Source: an uncultured Methanomicrobiales archaeon (GTDB lineage Archaea > Halobacteriota > Methanomicrobia > Methanomicrobiales > Methanospirillaceae). Taken from it: DNA of 64,000 nt. The stretch spans positions 186,001 to 250,000 of the forward strand of contig CAILCG010000014.1 in NCBI GenBank assembly GCA_903832665.1, read 5' to 3'. Under the pieces are notes generated by a model. It was not told the DNA's origin, ran no database searches, and saw nothing but the letters and a program-made list of their open reading frames with translations. Every line of letters begins with the position of its first letter. The first letter of the stretch is position 1. Both the position numbers and the translations under genes were made by a program. This document shows positions 1 to 64,000 of the stretch, in pieces.

Positions 1-509
1 TGGGGGAGATCTACAACAGTGCTGGGCGTGCCGGGCAGTTTTCCGCCATCGAGCAGCAACTCGTACGGCACCGTGCACTCATCGGGCATCTGGGGGTCTT
101 TTCCCCCGTGGAGATTCGCGCTCGTTGCGGTGATGGGGGAATCGAACTGCTCGATCAGCTGCTGGGCGAGCGGATGGGCCGGGATCCGGATGCCAATCAT
201 GCCGGTTCCTCCCGTCAGGATATCAGGAACACAGTTCCGGGATTCGAGTATGACGGTGACCGGCCCGGGCAGGAATGCCTGGAGAAATCCTTCCATCCAG
301 GGCTCCACATGGGCAACTGCGGCCAGCATATCGAAATCCGCTACTGCAATCGAGATCGGCATTCCCAGCGGGCGGTGTTTCGCCTCGTAGACCCTGATGA
401 TCGCTTCATCCGAGAATGCATCGGCCCCCAGCCCGTACAGGGTCTCGGTCGGGTACACCACGAGACCGTCATGCATGAGGATGGACACTGCCTTTTCTAT
501 GCGTTCCAT
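1..509 (-). CDS. Sua5/YrdC-type threonylcarbamoyl-AMP synthase, 3' end cut by window
   Basis: This enzyme family makes threonylcarbamoyl-AMP from threonine, bicarbonate and ATP, the first step of t6A formation on tRNAs reading ANN codons. The visible 169 residues show the YrdC nucleotide-binding signature PTETLYGLG at residues 20-28, the KHRPLGMP segment and the ATSAN motif with a following GG. The stop codon lies beyond the window start, so whether a Sua5 C-terminal domain follows cannot be seen. The ATG at 509 is separated by one base from the stop of the upstream ACT-domain gene, so the two are very likely co-transcribed and translationally coupled. The family call is firm; the total length is unknown. 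Confidence 0.9.
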   Translation of the reverse strand, partial: MERIEKAVSILMHDGLVVYPTETLYGLGADAFSDEAIIRVYEAKHRPLGMPISIAVADFDMLAAVAHVEPWMEGFLQAFLPGPVTVILESRNCVPDILTGGTGMIGIRIPAHPLAQQLIEQFDSPITATSANLHGGKDPQMPDECTVPYELLLDGGKLPGTPSTVVDLP

Positions 510-510
510 A

Positions 511-1194
511 TCAGAACTCCCGCCCGCGGACCCGGTTGATATCGAAAACTGCCTTGCTGCTGACGTGCATCACGGCAAACACACCTGCCTGGATCGGATC
601 CGTGACCACAAGATCGGCATGTTCCGGCACCGTGCCGACCATCTTCAATGCAATAACGGGGATCCCTGCCTCCCTGACCCGGTCCACCGCTTTTGAGATC
701 TCGCCTCCCATGATAGAGCCTGCCAGCACCAGGATGGAGGCGCGGGGCAGCCGTGCAACCGCATCCACCGCGAGCGCAAGGGTCCGTTCGCCTACGAGCG
801 GGATCGTATCTACCGATATGCGCTCCCCCCGTATATTATGCCGGTCCGCCTCGTTCACGGCACCCATCGCAACCTGTGCCACCTGTGCGCCGCCCCCGAT
901 AATGATCACCCGCGAGCCGAAGATATGGCCAAACGGCTTGTAGGCTTTCACTTCTTTGACAGAATCGATCGCATTGAGATCTTCGAGAAGGGACTCATGG
1001 TCATCCGCATCAGCCGAATCATATTCAAAATAGAGTTCGGCCATGCCCGTATAGGCTCCGGACTCGAACACTTCCTGGCTGATCATCACGATGTTGGCAT
1101 CATGGGCCGCGACCACCGTTGCAATGTCGCGTAAGACACCATTGCGGTTCTCGGCAATGATCCTCATGGCCAGGCGTTCGGGTTCCGTCTCCAT
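511..1194 (-). CDS. ACT-domain protein (DUF5612-like), 227 aa
   Basis: The N-terminal 75 residues look like an ACT regulatory domain (start ERLAMRIIAENRNGVLRDIA, the usual strand-then-helix opening with N-R-N-G-V-L). A second half of about 150 residues contains a glycine-rich strand-turn (VIIIGGGAQVAQVAMGAVNEA) and alternating hydrophobic strands resembling a Rossmann-like or phosphosugar-binding fold. Proteins of this layout are common in methanogens and carry the DUF5612 label; no reaction is established. The gene lies immediately downstream of tRNA-Gly and its stop is one base from the Sua5 start, suggesting one transcript. A role in sensing an amino acid is inferred only from the ACT domain. 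Confidence 0.8.
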   Translation of the reverse strand: METEPERLAMRIIAENRNGVLRDIATVVAAHDANIVMISQEVFESGAYTGMAELYFEYDSADADDHESLLEDLNAIDSVKEVKAYKPFGHIFGSRVIIIGGGAQVAQVAMGAVNEADRHNIRGERISVDTIPLVGERTLALAVDAVARLPRASILVLAGSIMGGEISKAVDRVREAGIPVIALKMVGTVPEHADLVVTDPIQAGVFAVMHVSSKAVFDINRVRGREF

Positions 1195-1204
1195 TGTTGA
1201 CCTA

Positions 1205-1275
1205 TGCGATAACCGGGAATCGAACCCGGGCTAGAAGCTTGGGAAGCTCCTGTCCTACCGCTAGACTATTATCGC
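1205..1275 (-). tRNA. tRNA-Gly (anticodon CCC)
   Basis: The minus strand folds into a full cloverleaf: a perfect 7-bp acceptor stem (GCGATAA with TTATCGC), discriminator A, a D-arm with AGCGGTAGGAC, an anticodon stem GGAGC/GCTTC with loop TTCCCAA, and a T-arm with GGTTCGATTCC. The loop places CCC at positions 34-36, which reads the glycine codon GGG. The CCA end is not encoded, and no intron is seen. An AT-rich TAATATTAG element lies just upstream. Confidence 0.97.
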
Positions 1276-1292
1276 GCATTCTGGTATGCTCT

Positions 1293-1302
1293 CTAATATT
1301 AG
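1293..1302 (-). promoter_or_regulatory. TATA-like box for tRNA-Gly
   Basis: The palindromic element CTAATATTAG is centred about 22-23 bases upstream of the mature tRNA 5' end, close to the spacing expected of an archaeal TATA box. A second AT-rich stretch about 35 bases further up is an alternative. Confidence 0.5.
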
Positions 1303-1498
1303 CGTGATTTGGGAAATAAATATATCCGCTCCGGACTGTCGAATCAGTTATTTTTAAGAAACGGGGAGCTCCTATATACAATACGTTTCCAACAGCTGTC
1401 ACCGGCTGGCATGAGTGGCACTGCTCTCCTGGAGAACCATTGCAGGAAAGGGTTTTTGCGCACTTAAGAAAAGGAACCGACAATCGCGGAGAATTATC

Positions 1499-2464
1499 AT
1501 GGATGGTAAGAAAATTATCATAACCCTTATCCTGGTCGCGTGCTGCCTGTCTGCAGTACCGCTGGTAATGGCCCAGAGCGGCGATGACCAGACAACGATC
1601 TACCAGACCTCGTTTGCATCCGATCCCGGCTGGAAGACCAACACGGGCGGGGCATCGTCGAATTATTACTGGGTTCCCGACCTGGGAATGTACCACTTCT
1701 CTATCGAACCCAGCTCTGGCGGATATTCCTATATCCCTGTCACGCTGGACGGTGGATCGTTCACCCTTGATTACGATCTTCTCCTCACCAGGGTTGATGA
1801 AGGCGCTACCTTCCGGATGGGGTTGTCGGGTAATGAGATGGATCCGTCCAAGGGTCCCAATCTCGTCTCGATGTTCACCAATGCAAAATACGGCCAGATC
1901 ATGTGGCTGCACATGGTCTCGCCCGGAAACAAGTTAGAAGAAGTGAACAGCCAGAATGCGGCAGTTGAGATGGGGCCCAGCGGATACAAGGGGGCCACGG
2001 TAAAATACGATATCAACAAGACCTACCATGTGACGGTCAACTATGATGACAATACCAAGGTCATCTCGATGAAAGTGCGATCCTTGCAGGCCGGTACCGA
2101 TATCTGGAGTTATTTCATTCAGGCCGGAGAGAACTTAAGCGGCCTTAACCGGATCTATATCGGGGCAAAAGGCGACTACGGCCCGCAGAATATCTATGCC
2201 GAGGGGTATATCGATAACGTCCGGCTTACCGCCCCGTCAACGGGAGCAGTGGTAACTGAAACACCCGCGAGCATCACCCCGGTTGTCACCAAGGCATCCG
2301 TTGCCGTTACCCCGACAAAGAAACCCACACCCAAGGTGACCGTTCCGACTCCCTACCCGACAGCCTCTCCCCAGTCCCCCGTATCGGGAATACTTCCGCT
2401 TGCGGCTCTCGGTATCTGTGGTCTGCTGCTCTGTTACTTCGGTGCAGGGAAAAAGAACCAATAA
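1499..2464 (+). CDS. Exported, C-terminally anchored surface protein of unknown function
   Basis: The ATG at 1499 is chosen because GGAG lies about 8 bases upstream and the residues that follow form a signal peptide (DGKKIIITLILVACCLSAVPL, cleavage near VMAQS). Residues about 30-240 form a beta-rich domain with many aromatic and glycine residues, reminiscent of a concanavalin/LamG-like jelly roll, though I cannot confirm this. A Thr/Pro-rich linker follows and the C-terminus is a hydrophobic helix (VSGILPLAALGICGLLL) ending in GKKNQ, the usual layout for an archaeal S-layer or membrane anchor. Total 321 aa. No enzymatic motif is visible. It stands alone and is followed by a T-rich terminator. 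Confidence 0.7.
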   Translation: MDGKKIIITLILVACCLSAVPLVMAQSGDDQTTIYQTSFASDPGWKTNTGGASSNYYWVPDLGMYHFSIEPSSGGYSYIPVTLDGGSFTLDYDLLLTRVDEGATFRMGLSGNEMDPSKGPNLVSMFTNAKYGQIMWLHMVSPGNKLEEVNSQNAAVEMGPSGYKGATVKYDINKTYHVTVNYDDNTKVISMKVRSLQAGTDIWSYFIQAGENLSGLNRIYIGAKGDYGPQNIYAEGYIDNVRLTAPSTGAVVTETPASITPVVTKASVAVTPTKKPTPKVTVPTPYPTASPQSPVSGILPLAALGICGLLLCYFGAGKKNQ

Positions 2465-2821
2465 CCCATCAGGGGATCACAGATTCCCTGGATAACAATC
2501 GGGCAAAAACCCTTTTTTTTAAACTTTTTCATTAAGCATTTTCATTAAGCACTTTGACCCGGGGTATCGGGTCATTGTCTGGCAAAAAGAGTATTGAATG
2601 GCTTTTCATGTATGATTCCCAAAATGGTGAGGACTCCTTTTTGGGTCTGCAGGATGAGTGATCTGTGCTGATGCTGTATCGTTTTGCCTGTTTTCAGGCG
2701 CGGTACAGCCCCGCCTGCGTCAGTCCCGTTCCTAATGCAGGGGTTTTTTCTGTAATTTGCATGGGGCATTCATCGTTCGTACTGGTGCGTGGCATTGCAA
2801 AGGAGACTCTTTCCGGAATCA
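2465..2821. other. Gene-free interval of 357 bases
   Basis: It holds the T-rich terminator at about 2513-2529 and a short direct repeat of ATTAAGCA (2532-2550). A 65-codon open frame on the minus strand at 2572-2769 has no ribosome-binding site and no recognisable composition; I see no supported gene. Confidence 0.4.
2490..2529 (+). terminator. T-rich terminator after the exported-protein gene
   Basis: A run of eight T followed by AAAC and a further T5 begins about 48 bases after the stop codon at 2464. Oligo-T tracts are the usual archaeal termination signal. Confidence 0.5.
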
Positions 2822-3049
2822 TCAGGGCAGCATTCCCGGCAAGGACTGGCAGGTGACGAGTGCAGCCGCATATACGGTCTGATCGGTAACCTGCGGTGAA
2901 CCATCGGCGCCTGTGCCTTCAGGAATGTGAACGTCCCCGTTTCCAACGGAACAGGAAGTATCACATCCGGCAGCATGGGCAGGATTGATCACCATCGCTA
3001 TGGAAAAAGCGATAAGCGCAATTCCAAGAAAAATTTTGCCTGAGTCCAT
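2822..3049 (-). CDS. Small secreted protein, 75 aa, unknown function
   Basis: A strong AGGAG ribosome-binding site sits seven bases before the ATG, which supports this as a real gene. The first 26 residues are a textbook signal peptide (hydrophobic core IFLGIALIAFSIAMVI, then PAHAAG as a cleavage site). The mature part is only about 49 residues with Cys-x-x-x-Cys near its start and a third Cys near its end, so a disulfide is possible. No family is recognised. It is oriented away from the HTH-FHA gene, and the 250 bases between them should contain both promoters. Confidence 0.65.
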   Translation of the reverse strand: MDSGKIFLGIALIAFSIAMVINPAHAAGCDTSCSVGNGDVHIPEGTGADGSPQVTDQTVYAAALVTCQSLPGMLP

Positions 3050-3257
3050 GAAAATCTCCTTTTGCTTTGTTGTCTGGGTCGGTGAAACGCCGAATACCTG
3101 TCGTGTTCACCTGCATTCAAAGTCAACAGGAGTACATATATATTGGCCAAATTGTGACGATTCGTGCATGCAACCTGCGGGTTAAAGGCATGAACTTCCG
3201 GGATGGGCTGGAGGGAGAGAGAATATAAACCGTCATAACCTTATCTTCCGGTTACCT

Positions 3258-3268
3258 AATATTTATGA
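3258..3268 (+). promoter_or_regulatory. TATA box for the HTH-FHA / kinase pair
   Basis: TAATATTTATG is centred about 37 bases before the ATG at 3300, placing the transcription start near 3289. A GGAG at 3292-3295 would then lie at the very 5' end of a short leader. Confidence 0.5.
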
Positions 3269-3299
3269 GTACCAATACGAGACCTTTTAGTGGAGCGCT

Positions 3300-4100
3300 A
3301 TGGACCCAGCGGACAAATCCCCGACAATAATTATTCATGAAGAGTCAGATTCTCTCGACGAACTATCCGAGTACCTCGACGTTCTCTCGAGCAGCGCACG
3401 GCTCCGGATTGTAAAATTTTTGGAGAGAAAACCCCGCGATGCCCGGGCAATCTCGAATGAGATCGAGACCAGCTATGAGAACACGAAAAAACACCTGGAC
3501 AAGCTCTTGGGTATTGGCGTGATCAAAAAAGAGGCGGGTCTTGGAGCGCCCACGTCAAAAGGGATCCATCCTGTCTGGGAGTACTCGGTGGTCCCCGGGG
3601 GGCTCGAGGCGATCATCAGGAACCTGGGTCTCTTCTCCAATGCACGGGTCCAGATCGTAGGCGGCGAGATCTCCTGGAGACTTGCCGAGGTGAAAGGCAT
3701 GCTCTCAAAAGAGGTACTCGGGGACTGCCCGGCAGCAATTGTCCTTGGCGGACCCGATGATGGCAAGGCGTTCATATTGAAAAAAGAGTCCGTTGCTATC
3801 GGCAGGACCGATCCCGATAACCAGGGCTCGTTCGATCCCGAAAACGATATCGTGCTGGCAGACGGGTATACTGCCGTGACCCGGGTATCCAAGCCCCATG
3901 GACGATTCACCCGCGAGAACGGTGTCTGGTCTATTGAAGACTGCGGGAGTACCGGGGGAACCCAGCTGAACAATAAAAAGATCGAGGAGCGGTCACGGGT
4001 ACCCCTCCGGGATGGGGACCTGGTTGAACTCGCAAAAGGAATATCCGGGGTAAAACTGGTCCTTATCATCCCGCCCGGCTCAGGTTCCGGTGAATTTTAA
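3300..4100 (+). CDS. Winged-helix DNA-binding protein with C-terminal FHA domain
   Basis: Residues about 20-100 form an ArsR-type winged helix (ELSEYLDVLSSSARLRIVKF, then a recognition region SYENTKKHLDKLLGIGVI). Residues about 143-255 form a forkhead-associated domain that binds phosphothreonine: the GR pair near residue 166, the S-K-P-H-G-R segment near 197 and a later G-G-T-Q-L-N-N-K are in the expected order. The next gene, 39 bases downstream on the same strand, is a membrane Ser/Thr kinase, so the FHA domain is probably the reader of that kinase's output and the HTH turns it into transcription; this link is an inference from adjacency. GGAG precedes the ATG by four bases. Targets are unknown. 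Confidence 0.85.
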   Translation: MDPADKSPTIIIHEESDSLDELSEYLDVLSSSARLRIVKFLERKPRDARAISNEIETSYENTKKHLDKLLGIGVIKKEAGLGAPTSKGIHPVWEYSVVPGGLEAIIRNLGLFSNARVQIVGGEISWRLAEVKGMLSKEVLGDCPAAIVLGGPDDGKAFILKKESVAIGRTDPDNQGSFDPENDIVLADGYTAVTRVSKPHGRFTRENGVWSIEDCGSTGGTQLNNKKIEERSRVPLRDGDLVELAKGISGVKLVLIIPPGSGSGEF

Positions 4101-4138
4101 TTTTTCTGACCTATGAACCCCGACGCTGAATCTCTCCC

Positions 4139-6274
4139 ATGCATGCAGGAAATCCTTTGAATCCATTCATGACCCGCATCTGCTCTGCAACCCGGTTAAT
4201 CCTTGTCGTTCTGCTCATCTTCAGTACTGCGTGTATTGCCACGGCAGCGGCAGCTGAACACACGGTTGCGCCTTCGGGAGCCGAATTTAACAGTATAAAC
4301 GCAGCGATCGAATGGGCATCTTCCGGCGATGTCATCACGGTCGAGAGCGGCACCTATCTGGAAAATGTCCGCATCGATAAAAGGATCCTGCTCACGGGTA
4401 TTGATAGCGGCAATGGAATGCCTGTCATTGATGCGGGTAAAAAGGGAAATGCGGTAGAGATACGTGTCGATGGATGTACCATCGAAGGGTTTGTCATCCG
4501 GAACAGTGAGCTGCTCAACGGTGTCTATGTATCTTCGGATTTCGATACGATCCGGAAAAATACCATTACCGGCAATGCGCAGGGAATAACCCTGGTGTCG
4601 GCCAAGAAAAATACCCTGGCGGAGAATAATATCTCGAACAACCAGCGCACCGGTATTGTCCTTGAGGGTTCACCGGGCAATATCATCGAAGACAATAGTG
4701 TCAGTAACAACAACCATGGTATCAGTCTCGACACCGCCTCGCTCTCCAACCAGATCTCCCGAAACACGTTTATCAACAGCCAGAATGTGCTCTCCAAGAG
4801 TGCTACTTCGATCTGGAGCACCGCGGACCCCTTTACGTACACGTACCTGGGAAGGACCGAGCAGAGCCGCCTCGGGAACTACTGGAGCGATTATCATGGC
4901 CGGGACAAGAATGGTGACGGGATCGGGGATATCCCTTACGTGATCATTCTCGGGGCAAACCCGAAAGCTATCCTGGAATCGGACCAGAATGTTGTCGATG
5001 CCTTCCCCCTGATGGACCCGACGGAATATTACACCACGGTTATGCCCGTCCCGGTCAAAGCCCCTTCACTGACGCCTACGCCCCTGGTTCCGTTCCCCAC
5101 CGTTGCCCTGGGGACGGTGACCGTTATCCCGACCACCACAGCGCCGGTCGTACCCTCCCGTACTCCTGCCCAGGTACCGGCCACAAATCCCGGTGATCGT
5201 TTCGCGGGTATCACCCCCCTCGCACTGGGGGGCCTGGTCCTTGTCATCCTTGCAGGGGGACTCTTCCTGCTGTACCGGCGACAAAAAGCGCATGTGACTA
5301 CCCCAACCCCGGCCTTACCGGTTGAATCCTCCGAAACCCCCCCGGCAAAATCGACGGTAATCTCCCGCAGTGTCCGCACTATCGCAGCAACCTCGGTCAA
5401 CGACACCGCCCAGCTGGATGAGGACCTGTCTGAAAACTATTACCCGGCCCTTTCCGACCAGAAATACTACTTCCCAAGGGAACTGGAGAATAAATACACG
5501 GATATTGGCTTTATCGGCCGGGGTGGCATCGCCTGGGTCTTTTCTGCGATACGGAAGACGGACGGGTTGAAAGTTGCCGTCAAGATCCCGATCAGTTTTG
5601 ACGAGATGACGGGCAAGTCGTTCTTAAATGAGATCAAGGCCTGGGAGACCCTGCGGCACAAGAATATCGTGGAAGTCTTCGGGGTCAATATCCTGCCCGT
5701 GCCGTACGTGGAGATGGAATTTGTTCCCGGCTCCCTGGAAGAACAGGAAAAACCCCTCCCCGTCTGGAAAGCCGTGCATATCATCCGGGGGATTGCCGAT
5801 GGCCTGAGCTATGCCCATGTCCACGGGTTCATCCACCGCGACATCAAGCCGCACAACATCCTGCTGGATGAGGACTGTGTCCCGAAGATCACGGACTGGG
5901 GTATGAGCAAGGTGCTTGCCGCGGATGTCAAAAAATCCAGCATCGCCGGGTTCTCCCTCTCGTATGCAGCACCGGAACAGGTCTCTCCTTCGGAATTCGG
6001 ACGGACGGACGAACGCACCGATGTGTACCAGCTCGGGGTGGTCTTTTACGAGCTGATCACCGGTTCGATCCCGTTCGGCGGCGAGAGCATTGTCGAGGTG
6101 GGCAACGCGATCCTGCGGGAGAAGCCCCTGCCTCCGTCCGAGTATAATCCGGATGCAGCAGCAGTTGAGAAGATCATCAACAAGTGCCTGGAGAAAAATC
6201 CCGCAGACCGGTACCAGTCGGCAGCCGAGCTGCTCGATGCGCTCTCCCGGTACCTGGACGAGGATGATGAGTGA
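4139..6274 (+). CDS. Transmembrane Ser/Thr protein kinase with extracellular NosD-like beta-helix domain
   Basis: Three parts are visible. An N-terminal signal sequence (ILVVLLIFSTACIATAAAAEH) is followed by about 250 residues of right-handed beta-helix repeats of the NosD/CASH type (recurring N-x-I-x-x-N and G-I-x-L units). A Pro/Thr-rich stretch leads to one membrane helix at about 355-377 ending in LYRRQK. The cytoplasmic part from about 450 is a Hanks-type kinase: glycine loop GRGGIAWVF near 460, VAVK lysine near 482, HRDIKPHN at 566-573, DWG instead of DFG near 586, and APE at 611-613. All catalytic residues are present. Together with the HTH-FHA gene upstream it looks like a receptor-kinase pathway. 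The start could also be the ATG at 4169, which would shorten the signal peptide by 10 residues. Confidence 0.88.
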   Translation: MHAGNPLNPFMTRICSATRLILVVLLIFSTACIATAAAAEHTVAPSGAEFNSINAAIEWASSGDVITVESGTYLENVRIDKRILLTGIDSGNGMPVIDAGKKGNAVEIRVDGCTIEGFVIRNSELLNGVYVSSDFDTIRKNTITGNAQGITLVSAKKNTLAENNISNNQRTGIVLEGSPGNIIEDNSVSNNNHGISLDTASLSNQISRNTFINSQNVLSKSATSIWSTADPFTYTYLGRTEQSRLGNYWSDYHGRDKNGDGIGDIPYVIILGANPKAILESDQNVVDAFPLMDPTEYYTTVMPVPVKAPSLTPTPLVPFPTVALGTVTVIPTTTAPVVPSRTPAQVPATNPGDRFAGITPLALGGLVLVILAGGLFLLYRRQKAHVTTPTPALPVESSETPPAKSTVISRSVRTIAATSVNDTAQLDEDLSENYYPALSDQKYYFPRELENKYTDIGFIGRGGIAWVFSAIRKTDGLKVAVKIPISFDEMTGKSFLNEIKAWETLRHKNIVEVFGVNILPVPYVEMEFVPGSLEEQEKPLPVWKAVHIIRGIADGLSYAHVHGFIHRDIKPHNILLDEDCVPKITDWGMSKVLAADVKKSSIAGFSLSYAAPEQVSPSEFGRTDERTDVYQLGVVFYELITGSIPFGGESIVEVGNAILREKPLPPSEYNPDAAAVEKIINKCLEKNPADRYQSAAELLDALSRYLDEDDE

Positions 6275-6363
6275 AACTATTACGCTGCGGATCCCGGCAG
6301 ATCGCGGTTGATACCGGCTCCCGGGCCTGTATGGTTTTATGATAGTATTTTTGAGGTGAGGTA

Positions 6364-6555
6364 ATGAGCGAAGAGAAAAAAACCTATGAACCGGCGCTCT
6401 GTGCCAGTTGTGAGGGGTACGGGTGCACGGTCTGCAACAAGACCGGCACTGTGCTGGTCACGGCACCCAAGCGACCCTGCCGTCATTGTGGGGGTGCCGG
6501 GTGCATCTATTGCGGGTTCACCGGGTGGGCTGAACCCAAAAGCAAGTACGATTGA
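6364..6555 (+). CDS. Small DnaJ-type cysteine-rich zinc protein, 63 aa
   Basis: Two pairs of DnaJ-like zinc motifs are visible: CASCEGYGC, C-x-x-C in TVCNKTG, then CRHCGGAGCIYCGFTG. This is the CxxCxGxG repeat used by DnaJ and by many small chaperone-like or redox proteins. The start is well supported by GGTGAGG directly upstream. It follows the kinase gene by 89 bases. Its role is unknown; binding one or two zinc ions is the only safe statement. Confidence 0.75.
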   Translation: MSEEKKTYEPALCASCEGYGCTVCNKTGTVLVTAPKRPCRHCGGAGCIYCGFTGWAEPKSKYD

Positions 6556-6571
6556 TCCTGGTCTTTCATTA

Positions 6572-7759
6572 TCAGGAGAATTTTGCCTCAACTCTCCGGG
6601 GAATGACACATTCTTCAAACCGTTTTGCAAAGTACCGATCGGTCATGCCGGCAATAAAATCCCGCACGAGCTCCGCATCGGTCGCCGCCTCAAGGTACCG
6701 TGGACTGGTCCAGCCGGTCTGCAGGAAATCCGAAACGATTTTTGAGTCCCTGCGTCCGGCTTCCAGATCTGCCAGGCAAGTCTCGAACAGGGTGGCATAC
6801 ATCCGTTCTATCTTCGGTCGTTCTTTCGTGAGTTTTTCATTATTGTAGATGTGCGTCCTGCTGAACTTCCGGAGCCCGATCAGTGCCCGCTCGACTTCAC
6901 GGCTGTAAGCGATATATCCTTCATTTTCACTGTCACTGTTCTCCAGCAGGTCATAAATCAGCGTATTGATGATCTCGCGGTTGGTACTCCCCAGGACTTC
7001 GGTACACTCTTCCGGCAAGGGGAGGGAATCGTCGATCAGGCCAATCTCCCGTGCATCCTGGATATCGCGACCGATATAGGCGATCGTGTCGGCAAACTTG
7101 ACCACGCAGCCTTCCAGGGTCATGGCAGAACCGCTGCGCCTCCCGTCGGCATTGTCCTGCACTTTCTTGTCAAATGCCACCCAGCTTGCGCACGGTACCG
7201 GTGAGATCCGGAGATCATCAGCCTCGCCGTTGTGGCAGAGAATACCGTCCAGCACCTGCATGCTCAGGTCGCAATCCTCGATCCGGTCCAGGAACTGCAC
7301 GCTCTGGACATTGTGAAAAAATTTCCCGATACAGTACCGTTCGCAGAGGGCCGAAAGACACGTCTCGCCAAAATGGCCGTACGGGATGTGCCCGATATCA
7401 TGACCCAGGGCGATCGCCTCAATGAGATCCTCGTTCAGCCGCAGGCAGCGCCCGATTGTTCGGGCGATCTTCGACACCAGCTGGACATGGATGACGCGAT
7501 GGGTGATGTGATCGTTTTCAACCAGGTAAAAGACCTGGGTCTTGTCAATGTAGCGGGTGTATGCCCGTGTGTGGATGATCCGGTCGGCATCGCGGGACCA
7601 GGGGGTGCGGATATCCTCGGCTACCCGGTTGTGACGGCGAATGGCATCTGCGCTGGTGGCGGCAAGGGGGGACATGAGCGACTCCCGTTTGTTCGTCATG
7701 GTGCGGATGGAGGATTCGATTCCCTTCTCCAGAAACCGCCCGGTATCCCGTTTTTTCAT
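6572..7759 (-). CDS. HD-domain dNTP triphosphohydrolase (dGTPase-like)
   Basis: The protein has the dGTPase family opening (RVAEDIRTPWSRDADRIIHT, with YTRYIDKTQVF) and the metal-binding HD signature HRVIHVQLVS followed about 30 residues later by LGHDIGH, then PYGHFGE. These enzymes cut dNTPs to deoxynucleoside and triphosphate and can limit the dNTP pool or contribute to phage defence. At 395 aa it is close to the shorter archaeal and bacterial homologues. The true start may be a downstream Met (position 21 or 29), because the first residues are not conserved-looking. It runs convergently to the small zinc protein. Confidence 0.88.
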   Translation of the reverse strand: MKKRDTGRFLEKGIESSIRTMTNKRESLMSPLAATSADAIRRHNRVAEDIRTPWSRDADRIIHTRAYTRYIDKTQVFYLVENDHITHRVIHVQLVSKIARTIGRCLRLNEDLIEAIALGHDIGHIPYGHFGETCLSALCERYCIGKFFHNVQSVQFLDRIEDCDLSMQVLDGILCHNGEADDLRISPVPCASWVAFDKKVQDNADGRRSGSAMTLEGCVVKFADTIAYIGRDIQDAREIGLIDDSLPLPEECTEVLGSTNREIINTLIYDLLENSDSENEGYIAYSREVERALIGLRKFSRTHIYNNEKLTKERPKIERMYATLFETCLADLEAGRRDSKIVSDFLQTGWTSPRYLEAATDAELVRDFIAGMTDRYFAKRFEECVIPRRVEAKFS

Positions 7760-8012
7760 GATGCTCGTCTATCTGTGCCGGAATGTATTAATCCTGATGC
7801 ACGTGAGAACAGGAAAAGAGCGTGAAGGTGTAGCAATCTCTGAAAAGTGAACCGGAGAATGTTTTCATTCCAGGAAGTGCCCTGAATCGTACCGGCATGG
7901 TGTGCAATGAGGGGCAATGAGGTGAAGGATGAAATCCCGGATATGTCCCGGTTAACCCCGTATGCGGGAAAATTCCGGGGAAAAATGAAGAATAGAAATA
8001 CCGGGTGGATCG

Positions 8013-8603
8013 TTACACGGAGGCAGTCTGGGGAAAAGCCCCGCTGTAATGCAGCTGCCCATTCTGTATCCCCAATGTATCAATTCTCATCCCCGGCATA
8101 CTGCCCAGCTGGTGATTTATCTGCTGTTCAATGCCATCGCCCGCCTGCTGCAATATCCCATCAGGGACCGGGATGAGGCCAAGACTTCCCTCTTTTACGA
8201 TAATATTGACAGAACCTGAACCGGATTTTTCCAGGGTACTTTCAGGTAGACGGGACCGTTGACCGGGTACCCGTAGTTCTGGAGGTTTGCATCCGCTGAC
8301 ATCTCCATCTGGTTATTGTTCCCGAGCCTGACCTGCATGTTTTTCAGCGGACCGTTTGCGTTATTGGTTGCCTGCATCATTGACGTGAGTTCCTCGCTTG
8401 AGACGGTCACATCCATGGGCCGGGCCTGTCCGTATTGTATGTTTGCCGTGAGGTCAAAATTTGAGGCCGGTCCCGAGATCACGGGCTTTGTTTGTTCCGA
8501 GCACCTCGGAAAAACCGGGAACATAGAATACCCCGGTGGCCGCGATAACGCTTACGATGATCATTATGACAACTATAACCGCAATGATTTTGTTCGAGTT
8601 CAC
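8013..8603 (-). pseudogene. Membrane-anchored protein interrupted by two frameshifts
   Basis: Three frames join into one plausible protein of about 195 aa. The first (8454-8603) starts at a GTG and gives a membrane anchor (NKIIAVIVVIMIIVSVIAATGVF). The second (about 8225-8480) continues with KPVISGPASNFDLTANIQYG through NGPVYLK. The third (8013 to about 8230) continues STLEKSGSGSVNIIVKEGSL and ends in PQTASV. The content, an N-terminal helix then an amphipathic beta domain with SSEELTSMM, resembles YpmS/LmeA-like (TULIP-type) anchored proteins, but I cannot confirm that. The TATA box TTTATA at 8643-8648 puts the transcription start near 8619, which argues for the GTG at 8603 over the one at 8636. 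Each junction needs only a one-base change. Confidence 0.65.
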
Positions 8604-8642
8604 CTGTATCAGTCCTGTACCAAACTCAAGCCCCACAAGGGT

Positions 8643-8648
8643 ATAAAT
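8643..8648 (-). promoter_or_regulatory. TATA box for the frameshifted anchored-protein gene
   Basis: TTTATA on the minus strand, about 40 bases before the GTG at 8603; an AGGA lies in the predicted leader at about 8619-8616. Confidence 0.45.
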
Positions 8649-8714
8649 GATTCTTTTTTTATCCCCGGAAAAAAAGGAAAAAGAGCAGTGTTTTACCGGT
8701 TGATGCCTGGCCGT

Positions 8715-9176
8715 CTACCTTCCGTAGGTGACGTACGTCTCCCCGTACTGGACGATATGTCCTTCCATCGCCTTTACCATCTGATCCCTGGTGGATCCAG
8801 CGGGAAGGGCGAGGAGACTGTCCAGTCCATACACTTTGAAGAAGTAGCGGTGTGTCTGCCCGTGGGGCGGACAGGGACCGCTGTAGCCAATGGTGCCGAA
8901 GCTGTTCTTTCCCTGGACTGCTGCAAGGGGAAAGGTGACTTCCGGGGTGTTGGGAATTTTTTCCGGAATCATCTTTACCAGTTCGATATTCCAGGCAATC
9001 CAGTGGACAAACCCGCCACCGCCCGGGGCATCCGGATCATCGACGATAAGTGCCAGCGATTTTGAGATCGCCGTGTTCACTCCGTCGACATCTATCTCCG
9101 GTGATATGTCCGCACCGTCACACGTGTAGTCGTTTGGCAAAACTTTAACGGAAATCTTTACCCTGAGTGGTTCCAT
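8715..9176 (-). CDS. YbhB/YbcL family PEBP-like protein
   Basis: This is a phosphatidylethanolamine-binding-protein homologue of the YbhB/YbcL type (153 aa, normal length). The anion-binding pocket motifs are intact: DPDAPGGGGFVHWIAWNI and later GYSGPCPPHGQTHRYFFKVY. Function in prokaryotes is not settled; a periplasmic or cytosolic ligand-binding role is usual. GGTGATC lies seven bases before the ATG. A diverged paralogue follows at 9379-9831 on the same strand. Confidence 0.93.
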   Translation of the reverse strand: MEPLRVKISVKVLPNDYTCDGADISPEIDVDGVNTAISKSLALIVDDPDAPGGGGFVHWIAWNIELVKMIPEKIPNTPEVTFPLAAVQGKNSFGTIGYSGPCPPHGQTHRYFFKVYGLDSLLALPAGSTRDQMVKAMEGHIVQYGETYVTYGR

Positions 9177-9253
9177 TTTCTGATCACCTCTCTCCTCATC
9201 AACGATCGAATAGTGCGGATCTCATCAATATTTTTTAACGATCCGCGGGAGCG

Positions 9254-9284
9254 ATATCTCCCATCTCATCATACCGGGAGATAT
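9254..9284. repeat. Nine-base perfect inverted repeat between two PEBP genes
   Basis: ATATCTCCC (9254-9262) and GGGAGATAT (9276-9284) are exact reverse complements separated by 13 bases. It lies 78-108 bases upstream of the PEBP gene at 8715-9176 and downstream of its paralogue. No T-run follows on the minus strand, so it looks more like an operator or mRNA structure than a terminator. Confidence 0.4.
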
Positions 9285-9378
9285 GTGCATGCATTGCGGC
9301 AGTCCGAAGGCCGTGCTGTATCCATCCCGCCCGGCCGGACAGGTACCGGAAAAACTCCGGCACTTCCCACCCCGCCGT

Positions 9379-9831
9379 TTATCGCGAGGAGAGTGCCACG
9401 GTCTCAGCGAACTGGAGTACGTGGCCTTTCATCGCCTCCACCAGGGCGTGCTTGTCCGAACCGGGTTTGAGATCCAGCATCGTATCGAGCCCGTATATCT
9501 TGAACTGGTACCGGATCATCTCGCCGGGAGGCGGACAGGGACCGGTATACCCAATCGTCCCGTAGTCAGTTATCCCCTGGATTGCGGCAATCGGTTCGGT
9601 GGTTATTCCCTCCCGCGGTATCCCGGCGGGAATTACCGGCACCGCCGGGATGTTCCAGCAGATCCAGGGAGTGAACGAACAACAGGACTTCTCGAACGGG
9701 TTGAAGACCATGATGGCGACCGATTCCGCATTGAGGCCCCTGAGTTTAAGGCGGGGGGATCGGTTCTCCCCCTCACAGGTATGCGTGGGGGGGAAGGTAA
9801 GAAAATCCAGGGTAACGATCAGCGGCTCCAT
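9379..9831 (-). CDS. Diverged PEBP-like paralogue with altered ligand pocket
   Basis: The 150-aa protein shares layout with the PEBP gene next to it (MEPL start, CEGENRSPRL, GTIGYTGPCPPPGE, YQFKIYGLD, KGHVLQFAE). The pocket motif is not conserved: where the neighbour has DPDAPGGGGFVHW, this one has NPFEKSCCSFTPW, losing the Asp-Pro-Asp and the His, and gaining three Cys in the region. It is therefore a duplicate that has probably changed or lost ligand binding. An AT-rich element (TAAAATTATTATC at about 9854-9866) suits a promoter with a very short leader. Confidence 0.85.
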   Translation of the reverse strand: MEPLIVTLDFLTFPPTHTCEGENRSPRLKLRGLNAESVAIMVFNPFEKSCCSFTPWICWNIPAVPVIPAGIPREGITTEPIAAIQGITDYGTIGYTGPCPPPGEMIRYQFKIYGLDTMLDLKPGSDKHALVEAMKGHVLQFAETVALSSR

Positions 9832-9940
9832 AGTTACACGCTGGATACGGCAGGATAATAATTTTATGATGGTACCGGAAATCCGTTCATGACCCGGCCC
9901 TGGTAAAGGATTTACGACGGGTCATCCCGGCTCCGCCCGG

Positions 9941-10630
9941 TTACTTGTATTCCTGTCCGGTGAGCAAACGGTCAAGGCCGTGTCGTTTGTGGAGTTTGTC
10001 TTCCATTGTAACTTTCTCCCCCAGCAGGGGCCCGAGCAGGTTGAAGAGAAACGGTCCCTGGGAGTGCATCAGATCGAACGTGAGCCGGTGACCTCCCTCA
10101 TCGATATAAAGTTCATCCTGCGCAGAGTTCCTGGTTTCGCAGACAATATCCGCCTTTGTAATTCCCGCCAGGGGAACGGTTATGGAACCCGGATTGCCGG
10201 CAACGATCGCATCGATCGGCATGGACAGGTACCGCTGCCAGGGTCCGGCAGCCCAGTCCTTTGCCCGGAAATGGGCAACCTCATCGGCCGTTTCTGAGAT
10301 ACTGCAGGACTCCTGCATCACCAGGTCGTCGGCTTCCGACATTGCTTCATAGGTATCGGGGTTCCAGGTGCAGAAGATGAGACGCCGGGAGGTAACGATC
10401 AGGGTATAATGAATAACCGAAAGGAGGCCCTGCTCCAAGAACGGGACTATACCGGTGATGCGTTCAACGCCGGAACCCATGACCGGGGTTTGCGTTACGG
10501 GGGTCTGGTATTGGGGTTGTGGGGGGGCAGGATCTATTCCTGCTACGGGTTGGCCGCACTGCCCGCAGAATCGCATCCCGGGTACAAGGGCCGAACCACA
10601 CTCAGTACAGAATTTCTGGCCGTATGTCAT
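9941..10630 (-). CDS. Zinc-ribbon protein with uncharacterised C-terminal domain
   Basis: The N-terminal 27 residues are a zinc ribbon: FCTECG, then FCGQCG. A Pro/Gln-rich linker of about 25 residues leads to a domain of about 170 residues containing strands typical of a small beta barrel (VIHYTLIVTSRRLIFCTW), reminiscent of PH-like domains found after zinc ribbons in archaea and bacteria. No membrane helix and no catalytic motif is seen. It stands alone, divergent from the Mrp gene. The function is unknown. Confidence 0.7.
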   Translation of the reverse strand: MTYGQKFCTECGSALVPGMRFCGQCGQPVAGIDPAPPQPQYQTPVTQTPVMGSGVERITGIVPFLEQGLLSVIHYTLIVTSRRLIFCTWNPDTYEAMSEADDLVMQESCSISETADEVAHFRAKDWAAGPWQRYLSMPIDAIVAGNPGSITVPLAGITKADIVCETRNSAQDELYIDEGGHRLTFDLMHSQGPFLFNLLGPLLGEKVTMEDKLHKRHGLDRLLTGQEYK

Positions 10631-10796
10631 TGATGAACGGTGAGCCCGCAGGTTATAAAAAGATACAGTTTTTATTTTTGCAGTAAAACCAATCGCCTGA
10701 CTTCAACCTTCCCCTCCGGGGTGAGTCGGATCTATACATCTTTATTGTTTGATGAAGACAACTGGTACAAATATTCGAAGTGTTCAAAGGGATACC

Positions 10797-11696
10797 ATGG
10801 CAAAGAACAATACCCCGTCAACAAAACCCGAGGAAGAGTGCAAGAGCGAGTGCTCCAGCTGCGCGACGGCATCTTCCTGTTCATCGGCAAAGAAGACATC
10901 CTCCGGCCTCCCGCCCAAAGCAGCAATGGATGTCAAGCACGTCATCCTGGTGCTGAGCGGCAAGGGTGGTGTAGGAAAATCAACGGTTTCTGTCAATCTC
11001 GCCTATACCCTCTCGAACCACGGCAAGAAAGTCGGCCTTCTCGATCTCGATATGCATGGCCCCAATATTCCCAAGATGCTGGGCATCGAGGACCACAAAC
11101 TCTCGATGAGCGGCGACCGGATCGAACCGGTCCATGTTACCGGGATGTTATCGGTGCTCTCCATGGCATTTCTCCTGCCCGACACCAGCACCCCCATCAT
11201 CTGGCGCGGACCGATGAAGATGGCCGCGATCCAGCAGTTCCTCGGGGAAGTGAACTGGGGTTCCCTTGATTACCTGGTTGTTGACCTTCCCCCGGGCACG
11301 GGAGACGAGGCCCTCACGATCGCCCAGCTGGCCCCGAATGTCCGTGGTGCGGTCATCGTCACCACCCCGCAGGACGTGGCGACCATGGATGCGAGAAAGT
11401 CGGCAAAATTCATAGAAAAACTCGGACTTCCGGTCATCGGCATTGTCGAGAACATGAGCGGCATGCTCTGCCCCCACTGCGGCGAGGAGATCGATCTCTT
11501 TGGCAAGGGCGGCGGCAAGAAGATTGCCGAAGAACTCAAGGTACCGTTCCTGGGAGCAATCCCCATAGACATCGAGATGCGGAAGGCCGGCGACGAAGGC
11601 CGCCCGTTCATCATCAAGCGTGCCGGCGCCACCAGCCCGACCTGGACTGCCGTTGACAAGGTAATGGAATCCCTCATCAACGTCGTAGAGGGATAG
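10797..11696 (+). CDS. Mrp/NBP35-family iron-sulfur cluster carrier ATPase
   Basis: A P-loop of the deviant-Walker type (VLSGKGGVGKST) starts near residue 58; DLDMHGPNIPKMLG, IWRGPMKMAAIQQFL and DLPPGTGDE are Mrp signatures. A CPHC motif near residue 223 is the C-terminal cluster site, and the N-terminus has a Cys-rich tail (CKSECSSCATASSC) as in NBP35-type proteins. It assembles or transfers 4Fe-4S clusters. The ATG at 10797 is preferred to an earlier in-frame ATG because AAGGGA lies just before it and the protein starts like other family members. The small gene at 11701 follows four bases after the stop and probably shares the transcript. Confidence 0.95.
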   Translation: MAKNNTPSTKPEEECKSECSSCATASSCSSAKKTSSGLPPKAAMDVKHVILVLSGKGGVGKSTVSVNLAYTLSNHGKKVGLLDLDMHGPNIPKMLGIEDHKLSMSGDRIEPVHVTGMLSVLSMAFLLPDTSTPIIWRGPMKMAAIQQFLGEVNWGSLDYLVVDLPPGTGDEALTIAQLAPNVRGAVIVTTPQDVATMDARKSAKFIEKLGLPVIGIVENMSGMLCPHCGEEIDLFGKGGGKKIAEELKVPFLGAIPIDIEMRKAGDEGRPFIIKRAGATSPTWTAVDKVMESLINVVEG

Positions 11697-11700
11697 AGCA

Positions 11701-12009
11701 ATGGACTACCTGCGGATTCTCACCGGGAAGGAACAGCCGCTCCCCATCTATACCGGGATCATTGCAAGTCTTGAGAATCCGCTGTTCTTTTCCGACATGA
11801 TCGAGCCGGTCTACCGGGAAGCAATGAACATGGATGACGATATGCTCGACCGGTTCCGGTTCTCCTTAATACGGCTCCAGCTCTATGCCGATATTCACCG
11901 GAATGAAGACCTGGAGAAAGCGATGCATATCAAATACGTTGCGCAGGTGCTCGAAAAAGTGATCTTTGGCACCCTTGTCATGGAGCGCGAGAGCCCGTCA
12001 GCAGAGTGA
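11701..12009 (+). CDS. Conserved-looking hypothetical protein, 102 aa, downstream of Mrp
   Basis: The protein is mostly helical and acidic, with no membrane helix and no Cys. It opens MDYLRILTGKEQPLP and has a long amphipathic helix with repeated R-L-Q-L-Y and D-L-E-K segments. I do not recognise a family. Its start lies four bases after the Mrp stop codon, so the two are likely co-translated; a link to iron-sulfur assembly is only suggested by that position. Confidence 0.65.
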   Translation: MDYLRILTGKEQPLPIYTGIIASLENPLFFSDMIEPVYREAMNMDDDMLDRFRFSLIRLQLYADIHRNEDLEKAMHIKYVAQVLEKVIFGTLVMERESPSAE

Positions 12010-12172
12010 TTTTCCCTCCCGACCATAAGGCATTTATCGGGGTACATGTGCACTGGTGATACCTATATGTGCACCCCCGCGAAACACTAGTTACATTACT
12101 CATCTGTTGCGAAGGTTTCAAAATCCCCGGTACATATGAATATCCATAATTTTGACAATAGGGAGAATACGA

Positions 12173-12628
12173 ATGACATCACGCATGCAATCCCCGCACA
12201 CGACCTGTCCGGGGTGCCAGGAAGAGGTTTTTCTCGATGAGCTCGTGGGGGGCAAATGCCCGCTCTGCGGTTGCTCACTGGAGGAATTTGATGACGCATT
12301 CGGGGAATACGAAGGCATCCTCGATCGCACGGATCTCTCGTGGCTGATCTTCAACTACTTTGTCTTCAAAAAATTCGTTGACATGGGGGTGCCACCTCAC
12401 CAGATCATGGAGTTTGTCGCAGTCTATGAACAGAATGCAGAGAAACCCCCCGAAGAGTGGAACCGGACCGGGTTTACTCTTGAGATACCCATGAACTGGT
12501 GGGATCAGATCCGGCCAAAATATTGTAAAAACTGCAAAAAACTCTTCTTCCGTGGCGGGAGGAAGCAGATCACGGGCGATATGCGCAAGGCTGCAATTGC
12601 AGTCGAGTACGTGTGCAGCAAGTGCTGA
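12173..12628 (+). CDS. Protein with zinc ribbons at both ends, 151 aa
   Basis: An N-terminal CPGC...CPLCGC ribbon (about residues 13-33) and a C-terminal CKNC...CSKC ribbon (about 122-151) flank a helical middle that contains two short aromatic stretches (DLSWLIFNYFVFKKF and PMNWWDQIRPKYC). The start at 12173 is supported by GGGAG upstream. No family with known role is recognised. The last residue is the fourth Cys of the second ribbon. The gene stands alone and ends at a T-rich terminator. Confidence 0.7.
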   Translation: MTSRMQSPHTTCPGCQEEVFLDELVGGKCPLCGCSLEEFDDAFGEYEGILDRTDLSWLIFNYFVFKKFVDMGVPPHQIMEFVAVYEQNAEKPPEEWNRTGFTLEIPMNWWDQIRPKYCKNCKKLFFRGGRKQITGDMRKAAIAVEYVCSKC

Positions 12629-12655
12629 AATATTTTTTTTAAATTTCTTTTTTCA
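12629..12655 (+). terminator. T-rich terminator
   Basis: T8, AAATTT and T6 tracts follow directly on the stop codon of the double zinc-ribbon gene. Confidence 0.55.
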
Positions 12656-12736
12656 ATCCCTCATTGAAGAGGTGACGATCCGTTCAATTGAGAATTCGTT
12701 GTTAAAACGGATTCGCTGGTAAAAAAGAGGATAGGA

Positions 12737-14047
12737 TCAGTGCCGGTATTCGAAATCCAGGATACTGCCGGTCTGTGCACCCACCCAGGCAACGGCAGGT
12801 TGTGCCCCATTGCCCCGGATGATGTCATCATCGAACGTGACTTTCCATGCAAGGGGGATACTGCCGGGCCGGGGAGTTACGCCGGAAGGGTGACGGTCCA
12901 TCCACCGGATCTCTGCCGATACAATCCGCAGCCCGTTCATTGATTCGGGATATACTTCCTTTGCCTGCTGGAGTGCGGAAAAGGTTGCTTCGCGCTTCAG
13001 CACAATGGGTTCGGATGTTACGGAAAAGGCATTGTCCAGAGCAGTCCAGTGCCGGACGTACCGGGTAATCTCTCCGGTTGCTGAATCGACATCCAGGATG
13101 AACCCGTCCTCGTCACAGGGGATGTTGTTCACGATCCGGTTGTAGATGAAGGTGTAATACCCCGCCACGGGGACCGATGGATTGCCGAGCGGGTAATAGC
13201 GCCCGTCACTCATGTTGACCGCAACCGGACCGTTCCGCCCCGAGATATACCGGTCGGCAATTGCCTGTGCTGCCGGCATGTCAAGGACTGGTTCACCGGG
13301 CCTCCCCGTCTTCTGTACACTGCGGTTGAATGCCAGGATCATTCCTGTTTCGGCATCCAGGGTCCCGGTAACGACCGGGGTTGTGCCTCTCACGATCCTG
13401 AAGTTCCATGTCCCTTCGGCATCGGGACCGGGACTGTACCGGGCCAGCAGAAGATCGGATGGCAGGGGAGATAGGGCTTTTCTCACCAGGTCCTGTGCCT
13501 GTTCTGCGGTAATCCGTGCGTTTTCCTCCCCGGCAGTGTAGGGATCACCGGTCACCGCATGGTAAAAAACGGTAAACGGGATTCCGGGGGATGCCGTGCC
13601 GGTTGGCTTGAGAGTGAACTCGTACAGCGTGAGGCCGGCATACCGGTCTGTGAGATTCGCACTGACCAGGGTGTAGGTATCTGCGGGATACTCGAGCCAG
13701 AGCAGAGATACTGCCTTCTCCAATGAGAGCACACCTGATGCACTCAACGTGGAGATACCAGTCCCCCGTGTGTACCCGGGCGTCACGGTAACGGTTACAT
13801 TCACCCCCGGGGTCGCATTTTGCACACTCGTGGTAGGTACCGGGAGTGCCGGGCTTTTTGCCGGGGATAACGGCTGGGGGGCCGACACTACACTGCCCAA
13901 AAGGAAGACCGCAATAATGACAATAACGATCACCAGTCCTGCGGTCACCAGTCTCTTGTAAATGCGGCGTTGTTTCTTTGCTTTTACCTGCTGCCGGTAT
14001 CGCTCCGGAAGATAGGGAGCATCCTGGTTGTCTGGACGGTCGCTCAC
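12737..14047 (-). CDS. Membrane-anchored protein with PepSY-like repeats
   Basis: The start is a GTG with GAGG about six bases upstream. After a basic N-terminus (KAKKQRRIYKRL) comes one membrane helix (about residues 34-54), then a Ser/Pro/Thr linker and an outside domain of about 350 residues. That domain repeats a pattern of A-x-x-L-A-x-x-Y or A-Q-D-L-V-x-K-A followed by DAETGMIL, DVDSATGEIT and GAQTGSIL, which is the 'ETG' turn of PepSY/YcdB-type domains. Such proteins often restrain peptidases or bind other envelope proteins; no enzyme motif is present. Divergent from the UPF0114 gene. Confidence 0.75.
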   Translation of the reverse strand: MSDRPDNQDAPYLPERYRQQVKAKKQRRIYKRLVTAGLVIVIVIIAVFLLGSVVSAPQPLSPAKSPALPVPTTSVQNATPGVNVTVTVTPGYTRGTGISTLSASGVLSLEKAVSLLWLEYPADTYTLVSANLTDRYAGLTLYEFTLKPTGTASPGIPFTVFYHAVTGDPYTAGEENARITAEQAQDLVRKALSPLPSDLLLARYSPGPDAEGTWNFRIVRGTTPVVTGTLDAETGMILAFNRSVQKTGRPGEPVLDMPAAQAIADRYISGRNGPVAVNMSDGRYYPLGNPSVPVAGYYTFIYNRIVNNIPCDEDGFILDVDSATGEITRYVRHWTALDNAFSVTSEPIVLKREATFSALQQAKEVYPESMNGLRIVSAEIRWMDRHPSGVTPRPGSIPLAWKVTFDDDIIRGNGAQPAVAWVGAQTGSILDFEYRH

Positions 14048-14152
14048 TGCTGCTGCCTCGTATCTTTATAGTATATTCAACAACGGTTAAAAAAGACCGG
14101 CGGTTATTGACCTCCCACACGGTATTAATACCCCGGCCGACAATTTTCACTA

Positions 14153-14665
14153 ATGTTTGCCCAGTTCCTCCGGTTACGGTATATCAGCATCATCGCGGTT
14201 GTCTCCCTCTTTGCCGGAGCGGCCCTGATGTTCCTTGCCGGGCTGGTGAGGACCATTACTGCATTCCTCATACTTCTTCCCGGTTATGCCGCGATTCATG
14301 GCTATGACTCGATTCCCGAACACCTCACGGAGAGTTCCCTGAGTTCAGTCGCTCTTATCCAGGCCGTGGATGCCTTCCTCTTTGCGCTGGTCCTCCTCAT
14401 CTTCTCCTACGGGATCTATATCCTTTTTGTAGCCTCCCTGAGTGCCGAGGAGTTACAGAAACTTCCCCGCTGGATGCAGATCGCGAGCGTAAACGAACTC
14501 AAGACCACCCTTATCCAGGTTATCATCGTCATTCTTACGGTCAATGTCCTTGAGCACGTGATTATCACGGGGTCCGAGGCATTGGAATGGTCGACGCTCA
14601 TCATCCCGTTAGCCATTCTCTGTCTTGCAGCAGCGCTCCGGCTGATGCATGTTCCCCCGGAGTAG
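14153..14665 (+). CDS. UPF0114 (YqhA) family membrane protein
   Basis: Four hydrophobic helices are visible in 170 residues: IIAVVSLFAGAALMFLAGL, LIQAVDAFLFALVLLIFSYGIYILFV, LIQVIIVILTVNVLEHVII and LIIPLAILCLAAAL, joined by short loops including PRWMQI and NELK, as in the YqhA/UPF0114 family. The function of the family is not established. A T-rich bidirectional terminator separates it from the convergent TMEM175-like gene. Confidence 0.82.
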   Translation: MFAQFLRLRYISIIAVVSLFAGAALMFLAGLVRTITAFLILLPGYAAIHGYDSIPEHLTESSLSSVALIQAVDAFLFALVLLIFSYGIYILFVASLSAEELQKLPRWMQIASVNELKTTLIQVIIVILTVNVLEHVIITGSEALEWSTLIIPLAILCLAAALRLMHVPPE

Positions 14666-14675
14666 GTTCCCCGTC

Positions 14676-14709
14676 CCTTTTTTTTAAATTTTTTAAAATT
14701 TCTTTTTCG
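14676..14709. terminator. T/A-rich terminator between convergent genes
   Basis: T8, AAATTTTTTAAAATTT and T5 tracts lie between the stops of the UPF0114 gene and the TMEM175-like gene; the mix of T and A runs could serve both strands. Confidence 0.5.
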
Positions 14710-14728
14710 TGCAATTTCCGGTTCTTTC

Positions 14729-15355
14729 TTACTCAGCTACCAGCTTGCCGAAAAAGATGGCGATGATGATGAATGGCACGAAATACATGAAATCGATCAG
14801 GTAATTCCCGAACCTGAAGTTGGCCAGCACCATCAGGATCGCAATCACTGCCACAATGGGAGGAACCAGGCACTTGTGGGAAAGGTTCCGGGCATCCGCC
14901 TCTGTGAGAGCGGGTTCCAGCAGGGCAGGTTTCGATCTCGCGTAATGCCATAAATACACGAGAATCAACCCGAGTATCAGGTAATTGATCTGGAAGAAGA
15001 AGTCGGTGAACGTAAATTCCGGTGTCAGATCACTGAATTCCGAGGAAAACGGAATGATCACTATCGCCATAAGGGCAAGCATGTGTACATGGAGAAAGTG
15101 ATAATCGAAGGTCTTCATCCGGTGAAACATCTGGAAGAAGAGCAGCCAGAACATTGCCAGGAGGACAAAGATCCCCACAAAATCGATGATCGATCCGATC
15201 GTATTGAACGTGAACTGGTCAAGGGTTATCCGGGCGGCCTGTTCGTATTCCTGGGGGGTTACAATGTCCCGTGCGAGGAGGGTCATCGTGAATGCGAAGA
15301 TCGCGTTCGTGATGCGTTCAAGATTAACCTTGGTGATGGGTTCCGAAATAACCAT
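14729..15355 (-). CDS. TMEM175/DUF1211-like membrane protein (putative K+ channel subunit)
   Basis: The first helix carries RITNAIFAFTMTLLARDI, which matches the R-x-x-x-F-S-D-A-V-F-A-I-x-x-T-L-L type signature of TMEM175 family channels but with N for the usual Asp. Six hydrophobic segments can be counted in 208 residues, the number expected for one repeat of the channel. The ATG at 15355 is preferred over a start 63 bases earlier because AGGAA precedes it and the family signature then falls near residue 15. Channel activity is inferred from the family only. Confidence 0.75.
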   Translation of the reverse strand: MVISEPITKVNLERITNAIFAFTMTLLARDIVTPQEYEQAARITLDQFTFNTIGSIIDFVGIFVLLAMFWLLFFQMFHRMKTFDYHFLHVHMLALMAIVIIPFSSEFSDLTPEFTFTDFFFQINYLILGLILVYLWHYARSKPALLEPALTEADARNLSHKCLVPPIVAVIAILMVLANFRFGNYLIDFMYFVPFIIIAIFFGKLVAE

Positions 15356-15574
15356 GATGCACGATTCCTGTACTGGGTGAGGAAGAATCAGGTTATAGTT
15401 CTTTGTTTTTACCTGCAATGTTTCAACACAACCCCGAGAGACGAATCCGTGCAGGATTTTGTCCGGGGCTGGACCGTGTGCCCGGTTACGGGATTGTGAT
15501 ACTTCTTATTAAAAAAAAGGGGGGAATGAATGTTTTTCTGCCGGGAAATTTTTACTGATTGCCGGATTCACCGG

Positions 15575-17011
15575 TTAATATGTCCGGCCGACCAGCGTTG
15601 CCTTGCCCGGCTTGCCGCAGACAATACAGACCCCGTCCGTTTCGGAGACATACTGCGACCGGGCATTGGTGCCGAGAATACTGGCACTGGTCTTCTCCTC
15701 GATGACATCGCCGCATCCCTTGTGCTGGCACCACGAGACGACAGCTACTTTACCTTCGTTGAGGGCAGCGTCCAGTGCATCCATGGATGCGACGGTGCAG
15801 AGATGCGACTGCGTGTGCTCCTCGGCACGGGTACGGATCCCTTCGGTGATCTCGCCAAGCACCCGGGTGACTTCTGTGGTCACGGTGGCCAGTTCGATCT
15901 GGGTCTTCTCCCCGGTCCGCTTGACCGCCATGACCTTGCCGGCGTCCAGGTCTCTCGGTCCGAGTTCAAGGCGCAGCGGGACGCCGCGGAGTTCCCACCA
16001 GTAATATTTAGCACCGGGGCGCATGTCGCGGGTATCGATCTTCACCCGGAAGCCGGCCGTAGTCAGGTCGTTTTTCAGCTTCTCTGCTGCTGCGAGCACA
16101 TCCTCGTGGCATTTGCCGATCGTGATTGGAACAATGACTGCCTGGACCGGTGCGGTAAGCGGGGGCAGGATGAGTCCCTTGTCATCGCCATGCATGCTGA
16201 TGAGGGCCGCAATGCACCGCTCCGAAATGCCATAACAGGTCTGGCTGGCGAACTTCTGCTCACCATTCTTGTCCTCAAACGTGATCGAGAAGGTCTTGGA
16301 GAAGTGTTCGCCAAGATGATGGACGGTTCCTATCTGGAGGGTCTTGCCATTGGGCATGATCGCATCGATCGCCATCGTGTAGTCCGCGCCGGGGAACTTG
16401 TCCCAGTCGGGGCGTTTCGAGATGATGATGGGAATGCAGAGGCTGTCATAGAACTCGCGGCTGAGCGCAAGCTCGTACTCCACCTGGGCTTCCGCCTCGT
16501 CCCAGGTCGCATGGACCGTGTGGGACTCCATGAAGGAGGTGATCTCGCGGAGCCGGATCAGCGGACGGGTCTGCTTGGTCTCGTACCGGAACGTGTTAAC
16601 GATCTGGTAGTACTTCATCGGGAGATCGGCATGCGAGCGGAGCCAGAGGGCATACATCGGGTAGATGGCAGTCTCGCTGGTCGGGCGGAGTGCCAGCTTG
16701 ACATCGAGAGGGGTTGTGCCGCCGTGGGTTACCCAGTAGACCTCGTCCTCAAAGCCCTTGATGTGCTCGGCTTCTTTCATGAACTCCTGTTCCGGGATGA
16801 GGAGCGGGAAGAGGGTCTCTTCGTGGTCCCGGTCGAGCAGGGTGCGCATCCGGGCATACACGTGCTTGCGGATCGCAAACCCGTACGGGTACCAGACATA
16901 GAGCCCCTTGACCGGGTAGCGGACATCCATGATCTCCGCCCGCCACAGGATGTCATTATACCATGCAGAAAAATCCCCTTTTTGCGGCAGGGTGCCGAGG
17001 TCGTCGTCCAT
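15575..17011 (-). CDS. proS: Prolyl-tRNA synthetase, archaeal/eukaryotic type
   Basis: At 478 aa it has the class II core without the bacterial editing insertion: [34 protein letters not shown] (motif 2 region), [16 protein letters not shown] and the class II motif 3 region with the [11 protein letters not shown] anticodon-binding part and a C-terminal zinc-type domain ([15 protein letters not shown] ... CIVCGKPG). It charges tRNA-Pro. The SpoIIM-DUF63 pair lies just upstream on the same strand with a 12-base gap, so the three may be one transcript. Confidence 0.97.
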
Positions 17012-17023
17012 GATGCTGATCCT

Positions 17024-17590
17024 TTACGATACTAAATGTATGATTACCGGCGTAATAAAAGCCTCGACGCCGGCTGCTATCACTACAAGAGGCAGGACAT
17101 ACAGGAGGAAGACCCGGGCCAGTTTCTGCGCTTCTACGGCAGTATCTGCCCCGCCGTACCATTCCGAGATGAGCGACTGGGCGAGAAGGATGCCCAGGGC
17201 TCCCGAGATGATGAAGGCCGGGATCTCAAAGATGCCATGCGGGAGGAGGGCAGCGATGATGAATGCCCAGGAATGATCCGTGTGAATGATCTCCATGATG
17301 GACCCTATCACGATCCCGTTCAGGCTCATGATGAATATCGTGAGGATACCAAAGGATGCTCCGCCTAAGAAAAGCAGGGTGCAGGCTTCAATATTGTTCA
17401 GGAAAAGCCTCAGGCAGATATCGACCGGGTTGTTTCCCAGGATCTGGCCGGCGACTTCTTTTTCAAAGAGTTTCATCAGGCTCTGGCCGACTTCAGGGTT
17501 CTGCAGGGTACCGACCCAGCCAACGGTGAGCGTGGCAAAAAAGAGGAGGAAGGTGACGATGATCGCATTGGTGAGCGGGGAGTTAGACAT
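17024..17590 (-). CDS. SpoIIM/DUF95 family membrane protein
   Basis: Residues in the middle form the family pattern FLNNIEACTLLFLGGASFGILT with a following N-G-I-V-I-G, and the late segment LLPHGIFEIPAFIISGALG is the hallmark PHGxxExPA motif of SpoIIM/DUF95 proteins. Four to five membrane helices are visible in 188 residues. The start overlaps the stop of the DUF63 gene by eight bases, indicating translational coupling. In archaea these proteins are not linked to sporulation; the function is unknown. Confidence 0.88.
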   Translation of the reverse strand: MSNSPLTNAIIVTFLLFFATLTVGWVGTLQNPEVGQSLMKLFEKEVAGQILGNNPVDICLRLFLNNIEACTLLFLGGASFGILTIFIMSLNGIVIGSIMEIIHTDHSWAFIIAALLPHGIFEIPAFIISGALGILLAQSLISEWYGGADTAVEAQKLARVFLLYVLPLVVIAAGVEAFITPVIIHLVS

Positions 17591-18431
17591 ACAGGACCAT
17601 CCGTGTCATATCCCGGATACCCGGGGCAAGGCCAACGGTGATCATCGCGAGCAGGACCAGGTGCCAGAATGCGGGATTGGCCTCCTTGCGGTACTGTTCC
17701 ATGATGTAGATGGCCGGAAACAGCACCACCAGTTTTAACGGGAACATCACAAATGCCGTATGGGTCCAGTCGATCAGGAAGGAACCGACCACATGCTGCT
17801 CGATATATTTTACCGACGGGTGCAGGTCAATGCCGTAACTGGTGGCACTGGCGTCCAGCAGCTGGCCAAAGAGGAGCGTCATATAGAGCGGGTCGGTCAC
17901 ATACTCCCATTTCAGCGCATAGCGCATCACGGCAAAGACGATCACTGTTGCGACAATCGCCATGAGCGGGATGATGGCGAGCACGAAGAGGTCGATGCGG
18001 GTATGGGTGAGTCCCCAGGACGCCAGGAGCAGCACCACGCAGAAGGAGGTAAAGAGGCCGGCGCCTCCATACACTTTCAGGAAGTTCTTGCAGAGCCCCT
18101 GTTCCTGGAGGTACCTTGACACGAAGAGGATGGTGACTGCATACAAAAAGAGCAGCACGTATATGGGGGGAGTGACGAGGAGGAACTGGAGATCGGAGGT
18201 GATCATATGGGTGTCCTGGACAACCCGCAGCACCCCGCCGAGTATCACGAAAGGGAGGGTCGCAAGGACAAACGGACCGTCAATTTTCATGTCGGATTTC
18301 TTAAACCAGAGGTAGATGAGATAGAGGGCGGCGATGAGAATGAGTGCATAGGTGATCGTCTCTACCGCATTATAGGGTTGTTCGTACCGGACTGGATCGA
18401 TGTAATATTTGTATATGAAATCACTAATCAT
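17583..18431 (-). CDS. DUF63 family membrane protein
   Basis: The start FIYKYYIDPVRYEQPYNAVE and the run of eight or so membrane helices match the archaeal DUF63 family (282 aa, usual size). Conserved-looking features include GGVLRVVQDTHM and the late GQLLDASATSYGIDLHPS with EQHV. No enzymatic role is established. Its start codon is only 12 bases from the divergent egsA start, so its own TATA box (about 18457-18466) lies inside egsA. Confidence 0.9.
   Translation of the reverse strand: MISDFIYKYYIDPVRYEQPYNAVETITYALILIAALYLIYLWFKKSDMKIDGPFVLATLPFVILGGVLRVVQDTHMITSDLQFLLVTPPIYVLLFLYAVTILFVSRYLQEQGLCKNFLKVYGGAGLFTSFCVVLLLASWGLTHTRIDLFVLAIIPLMAIVATVIVFAVMRYALKWEYVTDPLYMTLLFGQLLDASATSYGIDLHPSVKYIEQHVVGSFLIDWTHTAFVMFPLKLVVLFPAIYIMEQYRKEANPAFWHLVLLAMITVGLAPGIRDMTRMVLYV
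18409..18418 (+). promoter_or_regulatory. TATA box for egsA inside the DUF63 coding region
   Basis: TTGTATATGA is centred 30 bases before the egsA ATG, predicting a leaderless or nearly leaderless mRNA. It overlaps codons 5-8 of the divergent DUF63 gene. Confidence 0.5.
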
Positions 18432-18443
18432 CCATGATCTAGA

Positions 18444-19523
18444 ATGAGCGCGGATGCAATAAAATTACTTAAACCCAAGGTCTTTGACAAGTCCAAGTGG
18501 ATGCAGCTCCCCCGGGATGTGGTGATTGGCCATGACGTCCTCGGGCAGCTCCCCGCGGTCTGCGAGGATCTCAAGCTGGGCACGTCTGCGCTGCTCATAT
18601 CGGGGAAGAGTACCATGATGCTCGCCGGGGGCCGGGTGGAGAAGATCCTGGAGACCGATTACGAGGTTACGACCTTCCTTGCAGAAGAGATCAATCTCGG
18701 GGTGATCAAGGATGCAGAAGCCGCTGCCGAGGGCGTGGACTTCCTGATCGGTGTTGGCGGCGGGCGGGTGATCGATACCGCAAAGATCGTATCGTACAAT
18801 ATTGACCGCCCGTTCATCAGCATCCCTACCGCTGCATCCCACGACGGCATTGCTTCCGCCCGAGCATCCGTACCAACCGTGGAGGGGCACGCGTCGCTGG
18901 AAGCCCAGCCGCCTATGGCGATCATTGCCGATACAGGTATCATTGCTTCCGCGCCGCACCGGCTTCTCGCGGCGGGATGTGCGGATGTGATCTCGAATTA
19001 TACCGCGATCCTTGACTGGGAGCTCGCCCACCGGGTGAAAGGCGAGGCGATGAGCGAGTATGCGATCACGCTCTCGAAGATGACGGCCGAGATCCTGGTG
19101 AAGGATGCCCCCCTGATCAAGCCGCACCAGGAGCAGTCCGCGTGGCTCGTGATCAAGGCGCTCGTTTCGAGCGGGGTGGCGATGAGTATCGCCGGGTCAT
19201 CGCGCCCGGCAAGTGGCGGGGAGCACAAGTTCTCCCACGCGCTCGACATCCTGGCCCCGGGCAAGGCCCTGCATGGCGAGAGTTGCGGGATCGGGACCAT
19301 CATCTCAATGTACCTCCATGGCGGGGACTGGCGTGCGATCCGGGCATCGCTGAAGATGATCGGAGCCCCGACCACGCCGGCGGACCTGGGGATCGATGAT
19401 GCGGTTGCCGTCGAAGCCCTGCTGATGGCAAAGTCTATCCGTCCCGAGCGCTTTACAATATTCGATATGGGCCTCACGCGGGAATCCGCTGAGAAACTCG
19501 TGCAGATGCTCTACAAGGAGTGA
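18444..19523 (+). CDS. egsA: sn-Glycerol-1-phosphate dehydrogenase
   Basis: This enzyme reduces dihydroxyacetone phosphate to sn-glycerol-1-phosphate, the backbone of archaeal membrane lipids. Family marks include KSKWMQLPRDVVIGHDVL at the start, the nucleotide-binding GVGGGRVIDTAK near residue 103, SIPTAASHDGIASARAS near 130 with metal-ligand Asp, and SSRPASGGEHKFSHALD with ALHGESCGIG carrying the zinc-binding His residues. Length of 359 aa is typical. UPF0179 follows nine bases after the stop and is probably in the same transcript. Confidence 0.97.
   Translation: MSADAIKLLKPKVFDKSKWMQLPRDVVIGHDVLGQLPAVCEDLKLGTSALLISGKSTMMLAGGRVEKILETDYEVTTFLAEEINLGVIKDAEAAAEGVDFLIGVGGGRVIDTAKIVSYNIDRPFISIPTAASHDGIASARASVPTVEGHASLEAQPPMAIIADTGIIASAPHRLLAAGCADVISNYTAILDWELAHRVKGEAMSEYAITLSKMTAEILVKDAPLIKPHQEQSAWLVIKALVSSGVAMSIAGSSRPASGGEHKFSHALDILAPGKALHGESCGIGTIISMYLHGGDWRAIRASLKMIGAPTTPADLGIDDAVAVEALLMAKSIRPERFTIFDMGLTRESAEKLVQMLYKE
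18457..18466 (-). promoter_or_regulatory. TATA-like box for the DUF63-SpoIIM genes inside egsA
   Basis: On the minus strand the AT-rich ATTTTATTG lies about 30 bases before the DUF63 ATG at 18431 and within codons 5-8 of egsA. Confidence 0.4.
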
Positions 19524-19532
19524 GGTGGCGTA

Positions 19533-19979
19533 ATGACCGAGACAAAGACAAAAGTAACGCTGATGGGGACCGTGCTCGCAAAGCCGAACCTCGAGTTCAT
19601 CTACGAAGGGGAAGTCGCTGAATGCGATACCTGCAAGGTAAAAAAAGCGTGCCACAATCTCCAGAAGGGACGGAAGTACCGCATCGTGACGGTCCGCTCC
19701 ACTCACCATGACTGTGCGGTACACCTGAACGGGGCTACCGCAGTTGAGGTGATGGAGGCTCCCGTAACGGCGCTCATCAATGCCGATATGGCGATGATCA
19801 ACTCAAAGATCAAGCCCGAACTTTCCTGCAACAAGAGCGACTGCCGGAGTTTCCCGCTCTGCCGCCCGGACGGGGTTACTGAGGGCGAGAAGTATATTGT
19901 CGTGGATGTGCTGGGAAATGCCTCTGACATCTGTGAGAAGGGCCGGGCACTGAAGCTGGTCGAGCTCAGGCCGGCGTAA
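19533..19979 (+). CDS. UPF0179 family protein
   Basis: The 148-residue protein has the Cys pattern CDTCKVKKACHNL in the first third and CNKSDCRSFPLC in the last third, eight to nine Cys in total, as expected for archaeal UPF0179 proteins that probably hold a metal or iron-sulfur centre. An N-terminal beta-strand opening (VTLMGTVLAKPNLEFIYEG) is also typical. It lies nine bases after egsA. Its function is unknown. Confidence 0.92.
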   Translation: MTETKTKVTLMGTVLAKPNLEFIYEGEVAECDTCKVKKACHNLQKGRKYRIVTVRSTHHDCAVHLNGATAVEVMEAPVTALINADMAMINSKIKPELSCNKSDCRSFPLCRPDGVTEGEKYIVVDVLGNASDICEKGRALKLVELRPA

Positions 19980-19992
19980 ATTATCTCTTTTT

Positions 19993-20163
19993 ATGCTCTC
20001 CGACCGGTTGAAACGGGCCAAACATATCCGGGATGATGGCTGGCTTGCGGAGGTCATCCCGATGAACTCGGCGGATTTACCCTTCTCCGGTGTTCATTCC
20101 TATGTTGTATCCATTACCCCGGGGAGGTCGCGGGCGAACCACTTCTGCCGCTATCAAGTGAGT
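19993..20163 (+). pseudogene. Truncated N-terminus of a cupin-type (WxcM-like) protein
   Basis: The open frame starts with ATG and reads like the beginning of a cupin of the sugar-modifying WxcM/FdtA type found in archaea: helical RLKRAKHIRDDGWLAEVIP, then LPFSGVHSYVVSITPG and RSRANHF. After about residue 57 the sequence stops resembling the family and reads into low-complexity coding-unlike sequence just before the pilin block. I therefore call it a remnant that lost its 3' part. The family assignment is from memory of the SGVHSYxVSIxPG pattern. Confidence 0.5.
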
Positions 20164-20215
20164 AGCAGCCCCGTAATTCCGCTCCCCATCTCCAATGCGG
20201 GATGTTCCCGTATAC

Positions 20216-22252
20216 TTAAAACGGATAATCATCAGGGTTACTGATATAATTCACAAGATTCTTGAAAGTTACATGCGTTCCACCACTGGAAACATAGAAA
20301 CCATCGCGGGCGATAACGACTCCCTCGAAGGACCCGCCCTGGAACGTTACCTTTCCATTGGGGGCAAAGAATACACCAGTAACGCCACCTCCCCCAAATC
20401 CAGTTAAGGTGATATCCCCATTGCTGGCTACAATTACCACATTAGTTGCAACTGAGCTTGAGGAGCTGGGTGCAGCATAACTGCTTGCAAATATTTTCAT
20501 ATTGCTGGTCAATGCTCCCCCGGATACATATCCCCGTGCCGCATACCAGTCAGCAGATTTTACCGGAGGCATATCCGAGTCAGGCATAGTTACTGTCGGA
20601 ACGGTTGCTACCTGGATGCACTTGGTTACAATTTCGGGATGATTGAAGTTGGTGGGGATAGTGAACTTGCCGGTATAGTAGATATAGGAATTACTGTCAA
20701 GCGTCGGCGTATTGTCTAGGGAAAGATCGCCATTAACGTACACATTTCCGTGGATGTGGGCGTCTTTCAGATAGAAGTTCTGCGAAACATACACGTTCCC
20801 GTATATATCCCTCTGTCCACTCCCCAGGTACAGATTTCCATTGACATAGATAGCTCCAGGATTACTTGGAGAGCCCAAACCCGCACTACCGCCGTCAAGG
20901 GTAACATCGCCTCCAATATAGATGGTTTTGACCGCGATTGAGGCCCCTCCATTCAGGTCATTGGTAGTGATGGGGCCAGTAATGACAATCGTGGCATCCG
21001 GTCCTGTTACATCATTACCAGCAAAAATTAACTTATTTCCATAAACAAAGACATTCTCACTAATGACAAAGTCAATAAAGGACTTTTTCATTACCTGAAT
21101 GTAGTTCACTTTTGATACGGTACTGGAACTAAGTCCTTTTGTCACGGTCAGATTGACCGTGTAATTCCCTTTGTCCGCATAGGTATGCTGTGGGTTCTGG
21201 ACAGTTGACGTGCTGCCGTCACCAAATGCCCAGTTCCAACCGGTTGGAGTACCTGTGGACTTGTCGGTGAATGAAACAAGGAGGGGTTTCGATCCGGATG
21301 TCGGGGTCCCGGTAAAGTTTGCAGCAAGGGGTGAGATAACGGTGATATAATTCGTCCGGATTAACGTCTTGCTCCCACCGGCATTGCTTACCGTCAGGTT
21401 AACCGAATAGATCCCGGGTGTCGTGTAGGTGTGTAATGGGCTCCCATAGGTCGAGGTGTTGCCGGAGCCAATGTCCCCAAACGTCCAGATCCACGCGGTA
21501 GGAGTTCCCGTTGAGGTATCCGTGAACTGCACTGCCAGCGGTGCGGTTCCGGATATCGGGTTTCCGGTAAAGTTAGCAACGGGTGCGGGAATAACGACAG
21601 CCTTGAATGTTGCACTGATGGAATGGTCTGAACCGACATTCGTGAATGGGTAACTTGAAATTGGTCCCTGCGATGCGCCATCGACAGCGACATCCAAAAG
21701 GGAGTACCCGGCGTTCGGAGCTATCGTGAAGGTCTGGCTGTTGCCGGCATTCACCTTCACGGAACCGGTGGGGGTAATAGTGCCGCCAGAACCTGCTGAT
21801 GCAGATATGGTGAAAACCGTGACATCCGGCTGCACACTTGTCTTGTCACCGAGTAAGACGGAAGTGATGAGGGCAGCGTTAGTACCATGCTTCGGGGATT
21901 CGGTATAGACGACATCAACTTTCGAGGGCATTGTATCTGCCGTATAAGAAAGGACCTCCCCTGCGGACCAGGTATTATCCGGATCGAATCCCATAAACTG
22001 GGCGGTGCGCAGTGTTCCATCGACATAGATCTGAATCTTGTCCTGCTGTAAGGAGTCACCGCCGGCATGATATAATTTTACCAGTTTGCTTTCATTGGTA
22101 ATTTGCAGATTCACTGCGAGATTTTTGTCCGGGGGGGATGACGAGAACAGACCAATGGCAATAACTGCTATCACAACTACAAAAATCGAGATGAGCATGA
22201 GGACGCCCACCATCTCTGCAGCTCCTCGCTCACGTGTGGTTTCCGGTTGCAT
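20216..22252 (-). CDS. Type IV pilin-like surface protein with two PKD domains
   Basis: After a short leader (QPETTRERG) comes AAEMVGVLMLISIFVVVIAV, the archaeal type IV pilin N-terminal helix with the E five residues after the cleavage-type Gly. Then follow an Ig-like repeat of the B-repeat kind (SAGSGGTITPTGSVKV ... GYSLLDVAVDG), two PKD domains (each with P-L-x-V-x-F-T-D-x-S-T-G-T-P-T-x-W and HTY) at about residues 225-310 and 312-395, and a C-terminal region of about 260 residues rich in short beta repeats (YVNGNLYLGSG, NVYVNGDLSLD). It is probably a large extracellular adhesin. The ATG at 22252 is preferred because GAGAGGG precedes it by six bases. First of three pilin-like genes read on the minus strand from 24566. 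Confidence 0.85.
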   Translation of the reverse strand: MQPETTRERGAAEMVGVLMLISIFVVVIAVIAIGLFSSSPPDKNLAVNLQITNESKLVKLYHAGGDSLQQDKIQIYVDGTLRTAQFMGFDPDNTWSAGEVLSYTADTMPSKVDVVYTESPKHGTNAALITSVLLGDKTSVQPDVTVFTISASAGSGGTITPTGSVKVNAGNSQTFTIAPNAGYSLLDVAVDGASQGPISSYPFTNVGSDHSISATFKAVVIPAPVANFTGNPISGTAPLAVQFTDTSTGTPTAWIWTFGDIGSGNTSTYGSPLHTYTTPGIYSVNLTVSNAGGSKTLIRTNYITVISPLAANFTGTPTSGSKPLLVSFTDKSTGTPTGWNWAFGDGSTSTVQNPQHTYADKGNYTVNLTVTKGLSSSTVSKVNYIQVMKKSFIDFVISENVFVYGNKLIFAGNDVTGPDATIVITGPITTNDLNGGASIAVKTIYIGGDVTLDGGSAGLGSPSNPGAIYVNGNLYLGSGQRDIYGNVYVSQNFYLKDAHIHGNVYVNGDLSLDNTPTLDSNSYIYYTGKFTIPTNFNHPEIVTKCIQVATVPTVTMPDSDMPPVKSADWYAARGYVSGGALTSNMKIFASSYAAPSSSSSVATNVVIVASNGDITLTGFGGGGVTGVFFAPNGKVTFQGGSFEGVVIARDGFYVSSGGTHVTFKNLVNYISNPDDYPF

Positions 22253-22506
22253 GAACATCCCTCTCAAATAATCTATAGACGATATCTACCGGAGAATCCG
22301 GTTGTTATATTCATGTAAAGATTTTACTATTATATCAACTGATCCAGACGGCAAAAAGAGAATGCAACATATTTTCCATACGAATAAACCACGATTCACG
22401 AAGAGAAATGCGGAGGAAAGCCCTCAACCAGTCCAAACGAATTATCGATTTGCTGGATCGTTTTATTACGTATCTTAAAAGAGAGGTAAGGAATCAGAGG
22501 CTCATC

Positions 22507-23604
22507 TCAGGTAACGGTGCCGCTACCGACAAAATACATGCTCTTGGTCCGGTTATCATGCTGGAGGACAAAGATGCCAGTAGTTGTTGGTCCGACATTG
22601 TTGATTGTTGTTGTAACAGCAGTTGTTGTCCTGTTCCAGATCTGGCTGGAAAAGGTCTGGGATTTCGCATCGGACGGATACCGGTTCACAACAAGTTCGA
22701 TGTTATACGTACCCGGAGAACCTGAAATTGCCAGGGTTGACCGCAGATCCTTATAGCCCGTGACCCAGGTATTATTGATAGCAACAGCGCCCAGGTTGAG
22801 GTCACCGCCACTCCGGTTGGTGATGGAGAGCGTTGCTTTTTCAGCAGTCAGTTCCCAAATCTGGTCCCCAATACCGAATGCACGCACACCGGGTGAGAAC
22901 CCGGACCCGACAAACGGCGTGATCGCAACATTATTTCCAATAGCCAGCGGGACCATGACCGGGCTGGATGCTGCAGACGGAGTGTAAAAGATAGTGGAAT
23001 TTATCTTCGTGATATTGAACTGAATGGACCCTGACAGGATTTGCATCCCGCCCTCTTGGTAATAATTCACCGAATTGTTCGTCATATTCTGCATCAACTG
23101 CGATACAGAGATCACAGGGGGATACGTAGTCCGGGAGAGTGCATCCGGATTCGTTGTAACCGATGCTGCAATAACAGATGAAGATGCAGAACGAAGCACA
23201 ACCCCCCCGCTTCCGGTAGCGTTATAGATAATTGCAACATTATGGGCACCCGAGGGGACACCGGTAAGAATGAGATTTTGTCCCAAAGACCACTCATTCC
23301 CACCTCCGGAAATTGTGTATGGTTTTATGGTTCCATCGACAAGGACAGAAAAATCCCCTTGTTTTAAGGTATCGCCCCCGTTATGATACAGGTACAGGTT
23401 GTTACTATTGTCACTGCCGGTCATGAAATTGATATTGGGAATTTTCTGAGGCGTGGGTTGTGAGAAAAGGAGCATGCTGATGATGGCAATCGCCAGTACA
23501 ACCAGAGAGATCATCAGAATTGCCCCGATAATCTCAGAGACTCCTGATGTCGTATCGGATCTCCATTGAGATGTTCGTTTGGGGTGCGAATTATTTCTCA
23601 TCAT
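22507..23604 (-). CDS. Type IV pilin-like protein, 365 aa
   Basis: The N-terminus has a basic leader, then SGVSEIIGAILMISLVVLAI, an archaeal pilin-type helix with Glu in the +5-like position. The next 60 residues (LYLYHNGGDTLKQGDFSVLVDG) match the corresponding segment of the neighbouring pilin gene (LVKLYHAGGDSLQQDKIQIYVDG), showing common descent. The remainder is a Ser/Thr/Asn-rich beta domain with no PKD repeats. The start lies five bases after the stop of the upstream frameshifted gene. It is likely processed by a class III signal peptidase; no pilus ATPase is nearby. Confidence 0.8.
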   Translation of the reverse strand: MMRNNSHPKRTSQWRSDTTSGVSEIIGAILMISLVVLAIAIISMLLFSQPTPQKIPNINFMTGSDNSNNLYLYHNGGDTLKQGDFSVLVDGTIKPYTISGGGNEWSLGQNLILTGVPSGAHNVAIIYNATGSGGVVLRSASSSVIAASVTTNPDALSRTTYPPVISVSQLMQNMTNNSVNYYQEGGMQILSGSIQFNITKINSTIFYTPSAASSPVMVPLAIGNNVAITPFVGSGFSPGVRAFGIGDQIWELTAEKATLSITNRSGGDLNLGAVAINNTWVTGYKDLRSTLAISGSPGTYNIELVVNRYPSDAKSQTFSSQIWNRTTTAVTTTINNVGPTTTGIFVLQHDNRTKSMYFVGSGTVT

Positions 23605-23609
23605 TTCTA

Positions 23610-24566
23610 TCAGGATATCGCCGATGCGATGCTGTTGAGGGTCACATCGTATTCAGCAGGCTGGAGTTTCAGGAACACATTCGCAGCAGATATATTCATA
23701 AAAGCGGTTGCCGGGCTCGATCCCGGGGGACTGATGCCATACTCATTCTGTGCAATGGTAAAGATTTGCCCATTCCGTCTCGTTGTGTTAAAGACATCGA
23801 GCCACATCCTGGCGGCGTTGTAATCTGAAACCTTCACAGAGACATTTACCCAGGAATTCTGGACCGCAACCTGTTCCGTTTGATTCAGGTTTCTAAACCT
23901 TGTATCAACACGGACCGGACCATTCCCCCCCATACTCCCAACACCGTACAACCGTATGGGGGTTATCGTCACGGATTTTGTCGTAGCATCGTTTGCTACA
24001 AATGATATGGGAGGGGATACGCGACAGGTTGACCCATTATCCTGGGAAAGAAAGACTCCCCCGCTCTGGTAATAGTACGTCTGTTGGATCCAGTAATCAG
24101 TAATAATTCTGCGACTTGTACTCAAGAATACTCATAGTATAGGTTTTGAAGACCGGTCCGGCAGGACCATTCGATGTGACGGTCATCGTATCCCCAGTGT
24201 CTTTTACCGCAAGAACCGCAGAAGATGCGATAGGGTTGAGCATCGGCAGGAACAATCCACTTGCCTGGGTATTTCCCCCGCCGGTACCAAGATTCATGGA
24301 TGTCGAAAGAGTCACCCCGCTCTGGCTCCAGGATGCACCGCTTGGGCTGTTAACCCAGAGAGAGTCGAGACTTATTTTATAATCAGTAAACCGGTCTTTC
24401 ACCTCATTCATCTGGGTAATCTCAGCTTCGCGCCCATTGGCAGGAACAATATAGATCATCCAGAGGGCAAATGCGCAACGAGAACTCCCAGGAGCAGGAT
24501 GAACCCTACCACTTCAGACAAAGCCAGCTCATAATTCTGGTCCGGGATACCGCGTTTTTCTGCCAT
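23610..24566 (-). pseudogene. Third pilin-like gene, broken by two frameshifts
   Basis: Three frames join into one protein. The first (24456-24566) gives MAEKRGIPDQNYELALSEVV and a hydrophobic helix; the second (24097-24459 region) continues AFALWMIYIVPANG and ends SQNYY; the third (23610 to about 24100) continues WIQQTYYYQSGGVFLSQDNG. At each junction a one-base change restores the frame, and the joined text is smooth on both sides. The layout is again archaeal pilin-type helix plus a beta-rich outside domain. TTTATA at 24596-24601 would give a start about six bases before the ATG. Whether this is decay or base-calling error cannot be decided from the text. Confidence 0.7.
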
Positions 24567-24595
24567 TTCCTACTGATGCGTTAGGTGATGCCACC

Positions 24596-24601
24596 TATAA
24601 A
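24596..24601 (-). promoter_or_regulatory. TATA box for the pilin-like gene cluster
   Basis: TTTATA lies 30 bases before the ATG at 24566 on the minus strand, in the 208-base divergent region shared with the radical SAM gene. Confidence 0.45.
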
Positions 24602-24736
24602 TGTTGTTTGTCAGAAATCTCGGTTTATCGCAAAAGCGTAGGTAAACATCATCCAAGTGTGTAGAATTTTTCAGAAAAAGGTAAATTCCGTGCCCCATGA
24701 TTACTCAGAAGTGTTTTGTGCTTTGCTCTCAAAAAA

Positions 24737-24744
24737 GTATAAAG
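24737..24744 (+). promoter_or_regulatory. TATA box for the radical SAM / cis-prenyltransferase genes
   Basis: GTATAAAG is centred about 35 bases before the ATG at 24775, predicting a leader of roughly nine bases. Confidence 0.5.
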
Positions 24745-24774
24745 AAATCTCCCTTAAGATACCGTTGTATAACC

Positions 24775-25767
24775 ATGACACTCTCACAAGGCTGCATTCT
24801 CTGTCACCAGGGCGCAAAGCTGGTCCTCTTTGTTACAGGAAGGTGCCACCGCACCTGCTGGTATTGCCCACTCTCTTCCGAACGCAAGGGAACCGATACC
24901 GTATTTGCAAACGAGTACCCGGTAGATATTCCTGCCCAGATCATTGAAGTTGCGGAGAGTATGAGCGCTCTGGGTACCGGCATCACAGGAGGAGAACCGC
25001 TGCTGGTGCTGGACAAGGTGACCGCATATTGCCGTCAGCTGAAAACACATTTCGGGCCGGAACACCAGATTCACCTCTATACTGCAAAGGCTCCAACCGA
25101 TGCAGAACTCGCAGAGATGCAGGGACTGGTAGATGAGATACGCCTGCATCCTCCCCAGGAATGCTGGGAAAAAATCCATGAATCCGATTTCATCCGGTCG
25201 GCAAAGCGGGCAAAAGAGATGGGCTTTGATATCGGTATCGAGATTCCGGCATTGCCCGGGCTCGAACACCTTGTACCGGCCCTGCCATACGTAGACTTCC
25301 TCAACATCAATGAACTCGAATGGGGGGAGTCAAACGCGTACCAGATGCGGGAGCGGGGGTACGAACTTGCTGATGAACTGCACAATGCAATTGAGGGTGC
25401 AAAGGGATGGGCAGAAGAACTCTGCCGGCACGACAAGGTGCACTGGTGCTCATCTGCATTCAAGGACTCGGTGCAATTGCGGGAACGGTTGAAGCGGATC
25501 GCACAGAACACCGCACGTGCCTTTGATGAGATTACCGATGACGGCACGATCGTTTACGGGGTCATAAAACCATCAGAATCCAATAAGGGTCAATGTCTCA
25601 GGCTCTGCAAAGATACATGTGAACCGGACAGTTACGAGGATTGTGGTGACCGGATCGAGATGGCATGGTGGCTGTTAACGGAACTTTCCGACCAGATGGA
25701 CGGGGAGAAATTTGTCATCGAACGATACCCCAACAAAGGCATGATAGTTGAGATGACCCCCTTATGA
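24775..25767 (+). CDS. Radical SAM protein of unknown substrate
   Basis: The cluster motif CHRTCWYC (C-x3-C-x2-C) near residue 26 and the ITGGEPLLVLD segment near 70 identify a radical SAM enzyme, which splits S-adenosylmethionine with a 4Fe-4S cluster. Extra Cys lie at the N-terminus (CILC) and near the C-terminus (CLRLCKDTC, EDCGD), possible ligands for a second cluster. A start at 24775 is preferred since a TATA box lies 35 bases before it and the residues before are unlike the family. The last four bases overlap the start of the cis-prenyltransferase gene, suggesting linked expression and perhaps a step in lipid or glycan metabolism. Confidence 0.85.
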   Translation: MTLSQGCILCHQGAKLVLFVTGRCHRTCWYCPLSSERKGTDTVFANEYPVDIPAQIIEVAESMSALGTGITGGEPLLVLDKVTAYCRQLKTHFGPEHQIHLYTAKAPTDAELAEMQGLVDEIRLHPPQECWEKIHESDFIRSAKRAKEMGFDIGIEIPALPGLEHLVPALPYVDFLNINELEWGESNAYQMRERGYELADELHNAIEGAKGWAEELCRHDKVHWCSSAFKDSVQLRERLKRIAQNTARAFDEITDDGTIVYGVIKPSESNKGQCLRLCKDTCEPDSYEDCGDRIEMAWWLLTELSDQMDGEKFVIERYPNKGMIVEMTPL

Positions 25768-26534
25768 TCCTCCGCACGCTGATCGATCCCCTGTACGAGC
25801 GATATCTCAAAATGCAGTGCAGGCATGTGCCCAATCATATTGCCATCATCCAGGATGGCAACCGGCGATATGCGAAACAGCGGGGAGTGGATACCGCCCG
25901 GGGGCACCGGGCTGGGGCGGACAAGACAGAGGAGATGCTGGACTGGGCACATGAACTCGGTATCAGTCATATCACCCTCTACACCTTCTCAACCGAAAAC
26001 TTTTCCCGCCAACAGGATGAAGTGGGGAACCTTTTTGCCCTGTTTAAGGAGAAGTTCACCAGCATCCTCACCGATGAACGGGTAAAAAAATACAAGATCC
26101 GCGTCCAGATGGTGGGGGATCGGTCACGACTTCCCGAGGACCTGCAGGCGGCAATAGATGCAGCTGAAGACGCAACAAAAGACCACGCCGGGTTTCATCT
26201 CAACATTGCTCTTGCCTACGGCGGGAGAAACGAGATCGTCCTGGCTGCCCGCGAGATCCTTAATGAAGTGAAGAACAAGGGGATCAACCCGGATACCATT
26301 GATGTCAATACGGTGGAGCAGCACCTTCATTCGGGAAAGGGGATACCTCCGGTAGACCTGATCATAAGGACAGGAAATGAATACCGCACATCAAACTTCC
26401 TGCCATGGCTGGCAAACGGCCATGAATCGGCAGTCTATTTCTGTGCCCCGTTCTGGCCCCTGTTCCGGAAGATCGACCTCTTACGTGCCATCCGTACCTA
26501 CGACCAGCGAATCTCTGCAAAGAACGGGTCCTGA
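25764..26534 (+). CDS. uppS: Cis-prenyltransferase catalytic subunit (UppS family)
   Basis: This family joins isopentenyl diphosphate units in cis to make the dolichyl- or undecaprenyl-type lipid that carries glycans. Catalytic features are intact: IIQDGNRRYA with Asp31, TLYTFSTENFSR, and the diphosphate-binding RTGNEYRTSNFLPW. At the C-terminus the protein ends RTYDQRISAKNGS, without the R-x-G motif that homodimeric bacterial enzymes use to complete the partner active site. A degenerate paralogue at 27458-28087 has that motif, so the two may form a heteromer. It overlaps the radical SAM gene by four bases. Confidence 0.93.
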   Translation: MILRTLIDPLYERYLKMQCRHVPNHIAIIQDGNRRYAKQRGVDTARGHRAGADKTEEMLDWAHELGISHITLYTFSTENFSRQQDEVGNLFALFKEKFTSILTDERVKKYKIRVQMVGDRSRLPEDLQAAIDAAEDATKDHAGFHLNIALAYGGRNEIVLAAREILNEVKNKGINPDTIDVNTVEQHLHSGKGIPPVDLIIRTGNEYRTSNFLPWLANGHESAVYFCAPFWPLFRKIDLLRAIRTYDQRISAKNGS

Positions 26535-26609
26535 TTCTTTTGGGTTTTAAAAAAGTTCAGATCGCGTACTATATTTCCCTGTGCAGACAGATCAACCATG
26601 TGACGGCTC

Positions 26610-27314
26610 ATGACGGGAAAAAAAGAGACTGAGATCGCGTGGCGTCATACATCTGTTATTGTACGGGCGGATATCTTTACAAAGGCGCACGAACAGGGCA
26701 TCGATATCTCGGATATTTGCAATAAGGCACTTGCGGGCATCCTGGGAATGGATTACCGCCAGCACCATGTCGATGACGCGCTGGTAACCCGGCCGGTAAT
26801 CATTGCACAGAATGCTCCTCCGGCAGAAGAAAATATCCATACCCCCGGGGGTCATCCGGCACACCTGACAGGCCACACCCCGGTCATCAATGCGGATGAT
26901 CCCGCAGCCAGCCTGACCGTGAGAAGTGCTAAACGCCTGCCGAGATCCCAGCCACCTCACAAAGAAACGGGGGATGCGATTGTCCCGTCGCACCCAAATA
27001 AAGAGAAAGGAGTTTTGCAACAGGAAGATGATGCAGCTCACGAGGGAAGGACTAAAAAATCCACTTCCGGAAAAACCCAGAAAAATGATGGACTCAAAAA
27101 ATTTGTCTCAACAAAGATCACCCGCAGTGATACCATTGACTCCGTAGTCTCCAAAGACGACATGTACCAGACATTTACCCGGTTCTGCAATGAACACAAA
27201 TATGCGCCGGTACCGGATCGCAAGGCATTCACCCTTGCCCTGAAAAACAAATTCGCCTTTTTTGACAAGACGATAAACGGAGTGCCCAGCTGGGTAAATG
27301 TACGGTTACAATAA
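26610..27314 (+). CDS. Hypothetical protein, 234 aa, between two cis-prenyltransferase genes
   Basis: The first 55 residues (WRHTSVIVRADIFTKAHEQG, then DISDICNKALAGIL) resemble a short strand-helix-helix DNA-binding or antitoxin-like fold. A Pro/His/Lys-rich linker of about 110 residues follows. The C-terminal 55 residues (MYQTFTRFCNEHKYAPVP, DRKAFTLALKN) are a compact helical domain that looks like a winged-helix domain of D5-type primases. The nucleic-acid role is inferred only. It is read toward the convergent gene at 27458. No family is firmly recognised. Confidence 0.6.
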   Translation: MTGKKETEIAWRHTSVIVRADIFTKAHEQGIDISDICNKALAGILGMDYRQHHVDDALVTRPVIIAQNAPPAEENIHTPGGHPAHLTGHTPVINADDPAASLTVRSAKRLPRSQPPHKETGDAIVPSHPNKEKGVLQQEDDAAHEGRTKKSTSGKTQKNDGLKKFVSTKITRSDTIDSVVSKDDMYQTFTRFCNEHKYAPVPDRKAFTLALKNKFAFFDKTINGVPSWVNVRLQ

Positions 27315-27457
27315 CGGCTCCCGGACCGCAAAAAAACATATCTCAAAAATTATTAACAATTTTTAAAGATTCCGACAAAAATTTCGCTGTTATCCAGAGA
27401 TCGCTTCCGTGATGCGGGAACCTGTTTTTTTGATCAATAAAAATCTGAAAAACCTGG

Positions 27458-28087
27458 TTATTTCCCGAAGCGGCGCATCCGGGACTGGTAGTCTCGCAAT
27501 ATCCGCAGGAAATCCACCTTCCTGAAATATTTCCAGTTCACATCAGAGAAGAAGAGCTCAGAATAGACGGACTGCCAGATGAGGAAATCGGTGAGATGAT
27601 CCCCCCCGCTCTTGATCACCATATCGGGGGTGTATTTGAATGTCAGATAGGATTCCAGGAGTTTTTCGTCCACCTCTTCAGGGGCAATGCGGGCCTCCGC
27701 CATCCTCCTGATGCAGGAGCTAATCTCCCCCCTGCCGCTCTTTCCGATTGCTACAACAACATCCATACCCTCACCAATCTCCTCTTCAGTGTCTCCCACG
27801 TGGAGTATCAGATGGGCAATGGTGCCAATCTTCCTGATCTCAGCAAGGCACTTTTTCATATCTTGGGGAGACGGGGTTGCGATATAGAATGTAAGACCAC
27901 GGATCACCGGCTGATCGGATGCCTGATGTTTAGAAATATATGCAGAGATCTCGGTACACCAGGATGTAGCCAGATAGAGTTTTTCCGGGGCATCTGCCAT
28001 ATCCTGCCCACTTATCATGAAACAAACATTCCCCGGCAGCTCCGTGATCTGCCGTTTGAGCATCTGTTCATAAAGCCAGTACATCAT
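27458..28087 (-). CDS. Non-catalytic cis-prenyltransferase-like subunit (NgBR/Nus1-like)
   Basis: The protein aligns along its length with the UppS homologue at 25764: LYEQMLKRQITELPG with LYERYLKMQCRHVPN, and DMVIKSGGDHLTDFLIWQ with DLIIRTGNEYRTSNFLPW. The catalytic Asp of DGN is replaced (MISGQ, Ser26), and the diphosphate-binding Arg residues are gone (KSGGDHL). It ends SRMRRFGK, an R-x-G motif at the C-terminus as in eukaryotic NgBR/Nus1, the regulatory subunits of two-part dolichyl-diphosphate synthases. A two-part enzyme of this kind has, as I recall, been described in Methanosarcina. The ATG at 28087 is chosen because GGGAAGGAAC precedes it. Complementarity with the neighbour strongly suggests a heteromer. 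Confidence 0.82.
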   Translation of the reverse strand: MMYWLYEQMLKRQITELPGNVCFMISGQDMADAPEKLYLATSWCTEISAYISKHQASDQPVIRGLTFYIATPSPQDMKKCLAEIRKIGTIAHLILHVGDTEEEIGEGMDVVVAIGKSGRGEISSCIRRMAEARIAPEEVDEKLLESYLTFKYTPDMVIKSGGDHLTDFLIWQSVYSELFFSDVNWKYFRKVDFLRILRDYQSRMRRFGK

Positions 28088-28221
28088 GTTCCTTCCCATT
28101 ATTGGAAAGTCAAAGGTAAAGAGACTTGAGGATTGCAAAAGGGCGTCCCGGAGTTATACCGGGGCATCCTCAACCCAAATCAATAAAGTCAGATGGCACA
28201 CAGATATGAAAAGAGATTATC

Positions 28222-28899
28222 ATGCAGCCTTCCCAGAGGGAAGATTATCTGGAGGCCGTCCAGTTCTTCTCTGAAAAAAATGCCCGCTATCCCAGCTATG
28301 AAGAACTTGCGGCAACCCTTTCGAAGACCGTGGACAGGGTTCGCTCAGATATGGCAGAACTGGGATCCAAAGGAGATATTATCATAGCAGCTGACGGGAC
28401 AATCACGCTGACACTGCAGGGAAAACAGACGGGAACCTGTGTCATGAAAAAGCATGAGACACTCCAGTGTTTTTTATCCGAGATTCTCGGAATGGATTCC
28501 TCGTCAGCTTCTGAAGAAGCCTGCACGCTTGAACATGCAGTATCGGATGAGACCATTGACCGGCTGGGAAAACTGATAGTAACCCACGATCACCTGCTGC
28601 ATAATGGAAAGGGAGAGTACAAAAAAACCGATGATGAAAAGACGTGCAGGGTTGAGGCTGATGATTTCTGCAAATCCCCCAGCATTTCCGATTTTTCCGA
28701 GGGGGAAGTGGTTATAATCCAGTGCATCCACGGCAGGGCATGTGCCCAAAGGCTCCTCGATCTTGGTCTTGTACCGGGGGAACGTGCCACGATCCGGAGA
28801 AAATTATCCAACGGTGCACTTGTTGTACAGGTCAAAGGATGCGATGTAGCAGTAAGTCCGGAGATCGCATCTGCAATTGGCGTGGAGCGTTTGCCATGA
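28222..28899 (+). CDS. DtxR-type metal-dependent regulator fused to FeoA
   Basis: The first 60 residues are a DtxR-like winged helix (EDYLEAVQFF, then YEELAATLSKTVDRVRSDMAEL). The middle has the metal-sensing dimerisation pattern with EEACTLEHAVSDETIDRL, retaining the Cys, Glu and His ligands of the family. The last 75 residues form a FeoA SH3-like domain (ACAQRLLDLGLVPGERATI ... GCDVAVSPEIA). It probably represses iron uptake when ferrous iron is high and also supplies the FeoA function to FeoB. Its stop overlaps the feoB ATG (ATGA), so they are translationally coupled. Confidence 0.88.
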   Translation: MQPSQREDYLEAVQFFSEKNARYPSYEELAATLSKTVDRVRSDMAELGSKGDIIIAADGTITLTLQGKQTGTCVMKKHETLQCFLSEILGMDSSSASEEACTLEHAVSDETIDRLGKLIVTHDHLLHNGKGEYKKTDDEKTCRVEADDFCKSPSISDFSEGEVVIIQCIHGRACAQRLLDLGLVPGERATIRRKLSNGALVVQVKGCDVAVSPEIASAIGVERLP

Positions 28900-30746
28900 A
28901 AATTGCGCTCCTGGGAAACCCGGGAGTGGGTAAATCCCTTATCTTTAACCAGCTCACGGGTCTGGGGGTTGAAGTCAACCGGTATCCGGGTTCTTCCGTT
29001 GCGCTGGAGTGCGGTAATGTCTGTTACAAGCAGGAAAAAACCGAAATCGTCGACCTGCCGGGCATCTACTCCCTTGATGGTAACTCGGAAGAAGAGACAC
29101 TGGTGCGCACGTTTTTAACGAGTGGCGGGGCGGATGTGATCGTTGCCGTCATTGATGCTACCAAACTCGAGAGAAATCTCTACCTGTTTGTTCAGGCCGC
29201 AGAATTCTCCCCTAAGATGATTGCAGTCGTCAATATGATCGACGAAGCAGACCGTCAGGGCCTGCTTATCGATGCCGACAGCCTTTCCTCGCACCTTGGG
29301 GTTCCCGTCATTCTGGCCGCTGCATCGGAAGGCCGAAATATTGACAGAATTCTTCCCGTTGCACTGGGTCAGGCAACTCCCGCAAGGGTGCATGTACCGT
29401 ACGATCACCATATCGAAGCTGCCTTAAAAAGCCTGGAAAAGACGATCGGGACCCCCATGCATACAAACCTGCTCGCACTTCAGGGAACAGGAAATGATCC
29501 GGTGCTTCTCGATGCCGCTGGGGCGATCGCACAGGAGATCGGGATGCGCCATCGGATGTCTGTAAGCCAGATCATCGCAACAAACCGGCATAACTTTGCC
29601 CGGGAGATCACGGCTTCTGTAGTCAAACGCTCAAATCACAAGAAACCCTATGATCTCGACAGCCTGCTTACCCGGACATTTCCCGGCATCCCAATTCTCT
29701 GTACTATCCTCTTCCTGTTGCTCATGTCAGTTTTTTTGATCGGCTCATGGATGGAAGAGATCATCGTTGAGGTTTTCACGGCATCAGTTATCACGCCGTT
29801 TCTGGCTCTCGGATTGCCACCCCTGGCAAACCAGCTTGGTTTTTCCCTTTTGATTGCACTTCAGGCGGGTCTTGGCATCGCATTTCCTTTCATTTTTACC
29901 TTCTATATCGGGCTCTCTCTTCTCGAAGATACCGGGTACATGACCCGGGCTGCCTTCCTTGCAGACCGGGCCATGCACCGGATCGGGTTACATGGCGAGG
30001 CGATAATTCCTATGGTGATAGGATTTGGGTGCACAGTCCCTGCGATCATGAGCCTGCGTCTGCTCAAGACACGGAGGGAACAGACTATAGCGGCATGCCT
30101 CGTCACTATGATACCCTGCTCTGCCCGGACCGTAGTCATTGCAGGTATTGTCGCTGCCTTTGTTGGTATTCTCTGGGCATTTTCCATCTACCTGATCATT
30201 TTTATTCTGCTCATCCTCACTGCAATTGTATTAAGTCGCATTACACCAGGTGAGCAGTTCGGAATGATTGTGGAGATGTCCACACTCCGGATGCCGCAGG
30301 CTCACCTGGTACTCTCAAAATCCTGGCTCCGGATCAAAGAGTTCCTTTTCATTGCAATGCCGGTCCTGATCGGCACGAGTATCCTTCTGGGCCTTTTCCA
30401 GTATTTCGGAATGACCGAATTGTTCGAACAGTTAGTGTCTCCCGTGACCGTCACCCTGCTCGGGTTGCCGGGTTACGCATCCACGGCACTCCTGTTCGGC
30501 GTGTTCAGGAAGGAACTCGCCTTCGAGACACTTGCCGTTCTTTCCGGTACCGCAAACCTTGGATCCGTGATGACCAGTGTCCAGTTGTACACATTTGCGA
30601 TTGTAAGTGTTCTCTTTGTTCCCTGCGTATCTACCATTGCAGTACTGTACCGTCAATTAGGAGCGAAAATCGCCATAATTACCTCAGTTTATACGGTATT
30701 CCTCGGTCTTCTCATCGGAGCAATTATAAACATTCTGATGAAATGA
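28896..30746 (+). CDS. feoB: Ferrous iron transporter FeoB
   Basis: The N-terminal G domain has GNPGVGKS at residues 7-14, DLPGIYSL and the NMIDEA form of the N-K-x-D site. The membrane part holds two gate repeats; the second has FGCTVPAIMSLRLL and IPCSARTVV, and the first contains GYMTRAAFLADRAMHRIGLHG, the classic FeoB signature. At 616 aa it is a shorter archaeal form. It imports Fe2+ and needs GTP hydrolysis. The start at the ATGA overlap with the DtxR-FeoA gene replaces any need for a separate FeoA. Confidence 0.97.
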   Translation: MKIALLGNPGVGKSLIFNQLTGLGVEVNRYPGSSVALECGNVCYKQEKTEIVDLPGIYSLDGNSEEETLVRTFLTSGGADVIVAVIDATKLERNLYLFVQAAEFSPKMIAVVNMIDEADRQGLLIDADSLSSHLGVPVILAAASEGRNIDRILPVALGQATPARVHVPYDHHIEAALKSLEKTIGTPMHTNLLALQGTGNDPVLLDAAGAIAQEIGMRHRMSVSQIIATNRHNFAREITASVVKRSNHKKPYDLDSLLTRTFPGIPILCTILFLLLMSVFLIGSWMEEIIVEVFTASVITPFLALGLPPLANQLGFSLLIALQAGLGIAFPFIFTFYIGLSLLEDTGYMTRAAFLADRAMHRIGLHGEAIIPMVIGFGCTVPAIMSLRLLKTRREQTIAACLVTMIPCSARTVVIAGIVAAFVGILWAFSIYLIIFILLILTAIVLSRITPGEQFGMIVEMSTLRMPQAHLVLSKSWLRIKEFLFIAMPVLIGTSILLGLFQYFGMTELFEQLVSPVTVTLLGLPGYASTALLFGVFRKELAFETLAVLSGTANLGSVMTSVQLYTFAIVSVLFVPCVSTIAVLYRQLGAKIAIITSVYTVFLGLLIGAIINILMK

Positions 30747-30757
30747 TCACACCATAA

Positions 30758-31456
30758 ATGTACTCTTATAAGTCAGGGATCGAACAGATCGATCAGTTGT
30801 CCGGCGGATTCGAGGCAGGGACCAACATCCTCATCCTTGCCCCTCCCATGAGTTACGCTGAGCAGCTTGCATATGCCCTGACCAAACCCCTCGAAGGTGA
30901 ATATGCAATCACCCTCTCAACCAACGAACGGGCTGCAGAGGTAGTGGATTATTTCAAACTCGCGGGATCGGACAAACGGTTTGTGGGAGTAATTGATGCA
31001 ATCACAAAAAGCTCCACTCCAGGCATCATCGATACGCCACGACTGATGTTTGTCTCCAGCCCCACTGATCTCACGGGGATCGGAATCAAGTTCTCCAATA
31101 TGATCGAAACGATATTCGAGGGTGAATTTTCCGAAGGTGAAGCAGGTTTATTCCCGCCTCCGATACGATTCTGTGTGAACTCCGTCTCCACTCTCCTCAT
31201 GTACCGCAAACTGGAAGTGCTGTACCAGTTTCTCCATGTACTCACTGCGAAATTGAAAAAGATCGAAGGTATGGGAGTTTACCTGTTAAACAGCGAATCA
31301 TTCGATGACAAGACACTCTCTTTGATAAAACAACTGATGAACTGTGTTATTGAAGTCAAGATTGAACAGAACATCAGTTACCAGGGAATCCGGGGAATCA
31401 ATACCGACTGGCAAAAATTCTCTGTCAATAAAGGGCAGGTGACCATACTTCCATGA
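30758..31456 (+). CDS. KaiC/RecA-like protein lacking a Walker A motif
   Basis: The opening SGIEQIDQLSGGFEAGTNILILAPP is the KaiC/RadA start, where a P-loop should follow, but here the sequence is APPMSYAEQ with no G-K-T/S. Later hydrophobic strands (RFVGVIDAITK, LMFVSSPTDL) and the conserved helix CVNSVSTLLMYRKLEVLYQF keep the RecA-superfamily layout. This family is common in methanogens and haloarchaea with unknown role. It begins 11 bases after feoB and is probably in the same transcript. Likely an ATP-independent regulator or a pseudo-ATPase. Confidence 0.7.
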   Translation: MYSYKSGIEQIDQLSGGFEAGTNILILAPPMSYAEQLAYALTKPLEGEYAITLSTNERAAEVVDYFKLAGSDKRFVGVIDAITKSSTPGIIDTPRLMFVSSPTDLTGIGIKFSNMIETIFEGEFSEGEAGLFPPPIRFCVNSVSTLLMYRKLEVLYQFLHVLTAKLKKIEGMGVYLLNSESFDDKTLSLIKQLMNCVIEVKIEQNISYQGIRGINTDWQKFSVNKGQVTILP

Positions 31457-31607
31457 TCACCACAGGCGTAAGCGGCGCCGATAACCCGGGTACCGGGATA
31501 AAACACCGGCAAATGATAGAAGATATCCACTCCGTGGATAGCATCATCCGGTTTTCTGGTTGGGGAATAAGGATGCTGGCTTTCTGTTATTACTCCGGGA
31601 GGTTCCC

Positions 31608-32357
31608 ATGCTGACTTTCGTCGGTCTCGGGCTCTATGATAAGACTGATATCTCAGAAAAGGGGCTTGCATGCATCCGGAACGCGGACCATGTGTATCTC
31701 GAGTGCTATACATCACGGCTTATGGGCTCAACGGTCGAAGAACTCGCGGATTATTATGGAAAACCGGTTCTCCCGCTGTTCCGGGAGGATGTTGAACAAC
31801 ATCCGGAAGCAATGCTGGAACAGGCTGAAAAAAGCAATGTTGTGTTTCTCTGTGCAGGAGACCCGATGGTCTCTACCACCCATGCAGATCTGCGGATACG
31901 TGCGGCAGAACGGCATATCAGGACAGCAATTGTACACGCGTCATCAATAGTAAGTGCGGTCTGTGGATTGTCCGGGCTCCAGAACTACCGGTTCGGCAAA
32001 TCCTGTTCGGTGCCCTTCCCGCAGAAGAACTGGTCACCGACTACCCCCATCGATGTAATCGCCCAGAACCTGTCCCTGCGCTTGCATACCCTCGTCTACC
32101 TTGATATCCAGAATGAGAGGTATATGACAGTGCCGGAAGCCGTAGTTCTTCTGGAAGAAATGGCAGAAAAAAAAGAGATTAAGGTACCATTATACGTAGG
32201 TATTGCCCGGGCGGGATCAGATGAACCGGTCGTACTCGCAGGTCAGGCAGAAAAGATCATGGCCGGTAATTTCGGGCCTCCTCTTCATATCCTTATTGTT
32301 CCGGCCGAATTACATGAGATGGAACACGAATACCTTGAGAAGTTTGCTGGATTATGA
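31608..32357 (+). CDS. dphB: Diphthine synthase
   Basis: This methyltransferase adds methyl groups to the modified histidine of elongation factor 2 on the way to diphthamide. The tetrapyrrole-methylase fold is seen in [41 protein letters not shown] and [19 protein letters not shown], which are Dph5 signatures. The ATG at 31608 has GGGAGG six to seven bases upstream and gives 249 aa. The stop overlaps the ATG of the DUF357 gene by four bases. Confidence 0.95.
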
Positions 32358-32932
32358 AGATCGCTGAGTGCCGGGATGCACTTGCCACTGCTCTAACCCA
32401 TTGCCATAATGCCGCAGATCCGCCTACTCCTCTTGAACGGGAGGCTTTTGCCATCAGGGAAATGGCGCAGGCGTACCTGGAAGACGGAACAACTTTTTAC
32501 CATAAAGGGGATCTTGTCAATGCCCTTGCTGCATTCTGGTACGGGGCCGGTTGGCTGCATTTCGGGGTATCATCCGGACTCCAGGTCTATGAAAGTGGGA
32601 GACCGTTCTGCCCGTTTGCCGGATTATCAGAAAATCTTCCTCTCATGTTTACGGAGAAACTCGGGGAAAAAACCCATCGCTACGAACATCTCCTGAACAC
32701 CGCAAGATTTTCTGTAGAATGCGCAGGGGAACCTGCCACAATCAGCAATGCTTTTGCCGGTAAAGTACTTTTTATCACAGGGCAGTATGCAGCACAGGGA
32801 GCCATATACGTCAAATACGGGGCACATGAAAATGCACTTGCCTGCTTCAGTTACGGGCACGGGTGGCTGGATGCCGGAGTAACGTGCGGATATTTCCGTA
32901 TCATGGCACACCACGAAATTTTCACGGTATGA
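32354..32932 (+). CDS. DUF357 protein with a tandem repeat
   Basis: Two copies of the same unit are visible: residues about 40-75 ([20 protein letters not shown], then GAGWLHFGV) and about 140-180 ([20 protein letters not shown], then GWLDAGV). This is the archaeal DUF357 helical pair. The start overlaps the diphthine synthase stop. Function is unknown. Confidence 0.85.
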
Positions 32933-32992
32933 GGTGAAACAAACATCCCCCCGGAAAGGAAGCATTGCGCCCGTTATTAAGATATCAAAGCG

Positions 32993-33000
32993 TTTATACT
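32993..33000 (+). promoter_or_regulatory. TATA box for the UPF0104-type gene
   Basis: TTTATACT lies about 70 bases before the ATG at 33068, implying a leader near 45 bases. Confidence 0.4.
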
Positions 33001-33067
33001 ATGCATCATAACCTGATTAGGTAATAAGACCATAATGATCATCTTCGTCGGATATTGAGGTGTTTTC

Positions 33068-34087
33068 ATGGAGAAGTCGCAGGTAAGATGGCTCTACATT
33101 TCGGTGGGTTTCTCACTTGCGATCCTGATCATTATCCTGTACTTAACCATCAATGAAAATACGCTTACGTATCTCCAGCAGGTCAATCCCTGGTACTTAC
33201 TTCTCGCGTTTATGACACATCTCCTGACGATGTGCTTCTGGGCATGGCGTGTCCAGAAGATGACCGGGTCACTCGGGTACCGGATCGGGTTTTTTTACAG
33301 CCTGAACCTGGTCTTTGCAAACCTGCTCGCGGCTGCAGTCACCCCGGCACAGACGGGCGGTGAACCGGTTCGGATTCACGAGCTCTATAAAGCCAATGTC
33401 CCTCTCGGAGATGCAACTGCAATTGTCATCATGGAACGGGTACTTGATGGGATCGTTCTCGCCCTGCTCGCTGCATTTGCGATGATCGTTCTCACCGATC
33501 AATGGAAGAGCCTGGGCACGGTATCAGAGATAATGGTCTATGTCACCTGGATCTTTGTCGTAGGCTGCCTGTTCCTGTTTTATCTCGCCATCAGAAGACC
33601 GGATGTAGTAAAGAAGGTTGTTAACCGTTGTGCATATTATTTAACACGAAAATGGGAGATTACACGCGTCGAAGAGCTAATCGCGAGAGCGGATAAGGAG
33701 ATCGATAATTTTCAGGCAGCGGTCATCAAGTTTGTCAAGAGCGCCAAAGGTGGACTCGCATGGGGATTTCTCTTCACCCTGCTCTACTGGGTATCTGAGA
33801 TAGTTACCGCTTCCCTGATCCTTGTCGGGCTCGGGCAGCCACCCCTGTTTTTGGAGTCTTTTGTAATTCAGCTCATCCTGTGTATCCTGATGATGATGCC
33901 CTTAACCCCCGGCAGTTCCGGTATTGCTGAGGTGGGGGCAACTACCATGTACGCCTTGTTCATCCCTGCATCCATCGTAGGGATCTTTGTCGTCATCTGG
34001 AGGATCGTGTTGTATTACTTCAACATCGCGCTTGGAATCATCTCCAGCCTTATTATCGTCCGACGTGAAGCGAACAAGCACGGATGA
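33068..34087 (+). CDS. UPF0104 / lysylphosphatidylglycerol-synthase-type membrane protein (flippase-like)
   Basis: About eight membrane helices are present in 339 residues. Family marks include the early helix with ITPAQTGGEPVRIHELYK (here TPAQTGGEPVR), ERVLDGIVLALLA and the late LTPGSSGIAEVG segment. Related proteins are flippase-like or tied to lipid-linked sugar handling (AglD-type in haloarchaea). The start ATG has GAGGTG upstream. It is separated by 60 bases from the DUF151 gene. Confidence 0.9.
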   Translation: MEKSQVRWLYISVGFSLAILIIILYLTINENTLTYLQQVNPWYLLLAFMTHLLTMCFWAWRVQKMTGSLGYRIGFFYSLNLVFANLLAAAVTPAQTGGEPVRIHELYKANVPLGDATAIVIMERVLDGIVLALLAAFAMIVLTDQWKSLGTVSEIMVYVTWIFVVGCLFLFYLAIRRPDVVKKVVNRCAYYLTRKWEITRVEELIARADKEIDNFQAAVIKFVKSAKGGLAWGFLFTLLYWVSEIVTASLILVGLGQPPLFLESFVIQLILCILMMMPLTPGSSGIAEVGATTMYALFIPASIVGIFVVIWRIVLYYFNIALGIISSLIIVRREANKHG

Positions 34088-34147
34088 GCAAAAATCCCGT
34101 TTACCTTAACTCTTATCACCGATCACTGCAATCTCTCTTTACCGGAC

Positions 34148-34600
34148 ATGACACAGGTAAGGTGCGTGGTAAAAGGGGTATTTGTCACGACTGGCGATAC
34201 TGCGACCGTGCCACTTGTGGTACTGGCTGACGGGAATGACCGCCTCCTGCCAATATTCATCGGCATATGGGAAGCCGTGTCGATCAACAGCGCTCTGGTA
34301 AAAGAAGTTCTTCCACGACCCTTTACCCACGATCTCTTCATTGATCTCTGTGCAAAATTTTCCCTGATGCTACGATATTTACAGATCGACAGTATCGAAG
34401 ACGGCGTATATTACGCCCAGATTGTAATGAGTTCCGGCTTGCAGGATGAGTATATTGATTGCCGCCCGAGCGATGGCATCGCGCTTGCGCTTCGGGGAGA
34501 TATTCCGATTTTTGTAGAAGAGTGCGTTCTTGCATCCGCAGGGCAGAAACCCACAGAACTGCCGAATATGGTAGACCTCCTCACATTCCTGCAGAAATAA
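34148..34600 (+). CDS. Bifunctional nuclease family (DUF151) protein
   Basis: The 150-residue protein has the DUF151 layout: LLPIFIGIWEAVSINSAL, RPFTHDLFIDLCAKF and DCRPSDGIALALR, the three most conserved segments. Some plant and bacterial members are reported to have nuclease activity, but the archaeal role is unknown. It converges with hisE; five bases separate the two stop codons. Confidence 0.9.
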   Translation: MTQVRCVVKGVFVTTGDTATVPLVVLADGNDRLLPIFIGIWEAVSINSALVKEVLPRPFTHDLFIDLCAKFSLMLRYLQIDSIEDGVYYAQIVMSSGLQDEYIDCRPSDGIALALRGDIPIFVEECVLASAGQKPTELPNMVDLLTFLQK

Positions 34601-34605
34601 AAAAG

Positions 34606-34908
34606 TTATTTTCGCCGGTGTTCCAGCTCTTTCATTACATCGTTAAGATCGATTCCTGCGGCCCTGAGTGCCACAAGGATGTGGAACAGGAGATCTGCGG
34701 TCTCTTCTACCGTTCGTTCGTTGATCCCGTTCTTGATCGCGAGAATAAACTCGGTGGACTCTTCACCGACTTTCTCCAGCACTTTATCGATACCTTTCTT
34801 GTTGGTCAGAAGGCGGGTGGTGTAGGACTCGGGGTTGGGGTTCTCCGACCGCTCGTATATCACAGCCCATATCTCTGCAATAATCCGGGGATCAATCCGG
34901 GGGTTCAT
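34606..34908 (-). CDS. hisE: Phosphoribosyl-ATP pyrophosphatase
   Basis: This enzyme removes diphosphate from phosphoribosyl-ATP, the second step of histidine synthesis. KVGEESTEFILAIK and ETADLLFHILVALRA are the MazG-type metal-binding helices (E-E-x-x-E and E-x-x-D) of HisE. Length of 100 aa is normal. Its start overlaps the NusA-like stop by four bases; no other his gene is in the window. Confidence 0.95.
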   Translation of the reverse strand: MNPRIDPRIIAEIWAVIYERSENPNPESYTTRLLTNKKGIDKVLEKVGEESTEFILAIKNGINERTVEETADLLFHILVALRAAGIDLNDVMKELEHRRK

Positions 34909-35348
34909 GAGGCCTCCTGAATAAGAAGCACTTCACCCACTTCAATGCCAAAAAACCTGCGGCAGAGCGTGCGCGCCTTCTCAATATTGCAACCAGCCTT
35001 TCCGATTGCAATTCCAAGGTCACTTCGTTGTTTGACAAAAACATTGACCGGCCCGTTTTCCGGCCCATGTTCAATCGAGATCACTTCAGCAGGTTTGAAA
35101 ATATTGGCAATAAATTCATCCACGGTCTCTGCATACTCTACCATTTCGATCCGCTTGCCGAGTACATTTTGCAGGCGCTTGATATTGTCACCCTTTTTAC
35201 CAATGGCAAGACCCATATCCCCAGGGCGGATGACGTAGATAACCCTGTCGAACCGATCGTCGATTACGCAGTCGTTTGCCGTGGATTTTGTTAATATTCT
35301 CAACTCTTCGATGTACCTGCGCTCTTTAAAGCCAATATTGCGTTCCAT
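34905..35348 (-). CDS. Archaeal NusA-like transcription termination factor (KH domains)
   Basis: Two KH domains can be read: VIRPGDMGLAIGKKGDNIKR (residues about 35-55) and DLGIAIGKAGCNIEKARTLC (about 108-130), each with the G-x-x-G loop. At 147 aa it is the small archaeal NusA without S1 or acidic repeats. It binds RNA and acts with RNA polymerase. It overlaps hisE by four bases. Confidence 0.93.
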   Translation of the reverse strand: MERNIGFKERRYIEELRILTKSTANDCVIDDRFDRVIYVIRPGDMGLAIGKKGDNIKRLQNVLGKRIEMVEYAETVDEFIANIFKPAEVISIEHGPENGPVNVFVKQRSDLGIAIGKAGCNIEKARTLCRRFFGIEVGEVLLIQEAS

Positions 35349-35561
35349 AGTAAAATCAATCCTATTGTATCCGCAGATTTTGGGATATTCGAAATTTTGT
35401 TAGGCTGTATTTTCCGGAAAAACCGGAGGGTGCATGTGTGCCTTAAGTTATCATCACACGCTCCAAATGTAAAAAAGTTTTGAAGAGTGACTAAAAAAGG
35501 TATGAGACGGATGGTCTCCCCGGCAGTTATGAAGATCCCCGAAGGAATTTTCACACCCGGA

Positions 35562-36299
35562 TTAGCGGATCAGGTAAGTGATGGATACCTGTGCACTGAC
35601 TGTGATATCCCCGGGCTGAATCGGGGTGGGTGCTGCCGACTTCAGCATAGCGTTTCCTGCCATATAATTATCATACAGGACTGGGGAATATCCGCCGCTG
35701 ATATCGGCACTCTGCACTCCCGTGACGGCAGTACCCATCGCACCAGCGACCGTGTCGGCATCTGCACGTGCATGTGCAACTGCTTCTTTCAAGGCTTCGG
35801 TACGAAGTACCTGGAACTGCTCCTCCGACAGGAGGAATTGGATGGAATTTGCCTGGTTGATGCCGTTTGCAACTGCAACATCAATGACATCACCGGTCCG
35901 GTTCACATCGTGGAGAGTGACCGTCAGGGTGTTGGTGACCCGGTATGTGCGGACCTTCTGGTCAAGGATGGACTTGGTTGTGTCATCATATACCGGGTAA
36001 ATATTGTACCCGGTTGTCTTGAGTGCATCATGGGGAATGCCGATCGCGACCAGTGAATCGATGACCTTTGTCATCCTCTGGGCATTGTCCTGCTGGGAGA
36101 TCTTCACATCGGCATTTTCGGTCTCAACAGAGAACGTGACCTGGGCCCGGTCGGGTGTGCCGATTACGTTACCGGTACCGGAGGAGTGGATCACCTTATC
36201 GTTACTACCGGTGTCTGTGGATGCCGCTGCCGCAATCCCAACACATGCTATCGCCATGAAGACGAGAGCAATCATAAAGAGCGAACGTTTTTCGATCAT
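35562..36299 (-). CDS. SIMPL (DUF541) domain exported protein
   Basis: A signal peptide (RSLFMIALVFMAIACVGIAAAAS) precedes a SIMPL domain of about 200 residues with the family start HSSGTGNVIGTPDRAQVTFSVE, the D-N-A-Q-R-M-T-K helix and LTVTLHDVNRTGDVIDVAV. SIMPL proteins are periplasmic or cell-surface and often tied to stress resistance, with no settled reaction. 245 aa. It is oriented away from the aconitase-type operon. Confidence 0.9.
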   Translation of the reverse strand: MIEKRSLFMIALVFMAIACVGIAAAASTDTGSNDKVIHSSGTGNVIGTPDRAQVTFSVETENADVKISQQDNAQRMTKVIDSLVAIGIPHDALKTTGYNIYPVYDDTTKSILDQKVRTYRVTNTLTVTLHDVNRTGDVIDVAVANGINQANSIQFLLSEEQFQVLRTEALKEAVAHARADADTVAGAMGTAVTGVQSADISGGYSPVLYDNYMAGNAMLKSAAPTPIQPGDITVSAQVSITYLIR

Positions 36300-36453
36300 A
36301 GATTATCACATAACCTTGAAAAGAAAAGGGGTTAAAGATTACTTTGACTACGAAAAAACCCGCAGTTATAACCGGGAAAAATATTGGGAAAACCGTAATG
36401 AGTATATGTCTTGATTACCAGTTGGCAAAAAGACCACCGTCACCCCCAAACTA

Positions 36454-36462
36454 CAATATAAT
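36454..36462 (+). promoter_or_regulatory. TATA box for the aconitase-type operon
   Basis: CAATATAAT is centred 32 bases before the ATG at 36490, so the transcript probably has a very short leader of about six bases. Confidence 0.5.
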
Positions 36463-36489
36463 TGACGACAAATAGTAACCCGATTCAGC

Positions 36490-37740
36490 ATGGGAGCAAC
36501 TATCGTAGAGAAAATTTTTTCTCGAAAATGTGGCAGCGAGATACGAGCCGGTGAAGTTGTCATGGCGCCCATTGACGGCGCAATGATTCATGATATTACC
36601 GGACCACTTGCCATTCAGAAGTTCTACGAGATGGGTGGATCCAAAGTCTTTGACCCGGAACGCGTCATTATGCTCTTTGACCACCAGATCCCGGCAGATT
36701 CCATACCGGCAGCAGAGAACCATGTATACATGAGGAAATTTGCCTCCGAGCAGGGAATTTACAACTATGACATCAATGAGGGTGTCTGCCACCAGGTTGT
36801 GCTCGAGAAAGGGAGAGCAGCACCAGGGGAGATCGTGGTCGGCGCTGATTCCCATACCTGCATGTACGGAGCCACCGGAGCGTTTGCCACCGGAATCGGT
36901 TCTACAGACATGGGTTTTGTCCTCAAATTCGGTGCCCTCTATTTCAAAGTACCCGAGACAATCCGTGCGGAAGTATCAGGGAAGTTTCCCAAGCGGGTCG
37001 GGGCAAAGGACCTGATCCTTTCCATAGCAGCAGATATCGGGGCTGACGGAGCAACTTACCAGGCAATAGATTTTGCCGGAAAGACCATCTTAAAACTCGA
37101 TATGTCAGGCCGTATGACCCTGTGCAACATGGCCATAGAGATGGGCGGAAAGGCCGGGATCGTCGCACCAGACAAGATCACCTGGGAGTACATGAAGGGG
37201 CGGCGAAAGATGAAGTCGTTCGAACTCGCGAGCGATGATGATGCAAAATTTGTGACTAAACGCACCTACAACGTCTCTGACATGGAACCCCAGGTAGCTA
37301 TACCGCATAATGTGGACACGGGAGTGCCGGTCAGCAAAGTCGCCGGAACCCACGTAGACCAGGTGTTCATTGGCTCGTGCACGAATGGGCGGTTTGAGGA
37401 CCTGGAGGAAGCAGCAGAAGTATTGGGCAAGAAGAAGTTCAACCGGAAAGTCCGCGTCATCATCATCCCGGCATCCCGGGACGAGTACCTGAAGACCCTG
37501 AAGGCCGGTCTTATCGAGAAGTTTGTCAAGGCTGGAGCACTCGTGGAGGCACCCTGCTGCGGACCCTGTATGGGCGGGGCATTCGGGCTCCTGGCACCCG
37601 GTGAGGTGTCTTTGTCGACCTCGAACCGGAACTTCAAGGGACGGCAGGGAAGCACCGAGGGTAGGGTATACCTCTGCTCACCGGCAACAGCAGCGGCAAG
37701 CGCGATCACCGGTGTTATCACCGATCCACGGGAGGTCTGA
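36490..37740 (+). CDS. Homoaconitase / 3-isopropylmalate dehydratase large subunit
   Basis: It has the aconitase-fold large subunit signatures: [33 protein letters not shown], and the 4Fe-4S cysteines in FIGSCTNGR and CCGPCMGG. The enzyme is part of either leucine biosynthesis (isopropylmalate isomerase) or the homoaconitate steps of coenzyme B synthesis in methanogens; the two cannot be told apart from the large subunit. The small subunit starts two bases after its stop and an isocitrate/isopropylmalate dehydrogenase follows. Confidence 0.93.
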
Positions 37741-37742
37741 TT

Positions 37743-38240
37743 ATGCGAGTCTGGAAATTCGGGGATGATATCGATACGGATGCCATCATTCCTGGGAGAT
37801 TCCTGACGATTTACGATCCCAAGGAGCTTTCAAAGCATGCCTTTGAAGGTACCCGGGACGAGTATGCAAAGAAAGTCAAAGCGGGAGACATTGTCGTAGG
37901 GGGTCGGAATTTCGGTTGTGGTTCTTCCCGCGAACATGCCCCCCTTGCCCTCATTGGCGGAGGAGTCAACGTAGTAGTTGCGCAATCGTTTGCCCGGATC
38001 TTTTTCCGCAATTCAGTGAATGTCGGGGTGCTCCCCGTTGTCTGCAAGGAAGCAGACAAGATACAGGATGGAGCAAAGATCACTCTCAATCTCAAAAAAG
38101 GCTTCATCGAAGCAGATGGCAAACAGTTTAAGACCGAGCAAGTGCCGGGGTTCATGCAGGGCATCATTGATGCCGGCGGGCTCGTTGAGTATGCAAAGAA
38201 GCTAAAGGAGGTCCCGGCATGTACAAAATCGCAAGCATAG
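37743..38240 (+). CDS. Homoaconitase / 3-isopropylmalate dehydratase small subunit
   Basis: The LeuD-type swivelling domain is complete: [37 protein letters not shown] and [17 protein letters not shown]. The loop right after IIPG (here RFLTIY) is where substrate choice is set in this family; this version is neither of the short forms I remember for isopropylmalate or homoaconitate enzymes, so specificity stays open. 165 aa. The next gene starts 22 bases before its stop. Confidence 0.93.
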
Positions 38241-39337
38241 GCGGAGACGGAATCGGCCCGGAGATCGTGGCCGAAGGAAAGAAAGTATTAGAGGCCGCAG
38301 GTGAACGATTCAACTTCGATATCCAGTGGACGGATTTCGACATCGGGGCTGACCGGTACATCAATTCACGAAAACTCGTCACCGAGGAGGAACTTGAGGA
38401 ACTTTCGAAGTTCAAGGCGATCTATTTCGGTGCGATTGGCGACGAACGGGTCCAGCCGGGGATCCTTGAAAAAGGCATCCTGCTGGCCCTCCGCTTCCAT
38501 TTCGAGATGTACGTCAACCTTCGGCCGATCAAGCTCCTCGATGGTGTCGAGACCCCGCTGGCGAACAAAACTCCAGCGGATATCGACTTTGTCGTAGTCC
38601 GGGAGAACACCGAAGATTTCTATGTGGGAATCGGTTCCCGGTTCAAGAAACACGAGAAGAAGGAACTCAATGTCATTCGCGACATGTACAGTGTGAAGTT
38701 CGGGCTTGATGTAGAGAGCGATGCGGAGGAGATCGCGTACCAGATCGGTGTTGTCACCCGAGAGGGTTCACGCAGGGTCCAGACCTATGCCTTTGACCTG
38801 GCCATGCTGCGGGAGAAGAAACTCACATCGGTCGACAAAGCGAATGTCCTATCAGATGTATATGGTCTCTGGCGCGATGTCTTTACCGAGACGGCAAAGA
38901 AATATCCCGAAGTCAAGACAGAGTTCAACTTCGTCGATGCCGTCACCATGTGGTTTGTCAAGAATCCCGAGTGGTTCGATGTTGTGGTCACACCCAACAT
39001 GTTCGGCGATATCATCACCGATCTCGGGGCCATGATCCAGGGAGGGCTGGGCCTGGCCCCCGGTGGCAACATCAATCCGAAAGGTACATCGATGTTCGAG
39101 CCGATCCATGGTTCGGCCCCGAAGTACAAGGGCATGGGCGTTGCAAACCCAATCGCCACCATATGGGCAGGATCATTGTTGCTCGATCATATCGGAGAGC
39201 ACAAAGCGGCAGCAGCTATCGTCACTGCTATCGAGCAGAGCATCAAAGACGGCGTTGTCACCAAGGACATGGGCGGTTCAGCACGGACAACAAAGGCAGG
39301 ATCGTATATCGCCGACTGCGTGCGTAAGGGGCACTGA
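38219..39337 (+). CDS. Isopropylmalate/isohomocitrate-type dehydrogenase
   Basis: A member of the isocitrate/isopropylmalate dehydrogenase family: [17 protein letters not shown] at the start, [16 protein letters not shown] for substrate contact, and [27 protein letters not shown] with [13 protein letters not shown] for metal and NAD binding. It oxidises and decarboxylates 3-isopropylmalate or an isohomocitrate homologue (AksF in coenzyme B synthesis). It overlaps the small subunit gene by 22 bases and is followed by a hairpin with T8. 372 aa, slightly longer than usual LeuB. Confidence 0.93.
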
Positions 39338-39368
39338 TCTGTCCGGTACGGATCACTATCTTTTTTTT
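39335..39368 (+). terminator. Hairpin plus T8 terminator of the aconitase-type operon
   Basis: A short hairpin (TCCG, loop GTA, CGGA, with flanking TGA/TCA) begins just after the stop codon and is followed by eight T at 39361-39368. Confidence 0.6.
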
Positions 39369-39600
39369 ACAACAGAATCGCGGGAAATTATGTCTCCTTT
39401 CACCCTCAATCTCCAGAAATATCGCTCCACCGCGTAATCGAACGGCGAAAGTGTCACATAAAATACCGAACAACATAAGGATCCTGTCAATACGACAAGA
39501 AAACATATAGGATGAGAAGGTGGGCCAATAGGATTCACAAAAACTCATCGGATAAATGCGGGTATCCAGGGTTGACCCGGTCAGACAGTTATAGTTGTGA

Positions 39601-40362
39601 ATGATCGAAAGAAACAATCGAATTGCACCTCAAACAAAGGGGGTCAGGATTTCTCATAACAATATGGCGGATTTTTGCAAAGAAGAAAATTTCCGGGGCA
39701 GTAGACACGAGGGGATTATCGAAAATCTGGTAAACCGGATCCATACCCGTAATCAACAACCGCTCTGTATCGGGATTGATCTCACCGGTTCTGAAAAAAA
39801 ACCTTCAGGAATCTGTGTCCTGCGCGACAGGGATGCGTACCTCTCGCTGATCGCATCCGATGAGAGTATCATTGAGCTTGTTCAACAAAATGGGGGCGCA
39901 CTTGTCTCGATCGATTCCTCACTGGGCCTGCCAGCAGGCAGGTGCTGCGTTCTAGACACCTGCGATTGCCGGAAATACGGGATCATGCGGGAGTGTGAAC
40001 GGATCCTTCGCAAGAGGGGAATCAGGGTCTATCCAACCCTGATCAAAAGTATGCAGAATCTTACGTTGAGGGGGATGAGGCTGGCCGGTGTTTTCCGGGA
40101 TGCGGGATACACGGTGATTGAGAGTTACCCCGGAGGTGCGCAGGATATCCTGCAGTTCCCGAGAAAGAAGATCAATCTCCGGCAACTTGAGACAGATCTG
40201 ATTGCAATGGGAATTATTCCTCATTCAGACAGGGAGCCGGTCACCCATGACCAGCTCGATGCCCTCACCTCAGCCCTTGTCGGATATTTTTATCTCGCTG
40301 GCATGTACGAATCAATAGGGAATGAAGCAGAAGGATACCTGATACTGCCGGAACTGAAATAA
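39601..40362 (+). CDS. DUF429 family protein
   Basis: The core starts near residue 55 with CIGIDLTGSEKKPSGICVL, the RNase-H-like first strand and Asp of the DUF429 family, and continues with VSIDSSLGLP, RECERILRKRGIRVYPT and HDQLDALTSALVGYFY. The active site resembles nucleases of the RNase H fold, but function is unproven. The first 50 residues look non-conserved, so the start may be the ATG at 39664. 253 aa as drawn. Confidence 0.85.
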   Translation: MIERNNRIAPQTKGVRISHNNMADFCKEENFRGSRHEGIIENLVNRIHTRNQQPLCIGIDLTGSEKKPSGICVLRDRDAYLSLIASDESIIELVQQNGGALVSIDSSLGLPAGRCCVLDTCDCRKYGIMRECERILRKRGIRVYPTLIKSMQNLTLRGMRLAGVFRDAGYTVIESYPGGAQDILQFPRKKINLRQLETDLIAMGIIPHSDREPVTHDQLDALTSALVGYFYLAGMYESIGNEAEGYLILPELK

Positions 40363-40491
40363 CCGGTTGACAGGAAAGTGTCTTACTTCCTACCCGCCAG
40401 GGTCATGAATCAAGATCCTGTAAACCATTCTTCTTTTTATTACGGAGTGAAAACCTGTATATGGGCAGACTGCAATGAATGCTAGAAAACC

Positions 40492-40860
40492 ATGATTCAA
40501 TACCAACGATGTTGCACGGCGCTCAGTTTTCTTGCGCTGATAATGATCGTACTAACCTGCGGATGCACGTCATCCGGGAGTGATACCGGGAGCAGTTCAG
40601 GTACCACTGACGATGGAGGATTCCATTCATCGTTTGCCGAACTCAAGGGCACCTATGTCAATGTCGACAACCCGGCCTCGTCAATCATTCTGAACTCCTA
40701 TGGGGGCGCTCATATAGAAACAGGTACATTGGGAATTGACACGTCCATCTATATGGAAATGGACAAATTATATCTCGCTGACGGAACACTTATTGGCGAT
40801 TACCCTATCAAAGACGGGACGTTGACCTATCAGGGTATGACCTTCAAACGAAAACCTTAA
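40492..40860 (+). CDS. Small lipoprotein of unknown function
   Basis: The N-terminal signal ends in LTCGC, a lipobox, followed by a Ser/Gly/Thr-rich linker (CTSSGSDTGSSSGTT). The last 75 residues form a small beta domain with repeated G-T-Y/G-G-A/D-G-T units (LKGTYVNVD, DGTLIGDYPIKDGTLTYQG), which looks like a beta-roll. It would be anchored to the outer face of the membrane. TATA-like GTATATGG lies about 35 bases upstream. Confidence 0.75.
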   Translation: MIQYQRCCTALSFLALIMIVLTCGCTSSGSDTGSSSGTTDDGGFHSSFAELKGTYVNVDNPASSIILNSYGGAHIETGTLGIDTSIYMEMDKLYLADGTLIGDYPIKDGTLTYQGMTFKRKP

Positions 40861-41027
40861 AACCCGACTCTTTTTTGACACTTTTCTTTAAACCTGAAAA
40901 ACTCCAGATATCGGTCAAAAAGCATAAGCCCGCCTGGGTTTTTTGCAGGTAAAACAATAGTTATGGTTTTCTTAAGCGTTCGGATGCACGAAAATGTATT
41001 TCGTGTCAGAAGAGGGAGACACACACA

Positions 41028-41471
41028 ATGCAGAAATTTTGTCCCCGGTGTGGATCATCGGTTCAGGAAACTATGAAGTTCTGCAAAAACTGCGGCGCTG
41101 CTCTGAATAATGAGGAATATCCTGAAGCAATTTCCGATGAAGATAAAACCGTGGCGTTAAAAAAAGCCGGCAGAAAAAAACACTACCTCTTTGTTGCAAC
41201 AATAGTGGCAATTCTTCTTATCGCAGCTCTTGGATACCTATTTTCACAAAATTCCCTGTCCATCAAGTCCGATCCCATGGGTGCGGGTGTATATCTCAAT
41301 TCGGAATTCCGTGGAGTGACGCCGACGGTAATTTACAACCTGCTCCCGGGCGAGTATCAACTGGAACTCCGTCATGACGGTTATCCCCCTGGAAAAAGAA
41401 TATTACTTCCCATCTCGGTAAGGCAGAGACCATCGATGCTGACTTATCTGATAACCTTATTCCGGAAGTAA
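41028..41471 (+). CDS. Zinc-ribbon membrane protein with PEGA domain (5' part of a frameshifted gene)
   Basis: The protein opens with a zinc ribbon (FCPRCGSS ... FCKNCGAA), then one membrane helix at about residues 53-73, and a PEGA domain (SLSIKSDPMGAGVYLNSEFR, then LPGEYQLELRHDGYPPGKRI). After about residue 128 the text stops looking like PEGA: the other frame continues smoothly as GKAETIDADLSDNLIPEVKV into the transglutaminase-like reading frame. A good GGGAG precedes the ATG. I read this and the next entry as one gene split by a one-base change near 41415. Confidence 0.75.
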   Translation: MQKFCPRCGSSVQETMKFCKNCGAALNNEEYPEAISDEDKTVALKKAGRKKHYLFVATIVAILLIAALGYLFSQNSLSIKSDPMGAGVYLNSEFRGVTPTVIYNLLPGEYQLELRHDGYPPGKRILLPISVRQRPSMLTYLITLFRK

Positions 41472-42466
41472 AAGTTTCATGTTCATCCGATGAGAAGGGG
41501 TTGAGCACACCACTTTCGGCATTATGTATGTATAAGAAAGGAGAAGTGGTGACAATCTCGGGAACAGCAGTCAGACCCCATCCCAAAGAAAATTCCATAA
41601 TAATGGTCTCGATCTATGTACAGGAGGCAGTTTCACCTCTTAAAACCCAATCAGTTTCTATTAGCCCGGATAACACCTACAATCTTACCATCAATGTCAC
41701 CGCGTTACCCAGCGGGGACTACCGTCTAGTAGCGTCAATCCCTTCCGGCCAGAAATCTACCGTTGCATTTATCATAGAGAGTCAGGACGATACCAATCTC
41801 CGGATTTTGCGAAAGATAGTAGAAGATTATCACAAAATCCACACTTATAGCCTGATCGATTACTTCGTCTGCGCAGATATGGCGCAGGACGTCTGGAATA
41901 TCGTGGACACTCAAGGTATGCGGGCGTTGCTGGTTGCGGGAAATATCGACAACCCGGATGCAAGCTGGAAAGAATACAATCATGCCTGGGTGATAGTGGA
42001 AACCGCTCCACGACAATGGATTGCGCTGGAGACGACTGGGGGTTTTCTCGTTGAGAGGAAAACGAATCCCAATTACTATCGGGGGATCTTCTTTGAGAAC
42101 CCCCGGGGCTTAAAGACAAATATGGATTTAAGCCGGGACTATAACAGCGAGATCGATCGGTTTGTACCAATTGTCAGCCAGTACAACGAGAAAGTACGTG
42201 CATACAATACTCAACGGGATTTTTACCGGTCCCTCACCGATTCCTACAATAAAAAATATGTGGGGCAGAACCTTACGGTCACGGAATACCAGGAATCTCT
42301 AATGATTATAAGATCCATCGATTCCGAACATCTGAAACTGATTCAGGTAAAAGCTGAACTTGATCAAATGACAGTCACCTACAATAATGAAAAACTAGTC
42401 ATGGACAACATTACCGCCCGGATGAACGAGCTCGCGGCAAAAGGTGCGAATCTTATGAACTCCTGA
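41419..42466 (+). CDS. Transglutaminase-like / coiled-coil 3' part of the frameshifted PEGA gene
   Basis: Read in frame from about 41419 (GKAETIDADL) this part has a beta-sandwich section (GEVVTISGTAVRPHP, SVSISPDNTYNLTINV), then a transglutaminase-like core: VCADMAQDVWNIVD with the Cys, NHAWVIVE with the His and WIALETTGG, in the right order. The last 100 residues are a coiled coil (VKAELDQMTVTYNNEKL). A separate gene starting from the TTG at 41501 is possible but has no ribosome-binding site. A catalytic triad is plausible; the role, perhaps in surface protein cross-linking or cleavage, is unproven. Confidence 0.7.
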
Positions 42467-42784
42467 TTATTTCCCTCATTTGTTCAACCGCTTCGGAAGG
42501 CGGGGTTTTTGTCATGACCGATTCTTTACGGCCTTTGTCACCGACACATTTCGGGCTATACCGCTTGCGTATGTATCCTCATAGGTTGTTGAATTTGCAT
42601 AAAGGCAATGGATAATTGTGGTCCGCCAGACCTGGACCCTGTATTCCCGGTCGGAAATTTCCGGGGGAGGGTTCTCCCTCAGAGAAATCTCCCGCTGGGA
42701 GGATCCCTTCGCAAAGGAAGGATAGGGGTAGATCGGCCGAATCCATAATGATCCGGGGGGATCCTGCGATATCCCCGATCTGAA
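42467..42784. other. Interval of 318 bases with an open frame after the PAS gene stop
   Basis: On the minus strand the reading frame of the PAS gene stays open past its TAA stop, from 42784 down to a TGA at 42512, giving about 90 more codons (including QREISLREN and REYRVQVWRTT). No ATG, GTG or TTG start with a ribosome site is seen, so I do not call a gene. The rest is intergenic. Confidence 0.35.
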
Positions 42785-43726
42785 TTACTTCAGGTTTCGG
42801 GGAAGATCAGAAAACAGATCATCATCTTCCTCACATGACTTCCGGGAAAAAAGAGACTGAAAAAATCCAAGCGGCTTTTTTCTGAGGGCAGCTGAATAAA
42901 CCGGCTGCCCGGAAATACGCTTATTTGCAGGAGCCAGGTCAGGAATCAAAAACTCGGCTTCTGCAAGCCCTTCTTCAACCAATGCTTTTTCAGTAACATC
43001 GATAACAAAACCCGCTATGGAAACGATCTTTCCATTCTTAACCAGCGGGATCTCATTGACTTCAAGTTTTACGACCCTCCCATCATTCGAATGCATCTCA
43101 AGCCGGTAAGGAGGCTCACGCCTGCCAGATGCAATCGCCCTGATTGTCCGTTCAAGTCCCGGACCATTTATTGGATTATCTGTGAGATAATCTGTCCAGA
43201 AGCGTTTTCCATCCTTTGGATGACATCCGAGCAGTGCCCGCAACCGCGGGCTTACGAACATCGTGGAATGATCGGGAGTATGGGTGTAGTACATCTGGTT
43301 CCCGCTCTCGATAGCAAGCATCAGTTCCTCATCCTTCTTTTTTATCGCCCTCTGCTCGCTCTTGATCCGGGTGATATCCCGCCCTGCTGCAACAATAGAT
43401 ACGATGGTTTTGTTATCATCCAGCACAGACTTGGCCGACCAGCTGTAGCATCGCATTCCCCCGGACGTCTGGATCCATTGTTCCACCATGCAGGCAAATG
43501 GCGGACGAAAAAGCTTGGTCATCTGGGTGGCAATGACATCGGAATAACGCTCGCTGGTAACCGGCATGAACACACTGCCAGCCAATGCTTCCCGAGATTT
43601 TCCGACTGCCTGGCAGTACGCTGAGTTCACAAAGAGGAGGCGGCCCTCCAGGTTGAACTGAACAATCAGATCCTGCTGGCATTCCACGAGTTCCCGGTAC
43701 ACAGTTTCAGCGGTCTCCGTCATCAT
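42785..43726 (-). CDS. Protein with two PAS domains and no output domain
   Basis: The first PAS domain spans about residues 10-125 (QDLIVQFNLEGRLLFVNSAY, GRDITRIKSEQ), the second about 135-255 (MYYTHTPDHSTMFVSPRLRALLGCHP, GFVIDVTEKALVEEG). PAS domains sense small ligands, redox or light. No histidine kinase, GGDEF or other output follows; the protein ends in a charged, disordered tail (CEEDDDLFSDLPRNLK). It may act by protein contact. An open frame continues after its stop codon. Confidence 0.85.
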   Translation of the reverse strand: MMTETAETVYRELVECQQDLIVQFNLEGRLLFVNSAYCQAVGKSREALAGSVFMPVTSERYSDVIATQMTKLFRPPFACMVEQWIQTSGGMRCYSWSAKSVLDDNKTIVSIVAAGRDITRIKSEQRAIKKKDEELMLAIESGNQMYYTHTPDHSTMFVSPRLRALLGCHPKDGKRFWTDYLTDNPINGPGLERTIRAIASGRREPPYRLEMHSNDGRVVKLEVNEIPLVKNGKIVSIAGFVIDVTEKALVEEGLAEAEFLIPDLAPANKRISGQPVYSAALRKKPLGFFQSLFSRKSCEEDDDLFSDLPRNLK

Positions 43727-43903
43727 TGTTCCCCATGCAGATTCACGTTGGAATTACCGGATAAAAGAGGAGTGTTCTTCTCCACCCAAGATCATCGGTT
43801 GCAGAACTATTAATGTTGCACGATTCCCTCAAAAAAATACGCTGATGGATGGATATCCGGGGTATGCAATCACGGAAAATCTCACCTAATCTGCAAAGCC
43901 GCC

Positions 43904-44314
43904 TTATACCGCTGCACTGATCTGTTGCTGGCCATATGAGCTCCGGCGGGCACTGATGGAAGCCGGAGATGGAATCCTTACGATAGTTGCCAGACGCTCT
44001 TTTCCGTACATTACCCCACGAAGTGAATTTAACGAGACCGTAAAATTACCGGCCTCAAACAATTCGATGTTCAGGGCTTTTCCCGAAACCGAGACCTGCG
44101 CCAGTCCCTTCACCGCTCCGAGGTAGTACTGCCACTGGTGGGTAAGTTCCTCCAGTTGTACGAAAACATGACCGGATACTGCCTTTGAGAGATCAGAACG
44201 CCGTATTGCATACCGGGTCCCAAGAATGTGGACTTCGATCACTGCGTGAACATTCCCTTCATTGTCAATTGCACTGTACCCGGTTCGCTGGAGATATCCT
44301 GCTTTTTCCATCAT
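43904..44314 (-). CDS. Hypothetical protein, 136 aa
   Basis: The protein is mostly beta-strand (VHAVIEVHILGTRYAIRRSD, ALNIELFEAGNFTVSL) with no Cys and no membrane helix. It ends in a Ser/Arg/Gln-rich tail (ISARRSSYGQQQISAAV). I do not recognise the family. It is transcribed in the same direction as the PAS gene but 177 bases upstream of it, so linkage is uncertain. Confidence 0.55.
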   Translation of the reverse strand: MMEKAGYLQRTGYSAIDNEGNVHAVIEVHILGTRYAIRRSDLSKAVSGHVFVQLEELTHQWQYYLGAVKGLAQVSVSGKALNIELFEAGNFTVSLNSLRGVMYGKERLATIVRIPSPASISARRSSYGQQQISAAV

Positions 44315-44456
44315 ACCCGACCACCTTTCTGTCGTAGTATGGCGTTGCAGTGCCGGCTATATAACCTGGGACCGTGCGCAGGGTGAAAGTGAAAAGTCCG
44401 ATCAGTTTCGGGAAGCGAAAAACTTGAAATGACAGAAAAAAGTGCCGGAGCAAAAC

Positions 44457-45584
44457 TTACAAACAGGATTTCTTGTCCATACAGGTATTAAGTACCTGTT
44501 CAACGAGAATAAGTGTACCGTTTATCCCGGCAAAGGGGGCGGGTGCAAGACGGACGGAACCCCTTAGCGGGGGGGTAATACCGGTAAAAGCCCCAGTCTT
44601 ACAGACCGAACGCTCAAAAGACGATCCCAGAACCAAATCGGGATTGTATCTCCCAATAAGATTACGTACACCGTCAAGTCCGGTTACAAGTTCAACAGGG
44701 TACTTTGATTCGCCGGGAGTATTTCGAGAACCAATACACCGGATATCAGCATCCAGGTAGCGTTCGAGCGTCGTTGCTGCATGCCGGGCATAGGAAAAGC
44801 CGGCAAAGATCGCAACAGACGGGGGATCAAACCGGAGCAGGTACTTGTCACACGCCTTAACCAGCCGCTCTTCCTGCCGTTCGAGCTCCAGAAAGACCCG
44901 GTCCACGTCTCCTTCGGCAAACACTTCACTCAGTCTTTCGAAGGTTGATTTTATTGCCGGGAAACCAAGTGTCCCACCACAATACTCTCCAATACCACTC
45001 CCAAAATCCTCGTTGGTGCCGATCGTATACGGTGCAGCGTGCTGCACCTTTTCGAGCCTGTCGTGAGAAAAGATTGTCCCTGCGGGAATACCGGCGATAC
45101 GCAGCAATCGCAGGATCTCCTGCACATTGCCTGCGTAGAAGGGATCGAACAGGCAGACACCATCGATATTCACACCCCTTACCTCCGGGTCAACCTTGGG
45201 TGCGAGTATTGACAGCGCATTCTTGTATCCCGCTTCGACATCCCCGGAAAAACCCGGACTGTCAACAAGGATCACATCATGCTTTTCGAGCATCGACTGG
45301 ATATCTTCGCCAAGAATTGCCGGAACGCACGTTGTAATGACCGCAATGCGCCCTCCCCGGCCGGATAACCCGCCGATCACTTCGTTGAGCCGATCTTCAG
45401 AACCGAAGATGATCTCATGTTCGAGAATAAAGGTGCCGTGAAGGGGAGCGTGGAGGAGCGTGGTGGGATAATAGTAACAGCCGCTCGATCCGTGGATCAC
45501 GACTGTCATTCCCTCAAACCCTGCCAGGCAGGCTGCCGCCCCGGTCATCGCACAGGGCCAGAGAGGATTGGTACATTCAGGCAT
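44457..45584 (-). CDS. Nitrogenase component 1-like protein, K-position (NifK/BchB/CfbD-type)
   Basis: Starting from the ATG at 45584 the protein has Cys11, Cys36 and Cys86 in the contexts WPCAMTGAAACL, HGSSGCYYYP and TTCVPAILGEDI. The order and the 25-residue gap between the first two match the P-cluster or 4Fe-4S cluster ligands of NifD/NifK-fold proteins. At 375 aa it is shorter than NifD or NifK. The start overlaps the end of the D-type gene by eight bases, so the proteins are probably made in balance. The substrate is unknown; the family includes nitrogenase, protochlorophyllide reductases and the F430-forming CfbD. Confidence 0.82.
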   Translation of the reverse strand: MPECTNPLWPCAMTGAAACLAGFEGMTVVIHGSSGCYYYPTTLLHAPLHGTFILEHEIIFGSEDRLNEVIGGLSGRGGRIAVITTCVPAILGEDIQSMLEKHDVILVDSPGFSGDVEAGYKNALSILAPKVDPEVRGVNIDGVCLFDPFYAGNVQEILRLLRIAGIPAGTIFSHDRLEKVQHAAPYTIGTNEDFGSGIGEYCGGTLGFPAIKSTFERLSEVFAEGDVDRVFLELERQEERLVKACDKYLLRFDPPSVAIFAGFSYARHAATTLERYLDADIRCIGSRNTPGESKYPVELVTGLDGVRNLIGRYNPDLVLGSSFERSVCKTGAFTGITPPLRGSVRLAPAPFAGINGTLILVEQVLNTCMDKKSCL

Positions 45585-46620
45585 GGATCTGTCGCCTCCA
45601 GCGATGGAGCATCCTTCGCACTCCGCTCGTCCCCACCGGAGATCCCGGACCGAGACACACACAACCCGGGTTCGGTTGCCCCATCCGGATCCTGAGCACT
45701 TTTGCCACTTCAGCGGACGAGTTCACGCTATCCGGATCATTCATGGCCGGGTCAAAGGATGCGGCCATGCCATGGAGATCGGAAAACCTGGCAAGGGTAT
45801 CGTCCTGGAGCTGGCGTTCTTTCTCCAAAACACGACCGCAATCTCTATCAAATAGTTTCGCAACGGATTCGAGAAACAGGAGGGTACCGGAAAGTCCGAG
45901 GGGGAATACCGGGATATAGGGGGTGCCAAAACGCAGCTTCAGGAAATCCCCCACAGGAGTGAGTGCCGGTTCCCGGAGTATGTTGAGCCGTGCCGCACCC
46001 AGGGTGCCAATCTCATCGAACGCGATCTCATGCACAAACCTCAGGTTGACCGGAATGCCGAGGGATTCCAGGAGGCGAACAACCTCGGCGTAGTTCTCCT
46101 CCACTTCATATTCAAGATTTTTTTCGCCTATAATATTCACGCAGTCATGTACCGGAACGGCCCCAGCAGACCCGGCAATCGCAGATAAAGCATTTACCAC
46201 CCCGTTCTGGAACGTCCCTCCAAGGAAACCGGCAGTCGGGACGACGATGACCGGCACGTCAAAATCCCTGCTGCAGACTGCAGCAACATCATCCCCGATA
46301 GTATCGACAATGCAGGTGGAGAGTACAAAGATTGCATCAACATCACTTCCTGCCACGGTCTCCAGGGTCCGGAGCAGCGCCCCTTCGCCGCCAAAAACAA
46401 TGTCACACTCGCATAACGCGGTAGACACCAGTGCCGGCAGGGTGACTGTTTCATTGTCAAGCCCGGTTGCGTGCAAAAGGGAGAAGTTATGGTGCGTGCA
46501 TCCCTTTGGCCCATGGACGATACTGGCAGTATTGCGGACATGGGTCGTTACCGAGAGAGCCCCGGTAATAGTACAGCCCCCGAATCTAGATGTATGAATA
46601 GGCAAGGGATTCAAGATCAT
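45577..46620 (-). CDS. Nitrogenase component 1-like protein, D-position
   Basis: Cys16, Cys41 and Cys103 lie in [23 protein letters not shown] and [12 protein letters not shown], the spacing and motifs of cluster ligands in nitrogenase-type reductases. At 347 aa it is even shorter than its K-type neighbour and lacks room for the larger NifD active-site domain. The ATG at 46620 overlaps the 3' end of the NifH-like gene by 35 bases, so the three genes form one tightly overlapping operon. No conserved FeMo-cofactor ligand region is obvious by eye, so nitrogen fixation is unlikely. Confidence 0.82.
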
Positions 46621-47398
46621 CAATCTCTAACGGGGTGGGAATGGTAAAACGCGTATTCTCCATCACTCGTTTTGCAAGGCTGCGGTAACATTCAGCCTGT
46701 TCGGATGCCGGTTCATATTCGATGACCGTTTTACGGTTGAGTTCCGCAAGTTGCACCACGCGATCCCGTGGGATGTACTGGATAAGCGAACTGTTTACCT
46801 TCTTGGCGAACTCTGCTACAAGTTCTTCTTCTCGGGGCTGGTTCCGGGCATTGCAGATCACCCCGGCCAACCGGCAGGTGCTTTTGGTTCTCGAAGAGAG
46901 GCGCTGTATCGCCTTGCAGATATTATTGGCGGCATACAACGACATCAGTTCGCCGGAAGTTACGAGATAGACATCCTGCGCATACCCTTCGCGCATTGGC
47001 ATGGCAAATCCACCACAGACAACGTCCCCGAGCACGTCATATACAACGACATCTCCTTTCAAAGCTCCGAACTTTTCGAGCAGCTGGAATGTGGCGATGA
47101 TTCCCCGCCCCGCGCACCCCACACCGGGCTCGGGTCCACCTGCTTCCACACAGCGGACCCCGTTGAACCCGGTAAATTCAATCTCGGAGAGCGTGATTGG
47201 GGTTTCGCCCCGTACGCGGACAAGATCCATGACCGTAGGAATAAAATTCCCGTGCATCAGCATCCGGGTACTGTCCCGCTTGGGATCGCACCCGATCTGC
47301 AGGATGTCAAGCCCCATACCGGAGAGGGCAGCGGAGAGATTGGCCGAGGTGGTGGATTTGCCAATACCTCCCTTGCCATACAGGGCGATCTGTTTCAT
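46586..47398 (-). CDS. NifH-like iron protein
   Basis: The ATG at 47398 starts [16 protein letters not shown] (P-loop of the NifH type at residues 8-15). Cys95 in GVGCAGRG and Cys128 in [10 protein letters not shown] are the two ligands that each monomer gives to the bridging 4Fe-4S cluster; GCDPKRDST and VYDVLGDVV are also family marks. It is an ATP-driven one-electron donor to the two proteins encoded downstream. A TATA box at 47420-47430 is centred about 26 bases before the ATG, so the mRNA is probably leaderless. 270 aa. Confidence 0.92.
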
Positions 47399-47419
47399 CA
47401 CCGTACTATGGAGTGGCAA

Positions 47420-47430
47420 TTTATATTAGA
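47420..47430 (-). promoter_or_regulatory. TATA box for the nitrogenase-like operon
   Basis: TCTAATATAAA on the minus strand is centred about 26 bases from the A of the NifH-like ATG, consistent with a leaderless message. Further up, AACAA and TTGTT are separated by eight bases (about 47444-47461), a weak candidate operator. Confidence 0.5.
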
Positions 47431-47492
47431 TCTTCTGATGTTAACAAAAGTAAAGTTGTTTTACAGGGTACCGGAAGCTATCATCCTTTCCT

Positions 47493-48950
47493 TTAAACCC
47501 GACGACCAGCGAGAGCCATAATTAGCATCACTACCGGGATAACCTCGAGCCGGCCTACCCACATCACAACAATGAAGATCCCTTTGGAGATGAGGGGCAT
47601 ACCGGGAGAAACGTACCCGGAACCCAGGCCGCAGGTGGAAAATGCAGAGACCACTGAAAGAACGATCTCAGTCACCGAAAAAGCAGTTACCTGGAACTGG
47701 ATTGCGGCAAGGGTAGCAACAAAAATAACCGCGACCGAGAGGATAATGACGAGCATATTCTTTGATACTTCAAGTTCTGCAGTTGCCTTCGGGATTACCC
47801 GCCCTCCGAGCCTGAACGGCAGGAGCACCTTGCCACTGACAAAGAGACGCCGGAACCACCAGAACAGGGCCTGGATGGCGAGGATAATACGGTGTAATTT
47901 AATACCACCCGCAGTACTGCCGCTCGCCCCCCCGATAAATACGAGCATGGCGAGAAAGAGGATCGTCACACTCGCCCACGTGTGAATGTTTACGATAGAA
48001 AAACCGGTTGTGGTAACCGCAGAAACCGTCATGAAGAGACCCTGATGCAGGGCCGGCAGGTAGTCAAGGTTATTAAAAAAAACCAGATCATAGGTAAGAA
48101 CCGCAGTCCCCGTAGCAATAAAAATGAAGAACAATTTGATCTGTTCATCCCCAAACAGGCTCCAGCGCCGGTTTTCTGCAATAAGATAATAGAGTTTGAA
48201 TGGCAGTGCACCAGCGATCATGATCGGGATGAGAATCAGCTCGAGCAGAGTGCTCTGGTAATACAGGATTCCCCCTTCATGCAGGGCAAATCCTCCGGTA
48301 GAGATTGCAGTGAGTGCAAGATTGATAGATTCCCATAAGGAGAGACCGGTGAAAAGGATGAGGCCGAGAGCAAAGAATGTAAGAATACCGTAGATCTTCC
48401 AGAGGGCACGCCCGGTAGAGACTACCGCCTGCATCAGCGGTTCATCCCTGCTTTCCGTCCGGAAGATCTTCGAACGGGAAAGACCGGTGCTGCTGGCCAT
48501 TGCAATCGCGAACGCAATAATTCCAATACCGCTGATCCACTGCATATAGGATCGCCAGAAGAGGTGCGTATGGGGAGCCGTCTCCAGGGACTGCATCATC
48601 GAAAAGGCCGTTCCAGTCCAACCCGCCATTCCTTCAAAGAGTGAGTCGGCAATGCCCATGTGGAGACCAAGCATAAACGGCAGACCGCTCACCATTGCAC
48701 TGGTAAGCCAGAAGAGGGCGACCGAACACAGGGCCGTGGAAAGTCTCACCCCCCGTTCCGTGCGGGGGAGTCTCTGGATAAGCCTGCCGATAACATAGAA
48801 CGTTACGGGCACCGAGGCCATGGGCAGGAGCATATTCCACTCATAAAACAGGACCGCAACAATAAGAGGGAGACAGGTAACCGGGGCAATAAAGACAAAA
48901 ATGTCTCCGAGATCTGCAATGATCGTGGAAAGATGCTCGAACCGGTGCAT
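47493..48950 (-). CDS. trkH: Trk-type potassium uptake membrane subunit TrkH
   Basis: The family's four pore loops can be placed: FEGMAGWTGTAFSMMQSL, LTAISTGGFALHEGG, TVSAVTTTGFSIVNI and LSVVSAFSTCGLGSGYV. Helices between them give the expected eight to ten membrane segments in 485 residues. TrkH moves K+ inward and usually needs a TrkA/KtrA regulator, which is not in the window. The stop is 73 bases from the NifH-like operon TATA region. Confidence 0.95.
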   Translation of the reverse strand: MHRFEHLSTIIADLGDIFVFIAPVTCLPLIVAVLFYEWNMLLPMASVPVTFYVIGRLIQRLPRTERGVRLSTALCSVALFWLTSAMVSGLPFMLGLHMGIADSLFEGMAGWTGTAFSMMQSLETAPHTHLFWRSYMQWISGIGIIAFAIAMASSTGLSRSKIFRTESRDEPLMQAVVSTGRALWKIYGILTFFALGLILFTGLSLWESINLALTAISTGGFALHEGGILYYQSTLLELILIPIMIAGALPFKLYYLIAENRRWSLFGDEQIKLFFIFIATGTAVLTYDLVFFNNLDYLPALHQGLFMTVSAVTTTGFSIVNIHTWASVTILFLAMLVFIGGASGSTAGGIKLHRIILAIQALFWWFRRLFVSGKVLLPFRLGGRVIPKATAELEVSKNMLVIILSVAVIFVATLAAIQFQVTAFSVTEIVLSVVSAFSTCGLGSGYVSPGMPLISKGIFIVVMWVGRLEVIPVVMLIMALAGRRV

Positions 48951-49020
48951 CGCTAAAGAATTGCTCCCGGGGCTCTATTAGTGTTTGCTTCCCACAGCCT
49001 GAAAAAAGAAGAGTGAATAC

Positions 49021-49401
49021 TCAGATCTTGTTCGTCCAGAGCCCGTGGACATTGCAGTATGCACGTACCTTGGCATTTGCATCTGCAGTACAGAATTCAG
49101 CTTCGGGTTTTTCGCCGGGCCTGAAGCCACGGATATAGACATTCTCACCTGTCCGGACTTCTACCCACTCGATATAGTGCTTCTCTTCCATGGGATGAGG
49201 AATCGATCCAATTTTAACAACAATGCCAGTTCCCGCTTTTTCGACAACCGGAACATGCTTTTCTTTTCCTGCATCAGCGGTCTTTTCCAGTTGCAGGATC
49301 ATCGGCTTCCCACAGCAGACCAGATTTCCATCCGCAGCATGAACTACCTTGATGATGTTCCCGCACACATCGCATTTGTAGACTTCAAACATTTTTGTCA
49401 T
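49021..49401 (-). CDS. Desulfoferrodoxin (superoxide reductase)
   Basis: The N-terminal desulforedoxin ribbon has YKCDVCG and CCGKPM, binding one iron with four Cys. The C-terminal neelaredoxin part has EKHVPVVEK, HPMEEKHYIEWVEV and CNVHGLWTN, giving the His and Cys ligands of the superoxide-reducing iron. It reduces superoxide to peroxide without making oxygen. GGAGG lies 10 bases upstream of the ATG. Third gene of the rubredoxin-FprA operon, starting 19 bases after FprA's stop. Confidence 0.96.
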   Translation of the reverse strand: MTKMFEVYKCDVCGNIIKVVHAADGNLVCCGKPMILQLEKTADAGKEKHVPVVEKAGTGIVVKIGSIPHPMEEKHYIEWVEVRTGENVYIRGFRPGEKPEAEFCTADANAKVRAYCNVHGLWTNKI

Positions 49402-49420
49402 GATCTTAAAACCTCCATGC

Positions 49421-50605
49421 TTATACTATCTTAATCTCAGTATGCTTCTTTAAGATATCGTCAGCTAACCGGTCGAGCTGTTTCAGCGTTGCTTCATCCG
49501 GCTGCCCTTTCACCATCACCGGCTCAAGGACTTCGACCTTGACGTGATCCAACATCTTTACAATGGTATCGACAGTTTTGCCCCCCCAGCCAAAGGATCC
49601 GATGACCGATGCAAACCGGACTTTGGGTTTGAGCACATTGGCGAGATAGGTCGCATATACTACCTGGGGGTGGGGTCCGAAGAGCACGGTTGGTGTCGCC
49701 ACTACGACAGTTGCCGTATCCACAAGCGCAAGTGCCAGTTCCCCGATATCCGTCACATTCAGGTTGAATGGTTTTACGGTGATCCCACGGGCGATCAGGG
49801 CATTTGTCAGGTGTTCCACCATCTTCTCGGTGCTGCCATGCATCGAGATATAGGGGATCACAACTTCATTCTTCACTGCATCGGATGTCCAGTCGGAATA
49901 CGCATCGAGAATCAACTGCGGGTTCCTGTGAATAGGACCATGACTGGGTGCGATCAGTTTGAGAGGGAGTGTCTTTACCGTCTCAAGATGCCCTTTGATA
50001 CTGGTCCGGAATGGCATCATGATCTCTGCGTAATATTTTTTTGCCGACCGGTAAGATGCCGCCTCATCAGTTACAAACAGGTCTGAAGAGGCCATGTGGA
50101 ACCCGAAGAGATCGCAGGAGAAGAGGATCTGGTCCTCTTTGAGATAGGTGATCTGCGTCTCCGGCCAATGTGTCCACGGGGTGATATAAAATTCAAGGGT
50201 CCGATCGCCCAGGGACAGGGTTTCTTTATTCTTGATGATCCTGAATCGTTCCGGAGGCAGCTGGAGCAGGGCAATAAGGAACTCTTTGCACTTCTCATTC
50301 GTGACGATCACGGCATTCGGGTAGAATTCGAGAATCATTGGCAGAGAACCCGAGTGATCCTGTTCTGCATGGTTAACGACCACGTAATCGATCCGTTCGA
50401 CACCAAGCTTCAGGAGATTTGAGACCAGCTCGAACTCCTTTGCAGGATCTACAGTATCGATGAGTGCGGTCTTCTCGCTTCCCTTGATCAGGTAGGCATT
50501 GTAGCTTGTGCCATCCGGGAGGGGGATGAGGGCATCGAAGAGACGCCGGTTAAAATCCAGTGCACCCACCCAGAAAATTCCTTTGGTAATTTCCCGTGAA
50601 ACCAT
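49421..50605 (-). CDS. fprA: FprA-type A flavoprotein (F420H2 or rubredoxin oxidase)
   Basis: The N-terminal metallo-beta-lactamase domain carries the diiron site (VNHAEQDHSGSLP, later PWTHWPETQ, FSCDLFGFH, APSHGPIHR). The C-terminal flavodoxin domain starts VIPYISMHGSTEKM and binds FMN. These enzymes reduce O2 to water in methanogens. At 394 aa it has the standard length without a fused rubredoxin; instead a stand-alone rubredoxin gene precedes it by five bases. Confidence 0.96.
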   Translation of the reverse strand: MVSREITKGIFWVGALDFNRRLFDALIPLPDGTSYNAYLIKGSEKTALIDTVDPAKEFELVSNLLKLGVERIDYVVVNHAEQDHSGSLPMILEFYPNAVIVTNEKCKEFLIALLQLPPERFRIIKNKETLSLGDRTLEFYITPWTHWPETQITYLKEDQILFSCDLFGFHMASSDLFVTDEAASYRSAKKYYAEIMMPFRTSIKGHLETVKTLPLKLIAPSHGPIHRNPQLILDAYSDWTSDAVKNEVVIPYISMHGSTEKMVEHLTNALIARGITVKPFNLNVTDIGELALALVDTATVVVATPTVLFGPHPQVVYATYLANVLKPKVRFASVIGSFGWGGKTVDTIVKMLDHVKVEVLEPVMVKGQPDEATLKQLDRLADDILKKHTEIKIV

Positions 50606-50610
50606 AGCGA

Positions 50611-50778
50611 TCAGTCACAACTCCGGTTAAAAAATCTTTTTGCTGCTCCACAGACCGGGCATTTCCAGTCATCTTCCAGAGCAGTAAACTCCCTGCCCGG
50701 GGGGATATTCTGGAGCGGCTCTCCTTTCTGTGGATTATATTCATGCCCGCAGATGGCACACTGGTATTTTTCTGTCAA
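50611..50778 (-). CDS. Rubredoxin with TTG start
   Basis: The 55-residue protein has the two rubredoxin knuckles CAICG near residues 7-11 and CPVCG near 40-44, with the aromatic YQC and DWKC contexts. GGAGG is nine bases upstream of the TTG at 50778, so the non-ATG start is well supported. It passes electrons to FprA or to desulfoferrodoxin, both encoded directly downstream. Five bases separate its stop from the FprA start. Confidence 0.93.
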   Translation of the reverse strand: MTEKYQCAICGHEYNPQKGEPLQNIPPGREFTALEDDWKCPVCGAAKRFFNRSCD

Positions 50779-50826
50779 AAATAAAAACCTCCGATGGGTT
50801 AGTTGTTACTTTACTAGGGTGAAGAT

Positions 50827-50844
50827 TCGAAATAATCATTTCGA
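50827..50844. promoter_or_regulatory. Perfect palindrome in the rubredoxin-FprA-Dfx promoter
   Basis: TCGAAAT and ATTTCGA are exact reverse complements separated by four bases. On the minus strand a TTTTTTTATG stretch (about 50851-50860) upstream would place the transcription start near 50829, so the palindrome sits between TATA box and start, where archaeal repressors usually bind. Confidence 0.55.
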
Positions 50845-50871
50845 TACAGCATAAAAAAAGGGAAACCGGTT

Positions 50872-51435
50872 TCAGGAATCGCGGGGAAGAGGATCAGGAA
50901 CATTATCAGCCAGGTGATACCGTTCCACAAAAAACTTGAAAGAATGATTTTTCAGGGCCGCCGTTTCGAGAGAGAAGGACTTGAGGATCTCAAACATAAA
51001 ATCAATCCGCGAGTCAAAACGCCGGGGCATAAGCTGATTGAACTCTTCTTTGAACATCTCATCGGTTGCAAGGCGTTCTTCAACACCAAGATTCCGGGCA
51101 GCAATTGCAGACAACCCGGCGTAATACCAGCTCTCGATCTCTTTAATCACGATAACGATGCTGTGGCCGGAGATGTTATTGAAATGGAAGTACAGAATCT
51201 GCTTTTTATCCCGCACTGAACGTTCAGAATCGATATCCGCAACAAAGATGTAATCATTGTTCATCTCCCGCACACTTTTCAAAAAATTGTTTATCTTCAC
51301 CCTCTTGATACAGGCATACGGGATAATCTCGATCGATTCATACCGTGACATAAAGAGAGGTTTTATGATGCGGCCGAAGAACCGGACATCATCCTCCCCT
51401 TCGACCAGGATAAAAAGCCGCTTTTTCATGCTCAC
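50872..51435 (-). CDS. TOPRIM-like protein (DUF4276/DUF4435-type), partner of AAA ATPase
   Basis: The opening FILVEGEDDVRFFGRII has the catalytic Glu12 of TOPRIM-type proteins; VADIDSE gives the D-x-D at 67 and 69; IKEIESWYYAG resembles the E-x-E-A-W motif of DUF4276. TOPRIM domains cut or move DNA and RNA, and this layout recurs in anti-phage systems. The start overlaps the stop of the ATPase gene by four bases. 187 aa. Function is inferred from family likeness and context. Confidence 0.75.
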   Translation of the reverse strand: MSMKKRLFILVEGEDDVRFFGRIIKPLFMSRYESIEIIPYACIKRVKINNFLKSVREMNNDYIFVADIDSERSVRDKKQILYFHFNNISGHSIVIVIKEIESWYYAGLSAIAARNLGVEERLATDEMFKEEFNQLMPRRFDSRIDFMFEILKSFSLETAALKNHSFKFFVERYHLADNVPDPLPRDS

Positions 51436-52697
51436 AATCCCAGCAGGTTCTGGACATACAGCTCTTCAATCCCAATCTCGTTTTCAAGAAACGTCCTGAC
51501 CTCCTCTTTATTCGCAGGGCGCGATATCACTGAAAAACCATTACTATCCCGGGAAATAAGCAGGATATCTTCGAGATTCACGTGTTTTACTACCTCAGTG
51601 CTGTGCGTGGTGATCATCAGCTGCTTTTTTTCCGATGACTCCTTCATCATCGCCATAAGCCGGGCAACAAGGAACGGGTGGATATGGCTCACGGGCTCTT
51701 CAATGATAATGAACGGTTTATCCTCGAAATAGAGTGCAATGATGAGAGCAAAAATTGCGATAGTGCCATCGGACAGGGAAGACGCCGGAAGATCATGGCT
51801 CTTGGCATACCGTTCGCGGAGCGTGAGAATGAGCGAGACATCCATGAACTTTTTCACAGAAAAATCCTCCACAAAAGGCAGTATATCCCGGAGCAGGTTG
51901 GAAAATTTTCTTTTTTTCTCGGGATCTTCGATGATAGTTTTTATTACGACCGCAAGATTGCTGGCATCCTCTTCAAGATCCCGTTTTCCGGTGATGACTG
52001 CTCCCCGCTTGGGAAGCTTCGGATCAATATCGTACACCGCAATCCGATCAAAGAACTTTTCAACGTGCGGCAGAGGATAGGCATACGGGCTTTCGAGCAG
52101 AAGAGTCTGGCCCGGAAGATGCACTCCCCTGAAAAAGACCGGGATAATTTCCTGTTCCGTGAGGGGGCAGCCATCAGGAATATGGACGACAAATGTCACC
52201 GCACCCTTTTCATTGATTATCTGGACCTCGCCTCGTCCCAGGGAATGAACATTGGTGACACCGGTTAGCGTTCGTTCACACGATGAAATTGCACATCCAA
52301 TCACCAGCCGGTCCCGGATTATGGTAAAGCCATCCCCTTCAGCATCGAACCGTATCGCAAATTCGTACGAAGATTCACAGGACTGGAGCCCCAGATGTTT
52401 GTTCTCTTCGGCCTTATGATCAAAAAAGTCCATCTTCTGGTCGGGGGTATAGGAAATCCGTATCGCCAGGTCACGTTCATGACCAATCTTTGCATTGCGG
52501 ACATATTCCGGACCCCCCTGCATAGCGAGGGCATTTGCCAGACCATGACGTGCAATATCCCGCAGGAATTTAAAAATGCTGATGAAGTTGGACTTTCCCG
52601 CTGCATTGGAACCTATAACCACGTTAAAAGGGGAGAGATCAACATCGAGTTCTGAAAAGCTCTTGAAATTCTCTACGTGCACCTGTTGTATGGGCAT
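51432..52697 (-). CDS. AAA/ABC-type ATPase (OLD/PARIS-like)
   Basis: Walker A is GSNAAGKS at residues 29-36, the ABC signature is LSDGT near 307, Walker B is FIIIEEP near 331, and the H-loop THS lies near 364. The first line VENFKSFSELDVDLSPFNVVIG is the typical SMC/RecF-like start of AAA_21 and OLD ATPases. It is followed, with a four-base overlap, by a TOPRIM-like gene, so both parts of an OLD-type nuclease are present as separate proteins, as in PARIS. Anti-phage defence is the best guess; no phage test exists here. 421 aa. Confidence 0.8.
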   Translation of the reverse strand: MPIQQVHVENFKSFSELDVDLSPFNVVIGSNAAGKSNFISIFKFLRDIARHGLANALAMQGGPEYVRNAKIGHERDLAIRISYTPDQKMDFFDHKAEENKHLGLQSCESSYEFAIRFDAEGDGFTIIRDRLVIGCAISSCERTLTGVTNVHSLGRGEVQIINEKGAVTFVVHIPDGCPLTEQEIIPVFFRGVHLPGQTLLLESPYAYPLPHVEKFFDRIAVYDIDPKLPKRGAVITGKRDLEEDASNLAVVIKTIIEDPEKKRKFSNLLRDILPFVEDFSVKKFMDVSLILTLRERYAKSHDLPASSLSDGTIAIFALIIALYFEDKPFIIIEEPVSHIHPFLVARLMAMMKESSEKKQLMITTHSTEVVKHVNLEDILLISRDSNGFSVISRPANKEEVRTFLENEIGIEELYVQNLLGL

Positions 52698-52801
52698 ATA
52701 ATCTCCGGTAAGTTCTCGTCACCCTGCAAGAAAAAGAAGGTATTGGTTATCCGCCCGGATCAGGAACTGCAGGTACGAAATCCCTGTTTCAGCCTGCCTC
52801 G

Positions 52802-53293
52802 TTATGGATTCAGAACCATGATCGCGTAATTAAGATATGCAGCAAAACTGATCCAGACCAGGTAAGGGATGAGAAATGCTGCACCGATAATGGAGAACCG
52901 GGATACCTGGATAATGATGCACAGCACGAACGCCCAGAGCAAAACGATGCACATGAATGCAATAAAGATGGAATGCCATCCAAAAAAGAGATAGGACCAG
53001 CCGATGTTCAATCCCAGTTGGAGTAAGAACAGGATAAACCCCGTTAACACTTCCGCTTTGGAGATTCCCGACAGCAGGATCAGGGCAAGTGAAATCCCCA
53101 TAAAGATATAAAGAACGGTCCAGACGGGAGCAAATACCCATGAAGGGGGATTCAGGTCAGGTTTCTGAAGCCCGGCATACCATGCAGGTATCGAGGGAGT
53201 GGTATAAAGTGAGCCGATATACCCGGCAAGCACGCAAATGCCAATTGCAAGCACAAGAACAACCGTTGTTTGTATGGTTTTTTTGACCGCCAT
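52802..53293 (-). CDS. tspO: TspO/MBR family membrane protein
   Basis: Five membrane helices and the aromatic-rich TspO signatures are visible: WYAGLQKPDLNPPSWVFAPVWTVLYIFMGIS, then NIGWSYLFFG and LWAFVLCIIIQVSRFS. TspO binds porphyrins and related molecules and often acts in oxidative stress. A TATA-like TTTTTTTATATCC lies about 50 bases upstream (53338-53350). 163 aa, the normal size. Confidence 0.95.
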   Translation of the reverse strand: MAVKKTIQTTVVLVLAIGICVLAGYIGSLYTTPSIPAWYAGLQKPDLNPPSWVFAPVWTVLYIFMGISLALILLSGISKAEVLTGFILFLLQLGLNIGWSYLFFGWHSIFIAFMCIVLLWAFVLCIIIQVSRFSIIGAAFLIPYLVWISFAAYLNYAIMVLNP

Positions 53294-53575
53294 AATCTAC
53301 CCGACATAACAGTTTGGATTAAGGAAGTAAATGATCGTTGGATATAAAAAAATAATTATGATACCATGGGGAAATTATCAGCCAGGGTAGACTGCCTGAA
53401 TCTTAACGAAAAACGAATACGGAAGGATAATCACGCAGCCACAGGAAATTACCTCAAAAATCTCCACAAATCCAAAGACAATGAGAGGGGCTCATGATCA
53501 GAACAATCTTTCTTTGAAAATGTCGTTTCTGGGTCCTGCAAAAAAATTTTTTAGATATCGCGCTTATCCTTGCAG

Positions 53576-54175
53576 TCATTTTCCCTGCCGGTTAAACCGG
53601 AGTGAATGAAACCAGGAAAAGATGCCATGTGCATTTTGTTCGGGAAACACCCCTTCTGACACAGATTTCACCTCTTCAATGGAATAGAAGGCATTCGGGT
53701 GGTACTGTTTGATTATGCCTACTACGTGAGCAAGATCCTGCCGTTTGATGATGGTAAAAACCATCTTGACCTTTCCGGTCCCACCTTCGCCATCAATACT
53801 GGTGACCCCGTAATTGTGTGAGCGTAAAAACTGTGTGAGCTCAAAAGGATCTTCCTTGATGATGATACGCACACTGGTCAGTCCAAGGGAGAGTTTCTCC
53901 TCAATTGCCATACCAACAATCGTACCGGTGGCAAACCCGGCCCCATACGCAATATAACAGACAACATTGGTGAGATTATTCATCACCTGGCCAATCGCTG
54001 CAAGCCAGATGATCACTTCAAAAAACCCGATGATGGCCGGAAGATACTTGATCCCTTTCGACATGAAGATGACACGAATCGTATCGAGGCTCATGTCGCA
54101 GACGCGGGCACAAAAGATAAGGATCGGCAACACCACGAAACCAAACACGGGAGATGTGAGGAAGGCGTCGACCAT
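53576..54175 (-). CDS. UPF0316/DUF2179 family membrane protein
   Basis: The first 100 residues hold membrane helices with CDMSLDTIRVIFMSKGIKYL and GAGFATGTIVGMAIEEKLSLG, matching the UPF0316 (DUF5698) start. The last 80 residues form the DUF2179 cytosolic domain (YGVTSIDGEGGTGKVKMVFTIIKR, HPNAFYSIEEVKSV). The function is not established. A T7 run follows the stop on the minus strand. Confidence 0.9.
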   Translation of the reverse strand: MVDAFLTSPVFGFVVLPILIFCARVCDMSLDTIRVIFMSKGIKYLPAIIGFFEVIIWLAAIGQVMNNLTNVVCYIAYGAGFATGTIVGMAIEEKLSLGLTSVRIIIKEDPFELTQFLRSHNYGVTSIDGEGGTGKVKMVFTIIKRQDLAHVVGIIKQYHPNAFYSIEEVKSVSEGVFPEQNAHGIFSWFHSLRFNRQGK

Positions 54176-54330
54176 GATAATCTATTATTACCGATCGGGG
54201 GTGTTAATAGTTTGTGGTATTTTAAAAAAAAAGCAATTACTAATCCATATCACTCTAAAAAAAATCCCGGATCAGAAAAGCAGTATCCTGCCATCCAGAC
54301 TCGTGAAAGATACAAAAAAAGTGTAAGAGA

Positions 54331-55338
54331 TCAAGTACTGCTGGGGGTTACATTGGCAACGGTGAACTTCCCGGTCAACGTACCTGTTATCTGGCTCCTG
54401 ATATTGGTCACTTTGACATCCCAGAGACCAATTTTTCCCCCATTGGAGGTCTTAAGATCCAGGACACAGGTAATTTTTGTCCCGGCAAGAGACGATGGGG
54501 TGACACAGTCAAGAGGTGTGCCTGAACCCTGAACAAAGGTTACTTTCACACCATCATCGAAATTCTGTCCATAGATGGTTATCGGGATCTGGGTGTCACC
54601 CAATTCGGCATTAGTGGGAGAAACACTTGTGATAATCGGGGGGGCCTGACCGATGGTAAAGGCACCGGTCTTGGTGTCGGACTGTCCACCGGGGTTGGTA
54701 ACCACAACATTGTAGCTCCCCTCATCGGCGCTGCTGAGAGTGAAGGTACATCCTATCGAGGTCGAAGAGGAGACAGAAACACCCGTTGCAGCGATTGACG
54801 GATACCCGGGCCTCGTCAATTTTGCCGTGGCACCGCTCTCGAAATTCGCACCGGTAATGGTTACGCCGACAACTGCGTTCGTAGCCCCGCTCACAGGAGA
54901 TATGCCGGTAACGGTGGGTGTACTCCCGGAAGCGGTCGTGACAACCGTCGGAGGAATCGTGGGAGTGATAATTGAGACAGAAGAGACAGTCACGTGGGTA
55001 AGCTTTACCGGGTAGACTTTCTCGACAAGGGTTCTTTCAATTTTTTCTGTCTTGTTATCGCTGAAATGTCCCCATGAGCCATCAACATTTTTGTGTATCC
55101 ACGCACGGATGTACATATCATTCTTCGAGTCGTACTGGGTGATGACATACAATGTCTGTTCGGTCGATGACGCGGATTTGGCGATGATATCCCCCGCTAC
55201 AAACTTTGCTGCGGGTAATGTGGATGTAGGCACCGGTGTTGCCGCACCATTTGACGACTGGTCCGAACAGCCGGCAATCAGTACCGCAAAAACAAGAATA
55301 AGGCAGATTAATAGTCCGTTTGTGATTTCTTTCTCCAT
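54331..55338 (-). CDS. Lipoprotein with IPT/TIG domains
   Basis: The signal ends VLIAGC, a lipobox, and the mature part begins with a Thr/Pro-rich stretch. Two TIG (Ig-like) domains of about 85 residues follow: one starts TGISPVSGATNAVVGVTITG and has EGSYNVVVTNPGG, the other starts TSVSPTNAELGDTQIPITIYG. Such domains are adhesive or structural. The ATG at 55338 is preferred to an earlier TTG because ATATTATA (about 55366-55373) lies 30 bases upstream, giving a nearly leaderless message. About 335 aa. Confidence 0.82.
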   Translation of the reverse strand: MEKEITNGLLICLILVFAVLIAGCSDQSSNGAATPVPTSTLPAAKFVAGDIIAKSASSTEQTLYVITQYDSKNDMYIRAWIHKNVDGSWGHFSDNKTEKIERTLVEKVYPVKLTHVTVSSVSIITPTIPPTVVTTASGSTPTVTGISPVSGATNAVVGVTITGANFESGATAKLTRPGYPSIAATGVSVSSSTSIGCTFTLSSADEGSYNVVVTNPGGQSDTKTGAFTIGQAPPIITSVSPTNAELGDTQIPITIYGQNFDDGVKVTFVQGSGTPLDCVTPSSLAGTKITCVLDLKTSNGGKIGLWDVKVTNIRSQITGTLTGKFTVANVTPSST

Positions 55339-55404
55339 ACACGTACCGTTCGGCGGATATGCGTATAATATTTTTGTCAAATGACCTAGCCGAAAGGTAT
55401 AAGA

Positions 55405-56247
55405 CTATCCCGGAAGCGTAACAGTCCTGAAATTCCGGACAAAATACCAGTGAATTCCCAGGAGTGTGAGGAGTGTGAGGACCGTAAGGAGGGCTGATCC
55501 ATAGACTGCTGGGATTGCAACCTGGGCAACAGATACGTCAACACGGTCAGCCATCACAAATGTCAGTCCGAATGCAACAAAGATGCTTGCTGCATAGACA
55601 TCCCTCACGGCAAAGAAGAAAAATGCTGCTGCAAGCCCGAGCACCAGCAATCCCACCAGGCTTGTTTGAGGGTGAAACGATGGAGTGTGCACAAACGAAG
55701 TGAGACAGAAGAGCCAGGCCGTTACCAGGCTTCCTGCCGCGATAGAGATGATGACTCCCCCTTCCCGCACGAAAGCCTGTACATGAGTTCCCAGCAGCAC
55801 CCAGCAGACCATAACGGAAACAATGGCGGTAGGTAACAGGAGCAGAAAGGTATACCCGAATGCAACACCCCCGGTCCCAGACGGCAGGAAGAACTCGCTG
55901 ACCGCGTATCCAAAAAATATCGTCATGGCACCGGCAAAAAATGTCCGTCTCATAGAGATAAATCCTATCTGGAACAGATTCGCCGCACCGGTGACGAACG
56001 ATTCCCGGATACAGTAAACGGGAATGATCATTCCCGTAATGATACAGGAAAAAACCGTGTACAGCATAATGCCCTGCGGATCAGCGTACCGGAACAACTG
56101 ATGATCTCCTTCGAACAGGGCAGTTACGATCATCCATACAAGATAGATACCCGAGGGGATCACGATCAGGCGGATCAGGCCGGCACGCGATACCGGAGGG
56201 TCAGACGGCCGAATCAATACGGGTAAAGGCTGCTGTTCCTTGGACAT
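55405..56247 (-). CDS. Multi-pass membrane protein of unknown function
   Basis: Seven to eight hydrophobic helices are spread evenly over 280 residues; the N-terminal 20 residues are cytosolic and Pro-rich. Small conserved-looking loops are SMRRTFFAGAM and FAVRDVYAA. No family is recognised. It is 24 bases downstream of nothing on its own strand and lies alone between the TIG lipoprotein and the oxidoreductase genes. Confidence 0.7.
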   Translation of the reverse strand: MSKEQQPLPVLIRPSDPPVSRAGLIRLIVIPSGIYLVWMIVTALFEGDHQLFRYADPQGIMLYTVFSCIITGMIIPVYCIRESFVTGAANLFQIGFISMRRTFFAGAMTIFFGYAVSEFFLPSGTGGVAFGYTFLLLLPTAIVSVMVCWVLLGTHVQAFVREGGVIISIAAGSLVTAWLFCLTSFVHTPSFHPQTSLVGLLVLGLAAAFFFFAVRDVYAASIFVAFGLTFVMADRVDVSVAQVAIPAVYGSALLTVLTLLTLLGIHWYFVRNFRTVTLPG

Positions 56248-56350
56248 TCTTTTTTACGCCCGGTTCAAGGTTCATTCACGATTCGTAGAATAGTACTTTT
56301 CAGGTTATAGTATAGGAAAATTCGTATGAACGGTTATCCCGGAATAAAAA

Positions 56351-57199
56351 TTATGTCCGGGTTTCGCAAAACACCCGGAGTGCACGTTCACGCACTTCTT
56401 TCGAGAGCCGGAGAGTGATCATCCGGTCATCGAATGTAGGAATGGAACGCTCATAAATGATGCCAAGTGCGATGCGGGCATCGCTGTTGTAGTCCCATTC
56501 CCGGGCATGGGTACACGCAGTTTCAAAACTCAGCTTGTCGGAAGCCGGAAGATCATACACCCGGGAATCGTAATAGTCAGCCGCTGGGAAGAAGGTGGCG
56601 CAGATCTGGAGCACATCTATGAATGAGAACCCTTTATGGTCGACAGCTGCCTTGATCAGCGCTTTCAACGGCTCCATCTTCCGGGTATATCCCCGGGCTA
56701 TGAAACTTCCCCCGCTTGCGAGAAGGAGTTCTATCGGGTTGATGGGATACTCTGCGGTGCCTGAAGGAGTCGATTTTCCCTTGAAGCCAAGGGGGGATGT
56801 GGGAGTGTACTGCCCGGTGGTAAGACCGTACACCCGGTTGTTGTGGACGATCACGGTAATATCGATGTTGCGCTTTGCTGCAAAGATCAGATGGTCAAGA
56901 CCCTCCGCATACGCATCACCGTCCCCGACACAGCAGATCACCGTCAGGGCAGGATTTGCAAGTTTTATTGCCGTGGCAGCCGGGATTGCCCTCCCGTGAA
57001 GGGAGTAGAAACTGTTGATATTGAGATAATCCGCAATCTTCGCATGACAACCGATACCCGATACCAGCACGACGTCATCAAGTGACTTTCCTTCCCTGAG
57101 CCTGTCGGAGAGCAGGTTTTTTAACGTATGCTGGAGGGCAAAGTTCCCGCAACCGGGGCACCACGTGTTCTGGGCGCTGGTGATCAGTTCCCGGGTCAT
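56351..57199 (-). CDS. 2-oxoacid:ferredoxin oxidoreductase, beta subunit
   Basis: The thiamine diphosphate site GDGDAYAEGLDHLIFAAKRN (starting near residue 92) and the 4Fe-4S-type CPGCGN at the start are family marks. The subunit of 282 aa binds thiamine and, with the alpha subunit encoded just upstream, converts a 2-oxoacid and CoA into acyl-CoA with reduction of ferredoxin. The substrate is not visible in the sequence; 2-oxoglutarate or a branched-chain acid are likely. Its ATGA start overlaps the restored end of the alpha gene. Confidence 0.93.
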   Translation of the reverse strand: MTRELITSAQNTWCPGCGNFALQHTLKNLLSDRLREGKSLDDVVLVSGIGCHAKIADYLNINSFYSLHGRAIPAATAIKLANPALTVICCVGDGDAYAEGLDHLIFAAKRNIDITVIVHNNRVYGLTTGQYTPTSPLGFKGKSTPSGTAEYPINPIELLLASGGSFIARGYTRKMEPLKALIKAAVDHKGFSFIDVLQICATFFPAADYYDSRVYDLPASDKLSFETACTHAREWDYNSDARIALGIIYERSIPTFDDRMITLRLSKEVRERALRVFCETRT

Positions 57200-58852
57200 G
57201 AGATACCCCCCTCCTTAATCCGCGAGACCAGTTCATCAACCGTGAAGGGTCTGCCATCGAGCCGCAGGATCTTCTTGTCTGCGATACATACCGTGCTGCC
57301 CCGCGAGAGCCGCAAGTTGTCCCGTAGCATTCTCTTCAACCGCAATCAGCCGTTTGACACCGGCAAGTGTTTTTTTGATCTGATCGACCGGGAACGGTGC
57401 AAGTACGATGGGACGCACCACCCGGAGACCGAGTTCTAAAGCCGCTTCTTCACAAACACCTTTTGTCGATCCCCAGCAGAGCAGGGAAGTGGATGCATCA
57501 CGCATGCCGGATTGTATGACTCCCTCATAGCTCTGCATTAATTCGCTCATTGTCCTCCCTTTTTTCAGGCGCTTTTCGGCCATCTGGATGGTGATCTCTG
57601 CATCTTCTGTCGTGATGCCCGATTCATCATGCAGGTAACTGTTCACCTTCACGACAGCATCATTCGCACCCGGAAAAGCCAGGGGAGATACCCACGATTC
57701 AGTATTCGCGTAACGGAGGTAGGGGGTGTTGCTGTCCCACAGAACGGGACCGGTACCGGGCAGATTCCCGGCTGCTTCCCTATCAAGGCTGTAGATACCT
57801 TCAGACAGGGTCTTATCGGCAAGTATGAACGCCGGTACCTGGCATTGCCATGCAATGTTCATTGCATTCTCTGACCAGTTCAGGGCTTCCCGGGCATCCC
57901 CGGGTGCCACGATCAGACGGGGAAACTCGCCCTGCCCGGCATAAAGAACAAACTGAAGCTCGGATTGTCCGGAATATGTTGGAAGCCCGGTGGAAGGACC
58001 CGTCCTCTGGGAGACAACAAGCACAAGGGGGATCTCTGCCATCCCGGCAAATGCGAGCCCCTCGGTCATCAGACAGAATCCTCCCCCGGAAGTTCCGAGG
58101 GCAGACTTCTTTCCTGCGTAAGCAAACCCCAGGGCCATCAGGATCACCGCAATCTCGTTCTCCGGGTGTACTACAGTTATGCCAAACCGCTCTTTCTCCT
58201 CGGCAAGAAAATGGAGAATTCCTGAAGAGGGAGTCATAGGATATGAGAGATAGGCATCGAGTCCGCCACGGATTAATCCAAGCCCAATCGCCTCGTTTCC
58301 TGAAACCAGTGCCAGCGGCTGGTTTTTACATCTGGTGATGGGGTGTACGGTAGTGATGGAATCGAAGCCTTTTTTCGCAACCGCAAGATTCTGATCTGCT
58401 CCTTTGGGAATATGCCTGCGGAATACCGCGTCAACTACTTCCCACTCGATCCCTGCGGCTTTGGCAAATCCCCCGATGAGCGCCGAATTGCCCATAATGG
58501 GGGGTGCTTTTTCCTCCGCAAGGATTGCCTTTACCGGAATACCATACGCAGCGTTCTTCACCAGATCCCCATTGGCAATGATCACCGTATCCTTCGTATA
58601 CTGTAGTTTGTGCCGCTCCAGGGTTTCCTCATTGAGCGCAAGTACAAAATCGACATGATCCCGACAAGCACCGATGTCGGTTTCCGAACCCCGGACGATA
58701 ACAAAAGTGTGCCCGCCCCGGATCAGGGATGGATATTCAAAATACAGGTAGATGCGATAGCCGAGATGATTGAGCAATTGTGCAATCATGGAACCGGCGC
58801 TATTGATCCCATCCCCGGCTTTCCCTCCTATGAGAACTGACACCTCATTCAT
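57196..58852 (-). CDS. 2-oxoacid:ferredoxin oxidoreductase, fused gamma-alpha subunit (frameshifted near its end)
   Basis: Residues 1-180 form the gamma domain (VLIGGKAGDGINSAG, then YFEYPSLIRGGHTF); the alpha domain follows (GNEAIGLGLIRGGLDAYLSYPMTPSSGIL, ALGTSGGGFCLMTEG, ENATGQL). The frame as drawn stops at 57236 after non-family residues. In the next frame the sequence reads LRLSRGSTVCIADKKILRLDGRPFTVDEL and ends in an ATGA overlap with the beta gene, as expected for coupled subunits. A one-base change near 57320 would restore it. The ATG at 58852 has GAGGGG eight bases upstream. Confidence 0.88.
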
Positions 58853-59117
58853 GTAATTTCCCCTCATCTTCTGATACTGGCGGAGCGGCTAAATAATTTG
58901 GCATAGTCGTAAATGTATTACTCATCATAATAATATAGCCATTAAACGGTTTTTGGGGAAACATTCACTTAGTCATATTAAAATAGACGTGCGTCCTCAA
59001 TCATCCTATTACACAGGGAAAAAATGTCTGTTCGCGGGTCATCTGATGATACATTTCCCTGCATGAGAGAAACTGCTCAATACCGTAACATATCTGTATC
59101 TGATTGTAAAAGCAGAG
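58853..59117. other. AT-rich divergent promoter region
   Basis: The first 30 bases hold the leader and ribosome-binding site of the oxidoreductase operon; AAATTATTTAGCC (about 58887-58899 on the minus strand) is a candidate TATA box. The rest is AT-rich with several ATAATA runs and no coding signal on either strand. Confidence 0.45.
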
Positions 59118-59741
59118 GTGAAAGCAATAATCCCTGATAATATAATAACGGAAAAAAAGGCATACTTTGTCCATACTACGAGCGGCATGGATATGGACAG
59201 CCTGATCAAAGCAATCCGGCATCACAACCTGGGAATCCGATGGAGAGCTGCACTTGCTCTGGGCGATATTGGGGAACCTGCGGTAAAACCCCTTGTCAGG
59301 GCATTAAAAGAACCGGATCAGGATGTGCGCTGGCTTGCCGGGCTTGCCCTCGGAAGGATCGGTCCCGTGGCCATTCCCCATCTTATCAGGGCAATGGCAG
59401 AAAGTGATTATGATGTCCGATGGCACGCAACCCACGTAATAGCGCGAATCGGCGAACCTGCCATTCAGCCACTCGTTGCCACACTTAAGGAAAAAGACAC
59501 TGATCTCCAGTGGAGAAGCGCACTGGCACTCTCAATGATTGGGGAACCAGCCGTAGATTCGCTCATATTTGCGTTAAAAGATCCGATCTGGTGGGTGCGG
59601 GTGCGGGCAGCATGGGCACTTGGCGAGATCAAAGATCACCGGGCAGTCGAACCCCTGACAGCGTTAAAACAGGACACGGATGAGTACGTAAGGAAAGCCG
59701 CAGAAGACGCAATTGAAAAAATTCACACAAAAAACCGATGA
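59118..59741 (+). CDS. HEAT/PBS-lyase repeat protein
   Basis: Five to six repeats of about 31 residues are visible, each with a helix ending in G-D/R-I-G-E/P-x-A and followed by V-x-P-L (for example ALALGDIGEPAVKPLVRALK, IARIGEPAIQPLVATLK, ALSMIGEPAVDSLIFALK). HEAT repeats of the PBS-lyase type mediate protein contact. The first 23 residues are not repeat-like, and the ATG at 59187 may be the true start. The gene stands alone between the oxidoreductase and receiver genes. Confidence 0.85.
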   Translation: MKAIIPDNIITEKKAYFVHTTSGMDMDSLIKAIRHHNLGIRWRAALALGDIGEPAVKPLVRALKEPDQDVRWLAGLALGRIGPVAIPHLIRAMAESDYDVRWHATHVIARIGEPAIQPLVATLKEKDTDLQWRSALALSMIGEPAVDSLIFALKDPIWWVRVRAAWALGEIKDHRAVEPLTALKQDTDEYVRKAAEDAIEKIHTKNR

Positions 59742-59759
59742 CGGGTTATTCCCCCTTTT

Positions 59760-60140
59760 TTATATCAACTGCTCAAGAATCTGTTTCAGGTCATTGATTT
59801 TATAGGGTTTCGAAAGTTTTCCGGAAAAACCATAGCCGGCAAAATCCAGAACCACCGGGTCATTCGAATAACCCGTGGATACTACGGCTTTTACCATGGG
59901 ATCGAATGCTTTGAGCAACCCGATCACCTCTTTTCCCCCCATACCGTCAGGCACTGACAGGTCGAGGATCACAACATCAAAGGGGGCTCCTGCCCCTTTC
60001 TCCCGTTTGTACAGTTCGATCGCGGCCATACCTTCGCGGGCGAACATCACTTCATACCCCAGGAAATTAAGGACTTCCTGAGTGACGTCAAGGATGATCT
60101 GTTCATCATCCATAAGGAGAACCTTTCCCTTGACCGTCAT
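59760..60140 (-). CDS. Stand-alone response-regulator receiver protein
   Basis: A single CheY-like receiver domain of 126 aa: acidic pair MDDEQ near residue 12, phospho-acceptor Asp in VVILDLSVPDGMGG near residue 55, Thr/Ser in VSTGYSNDP near 89 and Lys in LSKPYKIND near 112. No output domain is present, so it signals by contact with another protein. The partner kinase is not in the window. It converges with the HEAT gene. Confidence 0.92.
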   Translation of the reverse strand: MTVKGKVLLMDDEQIILDVTQEVLNFLGYEVMFAREGMAAIELYKREKGAGAPFDVVILDLSVPDGMGGKEVIGLLKAFDPMVKAVVSTGYSNDPVVLDFAGYGFSGKLSKPYKINDLKQILEQLI

Positions 60141-60213
60141 AATGAACCTGGCTGATGATCTATAATTCTTATCAATATCATATATATTCTGTCTTACCGG
60201 TAACGACTGAAAC

Positions 60214-60489
60214 TTATTTTTTTAATTTCCGCAATCGTGCAGCCTCTTCCTTGTCCTCCACCCGGAGGAGGAAGGTGCCATGGCAGGGTTTGGTGAACGG
60301 GAAGATCACAAAGTCGCCGTCAAGACCGATAGCAATCGGGGGAAGCCCGATCACGTGGGTATCAAAAACTTTGAAGCCGGGTTCGACATCCCGGAATTCG
60401 GGATATGTTTTTTTGATATAGTCGCGGGACTCTTTGAAGGTTGCATCGCGCAACACGATCTCATAATCCATTGATTCTACGCAGCCCAT
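60214..60489 (-). CDS. DUF1894 family methanogen protein
   Basis: The 91-residue protein (ESMDYEIVLRDATFKESRDY, VFDTHVIGLPPIAIG, KPCHGTFLLRV) matches the small DUF1894 proteins that are restricted to methanogens. Its start overlaps the end of the DUF1890 gene by 13 bases, and the two often occur together. The function is not known. Confidence 0.82.
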   Translation of the reverse strand: MGCVESMDYEIVLRDATFKESRDYIKKTYPEFRDVEPGFKVFDTHVIGLPPIAIGLDGDFVIFPFTKPCHGTFLLRVEDKEEAARLRKLKK

Positions 60490-60986
60490 GGTGCCACCTC
60501 GTCGATTGCTTTCTTTAAGGGAAGGGGATTATGCACGGCTTTTGCCGCAATGACCGTGCAGGGAAAGTCGATCTGTTTGACCAGATCCTCATAATGCTCA
60601 CCATAGATGATCGCGTAAACCCGCGCTTTTGAGATCGCGCTCATCGTCCCGGCATACGTGATCCCGGCATCATTATGAATGAAAACAAAACAGCGGTCGA
60701 AGTCCCGCTTTTTATCGGTGATCATCACCACAGCGCGATCGAGATCCATCACCTCCCCAAGGTAATGCCGGTCCGGATCAGCAACCACCAGGAGGGTGTT
60801 TGCTGCCTTGTTGCCGGCTACCATGGGGACTATTCCCGTTTTTTTAAGCCGGTTTATCAGGTACAATGCAATACTTGTCTGTACCGGCACCTGCGGGCAC
60901 CCGAGCACGAGAAGTGCGGTTGCCGGTTGAGTTTCTGGTTCCCCTGTCACGTTTTTGACCATCCCTGATTTTTGGTACAACTTCAT
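60477..60986 (-). CDS. DUF1890 family methanogen protein
   Basis: The core ATALLVLGCPQVPVQTSIALYL starts near residue 26 and resembles the first strand and helix of a small nucleotide-binding fold; VVMITDKKRDFDRCFVFIHND and ARVYAIIYGEHYEDLVKQI follow, as in DUF1890 proteins of methanogens. The start is uncertain: an ATG at 60986 or 60962, or a TTG at 61028 without a ribosome site. It overlaps the DUF1894 gene and is downstream of cutA. Confidence 0.82.
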   Translation of the reverse strand: MKLYQKSGMVKNVTGEPETQPATALLVLGCPQVPVQTSIALYLINRLKKTGIVPMVAGNKAANTLLVVADPDRHYLGEVMDLDRAVVMITDKKRDFDRCFVFIHNDAGITYAGTMSAISKARVYAIIYGEHYEDLVKQIDFPCTVIAAKAVHNPLPLKKAIDEVAPWAA

Positions 60987-61046
60987 TATGCACTTCAGGC
61001 AATAATCCTGTGCATCACGCCATTTCAAAAATAAGAGGGAGGTATT

Positions 61047-61373
61047 TTACGCACCATTGTCTGTCTCATCGTGCACCCAGGACAGATAGGGGGCATATCC
61101 AGCAATAACAGGCAACACGATGATCTCAGGCACCTCGTAGCTGTGCAGGCTCTTAATGGTTGCAATCACCACCTCAGCCATCGTCTTTTTAGTCTTTGCA
61201 ATGAGCAGATGCTCAGGTTCAGAGCAGAACTCCCCATTCCACCGGTAATAGGAATGCACGGGAACGACATTGACACAGGCAACGAGTCTGCCGTCTACCA
61301 GCGCCCGCGCCATGGATTCTGAGTCTGCTGCGGGAATTGTACAAAAGATGACTACAAGATCTGAAGGCTCCAT
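61047..61373 (-). CDS. cutA: CutA1 divalent-cation tolerance protein
   Basis: The 108-residue protein shows the CutA trimer signatures: VVIFCTIPAADSESMARALV near the start, VACVNVVPVHSYYRWNGEF in the middle and LIAKTKKTMAEVVIATIKSLHSYEVPEIIVLP near the end. The ATG at 61373 has GGAGAAATT directly upstream and begins at the family start; an earlier in-frame start is less likely. CutA proteins bind copper or nucleotides and their exact role is open. Confidence 0.95.
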   Translation of the reverse strand: MEPSDLVVIFCTIPAADSESMARALVDGRLVACVNVVPVHSYYRWNGEFCSEPEHLLIAKTKKTMAEVVIATIKSLHSYEVPEIIVLPVIAGYAPYLSWVHDETDNGA

Positions 61374-61587
61374 AATTTCTCCATTTACATTGTCAGGTCC
61401 GGATCGTTTTGTTTTCGCAGGATACACTACCAGACACCATGACAGAGATCAGTATTTGCTGCTCTTTCTCCCCAGCGCTTTTTTGTTGTAGCTGATTAAA
61501 AATATTCCCGAACACTGCCGGCAGACAAAATAAAACCTTATAATTTGCGTTAACTACTATACGTCAAACGGCCAAAATTAGGTACTT

Positions 61588-62736
61588 ATGTACGCATCAC
61601 GCATGAGCAATCTTCCGCCGTATCTTTTTGCACGGATCGACGAGATGAAAGCTGAACAGCAGAAAAAAGGTGTCGACATCATTGACCTTGGCGTGGGAGA
61701 CCCGGATCTCGCTACCCCGCCCCACATCGTAGAATCCCTCTGCCAGGCAGCAAAGAACCCGGAGAACCACCACTACCCGTCATATGTGGGTATGCCTGCG
61801 TACCGGAGCGCTGTTGCCGACTGGTACAAGCAGCGGTTCGGCGTTACGCTCGATGCAGGAAAAGAGGTTGTTGCCCTGATGGGCTCCAAGGATGGGATCG
61901 CTCATATTGCCGAGGCATTCGTCAATCCCGGTGACTATGTGCTCTCCCCGAGCCCCGGCTACCCGGTCTACCGGACCGGGACCCTCTTTGCCGAGGGTCG
62001 GGTACATGATATGCCCCTCACCCGGAAGAACAACTTTGTACCCGTGCTGGCGGATATCCCAAAAGCGGTAGCCAAAGCTGCGAAGACCCTCTACATCAAT
62101 TACCCCAATAACCCGACGGCCGCAATAGCACCGGACGGATTCTACCGCGAAGTCGTGGACTTTGCCAGCGATAACAATATCGTCGTAGTCTCGGACAATG
62201 CGTACTCCGAGATCGCGTTCGACGGGTACCGGGCTCCCTCGTTTTTGGAGACAAAGGGTGCCATGGACGTGGGCATTGAGATGCACTCGCTCTCGAAGAC
62301 CTACAATATGACCGGATGGCGGATCGGCATGGCGGTCGGAAATGCCGAGATCCTTGCCGGGCTCGGCCGGGTCAAGACCAACGTGGATTCCGGGGTCTTC
62401 AATGCGGTGCAGCACGCGGCCATCACCGCACTCCGCGGATCGCAGGACTGCGTCAAGGAAGCCTGCACCATCTACCAGGAACGCCGCGATGTGCTCATCA
62501 CGGGCCTGCGGAGTCTCGGGTTCGATGTGCCCACTCCCAAGGCAACCTTCTATGTCTGGGTGCCGGTCAATGACTGCATGGCCTTCTCGGCAAAATTGCT
62601 CAACGAAGCCGGTATTGTTGCAACCCCCGGCGTGGGCTTTGGTTCCAGTGGCGAAGGCTATGTGCGGTTCGCCATCACCCGCCCGGTGGCCCGGATCAAC
62701 GAGGCAATCGAACGCATGCGGAAGCTGGACCTGTGA
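61588..62736 (+). CDS. dapL: LL-diaminopimelate aminotransferase (class I/II, PLP)
   Basis: The PLP lysine lies in HSLSKTYNMTGWRIG; NYPNNPT, SDNAYSEIAFDG and the opening PYLFARIDEMKAEQQKKGVDIIDLGVGDPDLATPP fit the DapL2 subgroup used by methanogens to make LL-diaminopimelate from tetrahydrodipicolinate for lysine. The 382-residue length agrees. Another class I aminotransferase cannot be fully excluded from motifs alone. No lys or dap neighbours are present. Confidence 0.85.
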   Translation: MYASRMSNLPPYLFARIDEMKAEQQKKGVDIIDLGVGDPDLATPPHIVESLCQAAKNPENHHYPSYVGMPAYRSAVADWYKQRFGVTLDAGKEVVALMGSKDGIAHIAEAFVNPGDYVLSPSPGYPVYRTGTLFAEGRVHDMPLTRKNNFVPVLADIPKAVAKAAKTLYINYPNNPTAAIAPDGFYREVVDFASDNNIVVVSDNAYSEIAFDGYRAPSFLETKGAMDVGIEMHSLSKTYNMTGWRIGMAVGNAEILAGLGRVKTNVDSGVFNAVQHAAITALRGSQDCVKEACTIYQERRDVLITGLRSLGFDVPTPKATFYVWVPVNDCMAFSAKLLNEAGIVATPGVGFGSSGEGYVRFAITRPVARINEAIERMRKLDL

Positions 62737-62873
62737 AATCCGCTGACCATCTTCTCTGTGCCGAACGGACAGCTGAAGATCAACCGGCAGGACTCATGCG
62801 AAGGAGCGTGACAGTGGCAGATATCACCGCCACCATAGAATGCCCTGCCTGGCAAAGGTAATCGGAGTACCCC

Positions 62874-64000
62874 GTGACCCTCTTTCACTACGCTCTGGTC
62901 GATGACCTGATCACGACCGAGGAGTTCCAGCGCCGCGTAGATGAAAAGATTGAGGAGTGCGGCGACCTGGTCGATGAGCCGACTGCCGCCATGATGGTAA
63001 TCGGAGAACTCGGACGGCAGCACGTGAAGATCAAGGGGCTAAGCGGAAAGTCCAGCCTTTTTTCTTTTTTCGGAAAGATTGTTGACAAGACCGAGCCCAA
63101 GGAGTTTGACCGGGCAGATGGCGAGAAGGGCTGGGTTGCCACGCTGCTTTTAGGAGACGAGACCGGAACCACCCGGGTGGTGCTCTGGGACGAGAAGGCA
63201 GGTGCGGCAATCGATGTGGCTATTGGAGACGTACTGGAGATCATAGGCCGGCACCCGGGTAAGAGCACCAAGGAGATCTATGCTCTTGCCATCCGCCAGG
63301 CCAGCTGCGAAATTAACTGCACATTTCCGGCACCGGGTGCCGGTCCTGGCAGCCTTTCCGATGAACCGGTCGATCTCGATGCAATCGTTATCAGCGTAAA
63401 CGAACCCCGCTCCTTCACCCGCAGGGACGGGACCGCCCACGAGATGGTGGAGGCCGTGATCGGGGATGACAAGGGTTCAGCACGACTCATCGCATGGGCA
63501 CCGGAACTGCTCTGCGATATTGCCCCCGGTACCACCGTGTATATCACCGGTGCAAAACCCAACCATAAGAGTGAGGGCCGGGATTATAGTCTGGATGAGA
63601 AGAGCACCGTCACCATAACGGACAAGGTTGTTTCCATACCATTCACTCCGCTGGGTTCTGTGAGCGACCAGGGAACGTTCTCGGTAAAGGGCCTGGTGAA
63701 ACAGATGCAGCAGCCCCGCGCCTTCACCACAAAGAACGGAGCTGCATCCTGGGTACGAAATATTCTCATCAGTGATGAAGGCGAGGAACTCAAACTGGTC
63801 ATTTGGGGGGATTTTGCCCTCATTCCCCTCAAAACAGGAGACCGGGTGGAGGCGTATCATGCTTCCGCCAAACCCGGCCGGTTCGGGGGCATCGAACTGG
63901 GTGTAGGACGGGGCAGTGCATTCCGGGTACCGGATGAATCCACTCAGCCCATCGTATTCTCCGGAACCATTATCCATGGACCAGGCTGTACTTTCATAGA
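62874..64000 (+). CDS. RPA/SSB-type OB-fold protein, 3' end cut by window
   Basis: The start is a GTG with GGAG six bases upstream. After an N-terminal helical region of about 55 residues there are repeated OB folds: WVATLLLGDETGTTRVVLWD, MVEAVIGDDKGSARLIAWAP and WVRNILISDEGEELKLVIWG, each with the D-E-x-G-x-x-x-x-x-x-W pattern of archaeal replication protein A. It binds single-stranded DNA in replication and repair. The frame is still open at the window end. Confidence 0.93.
   Translation, partial: MTLFHYALVDDLITTEEFQRRVDEKIEECGDLVDEPTAAMMVIGELGRQHVKIKGLSGKSSLFSFFGKIVDKTEPKEFDRADGEKGWVATLLLGDETGTTRVVLWDEKAGAAIDVAIGDVLEIIGRHPGKSTKEIYALAIRQASCEINCTFPAPGAGPGSLSDEPVDLDAIVISVNEPRSFTRRDGTAHEMVEAVIGDDKGSARLIAWAPELLCDIAPGTTVYITGAKPNHKSEGRDYSLDEKSTVTITDKVVSIPFTPLGSVSDQGTFSVKGLVKQMQQPRAFTTKNGAASWVRNILISDEGEELKLVIWGDFALIPLKTGDRVEAYHASAKPGRFGGIELGVGRGSAFRVPDESTQPIVFSGTIIHGPGCTFI

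Follow-up and report, generated by a model that had tools for sequence, protein, structure and literature searches.

Cis-prenyltransferases made of two different proteins are already known from eukaryotes and from one archaeon, Methanosarcina mazei. The M. mazei enzyme, a heteromer of the paralogs MM_0618 and MM_1083, was reportedly described by Emi et al. in 2019. This heteromer forms C45-50 products, which match the C50 glycosyl carrier lipid of M. mazei and are likely made for it (PMC8131916). In the eukaryotic enzymes (human DHDDS/NgBR and yeast Rer2/Nus1), a catalytic subunit that lacks the C-terminal R-x-G motif is paired with an inactive subunit. The C-terminus of human NgBR has been shown to reach over the dimer interface and to form part of both diphosphate sites of DHDDS. 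NgBR binds the S2 phosphate through the backbone nitrogen atoms of L291 and G292, and the carboxylate of its terminal K293 touches R37 and R85 of DHDDS (PMC7573591). In the bacterial homodimeric UppS of E. coli and B. subtilis, by contrast, the catalytic residues and the R-x-G are all found on one chain. A further archaeal cis-prenyltransferase, the versatile C/O-prenylating MM_0014/MA1831, also lacks R-x-G; it is a single protein with the motif PDGNRRW and a TLGG end.

The DNA analyzed here (the window) is a stretch of 64,000 nucleotides from an uncultured Methanomicrobiales archaeon. It carries two cis-prenyltransferase homologs, which were found in the following setting:

24697..25767, + strand: radical SAM protein (PF04055/PF13353); stop codon shared in part with the start codon of the catalytic gene (ATGA)
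25764..26534, + strand: predicted catalytic cis-prenyltransferase subunit with a DHDDS/Rer2-like role, 256 aa (PF01255, invariant residues, AlphaFold2 model)
26610..27314, + strand: intervening gene; CcdA-like N-terminus and winged-helix/primase-like C-terminus, both by weak matches
27458..28087, - strand: predicted non-catalytic partner with an NgBR/Nus1-like role, 209 aa (PF01255, orthologs, tail, model)
27458..27475, - strand: codons of the C-terminal R-R-F-G-K tail and the stop (translation; R205 and G208 invariant)

The two homologs very probably form a heteromeric long-chain cis-prenyltransferase in which the tail of the partner completes the active site of the catalytic subunit and which makes the carrier for N-glycosylation. 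A preliminary description of this DNA had proposed such a split enzyme, and its coordinates, strands, translations and residue statements for both genes were all correct. The Methanosarcina precedent that it named also proved to be real (MM_0618 and MM_1083; PMC8131916). The window pair would share with these two proteins the division of labor and the role of the product, a likeness that is drawn from their published description and not from their sequences.

Complementary residues in the catalytic and partner proteins

The product of 25764-26534 matches PF01255 far over the cut-off (236 bits), along profile positions 1-214 and without reaching the profile end. Its translation contains HIAIIQDGNRRYA and RTGNEYRTSNF and ends in ...DQRISAKNGS. 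The residues needed for catalysis are present (Asp31 of DGN, Arg34/35, Arg82, Arg202/208 and Ser210) and the C-terminal R-x-G is absent. D31, R34, R35, N79, R82, R202, R208 and S210 are kept in 154/154 catalytic sequences (153 distinct proteins and the window protein), and their equivalents in human DHDDS are D34, R37, R38, N82, R85, R205, R211 and S213. An R-x-G occurs somewhere in the tail, at a varying place, in 28 of these 154 sequences, a few of them having it one residue out of register (e.g., ..QRIRAGE); self-sufficiency is therefore possible in those species. The AlphaFold2 model of the window protein (pLDDT 83.7) has the cis-prenyltransferase fold. Human DHDDS is its best match (7pb1_A; Z 25.3, rmsd 3.0, 244 residues), and bacterial UppS is level with it (7jli; Z 24.6, rmsd 2.9, 237 residues). 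Unlike DHDDS, the window protein has no C-terminal extension of the DHDDS type.

The product of 27458-28087 also matches PF01255 far over the cut-off (79 bits), and here the match (profile 112-219) covers the profile end with the R-x-G. The gene starts with ATG at 28087; an in-frame TTG is also present at 28138, and the alignment of relatives begins at the Met before [IM]xWLYE. The protein reads CFMISGQDMAD at the position of the catalytic IIQDGNRRYA, contains KSGGDHLTDF, and ends in RMRRFGK. The Arg/Arg/Ser set of the IPP site is replaced by Lys159/Leu165/Asp167, and across 159 distinct partners the equivalents of R202/R208/S210 are mostly Lys (or Arg), Leu and Asp. None of the 159 has DGN at the catalytic position, the sole DGN string (L048/L092) lying inside an insertion. 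The chain ends exactly one residue past the final Gly in 159/159 partners, and the Arg of R-x-G is kept in 155, the remaining four having Lys or Thr. With the window partner included, R205 and G208 are found in all sequences and R206 in 156/160. Three very divergent partners (L205, L206 and L207; 164-229 aa, 31-46 bits) still end in R-R-F-G plus one residue.

Two of these features are shared with NgBR/Nus1. Human NUS1 (..QRLGK) likewise ends one residue past the motif Gly, and the tail of yeast Nus1 is NVGK. The stretch from the lost DGN to the next Trp is shortened to 15 residues in the window partner, as in human NUS1 (15), and to mostly 15-17 in its relatives; it measures 22 residues in yeast Nus1 and 29 in catalytic proteins. 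The archaeal partners differ from NUS1 in being one residue shorter in the diphosphate-site loop, and from NgBR/Nus1 in lacking the N-terminal membrane anchor. Reading of the 209-aa sequence gave no N-terminal transmembrane anchor, and the first helix of the domain lies at the start. The partner model (pLDDT 84.5) keeps the cis-prenyltransferase fold. Among the matches listed, the best is 5hxp_A (Z 15.5, rmsd 2.7, 179 residues) and the matches are generic cis-prenyltransferases; no NUS1 chain is among the best 50 rows, in which one chain per entry is shown.

Complementary loss, with the catalytic Asp on one protein and the R-x-G on the other, thus holds in nearly every one of the 154 catalytic and 159 partner sequences, which indicates that the pattern of the window pair does not reflect chance. 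Bacterial UppS has the same fold as both proteins, the catalytic residues of the 25764 product and the R-x-G of the 27458 product; neither window protein carries DGN and R-x-G on one chain. The partner has kept R-x-G and one further residue even though its own active site is gone, and such a tail makes sense only if it acts in another subunit. The elements needed for this are in place in the window pair: R34 and R82 on the catalytic protein, and R-F-G-K with a free C-terminus at Gly+1 on the partner.

From human DHDDS/NgBR and the M. mazei enzyme, we infer complex formation, tail insertion, the product and its physiological role. The 25764 product, which has no tail motif of its own, would bind the allylic diphosphate, Mg2+ and IPP and carry out the chemistry. 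The 27458 product no longer has the catalytic Asp or the residues that bind IPP, but it keeps the fold. Its C-terminal R-x-G, ending at Gly+1, is predicted to cross the dimer interface into the catalytic active site and there to organize both diphosphate sites. A polyprenyl diphosphate of roughly C45-C60 is the expected product, which could serve as the glycosyl carrier for AglB-dependent N-glycosylation once dephosphorylated and partly reduced. The earlier reading of a split site, a heteromer and a carrier lipid is consistent with residue conservation, the structure models and the M. mazei pair.

A different reading would have each protein act as a homo-oligomer, the 25764 product being a self-sufficient homodimer without R-x-G and the 27458 product working separately, with the same fold, as a regulator or lipid-binding protein. 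Homodimers of this kind have precedents: MM_0014, which ends in TLGG and has no R-x-G, forms an active homodimer (PMC8131916), and human DHDDS and yeast Nus1 can each homodimerize if expressed alone (PMC7573591). The 25764 product has QDGNRRY and ends in SAKNGS, so it is not of the MM_0014/MA1831 type; paralogs of that type occur separately (L219 and L222) and are absent from the window genome. Independent homo-oligomers also leave unexplained why R-x-G plus one residue is preserved in nearly all 159 partners despite the lost active site. Such an arrangement is thus considered very improbable.

Distribution and gene arrangement within the phylum

Exactly two PF01255 genes are present in the window genome, both within the window. 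Co-occurrence in other genomes, which the preliminary description had named as a check, was followed by sampling genomes within the archaeal phylum. In the order, 144/150 genomes match PF01255, nearly all of these with two genes. In the phylum as a whole, the partner-protein profile matches 287/295 genomes, nearly always with two genes, but it also catches the catalytic paralog and this figure is no partner count by itself. The full-length and C-terminal-half types were therefore counted in a sample with at least one genome per family, where they occur together in 44/46 genomes; the two genomes with neither type both belong to one family, f12. Both halves are present in 44/44 sampled genomes that have any cis-prenyltransferase, which again argues against two independent homo-oligomers. 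Searches of five f12 genomes (G155, G164, G173, G182 and G189; 75-91% complete) gave no cis-prenyltransferase. The split into catalytic subunit and tail donor is thus close to universal among the sampled families of the phylum, and the presence of the complementary pair in nearly every one of them is what this survey adds.

The two genes of the window are convergent, with 26610-27314 between them. Convergence was observed in 150/151 fetched loci holding both genes, a set that is partly redundant and whose counts, here and below, include that redundancy (loci kept from the contig scan are from this order or close kin). In 21 loci the two genes overlap at their 3' ends, by 186 bases at most; in the others, the distance between these ends reaches about 5 kb. 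The longest overlap, 186 bases between the two open frames, is seen in L207:1222-2766. Because convergent pairs are also seen in families that are far apart within the phylum, this arrangement is probably ancestral. The window differs in this respect from the sampled family f8, taken as that of Methanosarcina, in which the two genes are unlinked. That the pair is convergent, and not one operon, was counted against the heteromeric enzyme. Close relatives of the window genome have, beside the intact catalytic gene and within the interval between the pair, another copy of it that is decaying. These decaying copies lack DGN and are shortened or broken (L225:3813-4739, L226:3228-3812 and L227:2964-3496).

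The gene at 26610-27314 had been suggested as a further partner, and its position between the pair, in this genus and a sister genus, would suit a third subunit of the complex. Its homologs, found in 8/100 genomes of the order and only in these two genera, occupy the same place between the pair among the fetched loci, where they are confined to this lineage. The other 92/100 genomes lack the gene, yet almost all of them have the pair, in many cases with the two genes overlapping or directly tail to tail. Its Pfam and PHROG matches are weak only (CcdA-like, primase C-terminal and RFX-type DNA-binding models), and this weak similarity to DNA-binding families does not favor a subunit role. A third subunit is extremely unlikely, and a general third partner was rejected on the narrow distribution and the DNA-binding domain hints. 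The gene probably encodes a DNA-binding protein and not an enzyme subunit, and most likely represents an insertion into the convergent junction.

Upstream of the pair, the radical SAM gene is the same-strand neighbor of the catalytic gene in 145/185 loci with that gene, including several families outside the order, and its product could act in the same lipid pathway. Farther out, a run of minus-strand ORFs at 20216-24459 has pilin-like hydrophobic N-terminal stretches, one ORF with PKD-like repeats; the products are probably secreted or surface proteins. On the other side, 28222-30746 is a locus for ferrous iron uptake, in which a DtxR/MntR-type regulator with a FeoA domain precedes FeoB.

The proposed carrier lipid and N-glycosylation

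The window genome has three STT3/AglB homologs over the cut-off, and WWDYG is found in two of those loci. STT3 is present in 7/7 tested genomes having the pair and absent in 4/5 genomes of family f12, which has neither subunit; in this family, carrier-lipid synthase and N-glycosylation appear to have been lost together. The products of the M. mazei enzyme and the co-distribution with STT3 together point to N-glycosylation as the most likely use, with other uses possible.

One such use would be that the heteromer forms as proposed and its main product serves elsewhere, for example as an exopolysaccharide carrier or a membrane isoprenoid. The pair is the sole predicted cis-prenyltransferase activity in the genome, so its product may feed several pathways. 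In addition, one genome (G100, 95% complete) has STT3 with neither subunit found, which was counted against the N-glycosylation reading and fits another main use. Against this stand the largely joint presence and absence of the pair and STT3 in the tested sample and the M. mazei heteromer, which fits the C50 glycosyl carrier chain of that organism (PMC8131916). Another main use is accordingly judged unlikely, and a carrier for N-glycosylation remains the preferred reading.

Origin of the split and the eukaryotic enzyme

A tree built on 64 sequences places the archaeal partners in one clade (98/99) and the archaeal catalytic subunits in a second one (94/90). Two separate clades fit subunits that split once and were then inherited mainly vertically, and the sequences are thus consistent with an ancient split of one origin within the phylum. 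For the tree and profiles, the sequences used for human DHDDS, human NUS1 and yeast Nus1 were compared with PDB chains. Both human sequences were identical over the matched length; yeast Nus1 differed at three positions, where the residues of 6jcn_A were used. The E. coli UppS row is provisional at the level of single residues, and the rest of the bacterial rows, like the plant rows, come from PDB alignments.

Did the eukaryotic NgBR/Nus1 descend from the same inactive archaeal subunit, with a split that arose once at or before the root of the phylum? Holding archaeal partners and eukaryotic NgBR together gave a slightly higher likelihood (p-AU 0.59), with very long NUS1 branches, and a single clade of archaeal partners and archaeal catalytic subunits was not rejected either (p 0.67). 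Taken by itself, human NUS1 matches the archaeal partner profile from one end to the other and the catalytic or bacterial profiles only over the C-terminal half, at similar scores. With yeast Nus1 added to the NUS1 profile, bacterial UppS scores higher and the archaeal partner is not favored. Common descent is possible and should be regarded as doubtful.

If it were true, eukaryotes would have inherited their two-part dolichol synthase from archaea instead of inventing it. The subunits of the human enzyme are encoded by disease genes, and the origin of this synthase becomes a testable phylogenetic question. The archaeal genomes also offer many small, anchor-free pairs for structural study of active-site completion by an inactive subunit. 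For the archaea themselves, the M. mazei case is no oddity: the split has become fixed in almost every family sampled from the phylum, in a pattern that fits a single origin within it.
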